NCBI GenBank assembly: GCA_021927905.1
Contig: BLLK01000038.1
Coordinates: forward strand, 434,001-498,000
DNA from: Chaetoceros tenuissimus
Lineage: Eukaryota; Bacillariophyta; Thalassiosirophyceae; Chaetocerotales; Chaetocerotaceae
Direction of reading: 5' to 3'
DNA: 64,000 nucleotides
The number at the start of each line of letters is the position of its first letter. Within the stretch, counting starts at the first letter, position 1. The translations under genes and the position numbers were made by a program. Below, in pieces: positions 1 to 64,000 of the stretch. The notes under the pieces are model-generated. The model worked only from the letters and a program-made list of their open reading frames with translations, was not told where the DNA came from and did not search any database.

Positions 1-886
1 GTAATGTAGTTTCCTCGCTTATTCCTTACGTTCACTTCAGCAAGTTCTTCTGACCAACCATGTCCAGAATCCATGTATCCAATAGACCCAGGATTTTCAC
101 GGATGCAGTTAGTCATTCCTCCAGATCCTTGGCATGGATTAGTGCTCACATGCCAGTCTGTGAGCTTACTTTGCACTCTGTCTTCTGGCCATTCACCTGG
201 ACATGTTGCATGCAAGTACTGCAAAAATGAAATCGCGGAAGATGAGTGAATACTCTCCATATGAAAATATATTTACTAAAATAAAGACGTGATCTTACCT
301 GTGTGATACCCTTGGTACTGGAGGAACCTTCTACACGGCGACCAACAAAGATCTCACCCTTGACCTGTCTCAAGGCAGCCTTCACTTTTTCATTCTGATT
401 CTCCATAATCTCAGAATCATCCCAACGTCTGATCCTTCCGTCGAAGATACGTGCCAATTGACACCCATCAAGCTTGATTCCATCTTCCCCATCAGGAACT
501 CCTGGGATGTTATGGAAGAAAGAAACACTACTCATTGCAAATGGCAAGTGAACAATGTTGTTTTGTGTAGTTGCAGCGTTGAATGCTTCCCAGTCTGACT
601 TCTTGATTGGAATATCTCCAGCTCCGAAATCGTTATAAGTAATTGCTGAGATGTTTCCAGTTTCCTTGTCCTTACCAAGGAATTCAGCCTGACCAGTGGA
701 AGATCCAACAGCACGATAGGTCAATCTTGTCATAATCTGAGATCTTTCCTCAAAAAGAGACATGATATGCCAAATGCATTTTGAGGGATTGGTTGTTCCG
801 GACCCATGAACGGTGACTACCTCTCCATCAGCCTTGACGGAGGATAGTGAAGCGATAAGTACTGCAGCAATGCTTGTGATCTTCAT
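1..886 (-). CDS. PstS-like phosphate-binding protein, secreted (3' end outside window)
   Basis: Two exons are visible: 886-299 and 218-1, separated by an 80-bp GT-AG intron (298-219); the reading frame is kept across it. The start at 886 is chosen because it opens directly on a signal peptide (MKITSIAAVLIASLSSVKA); the longer upstream frame has no such logic. The body has the layout of PstS-type periplasmic phosphate receptors: GSGTT near the mature N-terminus, YRAVGSSTGQAEF, DFGAGDIPI, LDGCQLARIFDGRIRRWDD, GRRVEGSSSTKGITQ and, in exon 2, ENPGSIGYMDSGHGW. In bacteria this family feeds an ABC transporter. In algae, related secreted proteins are thought to act in surface phosphate capture, which is inference here. 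The family is sure; the role is less so. The C-terminus is cut off by the window edge. Confidence 0.8.
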
Positions 887-1547
887 TTTAAAAGATTTTA
901 TGAGTGTGATGGTTGGAGGATATTCTTTCCATCGTTCTCTAGCTAGAGCGAGAGAAGGCATCGGAGCATCAGTGACGATGAACGGCTGTCAGCCATCACT
1001 CTCCTCACATTTATTTATGTACGTACTTGTAGTACCAGAGGGTCCAAAAAATGGCCTTCGAGTGAAATATATATCTTCTGCTTTTGCATTGATTTTGCAT
1101 TATAAACCCCTCTCCATCATGTAGAATTTACCTTCATCACTAATACTAAGACTGATATCATTGTAGAAAGTGTTTGGAAGAGTTTATCAAAGGATTTATT
1201 AGTGTTATTGTGAATTTTGCAAAAAAAATGACAACTCCTTAGCAGACCCGGAAGTAGTGTGAATGAAACTACATAACGATGAAGCAGATTGCTCTTTTAC
1301 TATACGAAGTATACTTGAACATCCTTTTGAACAACAACAAAAAACAAGAGTTTAAAAGCCTTAAAGAGTTCAGAGTCTGTTTGTGATTACCTATTTGTCA
1401 TCGAAGTTGGATGCGTCAATACTGTATTAACAGTGTACTACCCGTATTCCTTTCAAAAATGAAATAATACACTTTGTTCGGCGTGCGAATATCTCTTCAA
1501 ATTTCTGTTCACAACGAAATAATTACATTAATATTTAGACTCTATGT
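887..1547. other. Intergenic: upstream of the PstS-like gene, downstream of the 1042-aa gene
   Basis: This 661-bp stretch should contain the promoter of the PstS-like gene (transcribed leftwards) and the 3' UTR of the next gene. I see no convincing coding region, RNA gene or repeat. The short plus-strand frame at 813-1124 lies mainly over the antisense of the signal peptide and is not supported. Confidence 0.5.
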
Positions 1548-4500
1548 CTATTGCATTCTTTCTGGAGGATACAAATTTTCTTGCCATCTCTCGCCAATAT
1601 AACGCTGGTTCCAGAAGCCATCTGTGCTTGTGAACCTTCCTGGCTGTATTCCGCGAACAGTCACTCCATTGACACCTCCCCAGCTAAAGCCTAAATTGTA
1701 AACACTTTGATACATATTGAAGTATTTCACTAAAAGATCCATACTGCGTTCGTCAATGGCAAATTCTTGTACATATACGCCTATTGATAAGTCATACTGC
1801 TCCTTGTATTGCTGAATGGTACTGCTTGATCCCTCTAGATATCGGATTCTATCTCCAGAATCATCATCAATGATTTGAATATCATCATATTTGATTCTCT
1901 TTTTCTTTTCTTCATGTTTGCTTTCGTCAGTCTTTACGCGTGCATAAGGTTGAAACTTGTATCTTCTCTTGACGTCTTCGGCATCAAATCTGAAAGTGCA
2001 TACGTTTCCAAACGCATTTTTGAATAAGTCTTGTCGTCCACCTGGATAATTCCAAAATAAACTTCCTGCATTGAAGAAGACACGATCTCCTTTGCGAATT
2101 AGGCCTTCATGACAAGCCTTTTGTAGGTCACCAGCACTGTGAAAGAAAACAATTTCATTCACTGGTGTGATGCAATATTTACTCATGTCGCGAATATCTT
2201 CTTGAAAGAATGTAGCAATTCCCTCCACTCGCGCCCCCATGTTTCGAAGAGCATCCAAAACAAGAGCCCATACTCTTTTTGGCACATGACGTGATTTGAC
2301 ATCCAAAATTAAACCAAGTGGTGCTTCGCAATCAGTGATTCTCTTGAGGGTAGCCATCGACTCTGTGATCGAAGAGGAAGATACGGCTGCCATTGCCAAG
2401 TCATTGAAACTAGTAGATGGTTTTATTTCTCTTGACGGTGAGCCGGATGGTGTTCCTGGTTTGGAAGAGCTAATACTGGTATCAATGAGAGGGGATATAA
2501 CATCGTCCGTGTCGTCGTCTTCGCTGTTTTGTTCGTTAATAGGATGCATATCATTGTGATTGCCATTCAAAAGGGGTGCATCCTCTCTTTCGTTGCTGTC
2601 CACCTTTTTCAATGCCGATGACAATGCCATTGACCGTGTTGATGCAGTATTAATCGATCGGGATGAAGCCATTGCTGATTCTTCTGACATCATGGAGGTA
2701 TCATCGATTTCAACACCATCCCCGTCATACTCTGTACTCAGTTTTAATGCTTCGGTATAAGTTAAAATCCAGTGTTTGAGATAAATTCCACCTCCCAATG
2801 TACGACGGGTATGTTTTACTCGAGAAAAGTTGTATCTTTTTAGATATCCAGTTTGTTCTAATGAGAGTTGGGATAAATTGCCATGAGCAATCAAGATATG
2901 CTCAAGTAGAAGCACCACACGCTTGTCAATTTCAGTATTGTAAAAATGAAGAATTTTCTTCTCATCTTCTTTTTCCAATAATGCAGCAACATTCTCCATT
3001 CTATCCGTGTACCGTCTTTCCTGTCGTTTGTGACCTAATGCAGTCCGAATGCGTCTGGACTTCAATGCCACAGATTGCAAAAAGGTATCTCTTGCTTCCA
3101 ATACAGTTTCAACTCTTTGAACAAGATGGGGATCCAAAAATACATCCCATTCCAGAGTTGGAACTTTTCCAAAATATTCCAGTTCATGTGCCGTCCCATA
3201 AGCTGCGACGACAGGATTGTTTTCTGCCCAATGAATTAACTGTGGTACAGGCGTATGCACTACACGACGACTGATTTCTACGTAGACGTCAGGCATCAAT
3301 TGTCGTAAAATGTTAATCCAATGAGGATTCGCCAACATGAATGGTGCAGCACCAAAAAATCCGCCATGAGCATAAGCAACGTTTTCAATTACTCCATTTC
3401 TAAATCGAATTTGATCCTGAGCAATAGATTGCATAGCAAAAGCTGGCATAGTATGCCCATAAAAATGGGTTTTAGAATCGTCGTCACCATGATCTCTTTC
3501 GTATTCATCTTTTCCCTTGGATTTATAAAGCTCATATTGATCAAAAAATGTATCAGTGTCGTCTTCACTTCGTGCTGACATCAGAGCAAAAGATGAAGAT
3601 TCGTATGAATCTTCATCTGTAATTGTGGTCTCGTCTCCCTTTGATCTCGAGGAGACTCCTCTTTGGCTTAAAGTTTGTACTCTACGGTGATGATCTCCTT
3701 CATATTCTGCAGAACCATCATAAAACTCTGTTCTTCTTCTCTCCCTCTTTTCAAATCTATTTTGGGCTTTTTGGATTTTTCGCATGATTCTCCTATTCAA
3801 GTATTTCTCTTTCCGGGTCTTGACTCGAGTTCTCAATTTACCCAAAAGAGTTTCTCTGTCTACTTGCTCCATATCAAAGTGTGCAGTAGTATTATTTCGA
3901 AAGTACTCTGTGGCTTGATGGTGCAGCCAAACTTTTCTTCTTCTGCGAATTGTTCGAAAGGTACTGAAGGCTGACCATAAACTCAAAGCTATCCTGATGT
4001 ATCGAAAAGTCAGCATACTCAACCCAAACATAGGCTCATATTTGTCGCTATTCTCACTGAATTGATAAACTTTGTGCATAGCACACGTTGCACCAAATCT
4101 CTTTTCACAGTTTGTACCCTTGAGTAGAAAGATGGTAACAATCCAATAAGTCATGGTATAGGAAGCTAGAGGCATGAGAACATGACCTAAAAAGGCAGAG
4201 TATAAATGATTCCAACCAAAAATCTGATTTTCAAGCGCCATACGTATATTTAATGGAATGAGTTCCTCGTATGCTTGCTGGTCAAATTCATCTTCGAATC
4301 TATCCAATGTAGACAGAAACTGGTCAATGTGATCTTGAATATCATCGTCGTCAAACTGTTCATGCAGCGTCGTCAAGTCCATTGATCTTGATCGTTTTCT
4401 ACCGTTGGAATCGAGACCATTTAGATCATCATATGATCTAGAATGAGAATCTTCTCTTTTATATGGTTGAAATAATGATGCTAGTGGTGAAATATTCATA

Positions 4501-4676
4501 TTGAAACTATTGTTGAACTTTCGCTCGCTAGATTTTCTTTCAAGATGGCCTGTGGATGCTTTGGGAGGTGAGCTTGGTTTTGTTTTAGGCCAAGTCAGAT
4601 TATTGTAGTCTTCGTTGGCTAATAGCCCCTTTTTCTCATCGTCGTCTATGAAGTTTTGCATTTCTACTTGACGCAT
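1548..4676 (-). CDS. Large unknown protein with two membrane segments
   Basis: A single-exon frame of 1042 residues starts at the ATG at 4676. I do not recognise the family. The N-terminal ~135 residues are polar and Ser/Asp-rich. Two hydrophobic segments follow, about residues 158-185 and 216-240, with a short Cys-containing loop between them. Next comes a very basic stretch (RRRRK, then RKEKYLNRRIMRKIQKAQNRF) suggesting a cytosolic helix. The middle is acidic and Ser-rich, then a more conserved-looking domain around LANPHWINILRQLMPDVYV, a Ser/Thr/Asp-rich linker, and a C-terminal domain with GLILDVKSRHVPKRVWALVL and GDRVFFNAGSLFWNYPGG. The length, membrane segments and ordered composition make it a real gene. 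Topology and function are open. Confidence 0.75.
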   Translation of the reverse strand: MRQVEMQNFIDDDEKKGLLANEDYNNLTWPKTKPSSPPKASTGHLERKSSERKFNNSFNMNISPLASLFQPYKREDSHSRSYDDLNGLDSNGRKRSRSMDLTTLHEQFDDDDIQDHIDQFLSTLDRFEDEFDQQAYEELIPLNIRMALENQIFGWNHLYSAFLGHVLMPLASYTMTYWIVTIFLLKGTNCEKRFGATCAMHKVYQFSENSDKYEPMFGLSMLTFRYIRIALSLWSAFSTFRTIRRRRKVWLHHQATEYFRNNTTAHFDMEQVDRETLLGKLRTRVKTRKEKYLNRRIMRKIQKAQNRFEKRERRRTEFYDGSAEYEGDHHRRVQTLSQRGVSSRSKGDETTITDEDSYESSSFALMSARSEDDTDTFFDQYELYKSKGKDEYERDHGDDDSKTHFYGHTMPAFAMQSIAQDQIRFRNGVIENVAYAHGGFFGAAPFMLANPHWINILRQLMPDVYVEISRRVVHTPVPQLIHWAENNPVVAAYGTAHELEYFGKVPTLEWDVFLDPHLVQRVETVLEARDTFLQSVALKSRRIRTALGHKRQERRYTDRMENVAALLEKEDEKKILHFYNTEIDKRVVLLLEHILIAHGNLSQLSLEQTGYLKRYNFSRVKHTRRTLGGGIYLKHWILTYTEALKLSTEYDGDGVEIDDTSMMSEESAMASSRSINTASTRSMALSSALKKVDSNEREDAPLLNGNHNDMHPINEQNSEDDDTDDVISPLIDTSISSSKPGTPSGSPSREIKPSTSFNDLAMAAVSSSSITESMATLKRITDCEAPLGLILDVKSRHVPKRVWALVLDALRNMGARVEGIATFFQEDIRDMSKYCITPVNEIVFFHSAGDLQKACHEGLIRKGDRVFFNAGSLFWNYPGGRQDLFKNAFGNVCTFRFDAEDVKRRYKFQPYARVKTDESKHEEKKKRIKYDDIQIIDDDSGDRIRYLEGSSSTIQQYKEQYDLSIGVYVQEFAIDERSMDLLVKYFNMYQSVYNLGFSWGGVNGVTVRGIQPGRFTSTDGFWNQRYIGERWQENLYPPERMQ

Positions 4677-5588
4677 TATTTATAGGTCTTGCAGGAAACT
4701 CTGTTCTCTTTTGTATTTAGGTTTGTAATATATGTAGTCTAGCGCAATTTTGTAGCTAGCTTCGCAGGTTGCAAAGTGTAGATCTTTGTTGATTGATAGT
4801 GCAGCGTTCTTTGTGTATGGTAAGTCTATGGCTATTCTATCTTCAACTCCTTTTTCTTTGAAGTGAGAAAGATGAAGTGCAAAAGGCTATTGCAACTTTG
4901 GTATACTTGAGATTTTTTATGATTGCTGGCAATCAATTCTTGATTGCAAAAGTGTCTCTTCTTTTTCAATATTCTCTTGTCTGTGCTGATGTGGGTGTCA
5001 GTGGTGCAGTAGATTACCTCAAACAAAATTTTTGCTGTCTCGATAGTCTACTTACTGCTTTCCTCAACAATAGAGGTATGATCGTGCACTTGAACTAACG
5101 TTTTGAAGAAGAAGAACAAAATGAATCTACGTTCCACTCTTTGCGCGCAAAAAAATGTCGTACAAACGTCACAAAAATATGGCTATTGACGTGCCACATA
5201 AAAATCCATATTTTTTAAATTTCATCTGATGATGATGAGATGTTGTATTCTTGTTCGAAGGACCAAGGAAGCCTAGAGAAATGATATGTACGATGTGAGG
5301 GCTTCTGGCTTACCAATATCCTATCATCTAGTCTTCTCATTCTCTCTATAAGAACACTATCGTTTTTGTAATGATATGAAAAGGGGGATAGAAGCAACAC
5401 TTTTTCATTTCATAAGAAAGCAAAGGAGACAAAGATTAAATCAATTTTTATCATGTCCATATGTAGTGTGTTACTCAACCCTCGTTTTGTTAAAAATGCA
5501 ATGGAAATATCATAAAATATGCAATTATGACTTAGTTGAACGAACAATTCTCTTGCAAAGTTTGCAAAGTTCTTCAATATGGTCGATT
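4677..5588. other. Intergenic, 0.9 kb
   Basis: Upstream region of the 1042-aa gene and 3' side of the coiled-coil gene. Several 60-110-aa frames exist on both strands but none has a motif or credible composition. I see nothing else in it. Confidence 0.4.
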
Positions 5589-5649
5589 TCACTCTGCCCC
5601 TTTCTTTACCTTAATTTCAGCTTTTGCAGCTCCAGATTTCCCCTTCTTA

Positions 5650-6440
5650 CTAATTTTCATCATGGCAATATTCTTCTCCAATTCCAAAATTCTTTCGTCT
5701 CTTTCCTTCATTGATTCTGTTCTCTAGTTCGTTCATAGTGTTCATGTATTCCTTTTCTCTTTCAGCGTGTTCCTCTTTTAATTTCAAGTTTTCCTTCTTG
5801 AGTTGCTTTAAATGTCTTGTGGAAATCCCTGTGTCTACAGCGAATGAAGCCCCTGATGTAACTCTCTTTTGTAGACGTAGGCACTGCTTCAATAGCTCTG
5901 ACTTGGTCTCCTCTTGCATCCTTAGTCTGCATTGTAAATCTCGAATTTGTGCCAATACGTCTGATTCAATACTACTTACAGAAATGCCTTCATCGTCGAG
6001 TCCTCCCATTGATAGTGGGAGAGATAGATGAAAACTCGCACTCTGATCATACGACATTGTGGATAGAGATCCTACAGAATGATCATCTTTTGGTGCTGTC
6101 TCTGTCATAGAAGGTAAAGAAGATTCACTTCTATGGAGGACTTCCATGAATGTTGCATCGACAATATCTTTAGGAAAAGTATCTGCCTTTATTGCAAAGT
6201 CTTCGCCATTCTCGCCAGAGGACTCTTCTTTGATTGTAGATATTGACGAAATTGAATTGAGCCTTCCAATAATGTTCTTCTTTAGTTTGTTTACCTTTGA
6301 TAGTCTGCTCTTCTGTTGTAGGATGTAGGTCGAGCATGTCAGAGGTGATTAAGAGTGAGGGTGAAAATCAAAAAAGCAAATGTACTAGAAAGCAGAAAAG
6401 AATAACATATTGCAATTTGAGACCCAAGAATACTCACCAT
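5650..6440 (-). CDS. Small coiled-coil protein, start codon in its own mini-exon, possible 3' frame break
   Basis: The main frame runs 6312-5650. Upstream it stays open to a stop without an ATG, but a GT-AG intron (6437-6313, GTGAGT donor, CAACAG acceptor) joins it in frame to an ATG at 6440-6438, giving MKSRLSKVNKLKKNIIGRL at the N-terminus and 221 residues in all. The middle is Ser-rich; the C-terminal half is a heptad-type coiled coil (VLAQIRDLQCRLRMQEE, LKQLKKENLKLKEEHAERE). The annotated frame ends in a poor tail (GKRRKNFGIGEEYCHDEN), whereas one base over it continues as ERDERILELEKNIAMMKISK to a stop at 5589, which fits the coiled coil far better. A one-base insertion in the assembly, or a recent frameshift, is likely. 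Function unknown. Confidence 0.6.
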
Positions 6441-7681
6441 CTTAGGATACAAGTTCACCTAGAGTATCTGGGAGCTTCTATAGTACTACTGAACCTTTCC
6501 TTTCGTCAAGCTTCAAACTTGTTTTCGCTGTTATCCTATTCCTTTTTCGAAAGAACTCTACTTGTATGTACCCGAACCCTTGCACTTCTTTCAAATTTGT
6601 TGATAATAGTGTCGACAAAAAAATCTTGAGTGATGTGCATCCTGGACTGTGGTATTGGGCTTCCCTTCCCTTTCCATCTCATTCAAAAATGTATGTATTT
6701 AGCACGTCTCAATCACTACAAACTACAAAGGTCAATCAAGTCCCCACAAAAATTCATACCTGGAGCAATCATTATCTTTTTCCCATCCCATCACTTCCAC
6801 AAATATTCTCTTTGATATATCAAGATATGTGATCATACTTCTTGGCAATGAGATGCGTTAACTATCAATTCCAATTATTGCAATTCATTTTTCTTCTTCT
6901 CGTTATGAAAACGAAGTTCTATCATGTCAAATTTTAAAATTGACAATATTAGCCAAATTTTCAACCAATCTGGGTTTCCCCTTCTTATTCCGCCATTCCT
7001 CAAGCTTTCATGGAGCTGTTTTTCTCATGAAAAGGAATGAAAACAAAAAGGTCAGAAGGCTAAAAAGTAGTAGAATTATTCGGAAATTCTGTCTTTCTCT
7101 TTGCCAGAATACTTCTTCAGGTTGGTGTTAAGAAACTGACAGTAGTGATGCACATATCAAATAGAACTAAATTTGATGCGGAAGGTACAAAATATATAGA
7201 TGAAGCTCGCACCTATGTATTCTCTACTTCATATTTGTACTGGATTATTTCCATTGATTTTTTTTAAAAAGAAAACTTGGAACGATTTCGCGATGGGTGA
7301 AATAACTTTTGTGAAGGAACATGGCCCCGAAATTGTAAATATTCAGACGGTGCTGAAAGCTTTTATCAAATTCAAATATAGATATTTTAAATTCTATATT
7401 CACATTAATTCGCTTCACTTCGCTTCTACATTCGGTATTTTATTATCTCGAATACAGATAATACAAAAAAAAATGAAATTTCGAAAATCAAGTCTTCCAT
7501 AGCTAGCTGTGGTACTATCATATTTATCTAGCTAGCGTAGTATCCAATCTCTTTTTTTTTTTGTGTTTTGTTTGATTGTTGATTGATGATTGATTGAACT
7601 GCACTCTGTCTTTCTCCAATATCTATCTCAACAGAGAAATCTAGTATATATTTCGGGAAGAAAATCAGAAGAATCATTACC
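6441..7681. other. Divergent intergenic region, 1.24 kb
   Basis: It lies between a leftward gene (start 6440) and a rightward gene (start 7682), so it holds both promoters. It is AT-rich with homopolymer runs (a T9-10 run near 7552). I see no supported gene; small plus-strand frames at 6297-6832 and 7200-7502 have no recognisable features. Confidence 0.4.
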
Positions 7682-8833
7682 ATGATGGAAAACATTGAGA
7701 CTGGAAAAATCATAGTGACGGTTACAATAGGAATTGCAACTATTCTTGGACTTTATCTATACTCCAAAAGATTCTCAAATATTATCAACCGAATATTAGA
7801 AAGACGTCAGCTAGTATCCATCATAAAACAGCAGTCCACGAACGATGAGAAAAACTCCATCAGTGTATCTTCGCTGTATGTTCATCCGGTGAAATCACTT
7901 CGTGCAGTTTCAGTGCAATCAGCCAAGCTTTCCAAATTAGGACTGGAGAATGATCGAAATCTCATGTTGGTTCGTCCTTCTGCTTCTACTTCCATGTATC
8001 GTTTCATTACTCAACGACAGTGTGCATCTCTTGCAACAATAATTGTGAGTCTACCTACGGTCAAAGATGGTAGCACTACAATTGACATTAAGCATGCAAA
8101 CTCAAATGAAAAGGTTACAGTCGATATTACACCATCATCACTGAGACAAAATCCAAACAAATTCATGGCTGGAGTATGGGATGATAAAGTTCAAGTTGTA
8201 GATTTAGGAGACGAAGCCGCAAAATTCTTCCAAAAAGTTTTGTCTTCTTCGGAAGAAGGTGATGATACATTCGACGATGTCAGATTGGTGGCTCAGGCAC
8301 CTACAGATGAGCGTCAAGTTGACGGAAAATATTGCCCAGCAGCTGCAATGTCTGCCATGGGGAACGTACCAAATGTATCATTGACTGATGGTTTTCCTAT
8401 ATTGATTGCGTCTGAGCAGTCTCTGGCAGAACTAAATCGTAGATTAGAGCAAAAAGGGAAAGACCCAATACCAATGAGTAGATTCCGTCCAAATATTGTC
8501 GTAAAGTCATTGGATTTGAAAGCATTTGATGAAGATGAATGGAAAGCAATTCAGATAGGAGGAAATGACGGTCCTATTTTCCATATTGTAAAAGGATGTC
8601 CGCGCTGTAAACAAAGTTGTACTGATCAATTGGATGGAACAAGATACGCAGAACCTTTGGAAACCTTGAGTGAATTTCGAGCACTTGGAAAGAATGCTGA
8701 AGATGTCTATTTTGCGCAAAATGTGGTTCTTCAACCAGATTGTGTTGGAAAAGAAATTAAAGTTGGAGATGGCGTTCGAATTCTAACAAGGGGAAAGCCA
8801 GTTTGGGACATGGATGCAGTTCAAGCAGAGTGA
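7682..8833 (+). CDS. MOSC-domain molybdenum enzyme, mARC-like
   Basis: Intronless frame of 383 residues with a start ATG at 7682. An N-terminal hydrophobic anchor (IIVTVTIGIATILGLYLYS) precedes a MOSC N-terminal beta-barrel (SVSSLYVHPVKSLRAVSV, GLENDRNLMLV, FITQRQCASLA) and a MOSC domain (DGFPILIASEQSLAELNRRL, MSRFRPNIVV). The Cys of 'CPRC' (about residue 309) aligns with the molybdenum-ligand Cys of mitochondrial amidoxime-reducing component, followed as in mARC by DG..., EPLETLSEFR. mARC enzymes reduce N-hydroxylated compounds with cytochrome b5 and its reductase at the outer mitochondrial membrane; that location is inferred from the anchor. Two extra Cys (about 306 and 313) flank the ligand and are worth noting. 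Family very likely. Confidence 0.88.
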   Translation: MMENIETGKIIVTVTIGIATILGLYLYSKRFSNIINRILERRQLVSIIKQQSTNDEKNSISVSSLYVHPVKSLRAVSVQSAKLSKLGLENDRNLMLVRPSASTSMYRFITQRQCASLATIIVSLPTVKDGSTTIDIKHANSNEKVTVDITPSSLRQNPNKFMAGVWDDKVQVVDLGDEAAKFFQKVLSSSEEGDDTFDDVRLVAQAPTDERQVDGKYCPAAAMSAMGNVPNVSLTDGFPILIASEQSLAELNRRLEQKGKDPIPMSRFRPNIVVKSLDLKAFDEDEWKAIQIGGNDGPIFHIVKGCPRCKQSCTDQLDGTRYAEPLETLSEFRALGKNAEDVYFAQNVVLQPDCVGKEIKVGDGVRILTRGKPVWDMDAVQAE

Positions 8834-9343
8834 ATCAGAAAATTGTGAAAATATAAATTCCATACCAGGAACCGATACAATTGATCGTGAGAAGTGGAAG
8901 TCAGTGTCAAAAAAGGAAGCATCATAGAAAAGAAAAACTTAGGTGAAATAGGTAAGGAGCCTAATTGAAAAACAGCCGGGGTCATCGCAAGTTAATCCGC
9001 GAAGAATCATAAGCTAAATTATCCCCCGTTGCACTTTTTATTTTTTATTGATCCATTGATAACAGATTTTTCCTTGAAATAGAATCTCCTGCTAAAAAAT
9101 ATTTACTAATGATCAAATTATAAATGTTGAAAAGAAGATTCAGGTAGGAAATTATATTTTCATAAATATTCATTTCTTCCTTTCCTGGCATTCAAATTAG
9201 TATTTCCAATCACTAACGAACGGACGAAATTACCATGTCTCGTCATGAGGATGACCCTATTTTTCGATGACCCATGCTGCTTAGTTTCCAACATATCCCA
9301 TTTCTTCAAGTTTCAACTCTAGTTGGTTCATATATTAAGCAAA
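8834..9343. other. Intergenic, 0.5 kb
   Basis: 3' UTR of the MOSC gene and upstream region of the next rightward gene. No coding or RNA feature seen. Confidence 0.4.
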
Positions 9344-11766
9344 ATGAAGTTTCCTAAAGCTATATCTCTACTGTTATTATCGTCCGTTGAGGCCCGCCGA
9401 GGATCTCCTCAAGAAATTTACACTGCTGTAGAAGATGAGCGTGATTTAAGTGCGTTGATGGAAATAACATCCTGTTTCGATAGTCATGAGTTTGAGGTGT
9501 ACTTCCAAGGCAAATGTACCTTCAATGAACTAGCTTCTCGTATGGATCTCATGCTTGAAGAGAGTGGAGGCGACTGCTTGAGCACTGGAGAATTAGAAGT
9601 GCTCTCTCTTCTTGGTCTTAATGCCACAGATATTGAAGAAGGAAGAGAAAGTGTCAAACAGCTTTGTAAAGCAGCTATGGACGAAGCGTCGACCGACCCA
9701 AACATGGCAGTCCAATGGGATGAAATTGCTGGGTATGGAGGTAACTTTGACCAAAACTTTTACGATGGTAAAACATTTTGGAATGAAGAGATTGAGACCA
9801 ATGTTGATACCATCGTGCCTGGTCTTGCCTCGAATAGATTGAAGACAGATGCTGAACGGGTGGATGACTTTTATGAAACAGTAGCTGAGAGAACTGCTTT
9901 CACTTGGCCAGAAGTCTCTAACTTTGAAAATTGTGAGATCAACACTGCTTACTGCTGCTGGGTAAGTCTTACTATGCTGCTACTATTATTTCATGAACTG
10001 AGACATTTTCATTATACTGACTACAAGCTTTCTATTTTTCTAGGTAAGCGATCGCCAAGCCAATGATAATAATGGAAACTGTAGAACACCATATGATTCA
10101 AGATGCCTCAATTCTGATCCAGCAGGAAACACTGAGTTGTGTGGGGTCAATATGGAAGCTTCCGATGATTCCTCCAGTTCTTATGCGAAGGATGGTCTCA
10201 GCTTCTTTCCTCTAAATGTGGAGGGTTCGGTACATTGTCATGGATTTGCATGGAGTGAGGATGAAATGGAGGCTGATGCAAGATACAAAGCGAACAATTT
10301 GTTCTATGTATCCATGTATGACCATATGTATAAGAGAGGTTATGTCCGCAACGTGCCTGGGTAAGTTACGCAAGTTTGTCATGTTATGGTTCAACCGAAA
10401 ATTTGTTGCCATTGACTTACTGACCTTTTGCTTTCTGATTAGGGCGCCTATGTGTGGCTGTGCTGAAAAAATGCCAATCGTTGAAAGAGCTGATTGTACA
10501 AAAATTAGAGCTACAGAATTCTGGAAGTTCTCATTTGCACCTGGCTCTGGCTTCACAGCTTCTCTTGATAGAGCAGAAATAGATTTCCAAGCTTGTCGCA
10601 ACAATGATTTACAAACTCATGTAAATGACCTAGCTAATGCTGGTGACATTGACAAACAATATGCTTGGAGACTACAGAGAAACGTAGTTGGAACTAATAG
10701 ATGTGAACTTGGGAATGAAGTAATGATGAATGACAAAGGGTTCGAAGTGAAATATGAAAACGTCGGGTTGGACGATGAATATGGAGAGTTATACTCTATC
10801 AAGATTCTTGGTGGCACTAATTCTGGTTTTAATTACCTCCGCACTACTTCTAACGGATACTTGCAACTTGTTGCCGATACAAGTGATGATAAAACCAAAT
10901 GGAGATTCAATCCTATGGGTGAACATTTTAACATGTACAACATCAGACCACTTCCAAATGCTGCAGATCTAGAGCCTAATAGACAATATGTTGGAACCGA
11001 TTTTTATGGTAGAATGAGAATGACTGCAATGGATACCGGTAGTGGTGAGTAATTTTTCTTTTACTTATCTTTTTTCATTATTATCTTTGACACTTATGCC
11101 AATTCGCTTTCACTTCCAGGTCGTGAAATGTGGTACTTCAAGCCTGTCCCTGGATATGAAAACACCTACAACATTATCGTTGTTGGAGGAACTCGCATTG
11201 GTGAGAAATATCTCAGTACTAACACTAATGGAGGTATTGATTTATATCATGAAGACGACTTATCTGGTAGACAACGATGGGTTGTTGAGAAGATGACAGA
11301 GACTTTCGATCGGGCAGACCTCTTCCAGATGCAAAATGTTGCATTCAAAAAGCCTACTTCCCAAAGTAGTACTGGTTGGGGAGGATACTCTGGCAGAGCT
11401 GTAGATGGTAACACCAACACAAATTGGCGTGGAGGTTCTATTACTCACACCAATGGGAGCAGAGCTGAAACAGCTTGGTGGAAGGTTTATCTCCAGGAAG
11501 CCTTCGACATTGAGAAAATCAATGTATTCGGTAGAAGCGATTGCTGTACTTCAAGATTGAATGGCTTTACTGTGAAGGTGTTCAATGGTGAAGTAGAAAC
11601 ATTCAGGTATGAGCAGGCAGGTACTCTTTCACTAGAGACTCAAATTGATGTACTCGGACCTAATGGTGAAGTAATTGTTGGAGATCGTGTGGAAGTTAGT
11701 CTCCCTGGCCCTGGTGTGCCTTTATCTCTTGCAGAGGTTCAAGTTTGGGCAATTACTGAAATTTAA
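9344..11766 (+). CDS. Secreted protein with C-terminal fucolectin (F5/8-type, FTP) domain
   Basis: Four exons, 9344-9961, 10044-10360, 10443-11044 and 11120-11766, joined by GT-AG introns of 82, 82 and 75 bp; frames match at every junction, giving 727 residues. The ATG at 9344 opens a signal peptide (MKFPKAISLLLLSSVEARRG). The N-terminal half is Cys-containing and unrecognised (for example INTAYCCWVSDRQ, APMCGCAEKMP). The middle has beta-trefoil-like repeats (YSIKILGGTNSGFNYLRTTS; YNIIVVGGTRIGEKYLSTN ... GRQRWVVE). The last ~140 residues are a fucolectin/F5-8C domain: NVAFKKPTSQSS, GRAVDGNTNTNW, THTNGS, AWWKVYL, DCCTSRLNGFTVKV. A role in binding carbohydrate at the cell surface or wall is inferred. 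Confidence 0.85.
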
Positions 11767-11857
11767 AATTCATAATACGAAGCCTAATTCATAACATGTA
11801 TATTTTATAATCCAAAAGACTTATCATAAATTGTATTGGAATCATTTGACAGAATTA

Positions 11858-13712
11858 TTATCCCAGCCACTCCTTGAAGAAATCGTCTCCCTTGTCATCA
11901 ACAACTATAAAGGCCGGAAAGTCTTCAACGTCAATCTTCCAAACTGCCTCCATTCCATCTTCTTCGTTATCAAGCACTTCGACATTTTTTATACAATTCT
12001 TTGCAAGGATTGCAGCAGGGCCTCCGATGGAACCTAGATAGAAACCTCCATGTGTCTTGCATGCTTTTGTAACTGCCTTCGACCTATTCCCCTTGGCAAG
12101 TGTAACAAAAGATCCTCCATTTTCCATAAATTTATCTACATATGCATCCATTCTGCCTGCTGTGGTTGGTCCAAAACTTCCACTTGCAAAACCTTTTGGT
12201 GTCTTCGCAGGGCCTGCGTAGTATATAATGTGATCTTTTGCGTATTGTGGTAAACCTTCTCCGCTTTCAATTTTGGCAAGCATCTTTGCATGTGCAATAT
12301 CTCTTGCTACTACGATGGTACCTATGTAACAAAGGAGTATTATCAGCTATGATATGGGAAAGGTGATTGCCCGTTGTTCTTTTGCTTACCTGTCAAACTC
12401 AGTCTAGTTTTCACTGGGTATTCTGAAAGTTTCTGTCGCAATTCTGCCATAGACATGGCATTCAAATCAATCTTCACAACCTGATCTGAGAGCGATGATT
12501 CGGAAACCTCTGGAAGATACTTTCCAACATCTTCTTCAAGTTTTTCAATAAATACGCTGCAATATGAAAGATGAGATTAATTATTCTTTGTGTAATCATG
12601 GCGATGCATTTTCATTTCTGAACTCACCCTTCCTTTGTGATCTTCCCCTTTACCTGGCGATCAGCAGAACACGATACACCAATACCCACTGGGCAAGAAG
12701 CTCCATGTCTTGGCAATCGCACCACGCGGACGTCGTGAACAAAATATTTACCTCCAAATTGAGCTCCTATTCCTAGATTTCTAGTCATTTCCAAAATATG
12801 ATTTTCCCATGCGATGTCTCTGAAAGCTCTACCTGTCTCATCTCCAGTAGTTGGTAAATCATCGTAATACTTTGTACTTGCCAATTTGACTGTTTTCAAA
12901 GTCAACTCGGCAGACAATCCTCCGACTACAACTGCTAGATGGTACGGAGGGCAAGCGCTTGTTCCTATAGTTTTAATATTATCCTCCAAAAACTTTTCAA
13001 GAGAACCTGGATTCAAAAGTGCCTTGGTTTGCTGATACAAAAAGGTTTTATTGGCTGATCCGCCACCCTTTGCGATAAAAAGAAAATTATATTCATTTCC
13101 GTGTGTTGCAAAAATATCTACCTGGGCAGGTAAATTTGAGCCAGTATTCTTTTCTTCAAACATATCTATAGGTGCCACTTGACTATATCTTAAATTCAAA
13201 TTAGTGTATGCATCAAATGCTCCACCTGACAAATGTTTATCATCGTCTCCTTCCGTCAAAACAAGATTTCCCTTTTTACCCATGACAATGGCAGTTCCAG
13301 TATCTTGACAACCTGGCAAGATTCTTCCAGAAGCAATATTGGCATTTTTGAGTAATTCTAACGCAACGAACTTATCATTTTCGGATGCTTCAGGGTCATC
13401 CAAAATTTTTCGTACCTGTCTCAAATGTGCAGGCCTGAGCAAATGTGCAACGTCTGCAAATGCTGTGGATGAAAGTTCACGAAGCACTTCACCAGGCACG
13501 GAGAGATATTCCTTTCCATTCACAATTGTGGTGGATACAGCTGATGCCGGAAGGAGTTGTTTGTACTCTGTATGTTCCTCCGCTGGAATGTTGGAAGGAT
13601 CTTTTTGAAAAAGTGGTGAGTAGTTGAAGGTTGGTGCTGCTTTCGATGAGAATTGAGCCAAGCGCCTCGGAGCTGAGCTTGCAGCTGCTTTTGAAATTCT
13701 TTGAAGAAACAT
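11858..13712 (-). CDS. Fumarate hydratase class I (iron-sulfur), mitochondrial
   Basis: Three exons: 13712-12628, 12556-12390 and 12321-11858, with introns of 71 and 68 bp in consistent phase; 571 residues. It catalyses fumarate to malate in the TCA cycle. The class I (oxygen-sensitive 4Fe-4S) family is clear from [57 protein letters not shown] and [18 protein letters not shown]; the three Cys in these blocks are the usual cluster ligands. The C-terminal beta domain has [27 protein letters not shown] and [16 protein letters not shown]. The N-terminus [21 protein letters not shown] is a typical mitochondrial presequence. Length matches full-length family members. Confidence 0.95.
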
Positions 13713-13967
13713 TATTTTGTTTGTTCTTTGAAAAAAGGATATAAGCTATGAGATGAAGAAGATCCAATACCAATGCATTTGCAACGGAAGAGAGGAAGAT
13801 TTTGAACGGAAGTGTTCCAGTGTTCTCGAAGAAGGCCATCACACCAATACATCAAAACACCTACTCAACAGGGATAATGTCTGCAGATCGTCATTGTCAA
13901 AATACCGGAACATTTTTTAAAATTCCGATGTTGTAACTCTATCGTTATTTTACAAGTAATAAAAACT

Positions 13968-15269
13968 CTATCCTTCCGACGGCTCAGATTCTTCTGAAAT
14001 ATTACTATCGCTTGGTTCTTGAGACGGAGACTCAGACGGCAACATGGACACAGATGGTATGCCACTTGGTGATGCCGTTATCGAAGGCATGGTGCTTGTA
14101 GATGGCGTGCCACTTGGAATGTTGGATATGCTTGGTCCTAAAGAGACGCTTGGGCTTTCACTGATACTAGAAGGACTTGTACTCATTGATGGAGAAGAAG
14201 ATACGGATGGGATATTACTCGGTGCTATGGACAAACTCGGTGCCAGACTACTGCTCGGGCTGTCACTTGCAAGTGCTGATGGTTTTGAGGTTATCGAAGG
14301 TAAAGTTGAAATTGAAGGTGTACTACTAGGTGCAAATTCTGTAGAAGGAGATGCACTGACACTTGGAGAAGACGAAGGGTAAATCGTAGGAGTTTTTGAC
14401 GGTACTGATGAGTCTGACATTGTTGGAGGAGATGTCTGCTGCAACGTTGAAGGAGATTGCGACTCTGATGGAGCTACAGTTACATAGTAATCCTTTTCTC
14501 TTGGTTCTTCTGTTCTATTTTCACGTGGATAAACTTTGACAGTCTTGGTATTTTTGAATTTCTTTCCAGGTTTTGGAAGCTTTTGTGACTTGGATGATCT
14601 ACTGAAGAAATCTTTTGTCGACTTTGATTCTTTTACTGACTTTGCTGACTTTGGCCCTTTTGCATCTTTCCCAGTCCCTTGCTTTGTATTTTTTGTGCCT
14701 TTGGAAGTCTTAGTTCCTAAACTTTCAATAGTAGCTTTCATCGACTTTGTGCTCTTCCCACCAAGTAACATGCCATTCCCAATACTTCCTGCAGATTTCG
14801 GTCTCAAGTCAACCGTGTTTATGTTGAAAGGACTTGACTTTGCAGCTTTGTTAGAATCTTTGCTCCCTTTAGTTTTCGTAACTTTTAGGCCATCATTTTC
14901 AAGTTCATCATGTCCATGAATAATATCGATAATAGGGTCAAGCACTGTCTTGGAAGATTTGATACTTTTCGTGTTTCCTGTCTGTATTATACCATGAACA
15001 TGATTCGTCTTTTCTTTCTTTGATTTATCAGACTTTACTCTACGATGCAAATAGTTTCCAAAAGTAGAGCTATCCATGTATTGACCCTTTGTTTCTCCTT
15101 GTTCATGCCACATTTTTACTTCCATCCTATTCTTTCGAAGAAGGCTTGTAGGTGTAGGGTGTTCATCTTGTATTGTTTTTTTGTTGCCGAACATGGGTTC
15201 TTCCTTCGCTTGGATGCTATCCAGAGCAAGACACAAGAAAGCTATGCGAACGCAGCTGGAGAACCTCAT
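13968..15269 (-). CDS. Silaffin-like secreted protein: KxxK lysine clusters plus PSxxPS repeats
   Basis: Intronless frame of 433 residues. MRFSSCVRIAFLCLALDSIQA is a signal peptide. Residues ~80-245 are Lys/Ser/Thr-rich. Lysines at 201, 204, 207, 210, 213, 216 and 219, and again at 227, 230, 233, 236, 239, 242 and 245, follow a strict every-third-residue pattern (KxxK), with a four-lysine run at 187-196. Such 'pentalysine clusters' are known from diatom silaffins and direct proteins to the silica deposition vesicle. The C-terminal ~160 residues are Ser/Pro/Thr-rich with many PSxxPS units (for example PSSSPSVSASPS), common in diatom wall and secreted proteins. No catalytic domain is present. 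A role in silica morphogenesis or wall assembly is inferred from composition and targeting signals. Confidence 0.8.
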   Translation of the reverse strand: MRFSSCVRIAFLCLALDSIQAKEEPMFGNKKTIQDEHPTPTSLLRKNRMEVKMWHEQGETKGQYMDSSTFGNYLHRRVKSDKSKKEKTNHVHGIIQTGNTKSIKSSKTVLDPIIDIIHGHDELENDGLKVTKTKGSKDSNKAAKSSPFNINTVDLRPKSAGSIGNGMLLGGKSTKSMKATIESLGTKTSKGTKNTKQGTGKDAKGPKSAKSVKESKSTKDFFSRSSKSQKLPKPGKKFKNTKTVKVYPRENRTEEPREKDYYVTVAPSESQSPSTLQQTSPPTMSDSSVPSKTPTIYPSSSPSVSASPSTEFAPSSTPSISTLPSITSKPSALASDSPSSSLAPSLSIAPSNIPSVSSSPSMSTSPSSISESPSVSLGPSISNIPSGTPSTSTMPSITASPSGIPSVSMLPSESPSQEPSDSNISEESEPSEG

Positions 15270-15733
15270 CCTTGTATATATAGTGTTGGATAATGGTGCT
15301 ATTCAATAGGGAGTAGTCTCCATTTATGTGCGCGAGATAGATGCTATGCTATTGCTGTTCGACACTGACATACAGAATAGTGAGAACAAAAATGAGGTTG
15401 ATCTAATTTTTTCGAGATACTGACTGTACACAAGACTGAAAGGCCCACAGCCGTTAAAAACGGCTACAACTATGCTCACAAAGTATAAATAATTTGAAAT
15501 AAAATTGATATTTTACCTCGAGCTCTGAAAAACAAGAGTAATCATTGCCAAGTTACTTGATATTCATTTCAAAAAAAATCCAAGATTGACAGAATAATGC
15601 AGAAAGACTTCCACATCAAGTATATGCTGTAGTAGGTGGGGAAGGATGATACAAGTTCACAAAGTTTCACATCATGGAAAAAATTATTTCCTTTTCTTTC
15701 AAAACAGTTTGGTCATTTTATTGACAATATGAA
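15270..15733. other. Divergent promoter region of the silaffin-like and TPR-like genes
   Basis: 464 bp between two genes that point away from each other. It contains a perfect inverted repeat, AGCCGTT-AAA-AACGGCT, at 15449-15465. No coding region seen. The repeat could be a regulator site or a structured 5' leader element, but nothing further supports either. Confidence 0.4.
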
Positions 15734-16558
15734 ATGAAGGAAGCTCATTACCAACAATGCCCTGAATCTTCATTGCAAAATATTGATGAAACATCTAGAA
15801 AACTTCAAGAACAAGGGTTGAAGAAAGAGGCACTAGATTGTTTACAACTTGGATTACTCAAACGGAAAGAGCTCTATGGTTGCAAAAGTGCAGAGTTGCA
15901 AAATGAATGTAAAAGAGTAGGCAAATTGTTCGTGGAGATATGTAAAACTTTAGAGTTTGATGAGGGAATTGACTATCTACATAAAGCATTGAAGATTGTG
16001 AAAAGTGACAGAAGAACTAAAATGCATATTTTTCAACTTTTGGCTGAATTATATTTCAAGGCGAAGCATCATTTTATGGCATTAAAGTGTGCTCGGCAAG
16101 TTCTTTCTCTTCATAAAGCATTAGGCGATGGTGAAATAGATTGTGCAGCAGCCATGTTAAATGTGTGCTTTCATCTCTCAAACATGAAAAAGCACGAAGC
16201 TGCGCTAAAGCAAGCCGAAGCTGCGATAGAATTACTCCGATCAAAGATGCCAAGACCAAACAGTATGCAAACTATACGTGAGTATTCTGACACGGAATCT
16301 GTGGCAGAGAGTGAGACTCTATCAACTGTCAAAACGGATATGAGGGTAGTTGAAGTCGTTGCACTTGGGTATCATAATGCAGGAGTTCAATTTGAGTTTT
16401 TAGGGGACATCAAAAATTGCTACTATATATTTCGTCACGGTGGTGAAATAGCATCCCAGTTTCTTGGACAGGATCATACTATTACAGAAATGCTGCTAGA
16501 GTCGACAAGGTGTACGGCCCGTCAAATTGTAAAGAATGGAATTATTCTTGAAATTTAG
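15734..16558 (+). CDS. TPR-like helical repeat protein, function unknown
   Basis: Intronless frame of 274 residues, ATG at 15734. It is almost wholly helical by composition, with tetratricopeptide-like pairs: LQEQGLKKEALDCLQLGLL, GIDYLHKALKIVKS, QLLAELYFKAKHHFMALKCA, MLNVCFHLSNMKKHEAALKQ, and LGYHNAGVQFEFLGDIKNCY. The spacing and small residues at helix crossings resemble TPR units such as those of light-chain/LGN-type proteins, but they are degenerate. A Ser/Glu-rich linker (about residues 185-205) splits the array. It has no targeting signal. Probably a protein-interaction scaffold; I cannot assign a partner. Confidence 0.65.
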   Translation: MKEAHYQQCPESSLQNIDETSRKLQEQGLKKEALDCLQLGLLKRKELYGCKSAELQNECKRVGKLFVEICKTLEFDEGIDYLHKALKIVKSDRRTKMHIFQLLAELYFKAKHHFMALKCARQVLSLHKALGDGEIDCAAAMLNVCFHLSNMKKHEAALKQAEAAIELLRSKMPRPNSMQTIREYSDTESVAESETLSTVKTDMRVVEVVALGYHNAGVQFEFLGDIKNCYYIFRHGGEIASQFLGQDHTITEMLLESTRCTARQIVKNGIILEI

Positions 16559-16601
16559 TGATGATCAAAGTTTAATATAATATACATGTTTACTACTATG
16601 T

Positions 16602-18542
16602 CTACTTTTTATTTGATAGCAATGATGACAAGATAGCTAGTTGGGTATCATTATCATCTGCAAAGTTCTTCTTTGCTTTCTTTTTCTTCTTTTCATTTGG
16701 TTTTGGATTTTGTTTAGGTTTTTTCTTTCCGCTTGCACTTTTCTTTTTATCATTATCGATGACTAATGGCCTGGTTGCTTTCACTTTTGGACTCTCGGTT
16801 TTTGAAGTTTCCTTTGGTTGAGTTGTCTGTACAGCTGCTGACTCTATTTTTGATTCTTCAATCGAGACTTCGTCGGGATTAGATCCAAAAGCTTGCTTCA
16901 GTTCAGACAGTGTCGTTTCAGTGATTGGCCATTTCGCTTTGGCAGCCGCATTCTGTAGAAAGAATACAGACGTATCAAAAGATGCAATTCTATATCTTTC
17001 CTTCAGACGACGGTGTTGAGTTCCCTCGCAGTAATAATGTGGGTCATCTTTCTGTGATAGAAATAAGTGATGGACAAGTGAAGTTGCACTGTTGAGTAAT
17101 TTCCATCCTTTTGATTCCGTCCATGCTGGCACAAATACAATAAACATAAATGGTTCTTTGATAGACTCATCAGTCAATAAATCTTCCATCTTTTTGCACA
17201 TAGCCGATATGAAATCTGAGGCAAATGGAGGATTTGCCTGAAAACATGCCCCATTCCTCATCAATGATTGAAAATTTGTGTTGAAGAAAGAACCTAGAGA
17301 ACCAAAATCACAATCGGTATCTGGAAACGCAGAACAAAATCGCTCATACCTTGAGTTGAATGGACTTGCAAAACACTCTAAATTGCAGTTGAAATTCCGA
17401 AGCAAAACATCAAAGACATTTCCATTTAAAGAAGATTGTAGTCCAGCTCCCTCCAATTGGTCATATCGTGCTAAGAGAGAAAAAAGAGAGCACAAAAATG
17501 TATTTTGATGCTCCTGCAAACTACTACTGCTTTTGTTGGTTCGATCAAATAAGTGCTGCAACTTTTCGAAATGGGGCATACTGATGCGAAAAGATTGTCC
17601 AGATAGTGCCAGAGTATAATACTCTGTCCCTTCATCATCATCACCCTTCTTCGCCTCTAGTGTCAACTTTGGAATTCCCTTCTTACTTGCTTTTTTTGTA
17701 GAGTTGGTGAGAGTGTCGCCAGCCCTCTTTCTCACATCTCGAAGTACTTCTGCTTCTGCTTCACTTGCCAACTCTTTCACCATTCTTGCAATCTTTGCGC
17801 ATCGCCTTTGAAATGGTTTGGATGTGAAGAATTCTTTCACTTTCTCCAAATTATCTTTTCCTTTCGTGGCCTTTCTCCATTCTCGTGTGAACTGGAATTG
17901 AATTTCATTTTTCAAAAGGTCACCACTTCTATTGTTTGTTGAAGACAAAAGTATAGGATCCATAAAAATTCCTTGATCAGAGGCGAGAGCAATTAGATTC
18001 GCAATCTGAGAGATATTTCCATGAAGTGGCAGTTCTCCGATTTTCTTATTTTGTCGAGTATTAATGACTTGAAAGGTCTCATCTACCTTACATGCAAAGT
18101 AAAATCTTTCAAGAATAGAGTGAGAGGGTATCTTCACCCATAGACTATTTACATCTATACCATCTCTTTTTTTGGACTTTTTCTTTTCTTCCTTTTGCGT
18201 TTCGATTTGACTGTTGCCAGCAATGTATTTAAATGCAGAGTGAAACTTTTGCTTAAACTTTTCATAGGTTCTTCTTCTGATAATCTCCACTTGCGGGCAA
18301 GTTGGTGGACTCAACATTATATTTTGTGACGTTTGAAAGTTACCATTGCCAATAAATATATGTACGTATGGATTCCATATCTTGCCTTCTTTTCGACTAT
18401 CTGGAATTGTTCTTTCATTTTCACCATAGCCTTTCAGTTCCGGTATAAGTCTCATTCTTTGCGTTGTGGATTGCTCTTGACTCATCTTTTTCCCAGAACC
18501 TAACTCAGACATGATTGAGCTCATGTCTTCATCACCTCTCAT
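16602..18542 (-). CDS. PCIF1/CAPAM-type mRNA cap adenosine methyltransferase
   Basis: Intronless frame of 646 residues, ATG at 18542. PCIF1 adds the N6-methyl group to 2'-O-methyladenosine next to the mRNA cap. Diagnostic is the NPPF catalytic motif in ACFQANPPFASDFISAMC (about residue 437), followed by FIVFVPAWTESKGWKLL and the region HHYYCEG-like DPHYYCEGTQHRRLKERYRI, as in the PCIF1 methyltransferase domain. The upstream FNCNLECFASPFNSRYERFC block is also typical. No WW domain is visible at the N-terminus, unlike animal PCIF1. The C-terminus is a long Lys-rich tail, probably a nuclear signal. Family very likely; the cap substrate is inferred from the family. Confidence 0.85.
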   Translation of the reverse strand: MRGDEDMSSIMSELGSGKKMSQEQSTTQRMRLIPELKGYGENERTIPDSRKEGKIWNPYVHIFIGNGNFQTSQNIMLSPPTCPQVEIIRRRTYEKFKQKFHSAFKYIAGNSQIETQKEEKKKSKKRDGIDVNSLWVKIPSHSILERFYFACKVDETFQVINTRQNKKIGELPLHGNISQIANLIALASDQGIFMDPILLSSTNNRSGDLLKNEIQFQFTREWRKATKGKDNLEKVKEFFTSKPFQRRCAKIARMVKELASEAEAEVLRDVRKRAGDTLTNSTKKASKKGIPKLTLEAKKGDDDEGTEYYTLALSGQSFRISMPHFEKLQHLFDRTNKSSSSLQEHQNTFLCSLFSLLARYDQLEGAGLQSSLNGNVFDVLLRNFNCNLECFASPFNSRYERFCSAFPDTDCDFGSLGSFFNTNFQSLMRNGACFQANPPFASDFISAMCKKMEDLLTDESIKEPFMFIVFVPAWTESKGWKLLNSATSLVHHLFLSQKDDPHYYCEGTQHRRLKERYRIASFDTSVFFLQNAAAKAKWPITETTLSELKQAFGSNPDEVSIEESKIESAAVQTTQPKETSKTESPKVKATRPLVIDNDKKKSASGKKKPKQNPKPNEKKKKKAKKNFADDNDTQLAILSSLLSNKK

Positions 18543-18923
18543 TTTCCTATTTGTGTATTTTATTTACTTTATTACTCTCTGCCTCTGTCCAAAAGCGTTT
18601 GATGGTGTAGTTATCTTTCTTATTTGATATGCATATGGTAGTCATTCAATCACTGAAAAGAAAGGATGAATGGTTTATGGTTTGTGGCTGTATCAGAAAA
18701 AGACAGAAAAGGAGATGAAAGAGCAAGGTCGTAAGTACTATCACCCTGAACCAAAGAATTTTGCGAGTATTTCAATGTTCAAAGTCATCTACGAGTACTA
18801 CTGTACTCCAATGATAAAACTTAATTATAATTCAAAAAGATATATTTACGTCGTCGGAAAAAATCTATGTGTTATGATTTGATTAGAATTTGATCCATTT
18901 TGATCCCAACAAATGAAACCACT
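18543..18923. other. Intergenic, 0.38 kb
   Basis: Upstream of the PCIF1-like gene and downstream of the phosphatase gene. The 70-aa plus-strand frame at 18670-18882 has no support. Confidence 0.4.
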
Positions 18924-20966
18924 TTATAGCTCCCAAAATGGTCTGAGAACAATGATGAGGATACTGACATTGTCACGACTACGGCGTACACGGATCGCTT
19001 GGTCACTTAAAATTCTAGCAACTTCGGCAGGTTCCCCTCGGTGTGCAATTAGTTCTTGTCTTGCTAGCGCGATGGCATCTTGAGAACGGAAGACATCGAA
19101 CAGACCATCACATGCCAATAAAAGAAATTCGTCATTGTGATTCAAAACCTGTGGTAGAAAAGAATACAGTCATGAGTTTACTGTTGCAGAAATTGTCAAC
19201 AAATGTGGTTGAAATTCTCACTTACCATCGATGCAATTTCTGGCTCTGAACTGACTAATGGGGCTGTTAAATCTTTTGCGATTTCATCATTTCCAGCACC
19301 ATTATTCATATCTTCTGATTCTTCATCTAACATAGCTTTGATTCCCATCTTAAATGATTTATCCCCAAATGCTCGAGTAATAGCCAATTCTCCCATTACT
19401 CTCTTATGAAGAATAAAACCTCCTGCTGCTCGGACGCGAGCAGCTTCATCTGGTCGACTAGGCTTGTGATCACTGGTAAGTTCTACACATTGCCCTCCCG
19501 CTCTACATAAAACAACACGACTATCACCGACATTTGCAGCGAAAAGCCTACGTCCCATAAGAATAACAGTTGCTGCGGTGGATCCACTTTGTGGTGCAGT
19601 TTTTGGAGAAATAAATTCCTTATCTGTGCGCAAGTATGCTGTTTTTAGAATTCTTCGCATGAGCTCAGATGCTGCATCTTCTGCTTGTTCTGTATGACTA
19701 CCTCTGGCTCCTCTACTAGTCTCAATTGCATTTCGTAATGCGTCTCTTTCTGCAAACATTTGATTACGAATATTTCTAGGAAGTGCTTCTACCAAAAAGT
19801 TGGAACATTCATCTCCTCCATGACCGTCAAAAACTGCAGCAAAAGTTGTCATGGCGAGATCATTCAGTGTTTCTTTCTTTTCTCCGCCGTAATAATTTTG
19901 TGGCTGCTCATACATTAAACTCTGGATGACGATTGACCTATCCTCCATTGTCGGTCTAGCTCCAATTGCTTCTGAAATACCATAGTCAAATCTATTGACT
20001 GAAAATCCTGTTCTTCCGACAATAAATTCATCTCCAATTGTAAGTGCTCCCATACCCTTTTCATTATATGGGCCTACAAGTCTCATATATGATCCATTCT
20101 AAAACAGCAATAGTGTAATATGTAAGCAAATACAACAAGAATTTCAAAAAATAATATAAGTCATGCGAACAAGTATAAAGACGTACCGTACTCTCTAAAT
20201 CAGCGAGAACAAAAACACCACCTCGTTTTTTAGAATTCGGCCCATGAGGCAAGTAAACAATAGCACCATGCTTCCGACTAAGTTCTCTATCCATGATACA
20301 AAGATCAGCCTCGTGTGCTCTTCCAAAGACATATGGACAACGCTGCGCATAAATATCAATCAATTTCCCTCTCATAGGTCCCTTCGAACAATGAATGGTA
20401 ATCTTCTGCTTGGCATCGTTCACTTCTTCCACATTAAAAACAGAATTTCCTGCAGCAAATGATGCCTTTTTACAAAGGACCCACCGTTCTGCATCCAATG
20501 AAAGCAATCTCGCTTCTTTCCTTGCCTCATCGCCATTCTTGGTGACAAATATCTTGGCTTTCCCAACTCTGACCGCTGCATCACCTCTGTCACCTCTAAT
20601 ATGCCAGCCAGTGGTCATACCTGCTCTCAGTGCATAGAGTGCCGCCTGTTCTCCATCAAAATCAGTAAGCCGTGCGAGGATTCCAGCCGCCGGACCTGTC
20701 ATTGAGTCGTCCATTCTTCTACAAATGTCATCAGGGTTAGGAGAACTCGCCACTCCATTTCCAATAGTGCATGATCTTCCGTATACAGTCCAGTATGCTG
20801 TAGCTGGTTCAGGTTTGCCTTCATCTTCATCTTCCGATGTGGTGAATTTGAGACATATTCGGTAGAGTGAGCGGGTATATACCTCGCGTGGAGAAACGAA
20901 TTGCCTGCCGCCGCGTGTCCATGAATCTCTGTCGGTCCGAGTCACGGCATCACTCTTATCATTCAT
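18924..20966 (-). CDS. Protein phosphatase 2C with N-terminal FHA domain
   Basis: Three exons: 20966-20187, 20098-19226 and 19148-18924, with phase-0 introns of 88 and 77 bp; 625 residues. The FHA domain (phospho-threonine binding) spans the first junction: CPYVFGRAHEADLCIMDREL, SRKHGAIVYL, VLADLESTV joined to NGSYMRLVG. The PP2C domain follows with all main motifs: EAIGARPTMEDRS, FAAVFDGHGGDECSNFL, FAANVGDSRVVLCRAG, LTSDHKPSRPDE, LAITRAFGDKSFKMG, LLLACDGLFDVF and RDNVSILI; the metal-binding Asp residues are present. The N-terminal ~190 residues are not recognised. The arrangement recalls plant KAPP, where FHA docks the phosphatase on phosphorylated partners. No targeting signal is seen. Confidence 0.9.
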
Positions 20967-22340
20967 TTTGCCGTTTTATATTTTTGTAAATTAATTGAAT
21001 TGATGGGTAAGTAGTGTTTGTTGCCTATGTATCGATATGGATGTGGGAACGAAGGAGGATATGTATGTGCTTATGCAGTCTGTTGGAAATGTCTAGTGCT
21101 CGAGTGAAGAATACACGAGGCTCTCTCCAAGTCAGTTTGTAATTTAGTGAATTGAAATTCTGTATTGCTGTTTCTGCAATGAATTAAAATTTTATTATAG
21201 CTATGATGGACGATATTTTTGTGTCGTTTGAAATAAATTAAAAAAAGAGGTGAGCAAAGAAGAGAAGGCAGGCAACAGAGAAGAGTTAAGGTGCACTACA
21301 AAAGCTAGATGGACCAGTATCTTTTATATTGAAATAATATAAGATCTAGGATCATGTATTTGCTGCGTATGATGTCCCATTCAAGATCTTCCATATCTAT
21401 TCCCAAGACGAACGTAGCAATGACCTCTAAACCTATGGCAGGAGGTTGCTGTGTATCTTTGTTACATACTCACCTGCAGATTTCTAACCGAAGCTTCGAC
21501 CCTCTTACTAACTTCTAGACTTGTCTATATTGCAATAGATGGATCAATAGCCTCTGTATGATGGCTAAAGAAGCTCTACTGTTTGTTGTATTAGGGGCTG
21601 GACTACTTGCTGATGGTAACTACTAGCTAGAGTACTGCTGGTAATGTTTGAACGGCACGACCCCAATTTTTACCCGTTGCTGAAATGATAGGGGAAGTTT
21701 TCTGGCGGATGTTTGAATTCAAATGAAAGTAGAGTGACCTTAGTCATTGTTTTTATCCCTATTGATTTGGGTGATAGTTCTTCATACGTACTTGTTTTCA
21801 GTGCTATCCATTATTTGAGACAAACAATAGTCGTACTTGGATTTCGAACTACTTTAACAAAAGAGAATGACATCCCTCCACGATCTCATTCGTGTTTCAG
21901 TCATACCTTTGACGTCTGGCTGCGTGGAATGTTCGCATCACCCTTGGTAATTTTTCTTCATTTTCCAGTAAAAATGCATTCGAATAATTTATTTTCATCT
22001 CTCGGAGAAATAGTTTCGCAATGACTTTAAATTTTTGCTTGCTCTGATCACTTGATGAAATAAAGAAATAATAGTTATTGTAAAAGTTTATAATTGTCCT
22101 AGTCTTCTTATGTTTATGTATATATATATATATATTTAATTACTGGCTTTCCTGAGATCATAATCACATCCACTTTGCACTAATGTGCGTTCCTTCACTA
22201 CTTGATCCCAGTCATCCTTCACTCAAACAATAATCGTACATGTTGTGCATTATAGCACTCAGTAGATCGTATTTAATATCACAAATGAATCCAGTAGCTT
22301 ACATGAGAATTCGATTCTTCATGCACTTTGAATTCAATAT
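20967..22340. other. Intergenic, 1.37 kb, with a TA microsatellite
   Basis: Upstream of the phosphatase gene and downstream of the exonuclease gene. A (TA)n run lies at about 22119-22135. A 103-aa frame at 21713-22024 has no recognisable features. Nothing else is seen. Confidence 0.4.
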
Positions 22341-23534
22341 CTAAGCCTGTTGCCAGTTGGTTCTGTGCTGATGGATTGCAGCGAGAACTTTTGCTCTTGC
22401 AATTTCTTGTGCACGTCTTGCATTTTGAAGCTTGTTTGGTCTGTTGTTCTTCTTGTAACCTTGGCTAGGCTGTGGCTGTCCCCCTTGGTAGTAATTTCCA
22501 TGTTGGTTGTACATTGGGTAGGAATTGTACATGTTCATATTGTATGCCATTGGTGTTGGAGCATGTGCTTGCATTGTCATGTTATATTGAGAATGCACAG
22601 GAGAAAGAGGTACATGGTGCTGTTGTGGAGGAACCATGACAGGTGCTGGCGCTGCATAGTTAGCATTGTTTCCAAATAAGAGGTTGTTACCAGCAGCATT
22701 AGATCCAGTATCACATCTTGTTCTATCTCCTAGAGGAGCACGCACAGATGATGCTGTCTCGCTTCTCATCTCTTGGGGTTGAGAGTTGACTTGTTTTGAT
22801 AAACTAAGCTCCCATTCAGTTCTAGCACTTTTGTAGAGGTCCATGGCAGCGATTGCATCTTCGACAGGAGAATGAGCCTTTCCTACCTCCTGAATGTTCT
22901 TGTGGAGTTTTTCAGAAACCAAATCCCTTAGCTTTCTAGGGCAGAAGATTTGTTCATAGTTCTCCTTATTAATCAATCTCATGAAAGGAGCATATTTGGC
23001 TGTATCTCTGATATCACACCATGGGTGATCAATTCCCATGACTTTAAGGTCATTTTCCAATCCATGCCCGATAAGAATCTTTCCTCTTAATATTTGACTA
23101 ACGAGGATCTGCACTGCATTTAATGACATTGCATAATCCGAATTAATGTGTTCTGCAGTGACTCCTGAAACAAATGTTCTGTAATCAGTCACTTCCTGTT
23201 CCACCTTCACATATGTATCCAACACGATCTCGTTGTTCCAGTTGACAATTGAAACACGGGCAAGTGCAGAATCCAAACCTTCTGGTCCAACACCTACCAT
23301 CTCGCAATCTACCGCAAAGTACATATCCTTCTTTCCCATTGGAGCGTCGTGTGGTTTTGTTGAGTAATGTTTTGGACCAGTGTATGGACGATTAAACTTC
23401 CCAACCTTGGGTGTTCTTGATGAACGCACAGTGCTACTGCAATCTGATGATGAAGACACAGTTATATCAGTGGCCGAGCAACTATCATCATAACTATTAG
23501 ATTGGCTGTAGTAATGACTATTTGCTTTGTTCAT
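22341..23534 (-). CDS. REX4-type RNA exonuclease (DEDDh family)
   Basis: Intronless frame of 397 residues, ATG at 23534. The exonuclease core carries the DEDDh residues: MYFAVDCEMVGVGPEG (Asp, Glu), GHGLENDLKVM (Asp) and GKAHSPVEDAIAAMDLY (His, Asp). Also typical of the REXO4/ISG20 group are ALARVSIVNWN, DTYVKVEQEVTDYRT, VSGVTAEHI and DIRDTAKYAPFM. Yeast Rex4 acts in pre-rRNA processing; the exact substrate here is unknown. The N-terminal ~65 residues are Ser-rich; the C-terminal ~150 are Pro/Gln/Asn/Tyr-rich and low in complexity, unlike most family members, and may drive RNA or protein association. Confidence 0.88.
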   Translation of the reverse strand: MNKANSHYYSQSNSYDDSCSATDITVSSSSDCSSTVRSSRTPKVGKFNRPYTGPKHYSTKPHDAPMGKKDMYFAVDCEMVGVGPEGLDSALARVSIVNWNNEIVLDTYVKVEQEVTDYRTFVSGVTAEHINSDYAMSLNAVQILVSQILRGKILIGHGLENDLKVMGIDHPWCDIRDTAKYAPFMRLINKENYEQIFCPRKLRDLVSEKLHKNIQEVGKAHSPVEDAIAAMDLYKSARTEWELSLSKQVNSQPQEMRSETASSVRAPLGDRTRCDTGSNAAGNNLLFGNNANYAAPAPVMVPPQQHHVPLSPVHSQYNMTMQAHAPTPMAYNMNMYNSYPMYNQHGNYYQGGQPQPSQGYKKNNRPNKLQNARRAQEIARAKVLAAIHQHRTNWQQA

Positions 23535-23591
23535 CTTTCTGGATGATCTGTTGTTTGATGATTTGGAATGGTTGGAATACTGTAATGGGAA

Positions 23592-23741
23592 GAAGAATGA
23601 GGTGAGTGTCTTGTGTTCGTTTTCGTATGTGTGAGTGTGGAACTTCTAGGAACCACTTGGACCCTTGAAGAATGAGGTGAGTGTCTTGTGTTCGTTTTCG
23701 TATGTGTGAGTGTGGAACTTCTAGGAACCACTTGGACCCTT
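23592..23741. repeat. 75-bp tandem duplication upstream of the exonuclease start
   Basis: Two adjacent, near-identical ~75-bp copies begin with GAAGAATGAGGTGAGTGTCT and end with ...CTTGGACCCTT. Antisense translation gives the same peptide in both copies in one frame, so the period is a multiple of three. They lie just upstream of the REX4-type ATG (23534), so in the 5' UTR or promoter. Confidence 0.85.
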
Positions 23742-24941
23742 TCCCGCGAGAATTTTCACCATCTTTTCTATATCATGTAAATGTGGAATATTTCGATAAT
23801 TTTCTCAATTCAACCAAGCAAAAGCTATCCAAGCAACTTACATTATAAGTTTGATAGTACATGGTTGATTGAAGATTTGTTTTTATGAATTGAGCAAGAT
23901 TTTCAAATTCAGTCAAGTTGATTTTATGAAATGATCATCATGAGAATTCTCTCTTTAACTCACCGTAGATTCCTTGCTTGGTGCACTCCGAGAGCACCGT
24001 GTTTATGGAAATAACTTCTTTCTTTGTCTTGAGAGAGCTTTTGTCAAAGCTCAAGAGATGATGAAGGTGGGTTATTGATCTAATGTGTTCGCTTGAGGCC
24101 ATTTACGGTTGATGACAAACGCAAATTCTACCAAAATAGAGCAATTTTCCGTGACCGATGAGTCTATCCAAGAGAAATAGGCTCGATTTCCACGATTGGA
24201 CACTATTCTTTGAGTAAGAAGCGAGCGTTGAGTATCAAAAATTTTGGGCTAAAAGAAACGTCATTTAACGGTATGTTCCCTCTCACATATTGAAAAAGAC
24301 ATGTTTGGCTTCTCTGTTTCACCATACACTCCGACCATCACTCCTTCGTCACGAATGGAAGGTGAGTGTAGGAATTCCAGTCTGTTCTTTGGAATAGAGA
24401 TCTGAGTCGTACATGAAAAGAGAGGTATGAGATAATTGTTTGAAACATGAAAGATGCGCAGATACTCCAATGCGATTGAATGAAGGGTAAAGTGAGTTGA
24501 GATATTGTACCAGAGTCCGAGAACACGACATCCCATTATATCAGTCTGTATTCATTTCCATTGCATAAGGAAAAGTTTTCATGTAGATTTTTTTATAAGT
24601 TTTGAGAGCTAGAGGCTAGAGCACTACGTGGTTCTCTTACACGAAATCCTGATATCCAAAATTGAAAATTATTGATTCTCTTTCTTTTGAATCTATCTTT
24701 TTGTTTGTATTTATAGTATTTAGCATTCTGTAACTATGTTTTCATCGAGTAGTTGTAGTACTTATAGATGTATGCAAAATTTGATGAGCTATGAGCTATG
24801 AGTCGTCTCTTTTCGATTGTAAGAAGTCGTGAAAGAGAAGTACATTGTCGTGATAGCAGTACAATCAAAGACAAAGAAGAAGAATATATCATTTGTATGC
24901 TTGTTACAGAGCCATACTAATAAGAAATAAAGGCACTATGG
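23742..24941. other. Intergenic, 1.2 kb
   Basis: Upstream region of the exonuclease gene and 3' side of the C2/EF-hand gene. Overlapping minus-strand frames at 24261-24536 lack any motif. No RNA gene seen. Confidence 0.4.
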
Positions 24942-27119
24942 TTAAAAGTCTACTTTTGTTTTTCCTTTCTTTTCAGAAATGTGCTTTGGAAACAACAGAT
25001 TTGGAAATTTCGAAGCAGCATCAATGAGATCATCGAGGCAAAGTCTACCACTACAATTCTTGTCAACAAATTTCAATATTGTTTTTACTTTTCCTTCAAC
25101 TGTAGCAATACTTTTCAAATGATTAGCAGCTAAAATGAAATCTAGACTCGCAGTAGAAATGACTCCTTTCCTCTCTGTATCATAAAGTCTTAGCATTATA
25201 GAGCATCTCTCGTGGGTGCTTAAAAATAAAGCAAAATTGGCAAAACCTAGTACTACATCTCTTGTATCAATGGTTGCTGCGCCATCTTTGGCATAAAGTT
25301 GAAACAATGTTCTACTTTCGCCAGTGTCCTCAAGGCAAAAATCTTGGCACAATGTGGTATAGTCTGATGTGAAAGCATCGTCGACATTACTCTTTCCATC
25401 TGATAAAATTGTATTTCTTCGAAGTTCGAGGGATTCAACTACGTTATTGATGACGTTCTTGTCGATGGTGCGCTGAATAAACTTTGGAAGAAGTTCACAA
25501 AGTTGTTCATAACGAGGATCCATGGAAACAGTCTTGGAAACAGACAATGTTGACTTGTTTTCCCCAAAGTTCTCAGTTTTAGCCATGTGGGTAAATTGAG
25601 ACAAGCTAACTTGGCCATCTCCATTTGTATCCAATATATGAATCATTGCATCCACCTCCTCTGCAGTGATCAGTTCGCCTGAACATATGAGAACATGACG
25701 CAGTTCTTGAGCAGAAATATATCCATTCTTGTCGAGATCGATAAAAGAAAAGGCATCTTTAATTTCTTCATCAGTGAACACTCTATTGATGCTTGACGAA
25801 GTTTCACTACCCTTCTTCACAACATTTTGTGCAAAAGGGAATCTTTTACCTTCGTGTAAAAGAGATTCTCCTACTTTTGCTGGAGTTGGATGGAACTTGG
25901 GAAAGAATAAATCGTTATTATCAAAGGAGAGGTCCAACGTGATTGTACCAGTCTCAGTAAGGCTGCCAACATCATTTTCGGTAGCGATATTTGAGGACAA
26001 TGTATATTGTCCTTTACTATAGAGAGGAAGAAGACTTGCTTCCCCTTTGCCAATAACATCCTGCTGATTGCCCAGGGCGTCGAGGCTTACCAACTCCATT
26101 TCAAGGGTGTCGTGGTCAACAATTGGCAAGATGAGTTTGTCTGACCAAACAACATCACTTCCTGGAAAGTCCATACGGAGGATAGATGTGCATACAACTT
26201 CTTTGGATGCGTGTCCTCTGTTGGTAGATAATTTGATTTGCAATCCACAAGTATTAGGAATAGTTAGAGTAGTCACCAAAGAGGCTTTGATTTTTTCCAC
26301 CTGAATATAGGCAGCTTGGTAGAAAGCAATGCTGAGTTTTGCTGAAACCTCATTTTCACCTTTACCTGGAACACTAATTTCGACAATTGCCTCTTCTTCG
26401 TCATCTACATCATGGAACTTTGAAAGCAAGGGTAGCAATGGAATGATCTTGATTTGTCCAAGCACTGATGATTCAACCCGCAAATTTTCATACCAATTGT
26501 TTCTACTGATTGGGAACATGGCAATATTGTCCGTCGTTCTCAATGTACCAAGAACAAGAGTCAATGAGTTTTCCATACTTTTGCAAGACACTTTTAGTAT
26601 CCCCTCCTTTACTAGATTGAATTCAAACGAAAGAGTGATGGAGGCTTGAGATTTTTTCCCGTATATTTGCAAAGGAAATGTTTCACTCTGTCTTTGACCT
26701 CCACGGAAAAATCTCGTTGCTGAGATTGTAACTTCTCCCACTACATTCTTTCTTAGATTTTGAGTATCCAACACTTCAATCTTGAGTTTTACATCGTTTG
26801 AAACTACCAAATCTTTCGGATCTGGAATATTGAAGTGAATCGATTCATCACCAAAAGAAGGATTCTCATCTGAATCCAGTAGAGTCGATGTTTCTTCAAC
26901 AGGACCATTGGGACAGAGGTATGTGAACCGTACACTGGGGTGAAATGCTTGCGGATCAACCTTTTGAAAGCCGTGATCTAACCGAATATTACTTCCATGA
27001 ATTCGAGATATAACCAATTGCCCTGGCTGAAGAACATTTTGTAAAACATGTTCTGACAAATCATCTGGAGGGTATGTGGGAGGTGAGATTCGACCGTCCA
27101 GTTGATTTAATGTTGACAT
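24942..27119 (-). CDS. C2-like and EF-hand calcium-binding protein
   Basis: Frame of 725 residues from the ATG at 27119 (MSTLNQLDGRISPP). I prefer it to the upstream frame start because the preceding sequence looks like a 5' UTR intron (donor GTAATT at ~27181, acceptor TTTCCTTTCAG just before the start). The N-terminal ~450 residues are beta-rich with C2-like blocks (DVKLKIEVLDTQNLRKNVVG, KLILPIVDHDTLEMELVSLD). A first EF-hand pair follows: FIDLDKNGYISAQEL is canonical; ILDTNGDGQVSLSQF has Gln at loop position 12 instead of Glu. A second, weaker pair lies at the C-terminus (LYDTERKGVISTASL; FVDKNCSGRLCLDDL). A calcium-responsive membrane-associated role is inferred. Confidence 0.75.
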   Translation of the reverse strand: MSTLNQLDGRISPPTYPPDDLSEHVLQNVLQPGQLVISRIHGSNIRLDHGFQKVDPQAFHPSVRFTYLCPNGPVEETSTLLDSDENPSFGDESIHFNIPDPKDLVVSNDVKLKIEVLDTQNLRKNVVGEVTISATRFFRGGQRQSETFPLQIYGKKSQASITLSFEFNLVKEGILKVSCKSMENSLTLVLGTLRTTDNIAMFPISRNNWYENLRVESSVLGQIKIIPLLPLLSKFHDVDDEEEAIVEISVPGKGENEVSAKLSIAFYQAAYIQVEKIKASLVTTLTIPNTCGLQIKLSTNRGHASKEVVCTSILRMDFPGSDVVWSDKLILPIVDHDTLEMELVSLDALGNQQDVIGKGEASLLPLYSKGQYTLSSNIATENDVGSLTETGTITLDLSFDNNDLFFPKFHPTPAKVGESLLHEGKRFPFAQNVVKKGSETSSSINRVFTDEEIKDAFSFIDLDKNGYISAQELRHVLICSGELITAEEVDAMIHILDTNGDGQVSLSQFTHMAKTENFGENKSTLSVSKTVSMDPRYEQLCELLPKFIQRTIDKNVINNVVESLELRRNTILSDGKSNVDDAFTSDYTTLCQDFCLEDTGESRTLFQLYAKDGAATIDTRDVVLGFANFALFLSTHERCSIMLRLYDTERKGVISTASLDFILAANHLKSIATVEGKVKTILKFVDKNCSGRLCLDDLIDAASKFPNLLFPKHISEKKGKTKVDF

Positions 27120-27423
27120 TGCCTCTGAAAGGAAACTAAAAGGAATTCGTAGAGAGAAAGTAGAGGAATAAGAAATCAATTACCAAGGCTTTAGAATTCA
27201 ATAGGAGAGCATTTAGTGGATTCTTCTTCTGAAGGCTTTTCTTTTTCGTTCCAGAATTTCTTTTCCTACAATTTTTCAAAATGGAATTTGAAATTTTGTG
27301 AATGGTGTCACCTGTAACACTTTACTTTTTGTTTCGCAACAAAAAAAGCAAGACACTTCCACCTCTTGCTCTTCTACACACCCAAGCCCTCTCTCTTTAA
27401 TTCGAGTATTTAAGCTGAATCAA

Positions 27424-30400
27424 ATGAGTAACGATATCGTTGATCTCACCAAGATGGATTCATCTGTTGCCGCTAACGTTGATGATAGCATCCCATTCAA
27501 ACTACCTACCCTGGAGGAAATCCAAATCCCTTCTACTTTGGGAGCCTCAGCCTCTGACCTTTCATGTCCAACGTTGATGCAAAAAGAGAATTCAAACTCT
27601 GATCTCTCCACTGACGACATGAAGACTGAAAAAGTTGATGAAGTACCTTCGATTCAATCTGATACAGCTGTAATAGCTGCAGCTCAGCTTGCGTCATCTA
27701 CTCAAGGTGTGCAGCAAGTTGCTGCTCAGAATCTTTCAGTTCCATTCAACATACCTAATATTGTTCAAGTAGGTGAAAACAGTTGGATGTGTAACATTTG
27801 CAAGCAGGTGACTTTTCCCACTGTGATGGAGGCGTGTATGCACGAAATGGTTTGCAAAACTTCCCATGGTGCCAACTTTGGATTTGCCCACTCTTCGCAA
27901 ATGGCTTTTCAGATTCCCACCCTCTTTTCTTCTCCAAACTTGACTGGTCAAGTATCTTCTGTGCAACATACACATACTCAATCGAATTCTGAAAAGAAGA
28001 GAGCTGCAAGACCAAAGCTTCCAACTAGAAAGTCGATGGACGCAAAAAGTGCTGTTGGTGCCAATGGTGCAAACGCTCTCAATTTTCCCTTGGCAGTGGA
28101 CATGATTTCACCAAGCCTGGTACCGATGCTTCCATCTAACATGGGGATGTTACCAAATAATTTGAGTGCAGCGAATGATTCTCATTCGACAGCTTTGTTG
28201 TGTCAACCTGTAGCAGATTCGATTCAAACGAATGATGTTTCCCTTGCAAATAAAGAAAAAATGCTTTCCGAAAACAGCATTGAGTCTAATGGTACCGAGG
28301 AAACTGAGGCTGCAGTGGATGGACAAGGCAGTAATGATGTCGAGATGGAGTCACCAGAAGCAGTAAGAAATGAACGTACCAATGAGGAAAAAGAGAAGGA
28401 TGGTGTAATTTCCATGACTACAACAAATCAAGAAGTACTTTCTGATTACAATAAAATTCTCGTTGAGAACATTGGTGAGTCTTTTTAGAATTTTATCTTT
28501 TACTTACTGTCCAACAACAATCTAACTTTCTTTTAGAATTCTTTCAAGTGCCAGTGGGATATGATGTAGAAGGAGATATGCCTCCAACGAAAGTTGGTCT
28601 TCGCTGTGTCCATTGCTGCAACACTGGACAACACATTACAGCAGCTTCCTTCTTTCCAAGCTCCATCAATTCCATTTCTTCAGGAATTGGAACCATTGGA
28701 TCTCGTCACTTCATTGGTGGCAAGTGCACTTTTATTCCTCGTTCAACTGTCTCCATGTTGTCAAATGCGAAGAAAATATCCCAACAACAGACTCGTACAG
28801 CGAAAAGAATTGGACTTGATGGATATTGCAAAGAGTTTGCAAAGAATAATGGAATTTGCAATCGATCTGATGGAGGGATTTATTGTAAAGGCGAAAAGGG
28901 ACTCAAGAATGTGGAAAGTTCAGTCACTTTGTCCAATCCTGAAGAAAGTACACAAAAGAAGAAGTCCGCTTCTTCAAAGAGAAAATCTTCCGAGGTTTCA
29001 AGTACTACTGCCACTACAAAGTCTTCTGTTTCCTCAAACGAGTCTGCTCCTCAAAAGATTGATAGAAATGATCCTTCGGCGTTTGTAGGAGGAGATATTG
29101 AGTACTTTTGGGAGTGCAAACATTGCAGAGTTCTTCCACACCAATGGAGAGCTTCAGGTTCAGTTGTATTTTGTGCATCTCAACCAACAATGGAACTAGT
29201 TGGCAAACATCTCAGTGCATGCCAAGGAAACAAGCCCTTGTGTATTCCACGTGATGCGTCTATGAAAGTCAAAACAAGCAAGTCTGACATAATTGGTCAA
29301 GAAGGGGAAGAGAAACTCAGTGTCGTAGTCCAATGGGAAAGCAGTGGTAGGAAGAAGACTCGAACCAAACGTCGCCATTCCATATCTTCCAAAGAAGGGA
29401 GAGCCAAAAAGAAATTGAAGAAATCCTCAAGTAATTCTACACAACCATCTATTCCACCTACCAATGTCAAGACCGGCATCGAAGAGGAGGCACTCGTTTC
29501 TCAAGATTCCAAGTCCATGACTACCGACTTTGTTTACTTGACCATTCAGCAATTGAGGAAGTGTTATCTCACAAAGGCGGGTGGAAGTAGAGGAAATTGC
29601 CCGGTAGGCTATCCTGGCATTGCATGGTAAGTTTGGGTTTTTCTCTCTTGTGCTGTCATATTTGGATGTGAAAAGCTTATACTTGAATCTATTTCATTCT
29701 CTATACTACAGTATGCACTGTTCAGGGACAAAATCTGAGAGACGATTCTTTTATACTTCTTCTGAGCATTTGAGAAATTCATTTTCTCATATCCCGACAC
29801 ATGTTGTAAACTGTGCTCACTGTCCCCAAGAAATCAAAGACCAGCTTGAGCAATTTAAACAAATTCGCAACAGTCAAAAGTTGCAACTCAAGGCTGGTGA
29901 TCACAAAGCCTTCATCGAGAAAGTATGGACATCCCTCCATGGTGAAGGAGGAGGAGTTGTTCCTTCTCCAGACGAGGATTCAGATGAAGATGAGCAAGAG
30001 AATGAAGTTATCACGAGTACTATAGCTGACATTCCGACTGTATGTGACGATGATAGCATTGCTTCGGTAGAAGATGAGGCTTTGAATGATGACTTTGTTA
30101 TTGAAGCTATTGATGGCAAGCATCTTGATGGGCGTCCATATAGTTCTGATATATCTTCTTCCATAATTCTGAATGGGAACGACAAGCGCTTGACTTCTAA
30201 CTTTTGCTTCTTATCTCTGCTTCAATTGATGCCTAAGCAAATCATTCTAGAAAAGGACGAATCAAACAAAGTAGAAGAGGATGTTCAAGGTTGCGGACAA
30301 GAAGCGACAGTGCTTCAAGAGAATTTTGAGGGTGAGGCTACTAAGCAAAAGTCCAAAGATGAAATCTCAAGCAAAGAGCCAAGCGATATCTTAGGAAGGA

Positions 30401-31288
30401 GCGCGAATGAACAATATCTATTGAAAGAGTGCTCGGAAATGTCGGATACCAAAGCAGAAGAACTTTCTCTGGATGTTGGGAAAGCTAATGATGACGTAGA
30501 TGAGAAGCTTCCTTCAGATACCAAAGAAGACACAACTACAAAGCTAACCACACTTGTTTGTAAATACTGCGACGAAGATTTCGACCTACATTCTTCCGAG
30601 TGCCTTCGAAAAGCATTTCCTCTTATCCCAAATCACCTAATGTCTTGCGATAAATGTCCAAAGGAGGTCAAAGAGAAGCTCACATCTTTGAAAGCATTTC
30701 GACCTGTACAAGAAGCATTGCTACCAAAAGGATCACACAAGAGATTAATGACAAATGTATGGAATCGTATTGAGCGTCATTTTGTAGAACCTAATCCAAA
30801 CCAGTCCATGCTGACAGAGGTCTATGATTTCTCTGACACAGAGTTGCTAGTCGAGACTGACCAAACATTATGCTCAGAATTCACATTCTATGCCATGGAT
30901 CAAATGGTAAAGACCATAAACGACACAAATGGTGGAAACAGGTCTAGTGAGTATTTATTTATGAGTCTGAAACTTTTCTTTATCATCATGACTATACTTA
31001 ACATCTTCATCTCTCTATAAAAAAGTGTTCCCTCATGGATTTGCAGGACTTGTATGCTCTCATTGCAATGGAACACAAAATGCTCGAAAGTTCTTTTATC
31101 GTACTGGCGAAATCCTTGCCGGTAACTACTCTCATATTCCAAACCATCTATTGAAGTGTCGTCATGTTCCTGCCGAAGTGAAGCGTACTCTCTCCGATAA
31201 GAAGACTCGCCATCAGCAGCAAAAGTCTCGTCTAGGTAGAGGCGACCAAAGAAATTTCTTCGAGAAAGTGTTTGCACGTCTCCAGTAA
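27424..31288 (+). CDS. Multi-zinc-finger protein with repeated 'SHIPxHxxxC' domains
   Basis: Four exons, 27424-28474, 28537-29626, 29712-30946 and 31026-31288, joined by in-phase GT-AG introns of 62, 85 and 79 bp; about 1212 residues. I do not recognise a named family, but a Cys/His module recurs: MHCSGTKSERRFFYTSSEHL with FSHIPTHVVNC; CKYCDEDFDLHSSECLRKAF with LIPNHLMSC; CSHCNGTQNARKFFYRTGEI with YSHIPNHLLKC. Each is followed by P-x-E(I/V)K and a basic 'kq..L..G....F..KVW' tail. Exon 1 has a further CNICK...HEMVC finger and exon 2 a CKHC...HLSAC finger. Acidic Ser-rich linkers separate the modules. It may act in DNA or chromatin binding (inference). The 3' end is uncertain: a CA|GTAAGT donor at 31285 could splice to a short exon ending at 31373. 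Confidence 0.75.
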
Positions 31289-31381
31289 GTAATGGTTGGG
31301 CTCATCTTTTCTTTTTCACTGACAAGAGCGAGCTTATACTAACAGCAATCTTTTATCAAGTCAAAGTGGCTGAATCCTTGC

Positions 31382-31567
31382 ATGATAGATTTATTAGAGA
31401 GTGCAGCAATCCAGTGCGTGGTAGATCTTTCCGCATTGGTAGATATTGAAGGGCAGCTCTATGGAGTCTTTTGTCTGGTGTTTCTCGCTTCCAACCCAAA
31501 GGTTCAGGTAGACCTAGTTAACAGGGGTGTGGTAAAGTCTCTTGTCTCTATGATGTCAAGATCTTGA
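31382..31567 (+). pseudogene. Fragment resembling an armadillo (ARM) repeat
   Basis: A 61-codon frame reads ...AIQCVVDLSALVDIEGQLYG and LASNPKVQVDLVNRGVVKSL, matching the pattern of an ARM repeat (small helix, 'Asn-Pro-x-x-Gln', 'Gly-Val-Val-x-x-Leu-Val'). It has no flanking repeats and stops at 31565-31567. It looks like a relic of a longer gene, lying between the zinc-finger gene and the 5S array. A hairpin, GAGACCA-N6-TGGTCTC, follows at 31584-31603. Confidence 0.4.
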
Positions 31568-31687
31568 TTGCGCAAGGAAGTATGAGACCAGTCTTGTGGT
31601 CTCAAAATTCGCCAAAAACTTATCGTCAAGAAAGTAAGATTGGCACTGGAGTGTTCAATAAAACTAAAATAATTTACTTTAGTTCTT

Positions 31688-32274
31688 TCACTTTTCTCTA
31701 TAATATCTTTCAATACTGTATTCAACACCAGCCATAGTCAACCGGATAGTCCCTGCGCCTTTGATATTGTTTCTCTTTGAGAAGCAGTGTGTCAAAAAAT
31801 GGTACAATGAGTACGATGTTGTTTCAGTATATTCCTTTCCAAAATCACTCTGAACAACCTGCTTCTGTGTGCAGCCTTCCAATACAATTTGATAAGTATC
31901 AAGGTTTGTTACTCTAAAGTGATATACTGCTCTTGCATTACTCATTGCAAGACGAGTCACTGGCGTTCTTTTGCGACTATCTTCTGACATTAGCCTCCAT
32001 CGTTGCTTTTGCCCCCTACTGAGTCTCCGTTTCACTTCTTCCCTTTGAGCTTCAGTGAAAAGTGTCATTGACAATGCATCAAGGATCATATACATTGCTG
32101 CTCTATAATGTCCCACATCGAAATCTTCCGAACAAAAGTTACGATCCACACAAAGTAGGAACCTTCCATAGACCATATCTCCTGTGATTCCATCATCCAA
32201 AATACCTGGTCACACATTGCAGTACGTAGTGCATGTATGGTCATTTCCAGTTGGTTTCATTGTCTTTGCGGTCC
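31688..32274 (-). pseudogene. Truncated gene fragment with in-frame TGA, next to the 5S array
   Basis: A frame open from 32274 to the stop at 31688 is broken only by a TGA at 32212-32210. Upstream of the TGA it reads TMKPTGNDHTCTTYCNV and downstream PGILDDGITGDMVYGRFLLC, both with normal protein character. A good splice acceptor (TCATTTTCAG) precedes it at 32275. The next upstream DNA (on the minus strand) is the 5S array, so any earlier exons are missing. The C-terminal part (LEGCTQKQVVQSDFGKEYTE, LTMAGVEYSIERYYREK) is not a family I know. Best read as a relic whose 5' part was lost or displaced; a TGG-to-TGA change is the simplest cause of the stop. Confidence 0.5.
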
Positions 32275-32660
32275 CTGAAAATGACTGTTCAATAAGAAAA
32301 GATCTATGCATGCAACAAAAGAATATCTTCTTTATCAGAAGAGAAATTGCATAAAATCGACTCATGCAGCTATCATACATTACGGTAGGATGGATGGGTC
32401 GTTTTGACGGTTTTCGATCGTAACTTTGACATCGTAGCTGGATTGGGCTTGTTGATAAGCATAAATGTAAAGATAATAGTGACTATTGAGATTGATTGTT
32501 GTAATGTATGTATGTATGTATTTATGGAATTGCTTGTTTTATGAAGTAAGAGTGATAGTGGTAGGTGCGATAGGGTGTCATTGTTTGTGAAAAGAGTAGG
32601 ATCGTAAGTTGTATGATAATAGTGATAGTCTTCATAGGAGCAAGTAAGGGCGTTGATAGC

Positions 32661-32778
32661 AGGAACGACCATACAATCATGAGAACACCGATACCCGTCT
32701 GCTCATCGAAGTTAAGCATGATCTGGTCGAGGTAGTACTACGGTGGGGGACCACGTTGGAATTCTCGATGTTGTTCTT
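32661..32778 (+). rRNA. 5S rRNA gene, copy 1
   Basis: 118 nt starting AGGAACGACCATACAATCAT and ending GATGTTGTTCTT. The 5' AGGAAC pairs with the 3' GTTCTT (helix I). Conserved 5S blocks are present: ACCATAC, GAACACC, CGAAGTTAAGC (A-box region), TAGTACTACGGTGGGGGACC (loop E and C-box). T-runs for Pol III termination follow (CCTTTTGCTTTTT). Ends are set by helix I and may be off by 1-2 nt. Confidence 0.93.
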
Positions 32779-33052
32779 AAAATTTCCTTTTGCTTTTTCC
32801 ACAAGCAACCTACGATGATGTTTCTTTATGTATTTTATAGTAGATACTATTAGATTCAACTCACATTGATCGGCACTGATCAATATGCTTTTCATATATA
32901 TATTTGCGCATGTTTCGACTGACACATATTTTTCCACTTTGAAAAGGGGTGAAAACAGACCCATCAACTAAGGAAGAGCGGCTAACATCGAAACAGACAT
33001 TGGAAACAGAAACAATCAACAAAGAAGTAAAAATGAGCAAGTTCACAATAGG

Positions 33053-33086
33053 GTAGGAAAGAGAGCTGAAGCTTCATCTTTCCTAC
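33053..33086. repeat. Conserved hairpin in the 5S spacer (1)
   Basis: GTAGGAAAGA at 33053-33062 pairs perfectly with TCTTTCCTAC at 33077-33086; the loop itself contains the palindrome TGAAGCTTCA. The stem is kept in all five complete spacers; only one unit has a loop change. Confidence 0.7.
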
Positions 33087-33235
33087 GAACTTCTCTCTGT
33101 AACATTTGGTAGACTTGTCTCGACGCATATTCATATTTTCGTACGTATCGTGTATGAAATTTTTGCATACTACGTAGATAATGCCGATAATTTGAAGCAT
33201 ACCTTCTACTCGTAGGTACCATCATGTAGACTAAA

Positions 33236-33285
33236 GTAGCATCATACTCATAATATGTATGATGGATAAGTGAGAAACATGCTAC
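33236..33285. repeat. Conserved hairpin in the 5S spacer (2)
   Basis: Nested inverted repeats: GTAGCAT/ATGCTAC at the outside (33236-33242, 33279-33285) and CATCATAC/GTATGATG inside (33240-33247, 33257-33264). Present in all complete spacers. Confidence 0.65.
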
Positions 33286-33493
33286 CTTACTTTCTATCCT
33301 TGAAAAATAACTCACTTTGGGCAAATGCATACCGTGGTACATACTACTATAATTACCCCCACTATAAATTATTCCAGTTATTTGCTTTTAGCTTGGTATT
33401 CAGTTTCACAGGAGCGAGCAATACAAAGCAGAGCTTGCATTGACGTACGGAGGATTACTTCGAAAAGAAGGGGAATAAATTCGAAAATCACTA

Positions 33494-33544
33494 GGGATAA
33501 TCCTTACCGGTAAAAACTCTCACTTTCTAAACCATCTATTGAAG
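33494..33544 (+). pseudogene. Relic of the zinc-finger gene inside the 5S spacer
   Basis: 51 bp of spacer match zinc-finger exon 4 (31106-31156) at 42 of 51 positions by hand count, including an exact AAACCATCTATTGAAG. In the gene this encodes the ...GNYSHIPNHLLK part of the module. The relic has stops around it and repeats in each later full spacer, about 34687, 35876, 37065 and 38258. Confidence 0.65.
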
Positions 33545-33853
33545 CTGATTTGACTTATGCAGCTATCATACATTACGGTAGGATGGATGGGTCGTTTTGA
33601 CGGTTTTCGATCGTAACTTTGACATCGTAGCTGGATTGGGCTTGTTGATAAGCATAAATGTAAAGATAATAGTGACTATTGAGATTGATTGTTGTAATGT
33701 ATGTATGTATGTATTTATGGAATTGCTTGTTTTATGAAGTAAGAGTGATAGTGGTAGGTGCGAAAGGGTGTCATTGTTTGTGAAAAGAGTAGGATCGTAA
33801 GTTGTATGATAATAGTGATAGTCTTCATAGGAGCAAGTAAAGGCGTTGATAGC

Positions 33854-33971
33854 AGGAACGACCATACAATCATGAGAACACCGATACCCGTCTGCTCATC
33901 GAAGTTAAGCATGATCTGGTCGAGGTAGTACTACGGTGGGGGACCACGTTGGAATTCTCGATGTTGTTCTT
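33854..33971 (+). rRNA. 5S rRNA gene, copy 2
   Basis: Same 118-nt sequence and internal promoter boxes as copy 1, 1193 bp downstream of it. Confidence 0.93.
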
Positions 33972-35038
33972 AAAATTTCCTTTTGCTTTTTCCACAAGCA
34001 ACCTACGATGATATTTCTTTATGTATTTTATAGTAGATACTATTAGATTCAACTCACATTGATCGGCACTGATCAATATGCTTTTCATATATATATTTGC
34101 GCATGTTTCGACTGACACATATTTTTCCACTTTGAAAAGGGGTGAAAACAGACCCATCAACTAAGGAAGAGCGGCTAACATCGAAACAGACATTGGAAAC
34201 AGAAACAATCAACAAAGAAGTAAAAATGAGCAAGTTCACAATAGGGTAGGAAAGAGAGCTGAAGCTTCATCTTTCCTACGAACTTCTCTCTGTAACATTT
34301 GGTAGACTTGTCTCGACGCATATTCATATTTTCGTACGTATCGTGTATGAAATTTTTGCATACTACGTAGATAATGCCGATAATTTGAAGCATACCTTCT
34401 ACTCGTAGGTACCATCATGTAGACTAAAGTAGCATCATACTCATAATATGTATGATGGATAAGTGAGAAACATGCTACCTTACTTTCTATCCTTGAAAAA
34501 TAACTCACTTTAGGCAAATGCATACCGTACATACTACTATAATTACCCCCACTATAAATTATTCCAGTTATTTGCTTTTAGCTTGGTATTCAGTTTCACA
34601 GGAGCGAGCAATACAAAGCAGAGCTTGCATTGACGTACGGAGGATTACTTCGAAAAGAAGGGGAATAAATTCGAAAATCACTAGGGATAATCCTTACCGG
34701 TAAAAACTCTCACTTTCTAAACCATCTATTGAAGCTGATTTGACTTATGCAGCTATCATACATTACGGTAGGATGGATGGGTTGGTACGAGGTTTTCGAT
34801 AGTAACTTTGACATCGTAGCTGGATTGGGCTTGTTGATAAGCATAAATGTAAAGATAATGGTGACTATTGAGATTGATTGTTGTAATGTATGTATGTATT
34901 TATGGAATTGCTTGTTTTATGAAGTAAGAGTGATAGTGGTAGGTGCGATAGGTTGTCATTGTTTGTGAAAAGAGTAGGATCGTAAGTTGTATGATAATAG
35001 TGATAGTCTTCATAGGAGCAAGTAAAGGCGTTGATAGC

Positions 35039-35156
35039 AGGAACGACCATACAATCATGAGAACACCGATACCCGTCTGCTCATCGAAGTTAAGCATGAT
35101 CTGGTCGAGGTAGTACTACGGTGGGGGACCACGTTGGAATTCTCGATGTTGTTCTT
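35039..35156 (+). rRNA. 5S rRNA gene, copy 3
   Basis: Same 118-nt sequence as copy 1; it lies in a unit of the second spacer variant, 1185 bp after copy 2. Confidence 0.93.
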
Positions 35157-36227
35157 AAAATTTCCTTTTGCTTTTTCCACAAGCAACCTACGATGATGTT
35201 TCTTTATGTATTTTATAGTAGATACTATTAGATTCAACTCACATTGATCGGCACTGATCAATATGCTTTTTCATATATATATTTGCGCATGTTTCGACTG
35301 ACACATATTTTTCCACTTTGAAAAGGGGTGAAAACAGACCCATCAACTAAGGAAGAGCGGCTAACATCGAAACAGACATTGGAAACAGAAACAATCAACA
35401 AAGAAGTAAAAATGAGCAAGTTCACAATAGGGTAGGAAAGAGAGCTGAAGCTTCATCTTTCCTACGAACTTCTCTCTGTAACATTTGGTAGACTTGTCTC
35501 GACGCATATTCATATTTTCGTACGTATCGTGTATGAAATTTTTGCATACTACGTAGATAATGCCGATAATTTGAAGCATACCTTCTACTCGTAGGTACCA
35601 TCATGTAGACTAAAGTAGCATCATACTCATAATATGTATGATGGATAAGTGAGAAACATGCTACCTTACTTTCTATCCTTGAAAAATAACTCACTTTGGG
35701 CAAATGCATACCGTGGTACATACTACTATAATTACCCCCACTATAAATTATTCCAGTTATTTGCTTTTAGCTTGGTATTCAGTTTCACAGGAGCGAGCAA
35801 TACAAAGCAGAGCTTGCATTGACGTACGGAGGATTACTTCGAAAAGAAGGGGAATAAATTCGAAAATCACTAGGGATAATCCTTACCGGTAAAAACTCTC
35901 ACTTTCTAAACCATCTATTGAAGCTGATTTGACTTATGCAGCTATCATACATTACGGTAGGATGGATGGGTTGGTACGAGGTTTTCGATAGTAACTTTGA
36001 CATCGTAGCTGGATTGGGCTTGTTGATAAGCATAAATGTAAAGATAATGGTGACTATTGAGATTGATTGTTGTAATGTATGTATGTATTTATGGAATTGC
36101 TTGTTTTATGAAGTAAGAGTGATAGTGGTAGGTGCGATAGGTTGTCATTGTTTGTGAAAAGAGTAGGATCGTAAGTTGTATGATAATAGTGATAGTCTTC
36201 ATAGGAGCAAGTAAAGGCGTTGATAGC

Positions 36228-36345
36228 AGGAACGACCATACAATCATGAGAACACCGATACCCGTCTGCTCATCGAAGTTAAGCATGATCTGGTCGAGGT
36301 AGTACTACGGTGGGGGACCACGTTGGAATTCTCGATGTTGTTCTT
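36228..36345 (+). rRNA. 5S rRNA gene, copy 4
   Basis: Same 118-nt sequence as copy 1, 1189 bp after copy 3; its unit is nearly identical to that of copy 3. Confidence 0.93.
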
Positions 36346-37421
36346 AAAATTTCCTTTTGCTTTTTCCACAAGCAACCTACGATGATGTTTCTTTATGTAT
36401 TTTATAGTAGATACTATTAGATTCAACTCACATTGATCGGCACTGATCAATATGCTTTTTCATATATATATTTGCGCATGTTTCGACTGACACATATTTT
36501 TCCACTTTGAAAAGGGGTGAAAACAGACCCATCAACTAAGGAAGAGCGGCTAACATCGAAACAGACATTGGAAACAGAAACAATCAACAAAGAAGTAAAA
36601 ATGAGCAAGTTCACAATAGGGTAGGAAAGAGAGCTGGAGCTTCATCTTTCCTACGAACTTCTCTCTGTAACATTTGGTAGACTTGTCTCGACGCATATTC
36701 ATATTTTCGTACGTATCGTGTATGAAATTTTTGCATACTACGTAGATAATGCCGATAATTTGAAGCATACCTTCTACTCGTAGGTACCATCATGTAGACT
36801 AAAGTAGCATCATACTCATAATATGTATGATGGATAAGTGAGAAACATGCTACCTTACTTTCTATCCTTGAAAAATAACTCACTTTGGGCAAATGCATAC
36901 CGTGGTACATACTACTATAATTACCCCCACTATAAATTATTCCAGTTATTTGCTTTTAGCTTGGTATTCAGTTTCACAGGAGCGAGCAATACAAAGCAGA
37001 GCTTGCATTGACGTACGGAGGATTACTTCGAAAAGAAGGGGAATAAATTCGAAAATCACTAGGGATAATCCTTACCGGTAAAAACTCTCACTTTCTAAAC
37101 CATCTATTGAAGCTGATTTGACTTATGCAGCTATCATACATTACGGTAGGATGGATGGGTCGTTTTGACGGTTTTCGATCGTAACTTTGACATCGTAGCT
37201 GGATTGGGCTTGTTGATAAGCATAAATGTAAAGATAATAGTGACTATTGAGATTGATTGTTGTAATGTATGTATGTATGTATTTATGGAATTGCTTGTTT
37301 TATGAAGTAAGAGTGATAGTGGTAGGTGCGAAAGGGTGTCATTGTTTGTGAAAAGAGTAGGATCGTAAGTTGTATGATAATAGTGATAGTCTTCATAGGA
37401 GCAAGTAAAGGCGTTGATAGC

Positions 37422-37539
37422 AGGAACGACCATACAATCATGAGAACACCGATACCCGTCTGCTCATCGAAGTTAAGCATGATCTGGTCGAGGTAGTACT
37501 ACGGTGGGGGACCACGTTGGAATTCTCGATGTTGTTCTT
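37422..37539 (+). rRNA. 5S rRNA gene, copy 5
   Basis: Same 118-nt sequence as copy 1, 1194 bp after copy 4; its unit resembles that of copy 2. Confidence 0.93.
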
Positions 37540-38712
37540 AAAATTTCCTTTTGCTTTTTCCACAAGCAACCTACGATGATATTTCTTTATGTATTTTATA
37601 GTAGATACTATTAGATTCAACTCACATTGATCGGCACTGATCAATATGCTTTTCATATATATATTTGCGCATGTTTCGACTGACACATATTTTTCCACTT
37701 TGAAAAGGGGTGAAAACAGACCCATCAACTAAGGAAGAGCGGCTAACATCGAAACAGACATTGGAAACAGAAACAATCAACAAAGAAGTAAAAATGAGCA
37801 AGTTCACAATAGGGTAGGAAAGAGAGCTGAAGCTTCATCTTTCCTACGAACTTCTCTCTGTAACATTTGGTAGACTTGTCTCGACGCATATTCATATTTT
37901 CGTACGTATCGTGTATGAAATTTTTGCATACTACGTAGATAATGCCGATAATTTGAAGCATACCTTCTACTCGTAGGTACCATCATGTAGACTAAAGTAG
38001 CATCATACTCATAATATGTATGATGGATAAGTGAGAAACATGCTACCTTACTTTCTATCCTTGAAAAATAACTCACTTTGGGCAAATGCATACCGTGGTA
38101 CATACTACTATAATTACCCCCACTATAAATTATTCCAGTTATTTGCTTTTAGCTTGGTATTCAGTTTCACAGGAGCGAGCAATACAAAGCAGAGCTTGCA
38201 TTGACGTACGGAGGATTACTTCGAAAAGAAGGGGAATAAATTCGAAAATCACTAGGGATAATCCTTACCGGTAAAAACTCTCACTTTCTAAACCATCTAT
38301 TGAAGCTGATTTGACTTATGCAGCTATCATACATTACGGTAGGATGGATGGGTCGTTTTGACGGTTTTCGATCGTAACTTTGACATCGTAGCTGGATTGG
38401 GCTTGTTGATAAGCATAAATGTAAAGATAATAGTGACTATTGAGATTGATTGTTGTAATGTATGTATGTATGTATTTATGGAATTGCTTGTTTTATGAAG
38501 TAAGAGTGATAGTGGTAGGTGCGAAAGGGTGTCATTGTTTGTGAAAAGAGTAGGATCGTAAGTTGTATGATAATAGTGATAGTCTTCATAGGAGCAAGTA
38601 AAGGCGTTGATAGCAGGAACGACCATACAATCATGAGAACACCGATACCCGTCTGCTCATCGAAGTTAAGCATGATCTGGTCGAGGTAGTACTACGGTGG
38701 GGGACCACGTTG

Positions 38713-39718
38713 TAACCCCCCGTGCATGCAACAATCCATGCAACTCACTAACAACCACCGCGTTTCAGACTTAGAGAAATTTTAATGCAAGTCGAAAAAT
38801 TTTCAATACACTTTTACATCTCAAAAACATTTTTACATATTCGAAAAAATTTATAATACAACAATTAACAATATAATATTCTACTGTTACTATTTTTTAC
38901 ATCAAAATTGCATATAAAGCGCCATAGATACCGAACGGAGTCAAATCATTGGTTTCGACGTTACTGATGCGTAAATGAATGAAATAGGAGCCTGTGATGC
39001 TCGTATCAAGCAAAAATAAGCCCAGAGGAAGCTACAACCATCATAGCATGGATATAGAACAATCCTGAACCAGCGAAAACGAAGATATCGAGTCCATCTC
39101 ACATTTACATCACACGAGCGAGCATGTGTCAATTATGATATGTCGTTTCTTTGCTGTCGATGAAGGCTTGTTCAGAGGCTATCACAGTCACCGGCTACAG
39201 CCTCTCCTAAGGAATAGAAAGAATGAAAAGATTTTGGAGTTGATCATAGTGCTGGTGAAACCAGCACACATCTATTCAAGCATAAGCCGTATTAGATGCA
39301 ATCAGATTCATGACATATGATACATGTTCAGCTTGATTGAGGCAATCCGCAGAGATCTACAAGGAAACACTTCGTATCCACACTCACATACAACCAATAT
39401 CTAACTATAAATGTTTTGTTTGCAGCAGAATGTGTATCATAATTCAAATATGTAGCATCGAAGATGCTGAAAAACTGCTCTTTTTTACTGAGAATCAGGC
39501 TGTGAGTGGAGATGCATGTTGCAAACTTGGATTTTCACGCACTGACACCTAATAAATTAGTTGTTGTAAATTCAACAGTTTGTGCAACAAATACAACAGG
39601 TCTGACCCCCAAGGGTACCCCTGTTTTAGAGAGGGGATTCGGTCCCCCTGGTATAAAAGTACGTACGAAACGTTGCATTTGGAAAACTTCTGCAACATTT
39701 GTTGTATTTACGGGATTA
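38713..39718. mobile_element. Non-autonomous ~1-kb transposon in a 5S gene, copy A
   Basis: 1006-bp element beginning TAACCCCCCGTGCATGCAAC and ending ...TGTATTTACGGGATTA. The inverse complement of the end (TAATCCCGTAAATACAACAA) matches the start imperfectly over ~30 bp, so these are terminal inverted repeats. It has no coding frame over ~105 codons and no transposase. Internal hairpins include GTGCTGG-TGAA-CCAGCAC. The 7-bp target repeat and location in a multicopy RNA gene recall the Dada group of DNA transposons (6-7-bp repeats, RNA-gene targets), but that is inference. Confidence 0.75.
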
Positions 39719-39725
39719 CACGTTG

Positions 39726-40731
39726 TAACCCCCCGTGCATGCAACAATCCATGCAACTCACTAACAACCACCGCGTTTCAGACTTAGAGAAATTTTAATG
39801 CAAGTCGAAAAATTTTCAATACACTTTTACATCTCAAAAACATTTTTACATATTCGAAAAAATTTATAATACAACAATTAACAATATAATATTCTACTGT
39901 TACTATTTTTTACATCAAAATTGCATATAAAGCGCCATAGATACCGAACGGAGTCAAATCATTGGTTTCGACGTTACTGATGCGTAAATGAATGAAATAG
40001 GAGCCTGTGATGCTCGTATCAAGCAAAAATAAGCCCAGAGGAAGCTACAACCATCATAGCATGGATATAGAACAATCCTGAACCAGCGAAAACGAAGATA
40101 TCGAGTCCATCTCACATTTACATCACACGAGCGAGCATGTGTCAATTATGATATGTCGTTTCTTTGCTGTCGATGAAGGCTTGTTCAGAGGCTATCACAG
40201 TCACCGGCTACAGCCTCTCCTAAGGAATAGAAAGAATGAAAAGATTTTGGAGTTGATCATAGTGCTGGTGAAACCAGCACACATCTATTCAAGCATAAGC
40301 CGTATTAGATGCAATCAGATTCATGACATATGATACATGTTCAGCTTGATTGAGGCAATCCGCAGAGATCTACAAGGAAACACTTCGTATCCACACTCAC
40401 ATACAACCAATATCTAACTATAAATGTTTTGTTTGCAGCAGAATGTGTATCATAATTCAAATATGTAGCATCGAAGATGCTGAAAAACTGCTCTTTTTTA
40501 CTGAGAATCAGGCTGTGAGTGGAGATGCATGTTGCAAACTTGGATTTTCACGCACTGACACCTAATAAATTAGTTGTTGTAAATTCAACAGTTTGTGCAA
40601 CAAATACAACAGGTCTGACCCCCAAGGGTACCCCTGTTTTAGAGAGGGGATTCGGTCCCCCTGGTATAAAAGTACGTACGAAACGTTGCATTTGGAAAAC
40701 TTCTGCAACATTTGTTGTATTTACGGGATTA
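39726..40731. mobile_element. Non-autonomous ~1-kb transposon in a 5S gene, copy B
   Basis: Second copy in the same orientation, exactly 1013 bp from copy A (1006-bp body plus 7-bp repeat). All internal reading frames are the same as in copy A, so the two are identical or nearly so and the doubling is recent. Confidence 0.75.
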
Positions 40732-41122
40732 CACGTTGGAATTCTCGATGTTGTTCTTAAAATTTCCTTTTGCTTTTTCCACAAGCAACCTACGATGATG
40801 TTTCTTTATGTATTTTATAGTAGATACTATTATTAATAGATTCAACTCACATTGATCGGCACTGATCAATATGCTTTTCATATATATATTTGCGCATGTT
40901 TCGACTGACACATATTTTTCCACTTTGAAAAGGGGTGAAAACAGACCCATCAACTAAGGAAGTGCTTGCTCACTTTTTTCGCTTACCTTTTTGATATCAT
41001 TTTGGAATTCTACGATAGTACGATAGTTTCTATTTGTTTTACTTTTATTTGTGATGCATTTTTGTCTTTCTTCTTTTGATTTTAGAAGCTGAAATTATTT
41101 TTGGAAAGTGTTTTAGTTAGTC

Positions 41123-44100
41123 ATGTTTTTAGGGAGAACTGCAACAAAACAGTCTAATATACGAAATAGTAATGTTAATAATGAGACAACCAACAATGAT
41201 CAGGCACCAATGAAAAAGTTGTCAACATCATCTAAACCAACAAGCATTGATTTACAAGGAACTGAAATTCATTTCCCTTTCAAGCCATATGATTGTCAGC
41301 TCGAATATATGGGCAAAGTTATCGGAGCTCTCAATAGATCCGAAAATGCTTTACTGGAGTCTCCAACAGGAACTGGTAAAACACTCTGTTTACTATGCTC
41401 AACTCTTGCATGGCAAGAGCAGCAAAAGCGATTATCAAATGAATCATCCAAAATAGCTGCAGATACAATAAGCGATGGAGCAAGTCAGCCAGTTCACAAT
41501 AGTATACCGACTATTATTTATGCATCTCGAACACATAGTCAATTGTCACAGGTTGTAAAAGAAATGAGATTTACACGATATAGACCAAAGCATGCAGTAT
41601 TAGGATCTCGTGAACAAATGTGTGTACATCCAAAAGTCAAAACTGCTAAAGCTACATCTAGTGATATAGATCATAATTGTACGAGACTGAATAAGGAGAG
41701 GAAATGTAGATTTCGTAATAATTTAGATGGATTCATGGTGAATGGTCCAGAAGAAAATGGGCTACAACCTGTACTTGATATTGAAGAGCTTGTAGATTTA
41801 GGAAAGAAAAGAAAAGTCTGTCCATTTTATTTGACAAGGAATCAAATTGCATCAGCTGAAATTTTGTTTCTGCCATATAATTACTTGTTTTCAAAGGACG
41901 CAAGATCTTCGACACTTGCTGAAGTAAATTGGGCAAACTCAATCATCGTTTTCGATGAAGCTCACAATCTTGAAAGTTTTGGTGAGTAATTATATCTCAT
42001 ATTGTCTATCTATTCTACTCATTTTTACAATACTTATTTGTTTTTCAATTTAGCGGCTGAGAGCGCATCATTTGACCTAAGCAGTGTCGATATTGCTGGA
42101 TGTATGAATGAGGTTCAAAGAGCCATTGGATACCTTCAAGCAATGCCAACAGATGGAGGTGAAGTCAAAATGGAAAATCTAATCAGACTCAAGTCAATAT
42201 TTTTACAATTTGAACAATATCTTGATAATGGTGTTCCACAAAATGGAGGAAGTTTTTCGGGGGAAATGATTTTTGACGTATTCATGAAGGCAGCAAATAT
42301 AAACCATGCTAACCATTCTGTGTTTCTGAAATTCATAAAACAAGTTTGTGATATGGTGATGGAAATGCGCGGTGGTACCGCTTCAGCAAATGCCTCTTCA
42401 GGAACTCCAAAGTTAGATCATTTCGTCTCTTGTGTAAAGAGAATATTTGGGGGGAATACAGAAGGCCAGAATATTGCAAGAGCAAGAGCATATCGAGTTC
42501 ACATCTCACCAAAAGTCGCAAATAAAGGTGGATTTGGAGGCAACAAAAACGATGGAAATAAAGGACGAGTCCTTTCATTCTGGTGCTTTGCCCCAAGTCT
42601 AGCGATGCATGAATTGCAAGCTCTCAATGTTCGATCTATTCTTGTTACGTCCGGAACTTTGTCCCCACTTCCTTCGTATTCGCTTGAACTTGGTATCAAC
42701 TTTCCGCATACATTAGAAAACTCCCATATCATCACAAAAGAACAAATCAATGTGAAAGTTATTGGAAAGGGTGTTAGTGGAAAAGCTTTGAGTTCAAGCT
42801 ACAATAGAAGAGACAATGTTGAATATATCATGGAACTTGGAAACACAATTATAAGTTTAGCGCGCATCGTCCCTGATGGCATGTTGATATTCTTCCCTAG
42901 TTACAGTGTTATGGAAACCTGTATCGAAAAATGGGGAGGACCCCTTTCATCAAGTTCTAGAAACAAGTCAAATGGTAAACAGTCTTTTTTCCAAACAAAA
43001 CAAAAAAGATCGACTGGAAGCAACAATAGGTATTCCTTTCCAAGCAGCGCTCTTCCTAGTAATTCTTCATCGACAAATCCTTGGCAGAGATTACTCGCAA
43101 TTAAGTCTATTGTCCTCGAACCTAGAACTACAGCTCAACTTAAAGATGCAATTGACGAGTTTCAGAAGTTCCTGACTATGCCAAAAAGTAAGGGTTGCAT
43201 TTTGATGGGAGTATGTAGGGTGAGTTCATTGACTCTTCTTGGTAAAAACATGATTTTGAATCACTAACATTTTACGTTTATTACAGGGGAAAATATCAGA
43301 AGGAATAGATTTTAAAGATGAAGCTTGTAGATGTGTCGTCATCACCGGTATTCCATTTGCTCCATATTTAGATCCAAAAGTCAAATTGAAAAGGGAATAC
43401 CTGGACAGCGTGAAAACAGCTTTGGCAATGAAATCAGATGGAGAAGGAGGTTTCGGCGCAGACTCTCCATCTACTCAGTCACTGTCAGGTGCAGATTGGT
43501 ACTCTCAACAAGCTCATAGATCAGTCAATCAGGCAGTTGGAAGAGTCATTCGTCACCAAAATGATTATGGTGCAATAGTTTTTCTTGACTCACGATACTC
43601 AGAGCCTCGCAACCAAGCAGGAGTTTCCAAGTGGATAAGACCATCGTTTGAAGAAGACAAAGGATTTGGAAGCGCCATTAGGTCACTAGCGTTGTTTTTC
43701 AAGCAATCAAAAATTAACGACGAGAAACATAAAAGGCTGACTGCAGCAAAGGGACCTCTTGTGATCCAATACGAAGATGAAACCCAGAGTAATCAAAGGT
43801 CTTCCTTAGACCCCGCTGTAAAGAATGTTGCATATGTCAATACCAATACTATCTCGAAGACACAAGGCACAGAAGGAGACGCATTACAAGGTTATATTCC
43901 ACCAAATATGATACAGAGGGGATCGTCTCTAGAACAAAGTGAAGAGCTCAAAACATTGAACACAAACGCTATTCTAAATCAAGCGAATGATACCAAACAA
44001 TCAGGAAAAGGCTTGTCTTCTTTATATTCCAATACATCCAGATCTAGAGTTGGCAAAGTGGATGGTGGCAGAAGTAATTCAATTTCATCTACAATTCAGT

Positions 44101-45239
44101 CAGCATGGTCGAATTCAACTTTGAAATCGACAAGTCGAAGCAAACCCAATACGTCCACCGAAAGAAACGATAAACAAAATCAAGCTCAAAATGTCTTCAA
44201 AACTGCCACATCTATTCTCAGCAAAGAGGACTTGCAACAGATGAGGAAGCTACTCGTACTGATCAAAAAATCATGCGACGACAATGATGACAAATCTTAT
44301 ACATCCAATACACAGTCTTTAATAAGTACCGTTCTTTCCTACAACAGTACGGAATCAGGGGTAGAAGGCGAACCCTACAAGTTACTCATTGCTCTCTTGG
44401 ACCTACTACCGGAACAGAAAAGAATAGAATTTGAAAAGAAGGTGACTCTTCTAGCTTTAAAACAATCCCCACTCTTTGGTATAGTGAAGGAAAGTATAAG
44501 TTCTAAAGCAGATCGTCATATCTTGGCAAACTTGATCCCTGAATTGATGATGAACAGAGCTCAAAGTTCAAATGTACAAAATATTAAAAGGGTGATGGAC
44601 ACCTTTTTCAAAAACAATACAGTCAACTTTGAGTCACATTTGAGTGCTCTTCTACCAAAGCGTGCAAGAAATGTTGTTCGAGTTATTATTGAAGAAGCAC
44701 AGACTAAGGAGCAAATACAACGTATGAAGGAGAAGGATAAGTGTAACCAGCAAGACTTGACAACAGCAAAAATAATGAAAACGTCATCAAGTACTACTGA
44801 TCATGAAAGCAATCCAAGAGAGAATACTGGCGAGAAAGATGAAAAGTTGGATCAAAGTCAGAAGACTATCCAGTCTCAAGCGTTGAAACCTACTCACATG
44901 ATTTCCCAAAGACCGTCTAAGCGCGCAAGAATGATTGCAAACCGAACTGAAACAGTCAAGAGGAAAGACCCATTAGAGAACTTTGTCAAACAGGCAGGCG
45001 AAGAAGTTTTTAGGAAGGATAAGAATAGAACAAACGACTTCGAGTCGAATGCTCCCAAAGGGACCGAGTGCAACATCTGCCAGAAAACTTGCAATCAGTT
45101 CTACATAGCAGAATGCAATCATTTTTCTTGTAAAGAATGCTGGACAAATTGGTTGGCTCGTAACAACAATTGTCCAACATGTAGGCAGCCCGCTTGCATG
45201 GAAACTTTGTCAAAAGTCGTATTCGAGAAAAACAAATAA
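41123..45239 (+). CDS. RTEL1-like Fe-S DNA helicase with C-terminal RING finger
   Basis: Three exons, 41123-41981, 42054-43219 and 43287-45239, with introns of 72 and 67 bp in correct phase; 1325 residues. RTEL1 is an XPD-family 5'-3' helicase that unwinds D-loops and telomeric T-loops and limits recombination. Motifs: Q-like FPFKPYDCQLEYM; Walker A LLESPTGTGKTLCLL; IIYASRTHSQLSQV; Fe-S Cys in REQMC, DHNC, ERKC and KVCPFYLTR; DEAH box IVFDEAHNLES; motif V GVCRGKISEGIDFKDEACRC; motif VI QAVGRVIRHQNDYGAIVFLD. After a long linker with a helical, harmonin-like block (FKNNTVNFESHLSALL), a C3HC4 RING ends the protein (CNICQKTC, ECNHFSCKECW, NCPTCRQP). The layout matches full-length RTEL1 rather than FANCJ or CHL1. 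Confidence 0.9.
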
Positions 45240-45483
45240 TTATTGTATATTGATAGTATTTTGATAGTAACTATGACAAAGACTATACTTTCACTTCAAA
45301 AATTGTTGCATTGTTGGAATTGGAAATTTTCTATAAAAAGAAAAACTAAAATAGTCGACCACATCATCAATGAGAAAGAAGAAGGATTTTTCTCGAACCT
45401 GAGAAACCACCACCAACACATCATCATAAATAACAACATCTTTGTTACTTTTCATTCTATTTGGAGAAGGTTACTATTGAGCA

Positions 45484-46827
45484 ATGAATATCAAGAGTAG
45501 CGCGATCACTGTATTAATTGCTTCAAGTTTTGGCTCATCTGCTGCATTTGTAAGCAATGGTGCTGCAAGGATGCAAACAAAACTTTTTGTCGAAGATTTC
45601 AATTTGGACGAAGGAAACATAGAGCCTGCACTGGGTGATAGGAGAAATCTTTTCAAAGCTGCGGGGGCACTCGCAACAGCAAATGCACTTCTTCCAAACA
45701 TTGCTAGCGCAGAAACACCAACAGCACTTCAAACTGCATCATCACTCAAGCTACCAAAGATGGGTTTGGTAAGTACGTTGTAATTTTTGTGCTTGCTCGT
45801 AGTTAGATTTCAATGATTTTACAGATCAACTGAAACTATGCTTATGTGATAGGGTGCTTGGGCATGGGGTGATTCCATATTTTGGGGTTACAATCCAAAG
45901 AATGACAATGATTTGAAGGAAGTGTTCAACTATGCAGTATCCAAGAATCTAGCCTTTTTTGACACAGCCGAGTTGTATGGAATAGGAAGAAGTGAAAGTC
46001 TTTTAGGAAAATTTCGTAATGAAAGCAAAGTAAAGGATGTACAAATTGCCACAAAGTTTGCGGCCTTGCCATTTCGAACCAAATCAACAGACGTAGTGAA
46101 AGCGTGTAAAGATTCTCTGAAAAGACTTAATCCCCAAACTGGTGAACCAATTCCTATTGATTTGTATCAGATTCACTTTCCGAATGCGTGGAATAACGAA
46201 GACTACTGGGATGGCTTAGCACAATGTTATGAAGAAGGCTTAGTAAAAGCAGTAGGAGTCAGTAACTATGGAATTGATGCAATGAGAGCAGTTCATAAGA
46301 AGCTAGCTGCAAGGGGTATTCCTTTAGCAACCAATCAAATTCAACTTTCTCTTCTTTATCGTTATCCCATTGAGAATGGACTTCTGAAGGCATGTGAAGA
46401 CTTAGATGTCAAGGTTCTTAGTTATTCACCACTTGCTCTTGGGTTCTTGACTGGTAAATACAATTCGGACGTCAGACCATCTGGACCTAGACTGAGTATC
46501 GCAAAGAAGCTCTTTGATGGACCAGATAATGGGGAAGCATTCAATGGTTTAATCTCCGTCATGAAAGAGATCGCATCAAAACATGGAGTGCCTTTGAGTC
46601 AGGTAGCACTAAATTGGACTAGAAGTAAGAATACCATTCCTATCCCTGGTGCTCGCAGTTTGAAACAGGCCACTCAGAACTTAGGCGCTCTAGACTGGGA
46701 TCTCACGGAAGATGAAGTTATGGCATTGGATGCTGCATCAGCTAAGGTTCCAGCTTACATTAGCCCTGATAAATCTCCATTTCCCAAGGAAGACATCAAC
46801 ACCAAGCTAAAAATGTTTGATTCTTAG
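45484..46827 (+). CDS. Aldo/keto reductase, plastid-targeted, possibly thylakoid lumen
   Basis: Two exons, 45484-45768 and 45853-46827, phase-0 intron of 84 bp; 419 residues. Reduces or oxidises carbonyl substrates with NADP(H); the substrate is unknown. The catalytic tetrad is visible: Asp and Tyr in FFDTAELYGIGRSE, Lys in QIATKFAA, His in IDLYQIHFPNAW. Other family blocks: GVSNYGIDAM, TNQIQLSLLYR, SYSPLALGFLTGKY and IPIPGARSLKQATQNLGAL. The N-terminus MNIKSSAITVLIASSFGSSA with a following AFVSN is a diatom-type plastid signal. A second signal, GDRRNLFKAAGALATANALL then ASAE, has a twin arginine and hydrophobic core as in Tat lumen substrates. The closest relatives appear to be plant-type L-galactose/pyridoxal-like AKRs, but I am not sure. 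Confidence 0.88.
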
Positions 46828-46938
46828 GGATTCCCAAAATATAATGAAATTTCCATTAGAAGAAATGTTGCTACATTACTATTTTACTTGCTGCTAGCTT
46901 TTTTACTGTAGGATTATATTTTGGGCAAAAATTCATCT

Positions 46939-47364
46939 CTATGACCTTTGCGCGACCTTTTGGATTGCCTGTTGGTACATTGCAACAACTTCATTCACAA
47001 TTACCTTGAAATCCTCAGGATTACATTTACCAGTGAGAGTAATGCCAAGTAGCAAAGGCGGGCAATTCATGCCATCTCCCAGCTTCACAATCCTTTCTAA
47101 AATCTGTCTCGCAAACACACCATACAAATCATTGCTGCGTTCACCGAGTAGAGTTTCAATATGATATGTATGAGAATTATCAATTTGGGAGAATTCATGC
47201 GATGCGTTCATCATTGTACCAACTTTTCCTTCTTTTTGTGAAATTAGAACTTGGATTCTATCTGAAAAGGTGGATACTAGTAGATCAATACCAAACCTAT
47301 CCATATGCTTTGTGACTGTAGATGGAATTGACTCCGGACATGGTCTCTTCTTTATTGTAGACAT
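46939..47364 (-). CDS. Proteasome assembly chaperone 3-like (PSMG3) protein
   Basis: Intronless frame of 141 residues. The pattern FGIDLLVSTFSDRIQVLISQ, GKVGTMMNAS, IETLLGERSNDLYGVFARQI, PPLLLGITLTGKCNPEDFKV matches the small PAC3/PSMG3 family in length and order: a beta-sandwich with 'LG....L...A..I' in the middle. PAC3 helps assemble the 20S alpha ring with PAC4. There is no single catalytic motif to confirm it, so the call rests on overall resemblance. Confidence 0.6.
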   Translation of the reverse strand: MSTIKKRPCPESIPSTVTKHMDRFGIDLLVSTFSDRIQVLISQKEGKVGTMMNASHEFSQIDNSHTYHIETLLGERSNDLYGVFARQILERIVKLGDGMNCPPLLLGITLTGKCNPEDFKVIVNEVVAMYQQAIQKVAQRS

Positions 47365-47537
47365 GATAATATATAGAATGAGTTAGATAGCTAGAGTTGT
47401 TGAAAAGAGATTCCTACTAGGCGCCGTGTAGTTATGTTTTATCCTAAGTATCCTATGATGTGTTGTTCAAGAGCAAAATCAAAACTGTTACATGTTCGTT
47501 GTTCCTACGTATGCTACAGCCAGACAAAAAAAAGAAA

Positions 47538-47623
47538 TCTCGCAAACCGGAATCGAACCAGTGACCGATGGATGACAATGTGTACACTACAGTCCACCGC
47601 TCTACCAACTGAGCTATCGCGAG
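47538..47623 (-). tRNA. tRNA-Tyr (GTA anticodon) with 13-nt intron
   Basis: Acceptor stem CTCGCGA/TTGCGAG (one G-U), discriminator A, D-arm TAGCTCAGTTGGTAGAGCG, anticodon stem GTGGA/TCCAT with loop CTGTAGA, T-arm with GGTTCGATTCC. The anticodon GTA is at 47590-47588. A 13-nt intron (47586-47574) sits at the canonical position one base 3' of the anticodon; mature length is 73 nt without CCA. Tyr tRNAs are commonly intron-bearing in eukaryotes. Confidence 0.95.
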
Positions 47624-47828
47624 TTCTTGTATTATAGTCTCCTCATTGCAATATGCAAATATAAATTTTTCATAAACAGATGCCCTCGCACCCATTCATT
47701 TTTTATAATGATTTCCCCCTTTTCCCTTTTAGTTTCGCTTATGATAAACAATACTTCGAGTAGGTACTCTGAAGGCTCCTAGCATACATCCAATATTGTT
47801 TCTGCATTCCTTATCTAACGTCAAGACA

Positions 47829-48602
47829 ATGAGTGAAGGTCCAGATGAACAAGTGAAAGAAGAGATCTTATCCGTTGTGGGTCGCATGACAGAAGTAGAC
47901 TTCTTACGACAGAACAAAATAAGAAAAATTGTATGCAAAACAATAGAAACTACAAACTGGACTCAATTTCAACGTGTATTGGAAAAACTCGTCGAGGAGG
48001 GAATTTTGCAAACAAAATCTTTTGAGGGGGAAGATGTGATTGTTACCCAAAAGAAAGAAGCGGAGTCAGGTAAAAAGTCTAAATCGAAGAAAAAGAAGAA
48101 GGAACCAAAAGATCCCAAAGTCAAATTTATGAAGAAGGATATTCAAGTGCCATATGAGATCATACTATACCTAACTAGGAAAGGGAAGAAGAAGCAAAAT
48201 AACATTGAGGAGAATACAAAGACATCTCTAACATTTGACAATGAAACTGTTGTTGCGCTTAGAAATAAAAGTATCATAACGAGAGAGAAGGAATCCACTT
48301 TATCAATAACGAAAACTTGGAGCAATGAGCATGAACGTGGATCTGAGGAAGAAAAAGAAGCATATGAAAAGGCAAAAAAACAGCTTTCATCAGCAAAAGC
48401 CTTTATAGTTAAAATGGTAAAAAGTTTCCAGGAACACCCAGAGAGATTTGCACCAAAGAAAGCAGGTGGAACATTTGCAGAACAAGCTGAGGAGAAGAAG
48501 CGACAAGAAGAAGCGTCCAAGAAAAAAGCTAAAAAAGGAAGCAAATCTGCTACTGATGATGATTTACAAAGAAAGAAAAAGCGTCAACGAAAGTTTTATT
48601 AA
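47829..48602 (+). CDS. Lys-rich protein with winged-helix-like N-terminal half, unknown
   Basis: The ATG at 47829 gives 257 residues. Residues ~5-70 look like a small winged-helix fold (VDFLRQNKIRKIVCKTIE, FQRVLEKLVEEGILQTKSFE). A basic linker (KKSKSKKKKKEPKDPK) and a mixed middle (PYEIILYLTRKGKKK, FDNETVVALRN) follow. The C-terminus is charged coiled coil ending in RKKKRQRKFY, a likely nuclear or nucleolar signal. I do not recognise the family; an RNA or chromatin role is inference. Its TAA overlaps by four bases the stop of the convergent gene on the other strand. Confidence 0.7.
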   Translation: MSEGPDEQVKEEILSVVGRMTEVDFLRQNKIRKIVCKTIETTNWTQFQRVLEKLVEEGILQTKSFEGEDVIVTQKKEAESGKKSKSKKKKKEPKDPKVKFMKKDIQVPYEIILYLTRKGKKKQNNIEENTKTSLTFDNETVVALRNKSIITREKESTLSITKTWSNEHERGSEEEKEAYEKAKKQLSSAKAFIVKMVKSFQEHPERFAPKKAGGTFAEQAEEKKRQEEASKKKAKKGSKSATDDDLQRKKKRQRKFY

Positions 48603-50110
48603 GATTCTGCATCACAGCCATATAGTATACCCTCTAAAACTAATTCTTGTACTAACTGAATAAAAACATCTGATGGCTCGATTTCGAAAAAGTCCTCGTC
48701 AATTTGTCTACGATCAATCATCATTTTGAAGCAAGATAATGTATGTACATCATTTTCATTCAAAATAATCTCTTTTTGTCTCCCATCCACAAACAAACGA
48801 CATAGTTTCTTACCATCCGAACCGCCAAGTATGGAGTATGCCCAAGAAAGACCTTCTGCAGTAAACAGAAATCCATCACCATCTCTCACCGCTTCTATAG
48901 CTGTTTCAGGGTCCCCCCAAGCGCCAAGATCTTTCTTCTCATCTACATTTAATGTATCAAGTGAAATAGGATAGTCAAATCTCATGCGCTTTGATTCAGT
49001 GACGAGTTTCCCAAAGAACGAATCAAATCTATTTTCATCCTCAAGTATTTCCTCCACAGCATTGCGGAGTAACTGCTTTGCTTTATTTCTCACTACATCG
49101 TCGATGCAATTTCTATTGTCAAATTCGCCATCTAAAAGATCTGGATCTTGATAACGCGCCATAAACTTGCCTTCTATAGAGTCGACAATATCATCACTCA
49201 ATCTAGTCATCATTTCCTTCGCAGATGGTGCTCTCAAACCAACCGAAAGAGTCATGCATCCATCAGATACAGCAGTTCCTTTGTGACCATATCTTGGGGG
49301 TAGATATAACGCATCTCCTGGCTCAAGAATGAACTTTTTTGTTAAATTCAAGCCCTCTTCTTGATCCCAAAAGTTCAGTATTCTTACATCAATGTCTGGA
49401 ACGTGACCTTCAAGCTCTTCTTTCGAAGATATTTTTCTTTTGCCCACTTCCCATTGCCTTGTACCATTCATTTGAATCAGAAATACGGAAAAGTCGTCAC
49501 AATGAGCTCCAATCCCTCCTCCCAAATCAGAAAGTGAAATTTGTGCATCATCTCTTCGCCACTGTGGAATCATATCAAACCTACGACAGATCCATTCTGA
49601 TAAGCTTGGACTAAATCTATCCACATCATTGACTAAAACAGTCCATTTTCTATCTTCATGATTCATTTGTAAGTTTTCAATAGGACCAAGTTCCAATTCC
49701 CAAGAGTCATCTTTGGATGGGATATGCGTAATAAGTCTCGACTCAGCCTCATCGTCTGAAGCTAAATCCATTACTTCCGACCAAGATGGCCATTCCACAT
49801 CAAGTTCTTCCTCTTCATTCTGTTGATTTATCAAAGCCGTCGCTTCCTTTGAAAATGCATTTCGGAGAAGGATAGGATATCTCCCCCAAGCTTTAGATTC
49901 TATAAAATCATCTGGAAAGTTACAATCTAAGATTATTGGTATCTCAGATATACACTCATTTTCATTTCGTCGTGTTGCAAATTTGCTTGATGACGTCGGA
50001 AATACATATCGCTTGCATATCTTGGGAATACTTGTAGCGGTAAAAGCACAAGTGAGTTCCAAAAACATGAAACAAACCAGAATCACAAAAGCGTAGACCT
50101 GTCCATGCAT
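48599..50110 (-). CDS. YcfD-like cupin hydroxylase (ribosomal oxygenase), plastid-directed
   Basis: Intronless frame of 503 residues. The JmjC/cupin-4 core has the iron-binding triad and context of the YcfD/ROX group: SLSDLGGGIGAHCDDFSVFL (His, Asp), IQMNGTRQWEVGKR, and FILEPGDALYLPPRYGHKGT (His). Also WGRYPILLRNAF and a winged-helix C-terminal part (LSCFKMMIDRRQIDEDFFE). YcfD hydroxylates an arginine of ribosomal protein uL16 in bacteria, using 2-oxoglutarate and oxygen. The N-terminus (MHGQVYAFVILVCFMFLELT, then CAFTATS) is a signal peptide with Phe at the predicted cleavage site, so a plastid ribosome substrate is a fair inference. The stop overlaps that of the convergent neighbour. Confidence 0.85.
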   Translation of the reverse strand: MHGQVYAFVILVCFMFLELTCAFTATSIPKICKRYVFPTSSSKFATRRNENECISEIPIILDCNFPDDFIESKAWGRYPILLRNAFSKEATALINQQNEEEELDVEWPSWSEVMDLASDDEAESRLITHIPSKDDSWELELGPIENLQMNHEDRKWTVLVNDVDRFSPSLSEWICRRFDMIPQWRRDDAQISLSDLGGGIGAHCDDFSVFLIQMNGTRQWEVGKRKISSKEELEGHVPDIDVRILNFWDQEEGLNLTKKFILEPGDALYLPPRYGHKGTAVSDGCMTLSVGLRAPSAKEMMTRLSDDIVDSIEGKFMARYQDPDLLDGEFDNRNCIDDVVRNKAKQLLRNAVEEILEDENRFDSFFGKLVTESKRMRFDYPISLDTLNVDEKKDLGAWGDPETAIEAVRDGDGFLFTAEGLSWAYSILGGSDGKKLCRLFVDGRQKEIILNENDVHTLSCFKMMIDRRQIDEDFFEIEPSDVFIQLVQELVLEGILYGCDAES

Positions 50111-50576
50111 ACTTTCACTTGATATTCTTTAGTCTTGATTTTTGTCTCTATCTTTTTATATTTGGATCTATAGTGTATAGTCATATACGTAGCCACTATG
50201 GCATAAGGATCACCTTATTCTTGTGGCTCTTGTACACCAATATAGAGTATTCCCAACAATAATCTTCATCTGAATATGTTGTCTTTCCTGATGTTGAAAG
50301 AAGGTCAATGAGTGGCTGTCACTTCGTCACATCATTATTTCTCAGTCCCATCTTGCTCCACGGGTCATTTCTCAAAGCCTTCCCATAACCACATTCTGTC
50401 CTAAAATGACTCTTTCGGATAATAATTTCAGCTCGTGATTGGTGCTGTTCTCGGAAAACAGTGAACAAAACAGCACAAAATGCATTTTGGGAAGGGATTT
50501 ATGCGTTTCTAATGTTCGAATACTCAGTATTTATTCCTGCAGCCTCACAGTTTCGAAACGAGTTCAAAGAAGAGAG
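50111..50576. other. Divergent promoter region
   Basis: 466 bp between the YcfD-like gene and a glycosyltransferase-like gene that point apart. A plus-strand frame continues upstream of 50577 but without an ATG; I see no other feature. Confidence 0.4.
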
Positions 50577-52244
50577 ATGAAAACGACGCTAAAAAAGAGC
50601 AAGAGGCTAGTCATTATTGTCGCGTCAACAGCGTTAGTGTATGCTTTGCTTGGTGGTAAAACTAATGGTTTGCTTACTCGTCAACTGGAGGAACAACAAG
50701 CAGCACCAAAACCAATTCTAGGAGGAATTCCTTTAAATATGCAGGGAGCTCCAGGGGTCATAAATCCTGCTGCTCCACAGGGTCCTATGGGTACTGCTGC
50801 CGCCACTGGAGGAGTCATGACTCAAAGTCAAGTTCCAAATGCACAAAGTTCTGTAGGTGCAGTACCTGGTGTTACATCTGCTTCTCAAAGCGCTCAATTT
50901 GTTTCAAATCCTGCACAAAATATGGCTCGATACCCAGCTAATCCTGCAACAATTCCAGCAAATGTTAATGGTGCCATGGCAGCAGCAATTGGAACACCAA
51001 TCTATGCCACAAAGGGAGTACTTCCTGGTGCTGCTGGTGTTTCAAGCTCCCAAAATCCTGAACAGAATACAGTTGAAGCAGCAAAGCCTTCTATGATAGG
51101 AGAAAATGCTCAAAGTGCAATGGCAACTGCAATTGAAACTCCTATGGAAAAGCCTGTAATGACCGGGCAAATGAATGAGGTTATGCCTCCAAATCAAGAG
51201 AATAATGAGGTTATGCCTCCAAATCAAGAGAATAATGAGGTTATGCCTCCAAATCTAGAGAATAATGAGGTTATGCCTCCAAATCCAGAGAATAATGAAG
51301 CTATGCCAAATAATGTAGAGGCTGCCGGTGTCGAAATGCATGAGAAAGCTTTGGAAGATACTCAACCAGCAATGGAACAGCCCGAAGTACAACAGGCTAT
51401 GGAAGTTGTCGAACCTGAATTAGAAGTGACAGATATTCCTGTTGAAGTAATCAATGACGAAAGACCAATCATGCATACTTTCTATCATCCAGTTGATGCT
51501 GAGGGCTGTTGTGGTATGTCAGCAGAAGCACATCTGAATCTTTTACGTGCTTGGGAAGATTCTTGGCAAGCAGCAGGGTGGAGAACGAGAGTTCTTAGAG
51601 GAGAAGATGCACACAAACATCCAGACTTTGACCGTCTGAACAACAAATTAATCGAATTGGAAGTAGATCCTTATAATCGTCGCTGCTTTTGGAGATGGCT
51701 TGCAATGGCTTCAGATGAAATCAATGGTGGTTGGATGAGTGACTATGACGTCTTCCCTCTTACTCTTACCGCTGAAAAGGGGCTAGAATTGCAAGATGAG
51801 GGCTTCCAAACTTGGGCTGCGCATGTTCCTGCTTTGATCCATGCAGATAAGGAAAGCTGGAATAAAATCATCAACATGATGATTGACGAGATTCCAACAG
51901 ATTTTCCTCCAGGAAGTGCCTATATCACAGATATGAATATGCTTCAGTTTCTTCATTTCAGTAAAAAGAAGAAAGAAATGAATGTCACAACCTGGAAAAT
52001 GTTCGTGAACCCTGGGTTCCCCTACAAACCAGAAAGGGATGGTACACTGGCTGAGATTTGGTGTGAAAAGGCACAGAAAGCACTAGCAGCTCATCTCAGT
52101 CATCATGACGTTATTGAAGCTATGGAAAAATTTCACAATTACCCATATGTAGAGGGGCTTGAACCGTCTCAACACACAGAAAAGAGAGGACCAGCAGCGA
52201 GACGAATGATGGCAGACTATCATAATATATGCCTACAACAGTAA
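50577..52244 (+). CDS. Glycosyltransferase-like type II membrane protein (paralogue 1)
   Basis: The ATG at 50577 gives 555 residues and is chosen because the hydrophobic anchor follows at once (KRLVIIVASTALVYALLGG) and no ATG lies upstream. A ~250-residue stem rich in Ala, Pro, Asn, Met and Gln follows, with four copies of a ten-residue repeat (EVMPPNQENN). The C-terminal ~280 residues are a conserved domain shared with the gene at 58299-59598: IMHTFYHPV, GCCGMSAEAHLNLLRAWEDS, GWRTRVL, RRCFWRWLAMASDEINGGWM, SDYDVFP, LAAHLSHHDVIEA. 'GGW(M)xDYD' resembles the nucleotide-sugar DxD site of GT-A enzymes. I infer a Golgi glycosyltransferase; the sugar is unknown. No intron, unlike its paralogue. 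Confidence 0.7.
   Translation: MKTTLKKSKRLVIIVASTALVYALLGGKTNGLLTRQLEEQQAAPKPILGGIPLNMQGAPGVINPAAPQGPMGTAAATGGVMTQSQVPNAQSSVGAVPGVTSASQSAQFVSNPAQNMARYPANPATIPANVNGAMAAAIGTPIYATKGVLPGAAGVSSSQNPEQNTVEAAKPSMIGENAQSAMATAIETPMEKPVMTGQMNEVMPPNQENNEVMPPNQENNEVMPPNLENNEVMPPNPENNEAMPNNVEAAGVEMHEKALEDTQPAMEQPEVQQAMEVVEPELEVTDIPVEVINDERPIMHTFYHPVDAEGCCGMSAEAHLNLLRAWEDSWQAAGWRTRVLRGEDAHKHPDFDRLNNKLIELEVDPYNRRCFWRWLAMASDEINGGWMSDYDVFPLTLTAEKGLELQDEGFQTWAAHVPALIHADKESWNKIINMMIDEIPTDFPPGSAYITDMNMLQFLHFSKKKKEMNVTTWKMFVNPGFPYKPERDGTLAEIWCEKAQKALAAHLSHHDVIEAMEKFHNYPYVEGLEPSQHTEKRGPAARRMMADYHNICLQQ
51181..51300. repeat. 30-bp coding minisatellite, four copies
   Basis: Four in-frame 30-bp units (51181, 51211, 51241, 51271), each TTATGCCTCCAAATCAAGAG plus AATAATGAGG with single-base changes. 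They encode the ten-residue stem repeat and are likely to vary in number between strains. Confidence 0.95.
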
Positions 52245-52362
52245 TGTTTTTAAATATACTTCATTTTAATGTACATTTTACTTAAATCCAATACAATTTC
52301 AACGATAAGATACATAGAAAACTCAAGACTACGATGTTTGAAACAGATGTGCTGTATCTTTT

Positions 52363-54095
52363 CTAATGTACTCGTAAGTGTCGTACATTATACTCCCACT
52401 CCTTACTATTTTTCTTGGATCTTTCTCCTTTTCCAGCCTTTCCAGATTTTGTTGACTTTCCTTTTCGAGAGCGGTCGTCATGGATTATGTGGATTACATT
52501 TGTCTTGTCAGCATTGACACAAATGAAACCATTACCGAGAACAATCACGTTATTTGGATAACCAAAGGGTAGCTCATCAATACCATCAAGGAATCCAATA
52601 TCTCTAGCTATAATCCTCTTTTCACCAGTGGCTAGATTGATAGCATACAACTTTTGATCACCACTATCTATGACTAGCAATTCCTTTCCATATAGAGCAA
52701 TGCCTTCTGGAATATTCAAACCAGATACAATAACTCTTGGTTGATCAAGTAATCAGTTGCGTACACATCATCATCGTCTCCAGTTAAAAATGTGTACCTC
52801 GAATAAGTTCCTCTTGCAATTGATTCTTTTGTCACATTCAAATCATTTTTTACATGAATACGTTCAATGCTACCAAAAGCGAGAGACGTCACCAATAAGT
52901 CGTTTCGAAAAGGATGCGCATCTATTGGGCTTTCGTGTGTAATGATCGCTTCAGCTTGTGCAAGACTAAGATTCCATAGCATCAAAGAATTAGTTATAGC
53001 TGATAAAAGGACAAGCTTATTGCCCCACGCTACAACATTTGTTGGTTCATTCATGGGACCTAAGCTCACTGCAGATCTAACAATCGTATTGTAATTTCCT
53101 GTTTTTGGATCAATCTCATAAAAAGCTCCTGGACTGAGAGTGTAAATTTTCTGGGTTTCTTTCACTAAAGCCAAACCCATTGGAATAGATATGCCAGCAT
53201 CTACAAGAGACCTTCTTCCTCCATGAAAAAGTACCTCTGTTATCGAAGCATCAGATGCACTTGAAACGAAAAGGCGATCATTAGCATCAAATGCTAAATT
53301 GTCCAAAGAATTTCTTGGAAACTTGGCAAGAATTTTACGGTTCTTGTCAGTATTCGCTTCCTCTCTATCTACGACGGCAACCTCTCCACTGCCAGTATCT
53401 AAGACATACAGGTTGCCCTTTGAATCAAATTTGACTGCATTTGGGGACACCATTGCAGTAGTAACATTTGAGATGACAGCAGGCATTACACTGAGATCAA
53501 CTTTGACAACACGGCCTTCAAATGGTCTAGGAGTATAAAGCGCTTCATCTTTGTATGCCATTGCATTTGAAGCACACCCAAAGATGTCTTTTACTATCGT
53601 CTTTACCTCAAGTGTGTTCAAATCTAATTGATAAAGGCTATTACCGTCATTTGTATTCCAGCATTGTGCATAGAACAATTTGCTCTGATCTGTAGAGAGA
53701 CTGATTGAATTCACGAATGGAACAGATCGAGGAGGAAGCAAAGGCATTGTAGGTTGGTCTACTCCCTTTACTAAGACTGTTTGAAAATATTGTGGGTCAG
53801 TGTAGTACATTTTCCCTTTAGAGTCAAAAATGAGATCATCAGGATGTACGATTAAATTGAGAGGCCACTGGAATGTGAGTGTCTCTATTATGTTTCCAGT
53901 ATCAATGTTCACTTTACTGATTGCTCTACCATAAACCTGGGCCACGGTCAGAGTATTGTTCTTATCAAAGTTCATGCCATTCACACCACCAACAAGTGGA
54001 GAACCCTTGAGAAGAATACGCCCTTGAACAGCAGTACACAATAGCAAGGCAAAGAACGTATACAGGACTTTTTTAAGATTTAATTGATTAATCAT
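52363..54095 (-). CDS. Secreted beta-propeller (NHL/SMP-30-like) protein with a one-base frame break
   Basis: MINQLNLKKVLYTFFALLLC ... VQG is a signal peptide. Blades recur through the frame: HPDDLIFDSKGKMYYTDPQY, SPNAVKFDSKGNLYVLDTGS, NSLDNLAFDANDRLFVSSAS, IPMGLALVKETQKIYTLSPG. The first frame (54095-52716) ends abruptly at DVYATDYLINQ, while the next (to 52363) continues the pattern: RVIVSGLNIPEGIALYGKEL then LLVIDSGDQKLYAINLATGE. One missing base near 52741-52750 (TTGATC) explains it; with it restored the gene has 577 residues, ending in a Lys/Ser-rich tail. No splice signals can bridge it. Assembly error or recent pseudogene. The fold is sure; the substrate is not. Confidence 0.75.
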
Positions 54096-54472
54096 GATTC
54101 GTTATCTTATTGTAATGTGAATATTGCTTTCAATCACGAAGGCGCAAATAATACTTCAGGGTTCGGATTTAGAATTGAAATAAGATCAAGTGTGTATGCA
54201 GTTTTTCTCTTCATATTTTGAAGAAATGTTTGAATACGCGAACTTCGGTCGTCAGAATCCTTTTTCCTTGCTGACATGACATTTCAAGGTCACACCAAGT
54301 TTACAGTCTGTGTGGTGGTTTTACTATAAATACCCATACAATATTAAAACAATGCATCAGTTGAAAAATTCTTATTGGGATACATTAGAAAAATATATTC
54401 TTTCCCTAGAACTAAACATACAGCTTCAACTGATCACAAATATACCCCCATTTAATTGAAAATTTCTAAATT
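54096..54472. other. Intergenic, 0.38 kb
   Basis: Upstream of the beta-propeller gene and downstream of the next leftward gene. AT-rich; no feature recognised. Confidence 0.4.
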
Positions 54473-55944
54473 CTAAACATCTTTCTCAATTTCTTCGGCA
54501 GCCATTTTAGCCTTTTCAACCTTTTCTTTCAAATTATCGTAAAATTCCTTTGTTTCTTGTTCTATTTGTTCCAATTCACGTTTAGCTTTGTTGTTCACAA
54601 GTGCAGCTCGTATGGACAAGACAGCAAATGGTGCAATCACCAAAGGATTCTTTGTCATTGCTTCAAAGTCAAGATTAATATCTGTCTTTGTCTCTGTTGA
54701 AATAGCTGGGCTTGATGCTGGCGTTACAGCAATTTCAATTTTCTTCTCTTCTACCACTGGCTTCGCTTTTACAACAGGTGCTGCTTCCTCCTTCTTTGCA
54801 ACAGGGGCTGCTTGTTTTGGTGGAACTACTTCTTCTACTTTCATAGCTTCTTGCTTTTTCTCTACAACTGGAGGCTTTGGTGGCGGTGTCTTTGCTGCTG
54901 GCTTTGGTTTTACCTTTTCTTCCTTTTTAACTTCTGTCCCACTGTTACCACCGCTACTAATCAATGTAATCGCAGCTACACCACCCCCAAGCGCAAACTA
55001 TTTGGAACGTGAGAAGATTAAGAAAATGTTCGAAAAAGACAACACAATCGAAGTAAAGTCAATTGGATGCATCTCAATATTCATTAATCATATGTACTTA
55101 CAGTTGCCTTTGCCAATGCATCTGGATCAACTTCTGTATTCAATGCTTTCCCGAGTTTCTCTGCAGCATCTTTTGATGTCTTCTCAACAACAGGTGTAAT
55201 TTTTGTTTTCACAATTTCACTTGTGCTCCCCAATGCACTTTTGCTGGCTTCGATAACTTTAGTGTCGATTCTATTCGCCAATGCTTCTGCTTTAGCCTTG
55301 GCTTCTGCCTCTGCTTTTTTCTTAGCTTCGGCTTTTTCTCTCTGTGCTTTCGTCGTACGTACAGTAACAAGGGCAGCAGCAGCCAAACTGATTGCTGCTC
55401 CTCCTTGTGTCAACACATCTGTCGAAAGTGATGCTGGTAGTGATACAGAAGATGGAGGTGGCATCGCATTCAAATTTACCTTCCCCTTTATACCTCCTAG
55501 ATTCTTTGAAATACCAGAAGTATCTACATTCAATGACGAGATATTAGGTTTTGGAATAGACGAAGTCACAGATGTAAATGATTGAGTTGCTGACTTTGAC
55601 TTGCTTGCAATGTCACCCTTGATGGAACCAATCTTTTTACCAAGGGAAATTTCTTCTGCCTTTTCTTGTTTGAGGAATGGAGTCACATCATATTCATAAA
55701 CTTCTGGCTCTTGTCCTGGTTTCAGAGTTTTCCTCGCATTGGGATTGGGTTCAAAAGTCGATGGCTTTGTTTGAGTTACTTTTCCAGCATTAGCTGATTT
55801 TTCATATGAAGGAAAATCAAATGGGTCCGATGATGCGAACAAAGTTGATTTATTGATCTTTGGTGAAGAAACTGAAAAATGACCAGGAGAATGAAAAGCC
55901 TCACTTAGTGGCAAAAGGAATGCAGCAGCAAAGTAGAATTTCAT
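54473..55944 (-). CDS. Plastid-targeted Ala/Lys/Pro-rich protein, unknown
   Basis: Two exons, 55944-55102 and 54997-54473, phase-0 intron of 104 bp; 455 residues. MKFYFAAAFLLPLSEAFHSP is a signal peptide with the AF motif for plastid import. No enzyme domain is seen. A hydrophobic stretch around GGAAISLAAAALVTV and another made by the exon junction (FALGGGVAAITLIS) could be membrane segments. Between them lies a charged Ala-rich helix (KAEAKKKAEAEAKAKAEALA); after them a Pro/Lys/Val linker (KPKPAAKTPPPKPPVVEKKQ) and a C-terminal helix ending in MAAEEIEKDV. It looks like a plastid-envelope or thylakoid structural protein (inference). Confidence 0.7.
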
Positions 55945-56402
55945 GACGATACACTGGACTCGGCTCCTCTTTTGAAATAATGATTGTTGAGTTGATAGCT
56001 CTGCTTTTGAGTTTGTGGGAAGCTCTAGCTAGACAATGGTAGTATGATGCTCGAAATATGGTATTTTTGATGGATGCATAAAGTTCGGTGGAGGGTAGAG
56101 GCGAGCCAGAATTTTCTCCTTCAACCTTCAACAATGAGAGCATTTTGCGTTCTATTTTTTGCTTTCGACGTGGCCTTTTGGCGCACCGTATAACCTGCAA
56201 CTGAACCATTCTGATGTATGCTTTGGGGTTCTCATTCCTTCGCGGCACAGAAAAACATTTGTCCTTCCGACCGATGATGTCTCGGTATTTTCATATGTTC
56301 CCGAACCCTATCATTGTTTTTCGTTCCTCTTCTCATCAGATTGCATTCATAAATAATAAAAGAACACAAAGAAACAAACACATTTAAAAAGCATATAATA
56401 GC
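55945..56402. other. Divergent promoter region
   Basis: 458 bp between genes that point apart (plastid protein leftwards, CoA-disulfide reductase rightwards). No coding or RNA feature seen. Confidence 0.4.
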
Positions 56403-58206
56403 ATGACATTCTCTGCGAAGAACGGAAAGAAGATTGTTATCGTTGGAGGAGTTGCTGGAGGCGCAAGTGCTGCAGCACGAGCACGTAGACTCGATGAGAA
56501 GAGCACAATCACCTTGATCCAAAGTGGACCTGATGTGAGCTACGCATCTTGTGGAATGCCTTACTACATTGGTCATGAGATTGTAGATAGAAGTGTTATG
56601 TCTGTCCAAACTCCCGAAAGTCTAAGACAGAGATTCAACATTGATGTGATAGTGAATACACGTGTATTCAAGATCGAACCAAACCACAAACTTGTAAAGG
56701 CAAAGAATGAATTGACCGGAGAAGAGTCTGCGTAAGTAGTATCAACATGGCATTTTCTTCTAATACAAATAATAATAATATCCTCACATTGCAAATATTT
56801 TGCAAAGGTATGAATATGATGAACTTATCCTTGCCCTTGGAGCTGAACCACTTGAGCCACCTATTCCAGGTATTCATCATCCTAGTCTTTTCAAACTTAG
56901 AACTCTACAAGATATGGATCATATCTCTTCATGGATTGATGATAAGAATGTAAAGCATTGTGTGGTAGCAGGAGCTGGATTCGTAGGTCTCGAGATGGTC
57001 GAGCAACTTGTCAAAAGAAATGTGAAAGTAACACTGGTTGAATTGGCGGACCAAATCCTTGGACCACTAGATCCTGAAATGGCAGTAGTGCTACAGCGAG
57101 AACTCGAGAAGAATGGAGTTGAGATTATTTTAAAAGATGGAATCAAGGAATTCATTGCCAAAGGAGATGAAAGATCAGGAACAGTAGTGCAACTACAGTC
57201 CGGAAGAAAACTACCAATCGCCGAAATGACTATCCTTGGATTAGGAGTTAGACCTGACACTGCAGTTGCAAAAGATGCTGGAATCAACGTTTCTTCAAGA
57301 GGGCATATTATAGTTGATGACCAACTACGCACCTCTATCGATCATATTTGGGCCGTTGGCGACTCGGTACTAGTCCGAAATCCAATTCTTTCAAGAGAAG
57401 TTGATGAATATTGGGCAGTTACATTGGCGGGACCTGCAAATCGCCAAGGTAGAATGGTCCCAGATATCATTTACGGAAAGAACAGAAGATACAAAGGGAC
57501 ATATGGCGCATCAGTCATTCGTATCTTCGGTTACATCGCTGCTTGTGTAGGAGTGAATGAGAAAATGCTTCGATCCAAGAACATCCCATTTTCCGTGGTG
57601 CATGTTCATCCAAATCAACATGCTGGCTACTATCCAGGTGCAAAGTCAATCAATTTGAAACTTATTTTTGATCCAAAAGATGGACACATTTTTGGAGGTT
57701 CTGCTGTAGGAGAAGATGGAGTAGAGAAAAGGATTGACATCATATCTACTGCAATCCAAGGTGGGATGACTGTCCATGATTTGGCAGACCTTGAGCTTTG
57801 CTACGCACCACCAGTAGGATCTGCTAAAGATCCAATTAACATCGCAGGTATGGCAGCTCAAAATGAAGTTGATGGACTTGTCAAACAGATTGATTGGAAG
57901 GAATTAAAAGAGTTGGAAGAACATCCTTCCAAGGAAGTTATGGTCATCGATGTTAGAAATCCATCCGAAATCAGCAAAGGAAAACTGATTCCTAATGCAA
58001 TCAATATTCCACTTAATTCCCTTCGCGAAAGATTAAATGAAATACCGCATGATAAGGAGATTGTAGTTTCTTGTATGTCAGGACAAAGATCCTATTACGC
58101 TTATCGCATTCTTGTGGAAAATGGTTATGACAAGGTTAGAAACTTGTCTGGGGCATACAAGACTTATCAAAGTACAAAGGTACAAAACCAGCAGCCTAGT
58201 CAGTAG
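56403..58206 (+). CDS. CoA-disulfide reductase/rhodanese fusion (FAD-dependent)
   Basis: Two exons, 56403-56731 and 56808-58206, intron 76 bp; 575 residues. FAD-binding KIVIVGGVAGGASAAARARR opens the protein; the single redox Cys lies in VSYASCGMPYYIG (about residue 50), the signature of CoA-disulfide reductase and NADH/persulfide reductase. NAD-binding VVAGAGFVGLEMVEQL and FAD-binding IWAVGDSVLV follow, then the dimerisation domain (HPNQHAGYYPGAKSINLKLI). The C-terminal rhodanese domain has VIDVRNPSEISKGKLIPNAI and active-site loop VSCMSGQRS. Bacterial CoADR-RHD enzymes reduce CoA disulfides, persulfides or polysulfide. No targeting signal is visible, so a cytosolic sulfur/redox role is inferred. 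The bacterial-type architecture suggests an ancient transfer, though it has an intron. Confidence 0.92.
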
Positions 58207-58298
58207 CAAATAGCACAAAGAACGAATATGCTAAATGTTTGACAAGGCCATGAAACTGTAGCAAATAAACAAACTAAAAACAATATTTCCTTTATAAA

Positions 58299-59598
58299 TT
58301 ATACAAATGATGGTGAGGCTCCCTGTGCCGCTGCTAGCGCCCTCTGTTCTGCAGCTTGTTTGCGACACATTTCCATGTCCGCTACCATTCTTCTTGCAGA
58401 TGGACCTCTTTTTTCGACGCTCATCGTTATTTCTTCTGTGTCAGGTACGTTAGGAAACCCGCCAACATCAGGGTACGTTTCTAGAACATTAAATGCCTCA
58501 ATAACGTCGTGATGGCTAAGATGAGCTGCCAAATGTAACCTTGCTTCATCACAATCAATTTCGGGCTGACCACCTTCAACTGCTGCAGGACTATAAGGGA
58601 ATCCTTTTGCTACATTGGTACCCCAATGAGTAATACCCATTTTAATTGGCCCTGCGAAAATGTAGAGATACTGTAACATGTGCATATCTGTGACCAAAAC
58701 TTCTGCAGGCAAATCTCCTTGTGGAATAGACCTAATCATCAAATCAGTAATATGATCCCAGCTCTCTCTGCTTGCATGGATTAGGTCAGGGATGTGCTGG
58801 TCAAACGATTTGAATCCAGGGTCTTCTTGGAACCTCATTCCTTGATTAACGTGGAGAGAAAGAGGAATTGTATCATAATCACTCTGTTGAGAATGAAGAA
58901 GTTGAGTGTACAATTATTCCTTTTGCTATTTGCTTTATTTCAATGGTTTATATTTTGAGTGCACTTACCATCCATCCTCCATTGATTTCTGGTGTTGACA
59001 TTGCAAGCCATCTCCAAAAGCAGCGACGATTATATGGAGTTACATTAGCAGCTGCGAGCTTTTTATCAAGTACCTCAAAATCTGGGTGCTTTCTTGCGTC
59101 GGCTTCTGTGAGAATTCTAGTCTGCCAGCCATTTTGCTCCCATGTATCTTTCCATGCACGAAGAAGGTTTGCATGTCCCTCTTCAGACATACCACAGCAA
59201 CCACCTACTACAGGCTCATAAAAAGTATTCATGATTGGAGGTCCATTCGGATCTATCTCCTGAGTCACGGGGTATTTCGACTCAGCTGGTGCAGGTTCAG
59301 CTGGTGCAACTGCTTTAGATTGAGCTAGGCTTCTAATCTTATCGTAGCTCCCGATTTTGTTCAATGGTTCTTCTTCTGATTGGTTGAGTACAGAGTCGGT
59401 TTCTGCTAGCATAGACTTTACTGCATCTTCACCAAATCTTGACTTCATTCGTTCTAGAGCCAATAATGCATCATCTGCTGAGTCTAGGTTACGAGAAATA
59501 GATTCATTTTCAGGTTTATTTTCATGAAAGACATTGTAGAATAGAGCCGCCAAGGCAAGAAAAGCCATTGCCTTCTTCTTGTTTGAAGTCATCGCCAT
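58299..59598 (-). CDS. Glycosyltransferase-like type II membrane protein (paralogue 2)
   Basis: Two exons, 59598-58969 and 58883-58299, phase-0 intron of 85 bp; 404 residues. A short basic N-terminus and anchor (KKKAMAFLALAALFYNVF) precede a ~110-residue stem without the repeats of its paralogue. The catalytic-like domain matches the gene at 50577: IMNTFYEPVVGGCCGMSEEG, LLRAWKDTWEQNGWQTRIL, RRCFWRWLAMSTPEINGGWM, then SDYDTIP after the intron, and LAAHLSHHDVIEAF. The intron falls exactly between GGWM and SDYD. The DYD is the likely metal/nucleotide-sugar site. Golgi glycosyltransferase by inference; sugar and acceptor unknown. Confidence 0.7.
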
Positions 59599-60077
59599 GA
59601 TATATATATTTATGAAGCTTGAATCTGTGTTGAATGTTTGCTGCTTCTACGCTTCAAATCAATGTGTCTCTATGATCTACTAGCTGTGGTGCTGAGCTAA
59701 CAACAGTTCTTCCTTCATCATTTGAAATGCCTTTTTTTCGGCTCACGCATGGACAAAGTTATTTCCGAAAATGCCAATGACTTTTTGTTTCGCCGAGATT
59801 GTGGCTAAATTAGAAAACAATATCTTTGTTTTACACTAATTTGTCAGTGTATTTTCCATTTCAAGGTAAAAACAATAAAATTACTGCAATGGTGTTCCCC
59901 GCTACAATGTCGCTCTGTTTGCACCAAGAGCATTGATTATGGCGGTTTCCATCTGTGCCTAGTGTAGGTACTCGTAAGAACCAAACATTATTATTAAAAA
60001 TACATACCAAAACTGATTGATGATAATAACCTTGAAAAGATGAAAGTAATAATCTCAATCTATAGGGTATTAGAGGT
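59599..60077. other. Intergenic, 0.48 kb
   Basis: Upstream of paralogue 2 (leftward) and 3' side of the esterase gene. A small TA run precedes the ATG. Nothing else seen. Confidence 0.4.
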
Positions 60078-61094
60078 TTATGCAGTTTTCATTTTCTTAT
60101 TTGTGTGTTCTTGAAATGATTTCTCAGCTTCAGTATGATCAATCTCGTCATGCCAAGGACCCATACCCTTTTCGCTTCCAAATGCTTCACCTCCCTTTGT
60201 AGCAGAATTGCCCCAATTTCCTGTGAGCTCTGTGTATGGACAAGGATTAATTGTGATTTCTGGATAAACTTCATCGATGAGCTTCTTCAATTCTTTCCCA
60301 ACGAATATATTACCCTCTGCACTTAGATGGAGTCCGTCTGACAAATATTTACTCCATTTTTCACCTGCACCTGGTTCTGAATCTTGCATAGATTGATAGA
60401 TATTCAAACAAGGATAACCCAATTCCTTGGCAACCGCTTTCACAGCTTCTGAATATTGAGAAGCTAATTCCATATTTCTCTCCAGTTCCCCAGTTGCTTT
60501 GTCTCCATACCTATCGACTTGATACTTTAAACGACTATCATGATGAACAGGAGGTGGTGTAATCAATACAATTCTGACTTTTTCTCCATAATTCTCACGA
60601 CAAAGGTTGACAATCTCTTTCAAGTTGGATTGAAACTTTGGTAGAGGTACATGATGTCTACGGTTGAGTTTCTCGCAAGATTGATCATTAGCACCAAAAA
60701 AGATGGTCACTAACTTCACATCTGAAACACCATCTTCAACACCATTATTTGTCAAGCTATCAAAGACATCATATTTTCCCTCCTCTGTTGAAAGATACTG
60801 AAGATACCAGTCAGTGTTGTAGCCACTCATTCCTCTATTGAAAACATCGCATCTACGTTGATACACATCTGCAATATATGTACCCCAACCACTAAGCTTT
60901 GCTGAAAAAGACAATTGTGTGATTGAATCTCCTAGTAACACTACTTTGCTTCTTCGGAATGGAGCAGAAGGAGGATTACTCTTGCGCTTTTTGTTGATTA
61001 CGTCAGACATGTTCAAGGTAGAAAATCTCGATGGAACTAGGGCTAGGATAGAAATGAGAGCTATTACAATATGGATATATGAAATCGTGGGCAT
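60078..61094 (-). CDS. SGNH/GDSL esterase, isoamyl-acetate esterase (IAH1) type
   Basis: Intronless frame of 338 residues. SGNH blocks are complete: VVLLGDSITQLSF (Ser, block I), DVFNRGMSGYNTDWYL (Gly, II), VTIFFGANDQS (Asn, III) and YLSDGLHLSAEGN (Asp/His, V). Order and spacing match the IAH1 family of acetate-ester hydrolases, including LITPPPVHH. A hydrophobic N-terminus (YIHIVIALISILALV) suggests a signal peptide or anchor, absent from yeast IAH1; an internal Met (about residue 29) would remove it. The natural substrate is unknown. Confidence 0.9.
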   Translation of the reverse strand: MPTISYIHIVIALISILALVPSRFSTLNMSDVINKKRKSNPPSAPFRRSKVVLLGDSITQLSFSAKLSGWGTYIADVYQRRCDVFNRGMSGYNTDWYLQYLSTEEGKYDVFDSLTNNGVEDGVSDVKLVTIFFGANDQSCEKLNRRHHVPLPKFQSNLKEIVNLCRENYGEKVRIVLITPPPVHHDSRLKYQVDRYGDKATGELERNMELASQYSEAVKAVAKELGYPCLNIYQSMQDSEPGAGEKWSKYLSDGLHLSAEGNIFVGKELKKLIDEVYPEITINPCPYTELTGNWGNSATKGGEAFGSEKGMGPWHDEIDHTEAEKSFQEHTNKKMKTA

Positions 61095-61421
61095 AGATTT
61101 AGAGTTGAATTACAAATACACTATGTAATGTAAAGCTATTGTATGGTATCTAGCATCTAGCTGTTACTGAGCTTCGTCGTTTGTTTTTCCAATGACGTAC
61201 TCTGATCCTACATGTCTAGTTCATTTTCATACTAAATTCAAGACAAAATGGGACTCCAAGAAATTTTCATGATAAACATCTCAAATTCACGTTTTCCTTT
61301 TGAAACTGTTCTTTTTTCTTTCAGTATTACGAAGTTCTGCTAAGTACCTCTCATTGCCTCTCAAGACAATAGAATTAAACGGCAATTAATACCTCGACTT
61401 TGTTAAAATAGTGCGTTCAAA
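61095..61421. other. Divergent promoter region
   Basis: 327 bp between the esterase gene (leftward) and the LITAF-domain gene (rightward). No feature recognised. Confidence 0.4.
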
Positions 61422-61913
61422 ATGAAAGGTGAGTTGGGATCAATCAGTGTCAATTGTTTATTTGTTCACGTGGATCTCAGATTCGTCACAGGTTGAAGAT
61501 CTATGCTCAATTTACAATTTACTGTCATCTGTACTAATTTTCTCTCCTATTCAATCTTAGATATCGAAACCCCAACAAAGGTGTCAACGGCATATGTTCA
61601 ACAGTCGTCTCCTACTAGCATTAGTAATCCACCAAACAAGACCGTAGTTCCATTACATTCATTCTCTCATGATCCTATGAATATCTTACAATGTCCAATA
61701 TGCGGCAATCAGACACGCACACGAACAATATCATCACCTAATATGATTACTTGGATTGCATGTGCCGTAATGTTTTTCTTATTTTGGCCATTGTGTTGGG
61801 TACCTCTAGTAGTGGATTCATGCAAGATTACTACTCACTACTGTAAAGTTTGCAATGGACAAATTGGAACAGCGAAACCATTTCAAGGCTGCTGTGTGTC
61901 GTACAAGGAATAA
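61422..61913 (+). CDS. LITAF-domain membrane-associated zinc protein
   Basis: Two exons: a seven-base first coding exon (61422-61428, ATGAAAG) and 61561-61913, intron 132 bp with GTGAGT donor and AATCTTAG acceptor; 119 residues. I chose this start because the frame has no other ATG near the N-terminus that would keep the proline-rich head, and the splice keeps phase. The LITAF domain is whole: CPICG near residue 65, a hydrophobic in-plane helix (MITWIACAVMFFLFWPLCWV), then HYCKVC. The two Cys pairs bind zinc and the helix dips into late endosome/lysosome membranes. The N-terminal part is Ser/Thr/Pro-rich, as in animal LITAF. Confidence 0.88.
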
Positions 61914-62051
61914 AGAAATTCAATTCTTGCCAACTTTACCAGATGTTATTTTATAGGATGTAATGGATTAGATGGTGATATGATAAATGAAGAAGTAGCA
62001 AATGAAAGTGACAATGGCGTAATAGTACATGAATTATGAATAAGTCTAACG

Positions 62052-63458
62052 TTATAATATATGTTCAGCAATCTGTTTCTTGTTGAAAACTCCCAATAAG
62101 TGATTGAGCAAAAATGGAGGAATTAAGGTCGCTACGAGAATAGCAAAGACGCAAGAGGCGTACAATTCTGCACTAATGATTCCTTCATTTAATGCAAATG
62201 AAGCAATTACGAAGCCAAACCCTCCACGGCAAACCATAGATAATCCAATAGTGATCTGATCCTGTCGATGCTTCGTCCGTGAATGCGATGATCCAGTACT
62301 TTTGTGAAAATTTGGAACAACTAATGCTGTCAGAAGCTTTGAAAAGACACATGTGATTGCTATGATACATCCCAACACAATCACAGACTTTTCTTGAAAA
62401 AGTGTTACTGGTACTTGGAATCCTATAGTAGCACCAAAAAATACCTTTAGTAACCAAGTGAGAAGAGTTGACCCATTGCTTATGAATACTTCATGTGCCG
62501 ATTTTACTCTAGAAAACGATGCACCAGCTAGCAAAGAACCAATGAGATATGAAGATTTTGTGTAGTATAGTAATGGTAGATATACCATTGTGAAAGCGGC
62601 CATTAGAAATAAAAGAGCGAAGTCCCTATTACTCTTTTGAAACAGCGTCAAATATCTCTTTTCAATCAAGTTGGGAAATATCGAAATCGCCGATCCACCC
62701 AATACAACAAGAAAGCCTACACATGAAATGACAGGAAGACAGAGGCCAAATATGGATTTTGGTTTGTCATCTGCAAATGTTTCCAGTATTGATACAAAAA
62801 TCAAAGCGATGACATCATCCACAATAGCCACGCCAAGAAGTAATTGCCCAACCGGTCGTTTGAAAATTCCAAATGGTCGAAGTACTGGTGCACTTGTTCC
62901 TATTGCAGATTGCACAAATATAGTGCCAACAGCAAAGCCTTGCTTTAAACTCCCATGAGCATATCCTACAGCCAACCCACAAATGAGAGCGCACATCCCA
63001 CCAAAGCATGATAAAAATATAGTACTTGAACCTGATTGTCGAAGTAAATCATAGTCTAATTCAAGGCCTACTTCGAAAATCATCCCTATCAAGCCTATTT
63101 CACCTAATAGTACAAATGCTTCTTCAAAGGGTACAATATCCAATCCATGAGGCCCAACAATTATCCCCGACATTAACTCACCCACAAGTGATGGCATTCC
63201 CAATATTTTTGCACCTTTTCCAGACAAATGAATAATCATGAGAAAGGCAATTACACAGTATATTTCCTCATATGTGACCTCGGTAGTGTAACTTTCCGTC
63301 TTTTGGTTATCATCGTTGTTACTACTATGAATCTCAGCCTCTTCTTCTTCAGCATCATCGTCAGCACCCAAAGCAAATTGCAGGAAAGCAAAGGAATATA
63401 GAAGGACATATAGTATAGAGACTTTGCTATGCCATGTTCTAAGCCTATGCTTCATCAT
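62052..63458 (-). CDS. CPA2-family monovalent cation/proton antiporter
   Basis: Intronless frame of 468 residues. A signal peptide or first membrane segment (SILYVLLYSFAFLQFALGAD) is followed by an acidic loop and about a dozen hydrophobic segments. Family blocks: MPSLVGELMSGIIVGPHGLD, LGEIGLIGMIFEVGLELDYD, GTIFVQSAIGTSAPVLRPFG, the ion-binding LLLGVAIVDDVIALIF (Asp-Asp), and TIGLSMVCRGGFGFVIASFA. Similar to KefB/NhaS-type CPA2 exchangers of K+ or Na+ for H+. No C-terminal regulatory (RCK/TrkA-N) domain is present; the protein ends soon after the last helix. Which membrane it serves is unclear. Confidence 0.88.
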   Translation of the reverse strand: MMKHRLRTWHSKVSILYVLLYSFAFLQFALGADDDAEEEEAEIHSSNNDDNQKTESYTTEVTYEEIYCVIAFLMIIHLSGKGAKILGMPSLVGELMSGIIVGPHGLDIVPFEEAFVLLGEIGLIGMIFEVGLELDYDLLRQSGSSTIFLSCFGGMCALICGLAVGYAHGSLKQGFAVGTIFVQSAIGTSAPVLRPFGIFKRPVGQLLLGVAIVDDVIALIFVSILETFADDKPKSIFGLCLPVISCVGFLVVLGGSAISIFPNLIEKRYLTLFQKSNRDFALLFLMAAFTMVYLPLLYYTKSSYLIGSLLAGASFSRVKSAHEVFISNGSTLLTWLLKVFFGATIGFQVPVTLFQEKSVIVLGCIIAITCVFSKLLTALVVPNFHKSTGSSHSRTKHRQDQITIGLSMVCRGGFGFVIASFALNEGIISAELYASCVFAILVATLIPPFLLNHLLGVFNKKQIAEHIL

Positions 63459-63706
63459 AAAACAGCTTGATGATAAGATGTGCGGGGCGAATCACGGTAT
63501 AGCGTGATAAATATAGAAATATAGTAGTTATCAAAGTAGTAGAAGTGATGTAGTTATTTATCTATTCTGGTCATTTGATGTAAAAAAAATAGAGTGGGAT
63601 GTGTGTGTGACAAGTGTGTGTTATCGAGTTCCGACCGTTACGGTTAAAGAGAACGTTTTGTGAGAATAGATTTTATGTTGATCCTAATTTTAAAATAAAA
63701 AAATAC

Positions 63707-64000
63707 CTATGGTACAGTTATAGTTTGAGTTCCCAACCATGTCTCCTTTGGTTTTAAGGTTACTGCATGTTTGCCGCTCAATGTAGGCTCACAACAAATG
63801 GTATATTTGTATCCATCGTCATCAAAATCTGGAAATGATGGTCCTTGTTTATCTCCGAGGTATGGATTGTACACTGTTGTATCTGTCCATGACTCTGATT
63901 GCTCAATATTATACAAGACTTTATCTCCTTTTTTGAAGATGTAGTTGGAAGGAGAGTAGTAGTGAATACGGTCTACGAAGCCATGTGCAATGGAAGCATC
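63707..64000 (-). CDS. Unknown protein, C-terminal 97 residues (gene enters from the right edge)
   Basis: The frame is open from base 64000 to a stop at 63707, so only the C-terminus is seen. It reads ...GFVDRIHYYSPSNYIFKKGD, KVLYNIEQSESWTDTTVYNP and ends ETWLGTQTITVP. Many aromatic and beta-forming residues suggest an extracellular beta-sandwich. No family recognised. Confidence 0.55.
   Translation of the reverse strand, partial: DASIAHGFVDRIHYYSPSNYIFKKGDKVLYNIEQSESWTDTTVYNPYLGDKQGPSFPDFDDDGYKYTICCEPTLSGKHAVTLKPKETWLGTQTITVP

What the first reader, a model, noticed from the sequence alone, without database searches (positions are those of the whole stretch)
38706..40738. Doubled transposon targeted into a 5S rRNA gene, with three identical 7-bp direct repeats
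Two apparently identical 1006-bp elements lie head-to-tail inside 5S copy 6, in the pattern CACGTTG-element-CACGTTG-element-CACGTTG. The intact 5S gene has the 7-mer once. Imperfect terminal inverted repeats begin TAAYCCC. A 7-bp target repeat plus an RNA-gene target fits the Dada transposons (known for U6, U1 and tRNA sites); a 5S-directed, non-autonomous member in a diatom would be new. The doubling suggests that the element re-inserted into its own target repeat. The alternative reading of TG...CA ends with 3-bp repeats would point to LTR-LTR-like junctions.
Basis: partly seen in the sequence, partly recalled or inferred. Interest (0 to 1): 0.82.

Follow-up and report, generated by a model that had tools for sequence, protein, structure and literature searches.

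The report
Doubled mobile element in 5S genes
A small mobile DNA element has landed, at two places as a head-to-tail pair, at exactly the same spot inside 5S ribosomal RNA genes of what is probably a diatom; a sister copy carries a decayed gene of the Cre/lambda-integrase kind, so it most likely moved like a phage that integrates at one fixed site and not by the cut-and-paste transposase first proposed.

Summary
In detail: two identical 1006-bp elements with CACGTTG before, between and after them interrupt a 5S rRNA gene after nt 98. In the 41-Mb assembly the element ends were found five times, all in 5S genes at CACGTTG in one orientation: this pair, a pair in a second 5S array (its copies differ at 6 sites, so that doubling is no assembly artefact), and a single 1591-bp relative. 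3 of 28 5S genes found are occupied. The relative shares only the ends (67 and 214 bp) and encodes a 359-aa member of a protein family with tyrosine-recombinase fold and, in some members, Crypton's GCR1_C domain. This points to a Crypton-like site-specific element with a 7-bp crossover core between inverted arms, not to Dada. The doubling is best read as repeated integration into the regenerated core. The encoded protein lacks three of six active-site residues and no intact member was found in this genome, so the mobilising enzyme is inferred. Fungal Starships also target 5S; this is a small new variant.

The parts
38615..38712 (+). 5' part (nt 1-98) of the interrupted 5S rRNA gene, copy 6 of the array
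   Evidence: Rfam RF00001 60.6 bits versus 98.1 for copies 1-5; core at nt 92-98
40732..40759 (+). 3' part of the same 5S gene (core plus last 21 nt)
   Evidence: joined to the 5' part it equals the intact 5S copies
38706..38712 (+). direct repeat / presumed crossover core CACGTTG, left
38713..39718 (+). element copy 1, 1006 bp; longest stop-to-stop frame 93 aa, and that one crosses the junction
   Evidence: identical to copy 2; ORFs
39719..39725 (+). direct repeat / core CACGTTG at the element-element junction
39726..40731 (+). element copy 2, 1006 bp
40732..40738 (+). direct repeat / core CACGTTG, right
38713..38779 (+). left end (67 bp) shared with the ORF-bearing C16 element, 92.5% identity; same in copy 2 at 39726-39792
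39505..39718 (+). right end (214 bp) shared with the C16 element, 93.9% identity; same in copy 2 at 40518-40731; holds TATAAAA at 39652-39658
38780..39504 (+). interior (725 bp) without detected similarity to the C16 element or elsewhere in the genome outside the four 1006-bp copies; same in copy 2 at 39793-40517
39699..39747 (+). junction site: inverted arms (right end TTGTTGTATTTACGGGATTA, left end TAACCCCCCGTGCATGCAACAA) around the 7-bp core; would be the recombination site of a circular form
   Evidence: function inferred
32661..37540 (+). five intact 5S genes of the array (32661, 33854, 35039, 36228, 37422), each an empty target with one CACGTTG

Best explanation
The 1006-bp elements are non-autonomous, site-specific mobile elements of a Crypton-like tyrosine-recombinase (YR) lineage. 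Shown: identical target, 7-bp direct repeat, inverted arms next to it, one orientation, shared ends with a longer sister that carries a YR-family ORF. Inferred: a YR acting in trans excises the element as a circle whose joined ends (arm-CACGTTG-arm) recombine with CACGTTG (nt 92-98) of a 5S gene, leaving one core on each side. Each flanking core is a new target, so a second circle can enter beside the first and give core-element-core-element-core. The repeats are then the crossover segment, not a staggered-cut duplication. The sister's protein keeps three of six active-site residues, so it is probably not the active enzyme; that enzyme is lost from this genome, lies in another strain, or was missed.
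Confidence: 0.8

Rival explanations
1. Dada-type DDE transposon: a staggered cut in the 5S gene duplicates 7 bp; non-autonomous copies move in trans and re-insert in their own target repeat. The YR-like ORF on C16 would be unrelated cargo.
For: 6-7-bp repeat, small RNA gene target, one orientation (Dada-U1) and tandem copies with a shared repeat are all described for Dada; Dada-5S exists in fish (PMC8869645 and PMC3706591, passages), and a Dada is listed from the brown alga Ectocarpus (PMC3706591, passage).
Against: The only coding relative found carries a YR-family ORF, not a DDE transposase. Dada-U6 and Dada-U1 have no terminal inverted repeats, only sub-terminal ones; here inverted arms start at the first base. 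A Dada transposase was not searched for directly in this genome, as I had no model of it.
Confidence: 0.1
2. YR-type element, but mobilised by a different YR of this genome: a multicopy ORF of up to 401 aa with GTHSLR / GRW / Y motifs, DIRS- or Ngaro-like by eye.
For: Nine places match PF00589 weakly, best E 0.0025, none over the cut-off; the one copy fetched has an intact 401-aa frame with these motifs.
Against: No similarity to the C16 family's P0009 beyond the motif (best BLASTP E 0.96); no sign that it uses these ends.
Confidence: 0.06
3. The doubling in the window is an assembly duplication or a plain local tandem duplication, not a second integration.
For: Window copies are identical over 1006 bp and no reads were available.
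Against: A second locus has the same exact doubling with copies that differ at 6 sites, and a chance exchange would have to use just the 7-bp repeat at two loci.
Confidence: 0.07

Closest known systems
CryptonF (YR + GCR1_C DNA transposons of fungi and oomycetes; PMC3212892)
   Same: Protein family with YR fold and, in some relatives, C-terminal GCR1_C; short terminal direct repeats; low copy number; non-autonomous derivatives that keep the ends are described for CryptonI (and non-autonomous families for CryptonA).
   Different: 7-bp instead of 6-bp repeat, clear inverted arms, strict 5S target, head-to-tail pairs, probably diatom host; the coding copy here lacks GCR1_C and three active-site residues.
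CryptonS (oomycetes and the diatom Phaeodactylum; PMC3212892)
   Same: Stramenopile YR transposon with short direct repeats.
   Different: CryptonS lacks GCR1_C, has 5-6-bp repeats and mostly TATGG termini; some relatives here have GCR1_C and the termini are TAAYCCC.
Fungal Starships of the Enterprise family / Osiris (PMC12153272)
   Same: YR element inserted in and fragmenting 5S genes; 5S targeting goes with direct repeats over 6 bp, and most Starships have inverted ends.
   Different: Starships are 20-700 kb with a captain YR (DUF3435) and cargo; these are 1.0-1.6 kb; PF11917 gave no match here, but its control also rang nowhere.
Dada, incl. Dada-5S of fish (PMC3706591, PMC8869645)
   Same: Target class, 6-7-bp repeats, tandem copies sharing one repeat, internally deleted derivatives.
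   Different: DDE transposase with CCCC zinc finger; no terminal inverted repeats in Dada-U6 and Dada-U1.
Bacterial integrative elements at tRNA genes (recalled, no call)
   Same: Tandem accretion at a regenerated core site by a YR.
   Different: Nuclear eukaryotic genome, 5S gene disrupted and not rebuilt, no transfer genes.

Membership tests
Crypton (YR DNA transposon) | Encodes a tyrosine recombinase | tested here: inconclusive
   Sister element encodes a member of a YR-fold family but with K, H and W of the active site replaced; window copies encode nothing long
Crypton (YR DNA transposon) | Short terminal direct repeats as recombination substrate | tested here: met
   CACGTTG on both sides of every copy, 8 of 8 repeats; that they are the substrate is inferred
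Crypton (YR DNA transposon) | No terminal inverted repeats (as first described; PMC3212892 passage) | tested here: not met
   Imperfect inverted arms at the very ends. So described as Crypton-like, not filed as a Crypton
CryptonF | GCR1_C domain C-terminal to the YR | tested here: not met
   Not found in the C16 ORF, one match below cut-off in the genome; present above cut-off in relatives P0004, P0014, P0020, P0029
Crypton (YR DNA transposon) | Circular intermediate | not testable with these tools
   No reads; only inferred from core-element-core-element-core
Dada | DDE transposase with CCCC zinc finger | tested here: not met
   The one coding relative between the same ends has a YR-family ORF of 359 aa and is only 1591 bp long; a Dada transposase elsewhere in the genome was not searched for
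Dada | 6-7-bp target repeat in a multicopy small RNA gene | tested here: met
   7 bp in 5S at 3 of 3 loci
Dada | No terminal but sub-terminal inverted repeats (Dada-U6 and Dada-U1) | tested here: not met
   Inverted arms begin at base 1
Starship | DUF3435 captain and large cargo | tested here: inconclusive
   Elements are 1006 and 1591 bp, far below Starship size; PF11917 no match, but the control was silent too

The most novel reading that the evidence does not exclude
A eukaryotic nuclear counterpart of bacterial integrative islands: minimal YR elements that leave and enter 5S genes precisely at a 7-bp core, stack head to tail by integrating into their own regenerated core, and fire an outward TATA promoter 67 bp from the right end across the joined ends of a circle or tandem, where it would read into the recombinase ORF of the next copy. 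5S arrays would then serve as reversible docking sites in diatoms.
Probability: 0.25. Interest if true: 0.75.

Novelty: new variant of a known kind. Interest (0 to 1): 0.57.

Why it matters
Target-specific movement into multicopy RNA genes has been described for non-LTR retrotransposons, Dada and fungal Starships. A small Crypton-like element doing the same in a probable diatom would show that recombinase-type elements reached the 5S site in a second setting, and would give a naturally site-specific recombinase and attachment-site pair at a multicopy locus. Two head-to-tail pairs, one with copies that look like separate arrivals, make the open question of how Cryptons integrate (circle plus core crossover) directly testable.

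Tried and rejected
Dada membership: dropped as the first choice after the C16 relative proved to encode a YR-family ORF. LTR or solo-LTR reading with TG..CA ends and CGT repeats: the TG and CA lie within the 7-bp core; no internal region is seen in any of the 5 copies. RNA gene inside the element: Rfam at E up to 1 on 38600-40860 found only the 5S. Relatives in viral contigs: none with P0005; 57 pattern matches and none confirmed with alignment A2; 0 for the 5S-element junction pattern. Relatives in prokaryote genomes: 13 pattern matches, none confirmed; the junction pattern gave 8 bacterial or archaeal MAG contigs, while I estimate about 15 by chance in 257 Gb; not examined further. Structure of the C16 ORF itself: too poor to use, not searched. 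Profile of the family against PDB sequences: no credible match. 5S arms resemble the element arms (4 and 4 of 7), but 1.6% of window positions do as well: suggestive only. GCAAC/GTTGC words lie in the conserved ends in 6 of 6 cases (window element) and 7 of 8 (C16); they might be accessory binding sites, not shown. Protein searches scored only the candidates sharing most words (7,999; 7,997), so more relatives may exist. Papers: full-text searches in the open-access library listed no paper whose title or shown abstract reports a 5S-targeting Crypton or such a diatom element; subscription journals, preprints and Repbase were not searched. Seen as passages: PMC3212892 (plus outline with abstract and its section 8), PMC3706591, PMC8869645, PMC12153272, PMC12134995, PMC12220804; the rest only as listings.

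Full report
What is there. Window 38706-40738 reads CACGTTG, a 1006-bp element, CACGTTG, the identical 1006-bp element, CACGTTG. The surrounding sequence is the sixth 5S rRNA gene of an array; copies 1-5 are intact at 98.1 bits, the sixth falls to 60.6 bits. The 7-mer is nt 92-98 of the gene, which by recalled knowledge of the Xenopus 5S gene is the end of the internal promoter, so the promoter part would stay upstream of the element while the 3' end of the RNA is cut off.

Whole-genome picture. The window lies at G000:C27:434001-498000 in an unnamed 41.0-Mb assembly of 68 contigs. A DNA search with the element and pattern searches with each end, up to 3 mismatches, agree on five copies: 5 exact left ends and no others, and 5 exact right ends plus 8 hits with 3 mismatches, against 15 for the reversed control pattern, so those 8 are taken as chance. 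The five are the window pair, a pair at C27:59521-61539 in a second 5S array, and one 1591-bp element at C16:2727306-2728896 on the minus strand in a third array. Each sits at CACGTTG of a 5S gene, in the orientation of the gene. Two searches each found 28 5S sites (the tool calls such counts lower bounds); 25 are intact and 3 occupied. All 28 read GGTGGGGGACCACGTTG exactly although one mismatch was allowed, so no altered empty site was seen.

Age and independence. Within each array the 5S units compared are 98-100% alike, except the 227 bp downstream of the window's occupied gene, 96.5-96.9% (three whole units of the second array and two of the C16 array were compared). Between the window array and the second array on C27 the aligned pieces are 81-91% alike. 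The second pair's copies differ at only 4 and 2 of 1006 sites from the window copy. They therefore entered, or were copied over, after the arrays had diverged. The two copies of the second pair differ from each other at 6 sites, so that pair is not an assembly echo. One of the six, position 978, has A in copy B1 and in the C16 element but C in B2 and both window copies. The simplest reading is that B1 and B2 arrived separately, but one site can also be explained by conversion or back mutation.

The C16 protein aligns to this family at 199.6 bits and keeps the first and second arginine and the tyrosine, but the lysine, histidine and tryptophan positions are changed, and it lacks the N-terminal part and GCR1_C. 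It is therefore probably not an active recombinase. The ORF itself, P0002, P0005 and P0014 find no other member in the genome; GCR1_C has one match, below its cut-off (E 0.19). Genes split by introns could have been missed. A different, multicopy YR-like ORF of up to 401 aa exists but is not detectably related.

How it most likely works. Tyrosine recombinases exchange strands at a 6-8-bp segment between two inverted binding arms (PMC3212892, passage). The element-element junction here has this form...TTTACGGGATTA-CACGTTG-TAACCCCCCG..., with 6 of 7 paired positions next to the core. A circle carrying that site would recombine with the 5S core, and either flanking core could accept a second circle. 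That explains exact doubling at two loci, the 7-bp repeat, the fixed orientation and the shared ends in one model. What is shown is the anatomy and the family of the sister's protein; circle, enzyme and order of events are inferred. A speculative detail: TATAAAA lies exactly 67 bp from the right end in both element types and would read across the junction into the next copy.

Comparison. Dada matches the target habit but not the coding content, nor the ends as described for Dada-U6 and Dada-U1. CryptonF matches the protein architecture of some relatives, but Cryptons as first described have no inverted ends. Starships of the Osiris type insert in 5S, 5S targeting goes with repeats over 6 bp, and 18 of 20 high-confidence Starships have inverted ends, yet they are giant and use a DUF3435 captain, a YR very distantly related to Crypton's (PMC12134995, passages). 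I therefore call it a Crypton-like, 5S-specific YR element with non-autonomous derivatives: it works like an integrating phage or Starship, and is related to GCR1_C-bearing Crypton-like proteins, but is not filed as a Crypton sensu stricto. No such element turned up in the paper searches named under Tried and rejected; Repbase was not available.

Noticed in passing
G000:C54:962600-964500 (L096:526-1731) and eight further places on C17, C21, C44, C57: Multicopy ORF of up to 401 aa with weak Phage_integrase similarity and GTHSLR...GRW...Y motifs in the copy read: another YR family of this genome, possibly DIRS/Ngaro-like (by eye).
   Followed up: partly
window 39652-39658 and 40665-40671: TATAAAA exactly 67 bp from the right end in both the 1006-bp and the 1591-bp element type, pointing outward across the junction.
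   Followed up: partly
window 38713-38779 and 39505-39718: GCAAC/GTTGC words occur only in the conserved ends of the window element (6 of 6) and nearly only there in the C16 element (7 of 8).
   Followed up: partly
window 50439-52244 (+) and 58299-59646 (-): Two ORF regions share a GGCCGMS..H.NLLRAW motif and look like a paralogous, glycosyltransferase-like pair (by eye from the ORF list).
   Followed up: no
window 41117-45239 (+): Open frames that look like a RAD3/FANCJ-like helicase with a RING-like C-terminal stretch begin about 360 bp after the interrupted 5S gene (by eye from the ORF list).
   Followed up: no
G000:C27:51760-61539 and 466661-474738: In both C27 arrays the occupied 5S gene is the last one listed; in the C16 array it is the third of four.
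   Followed up: no
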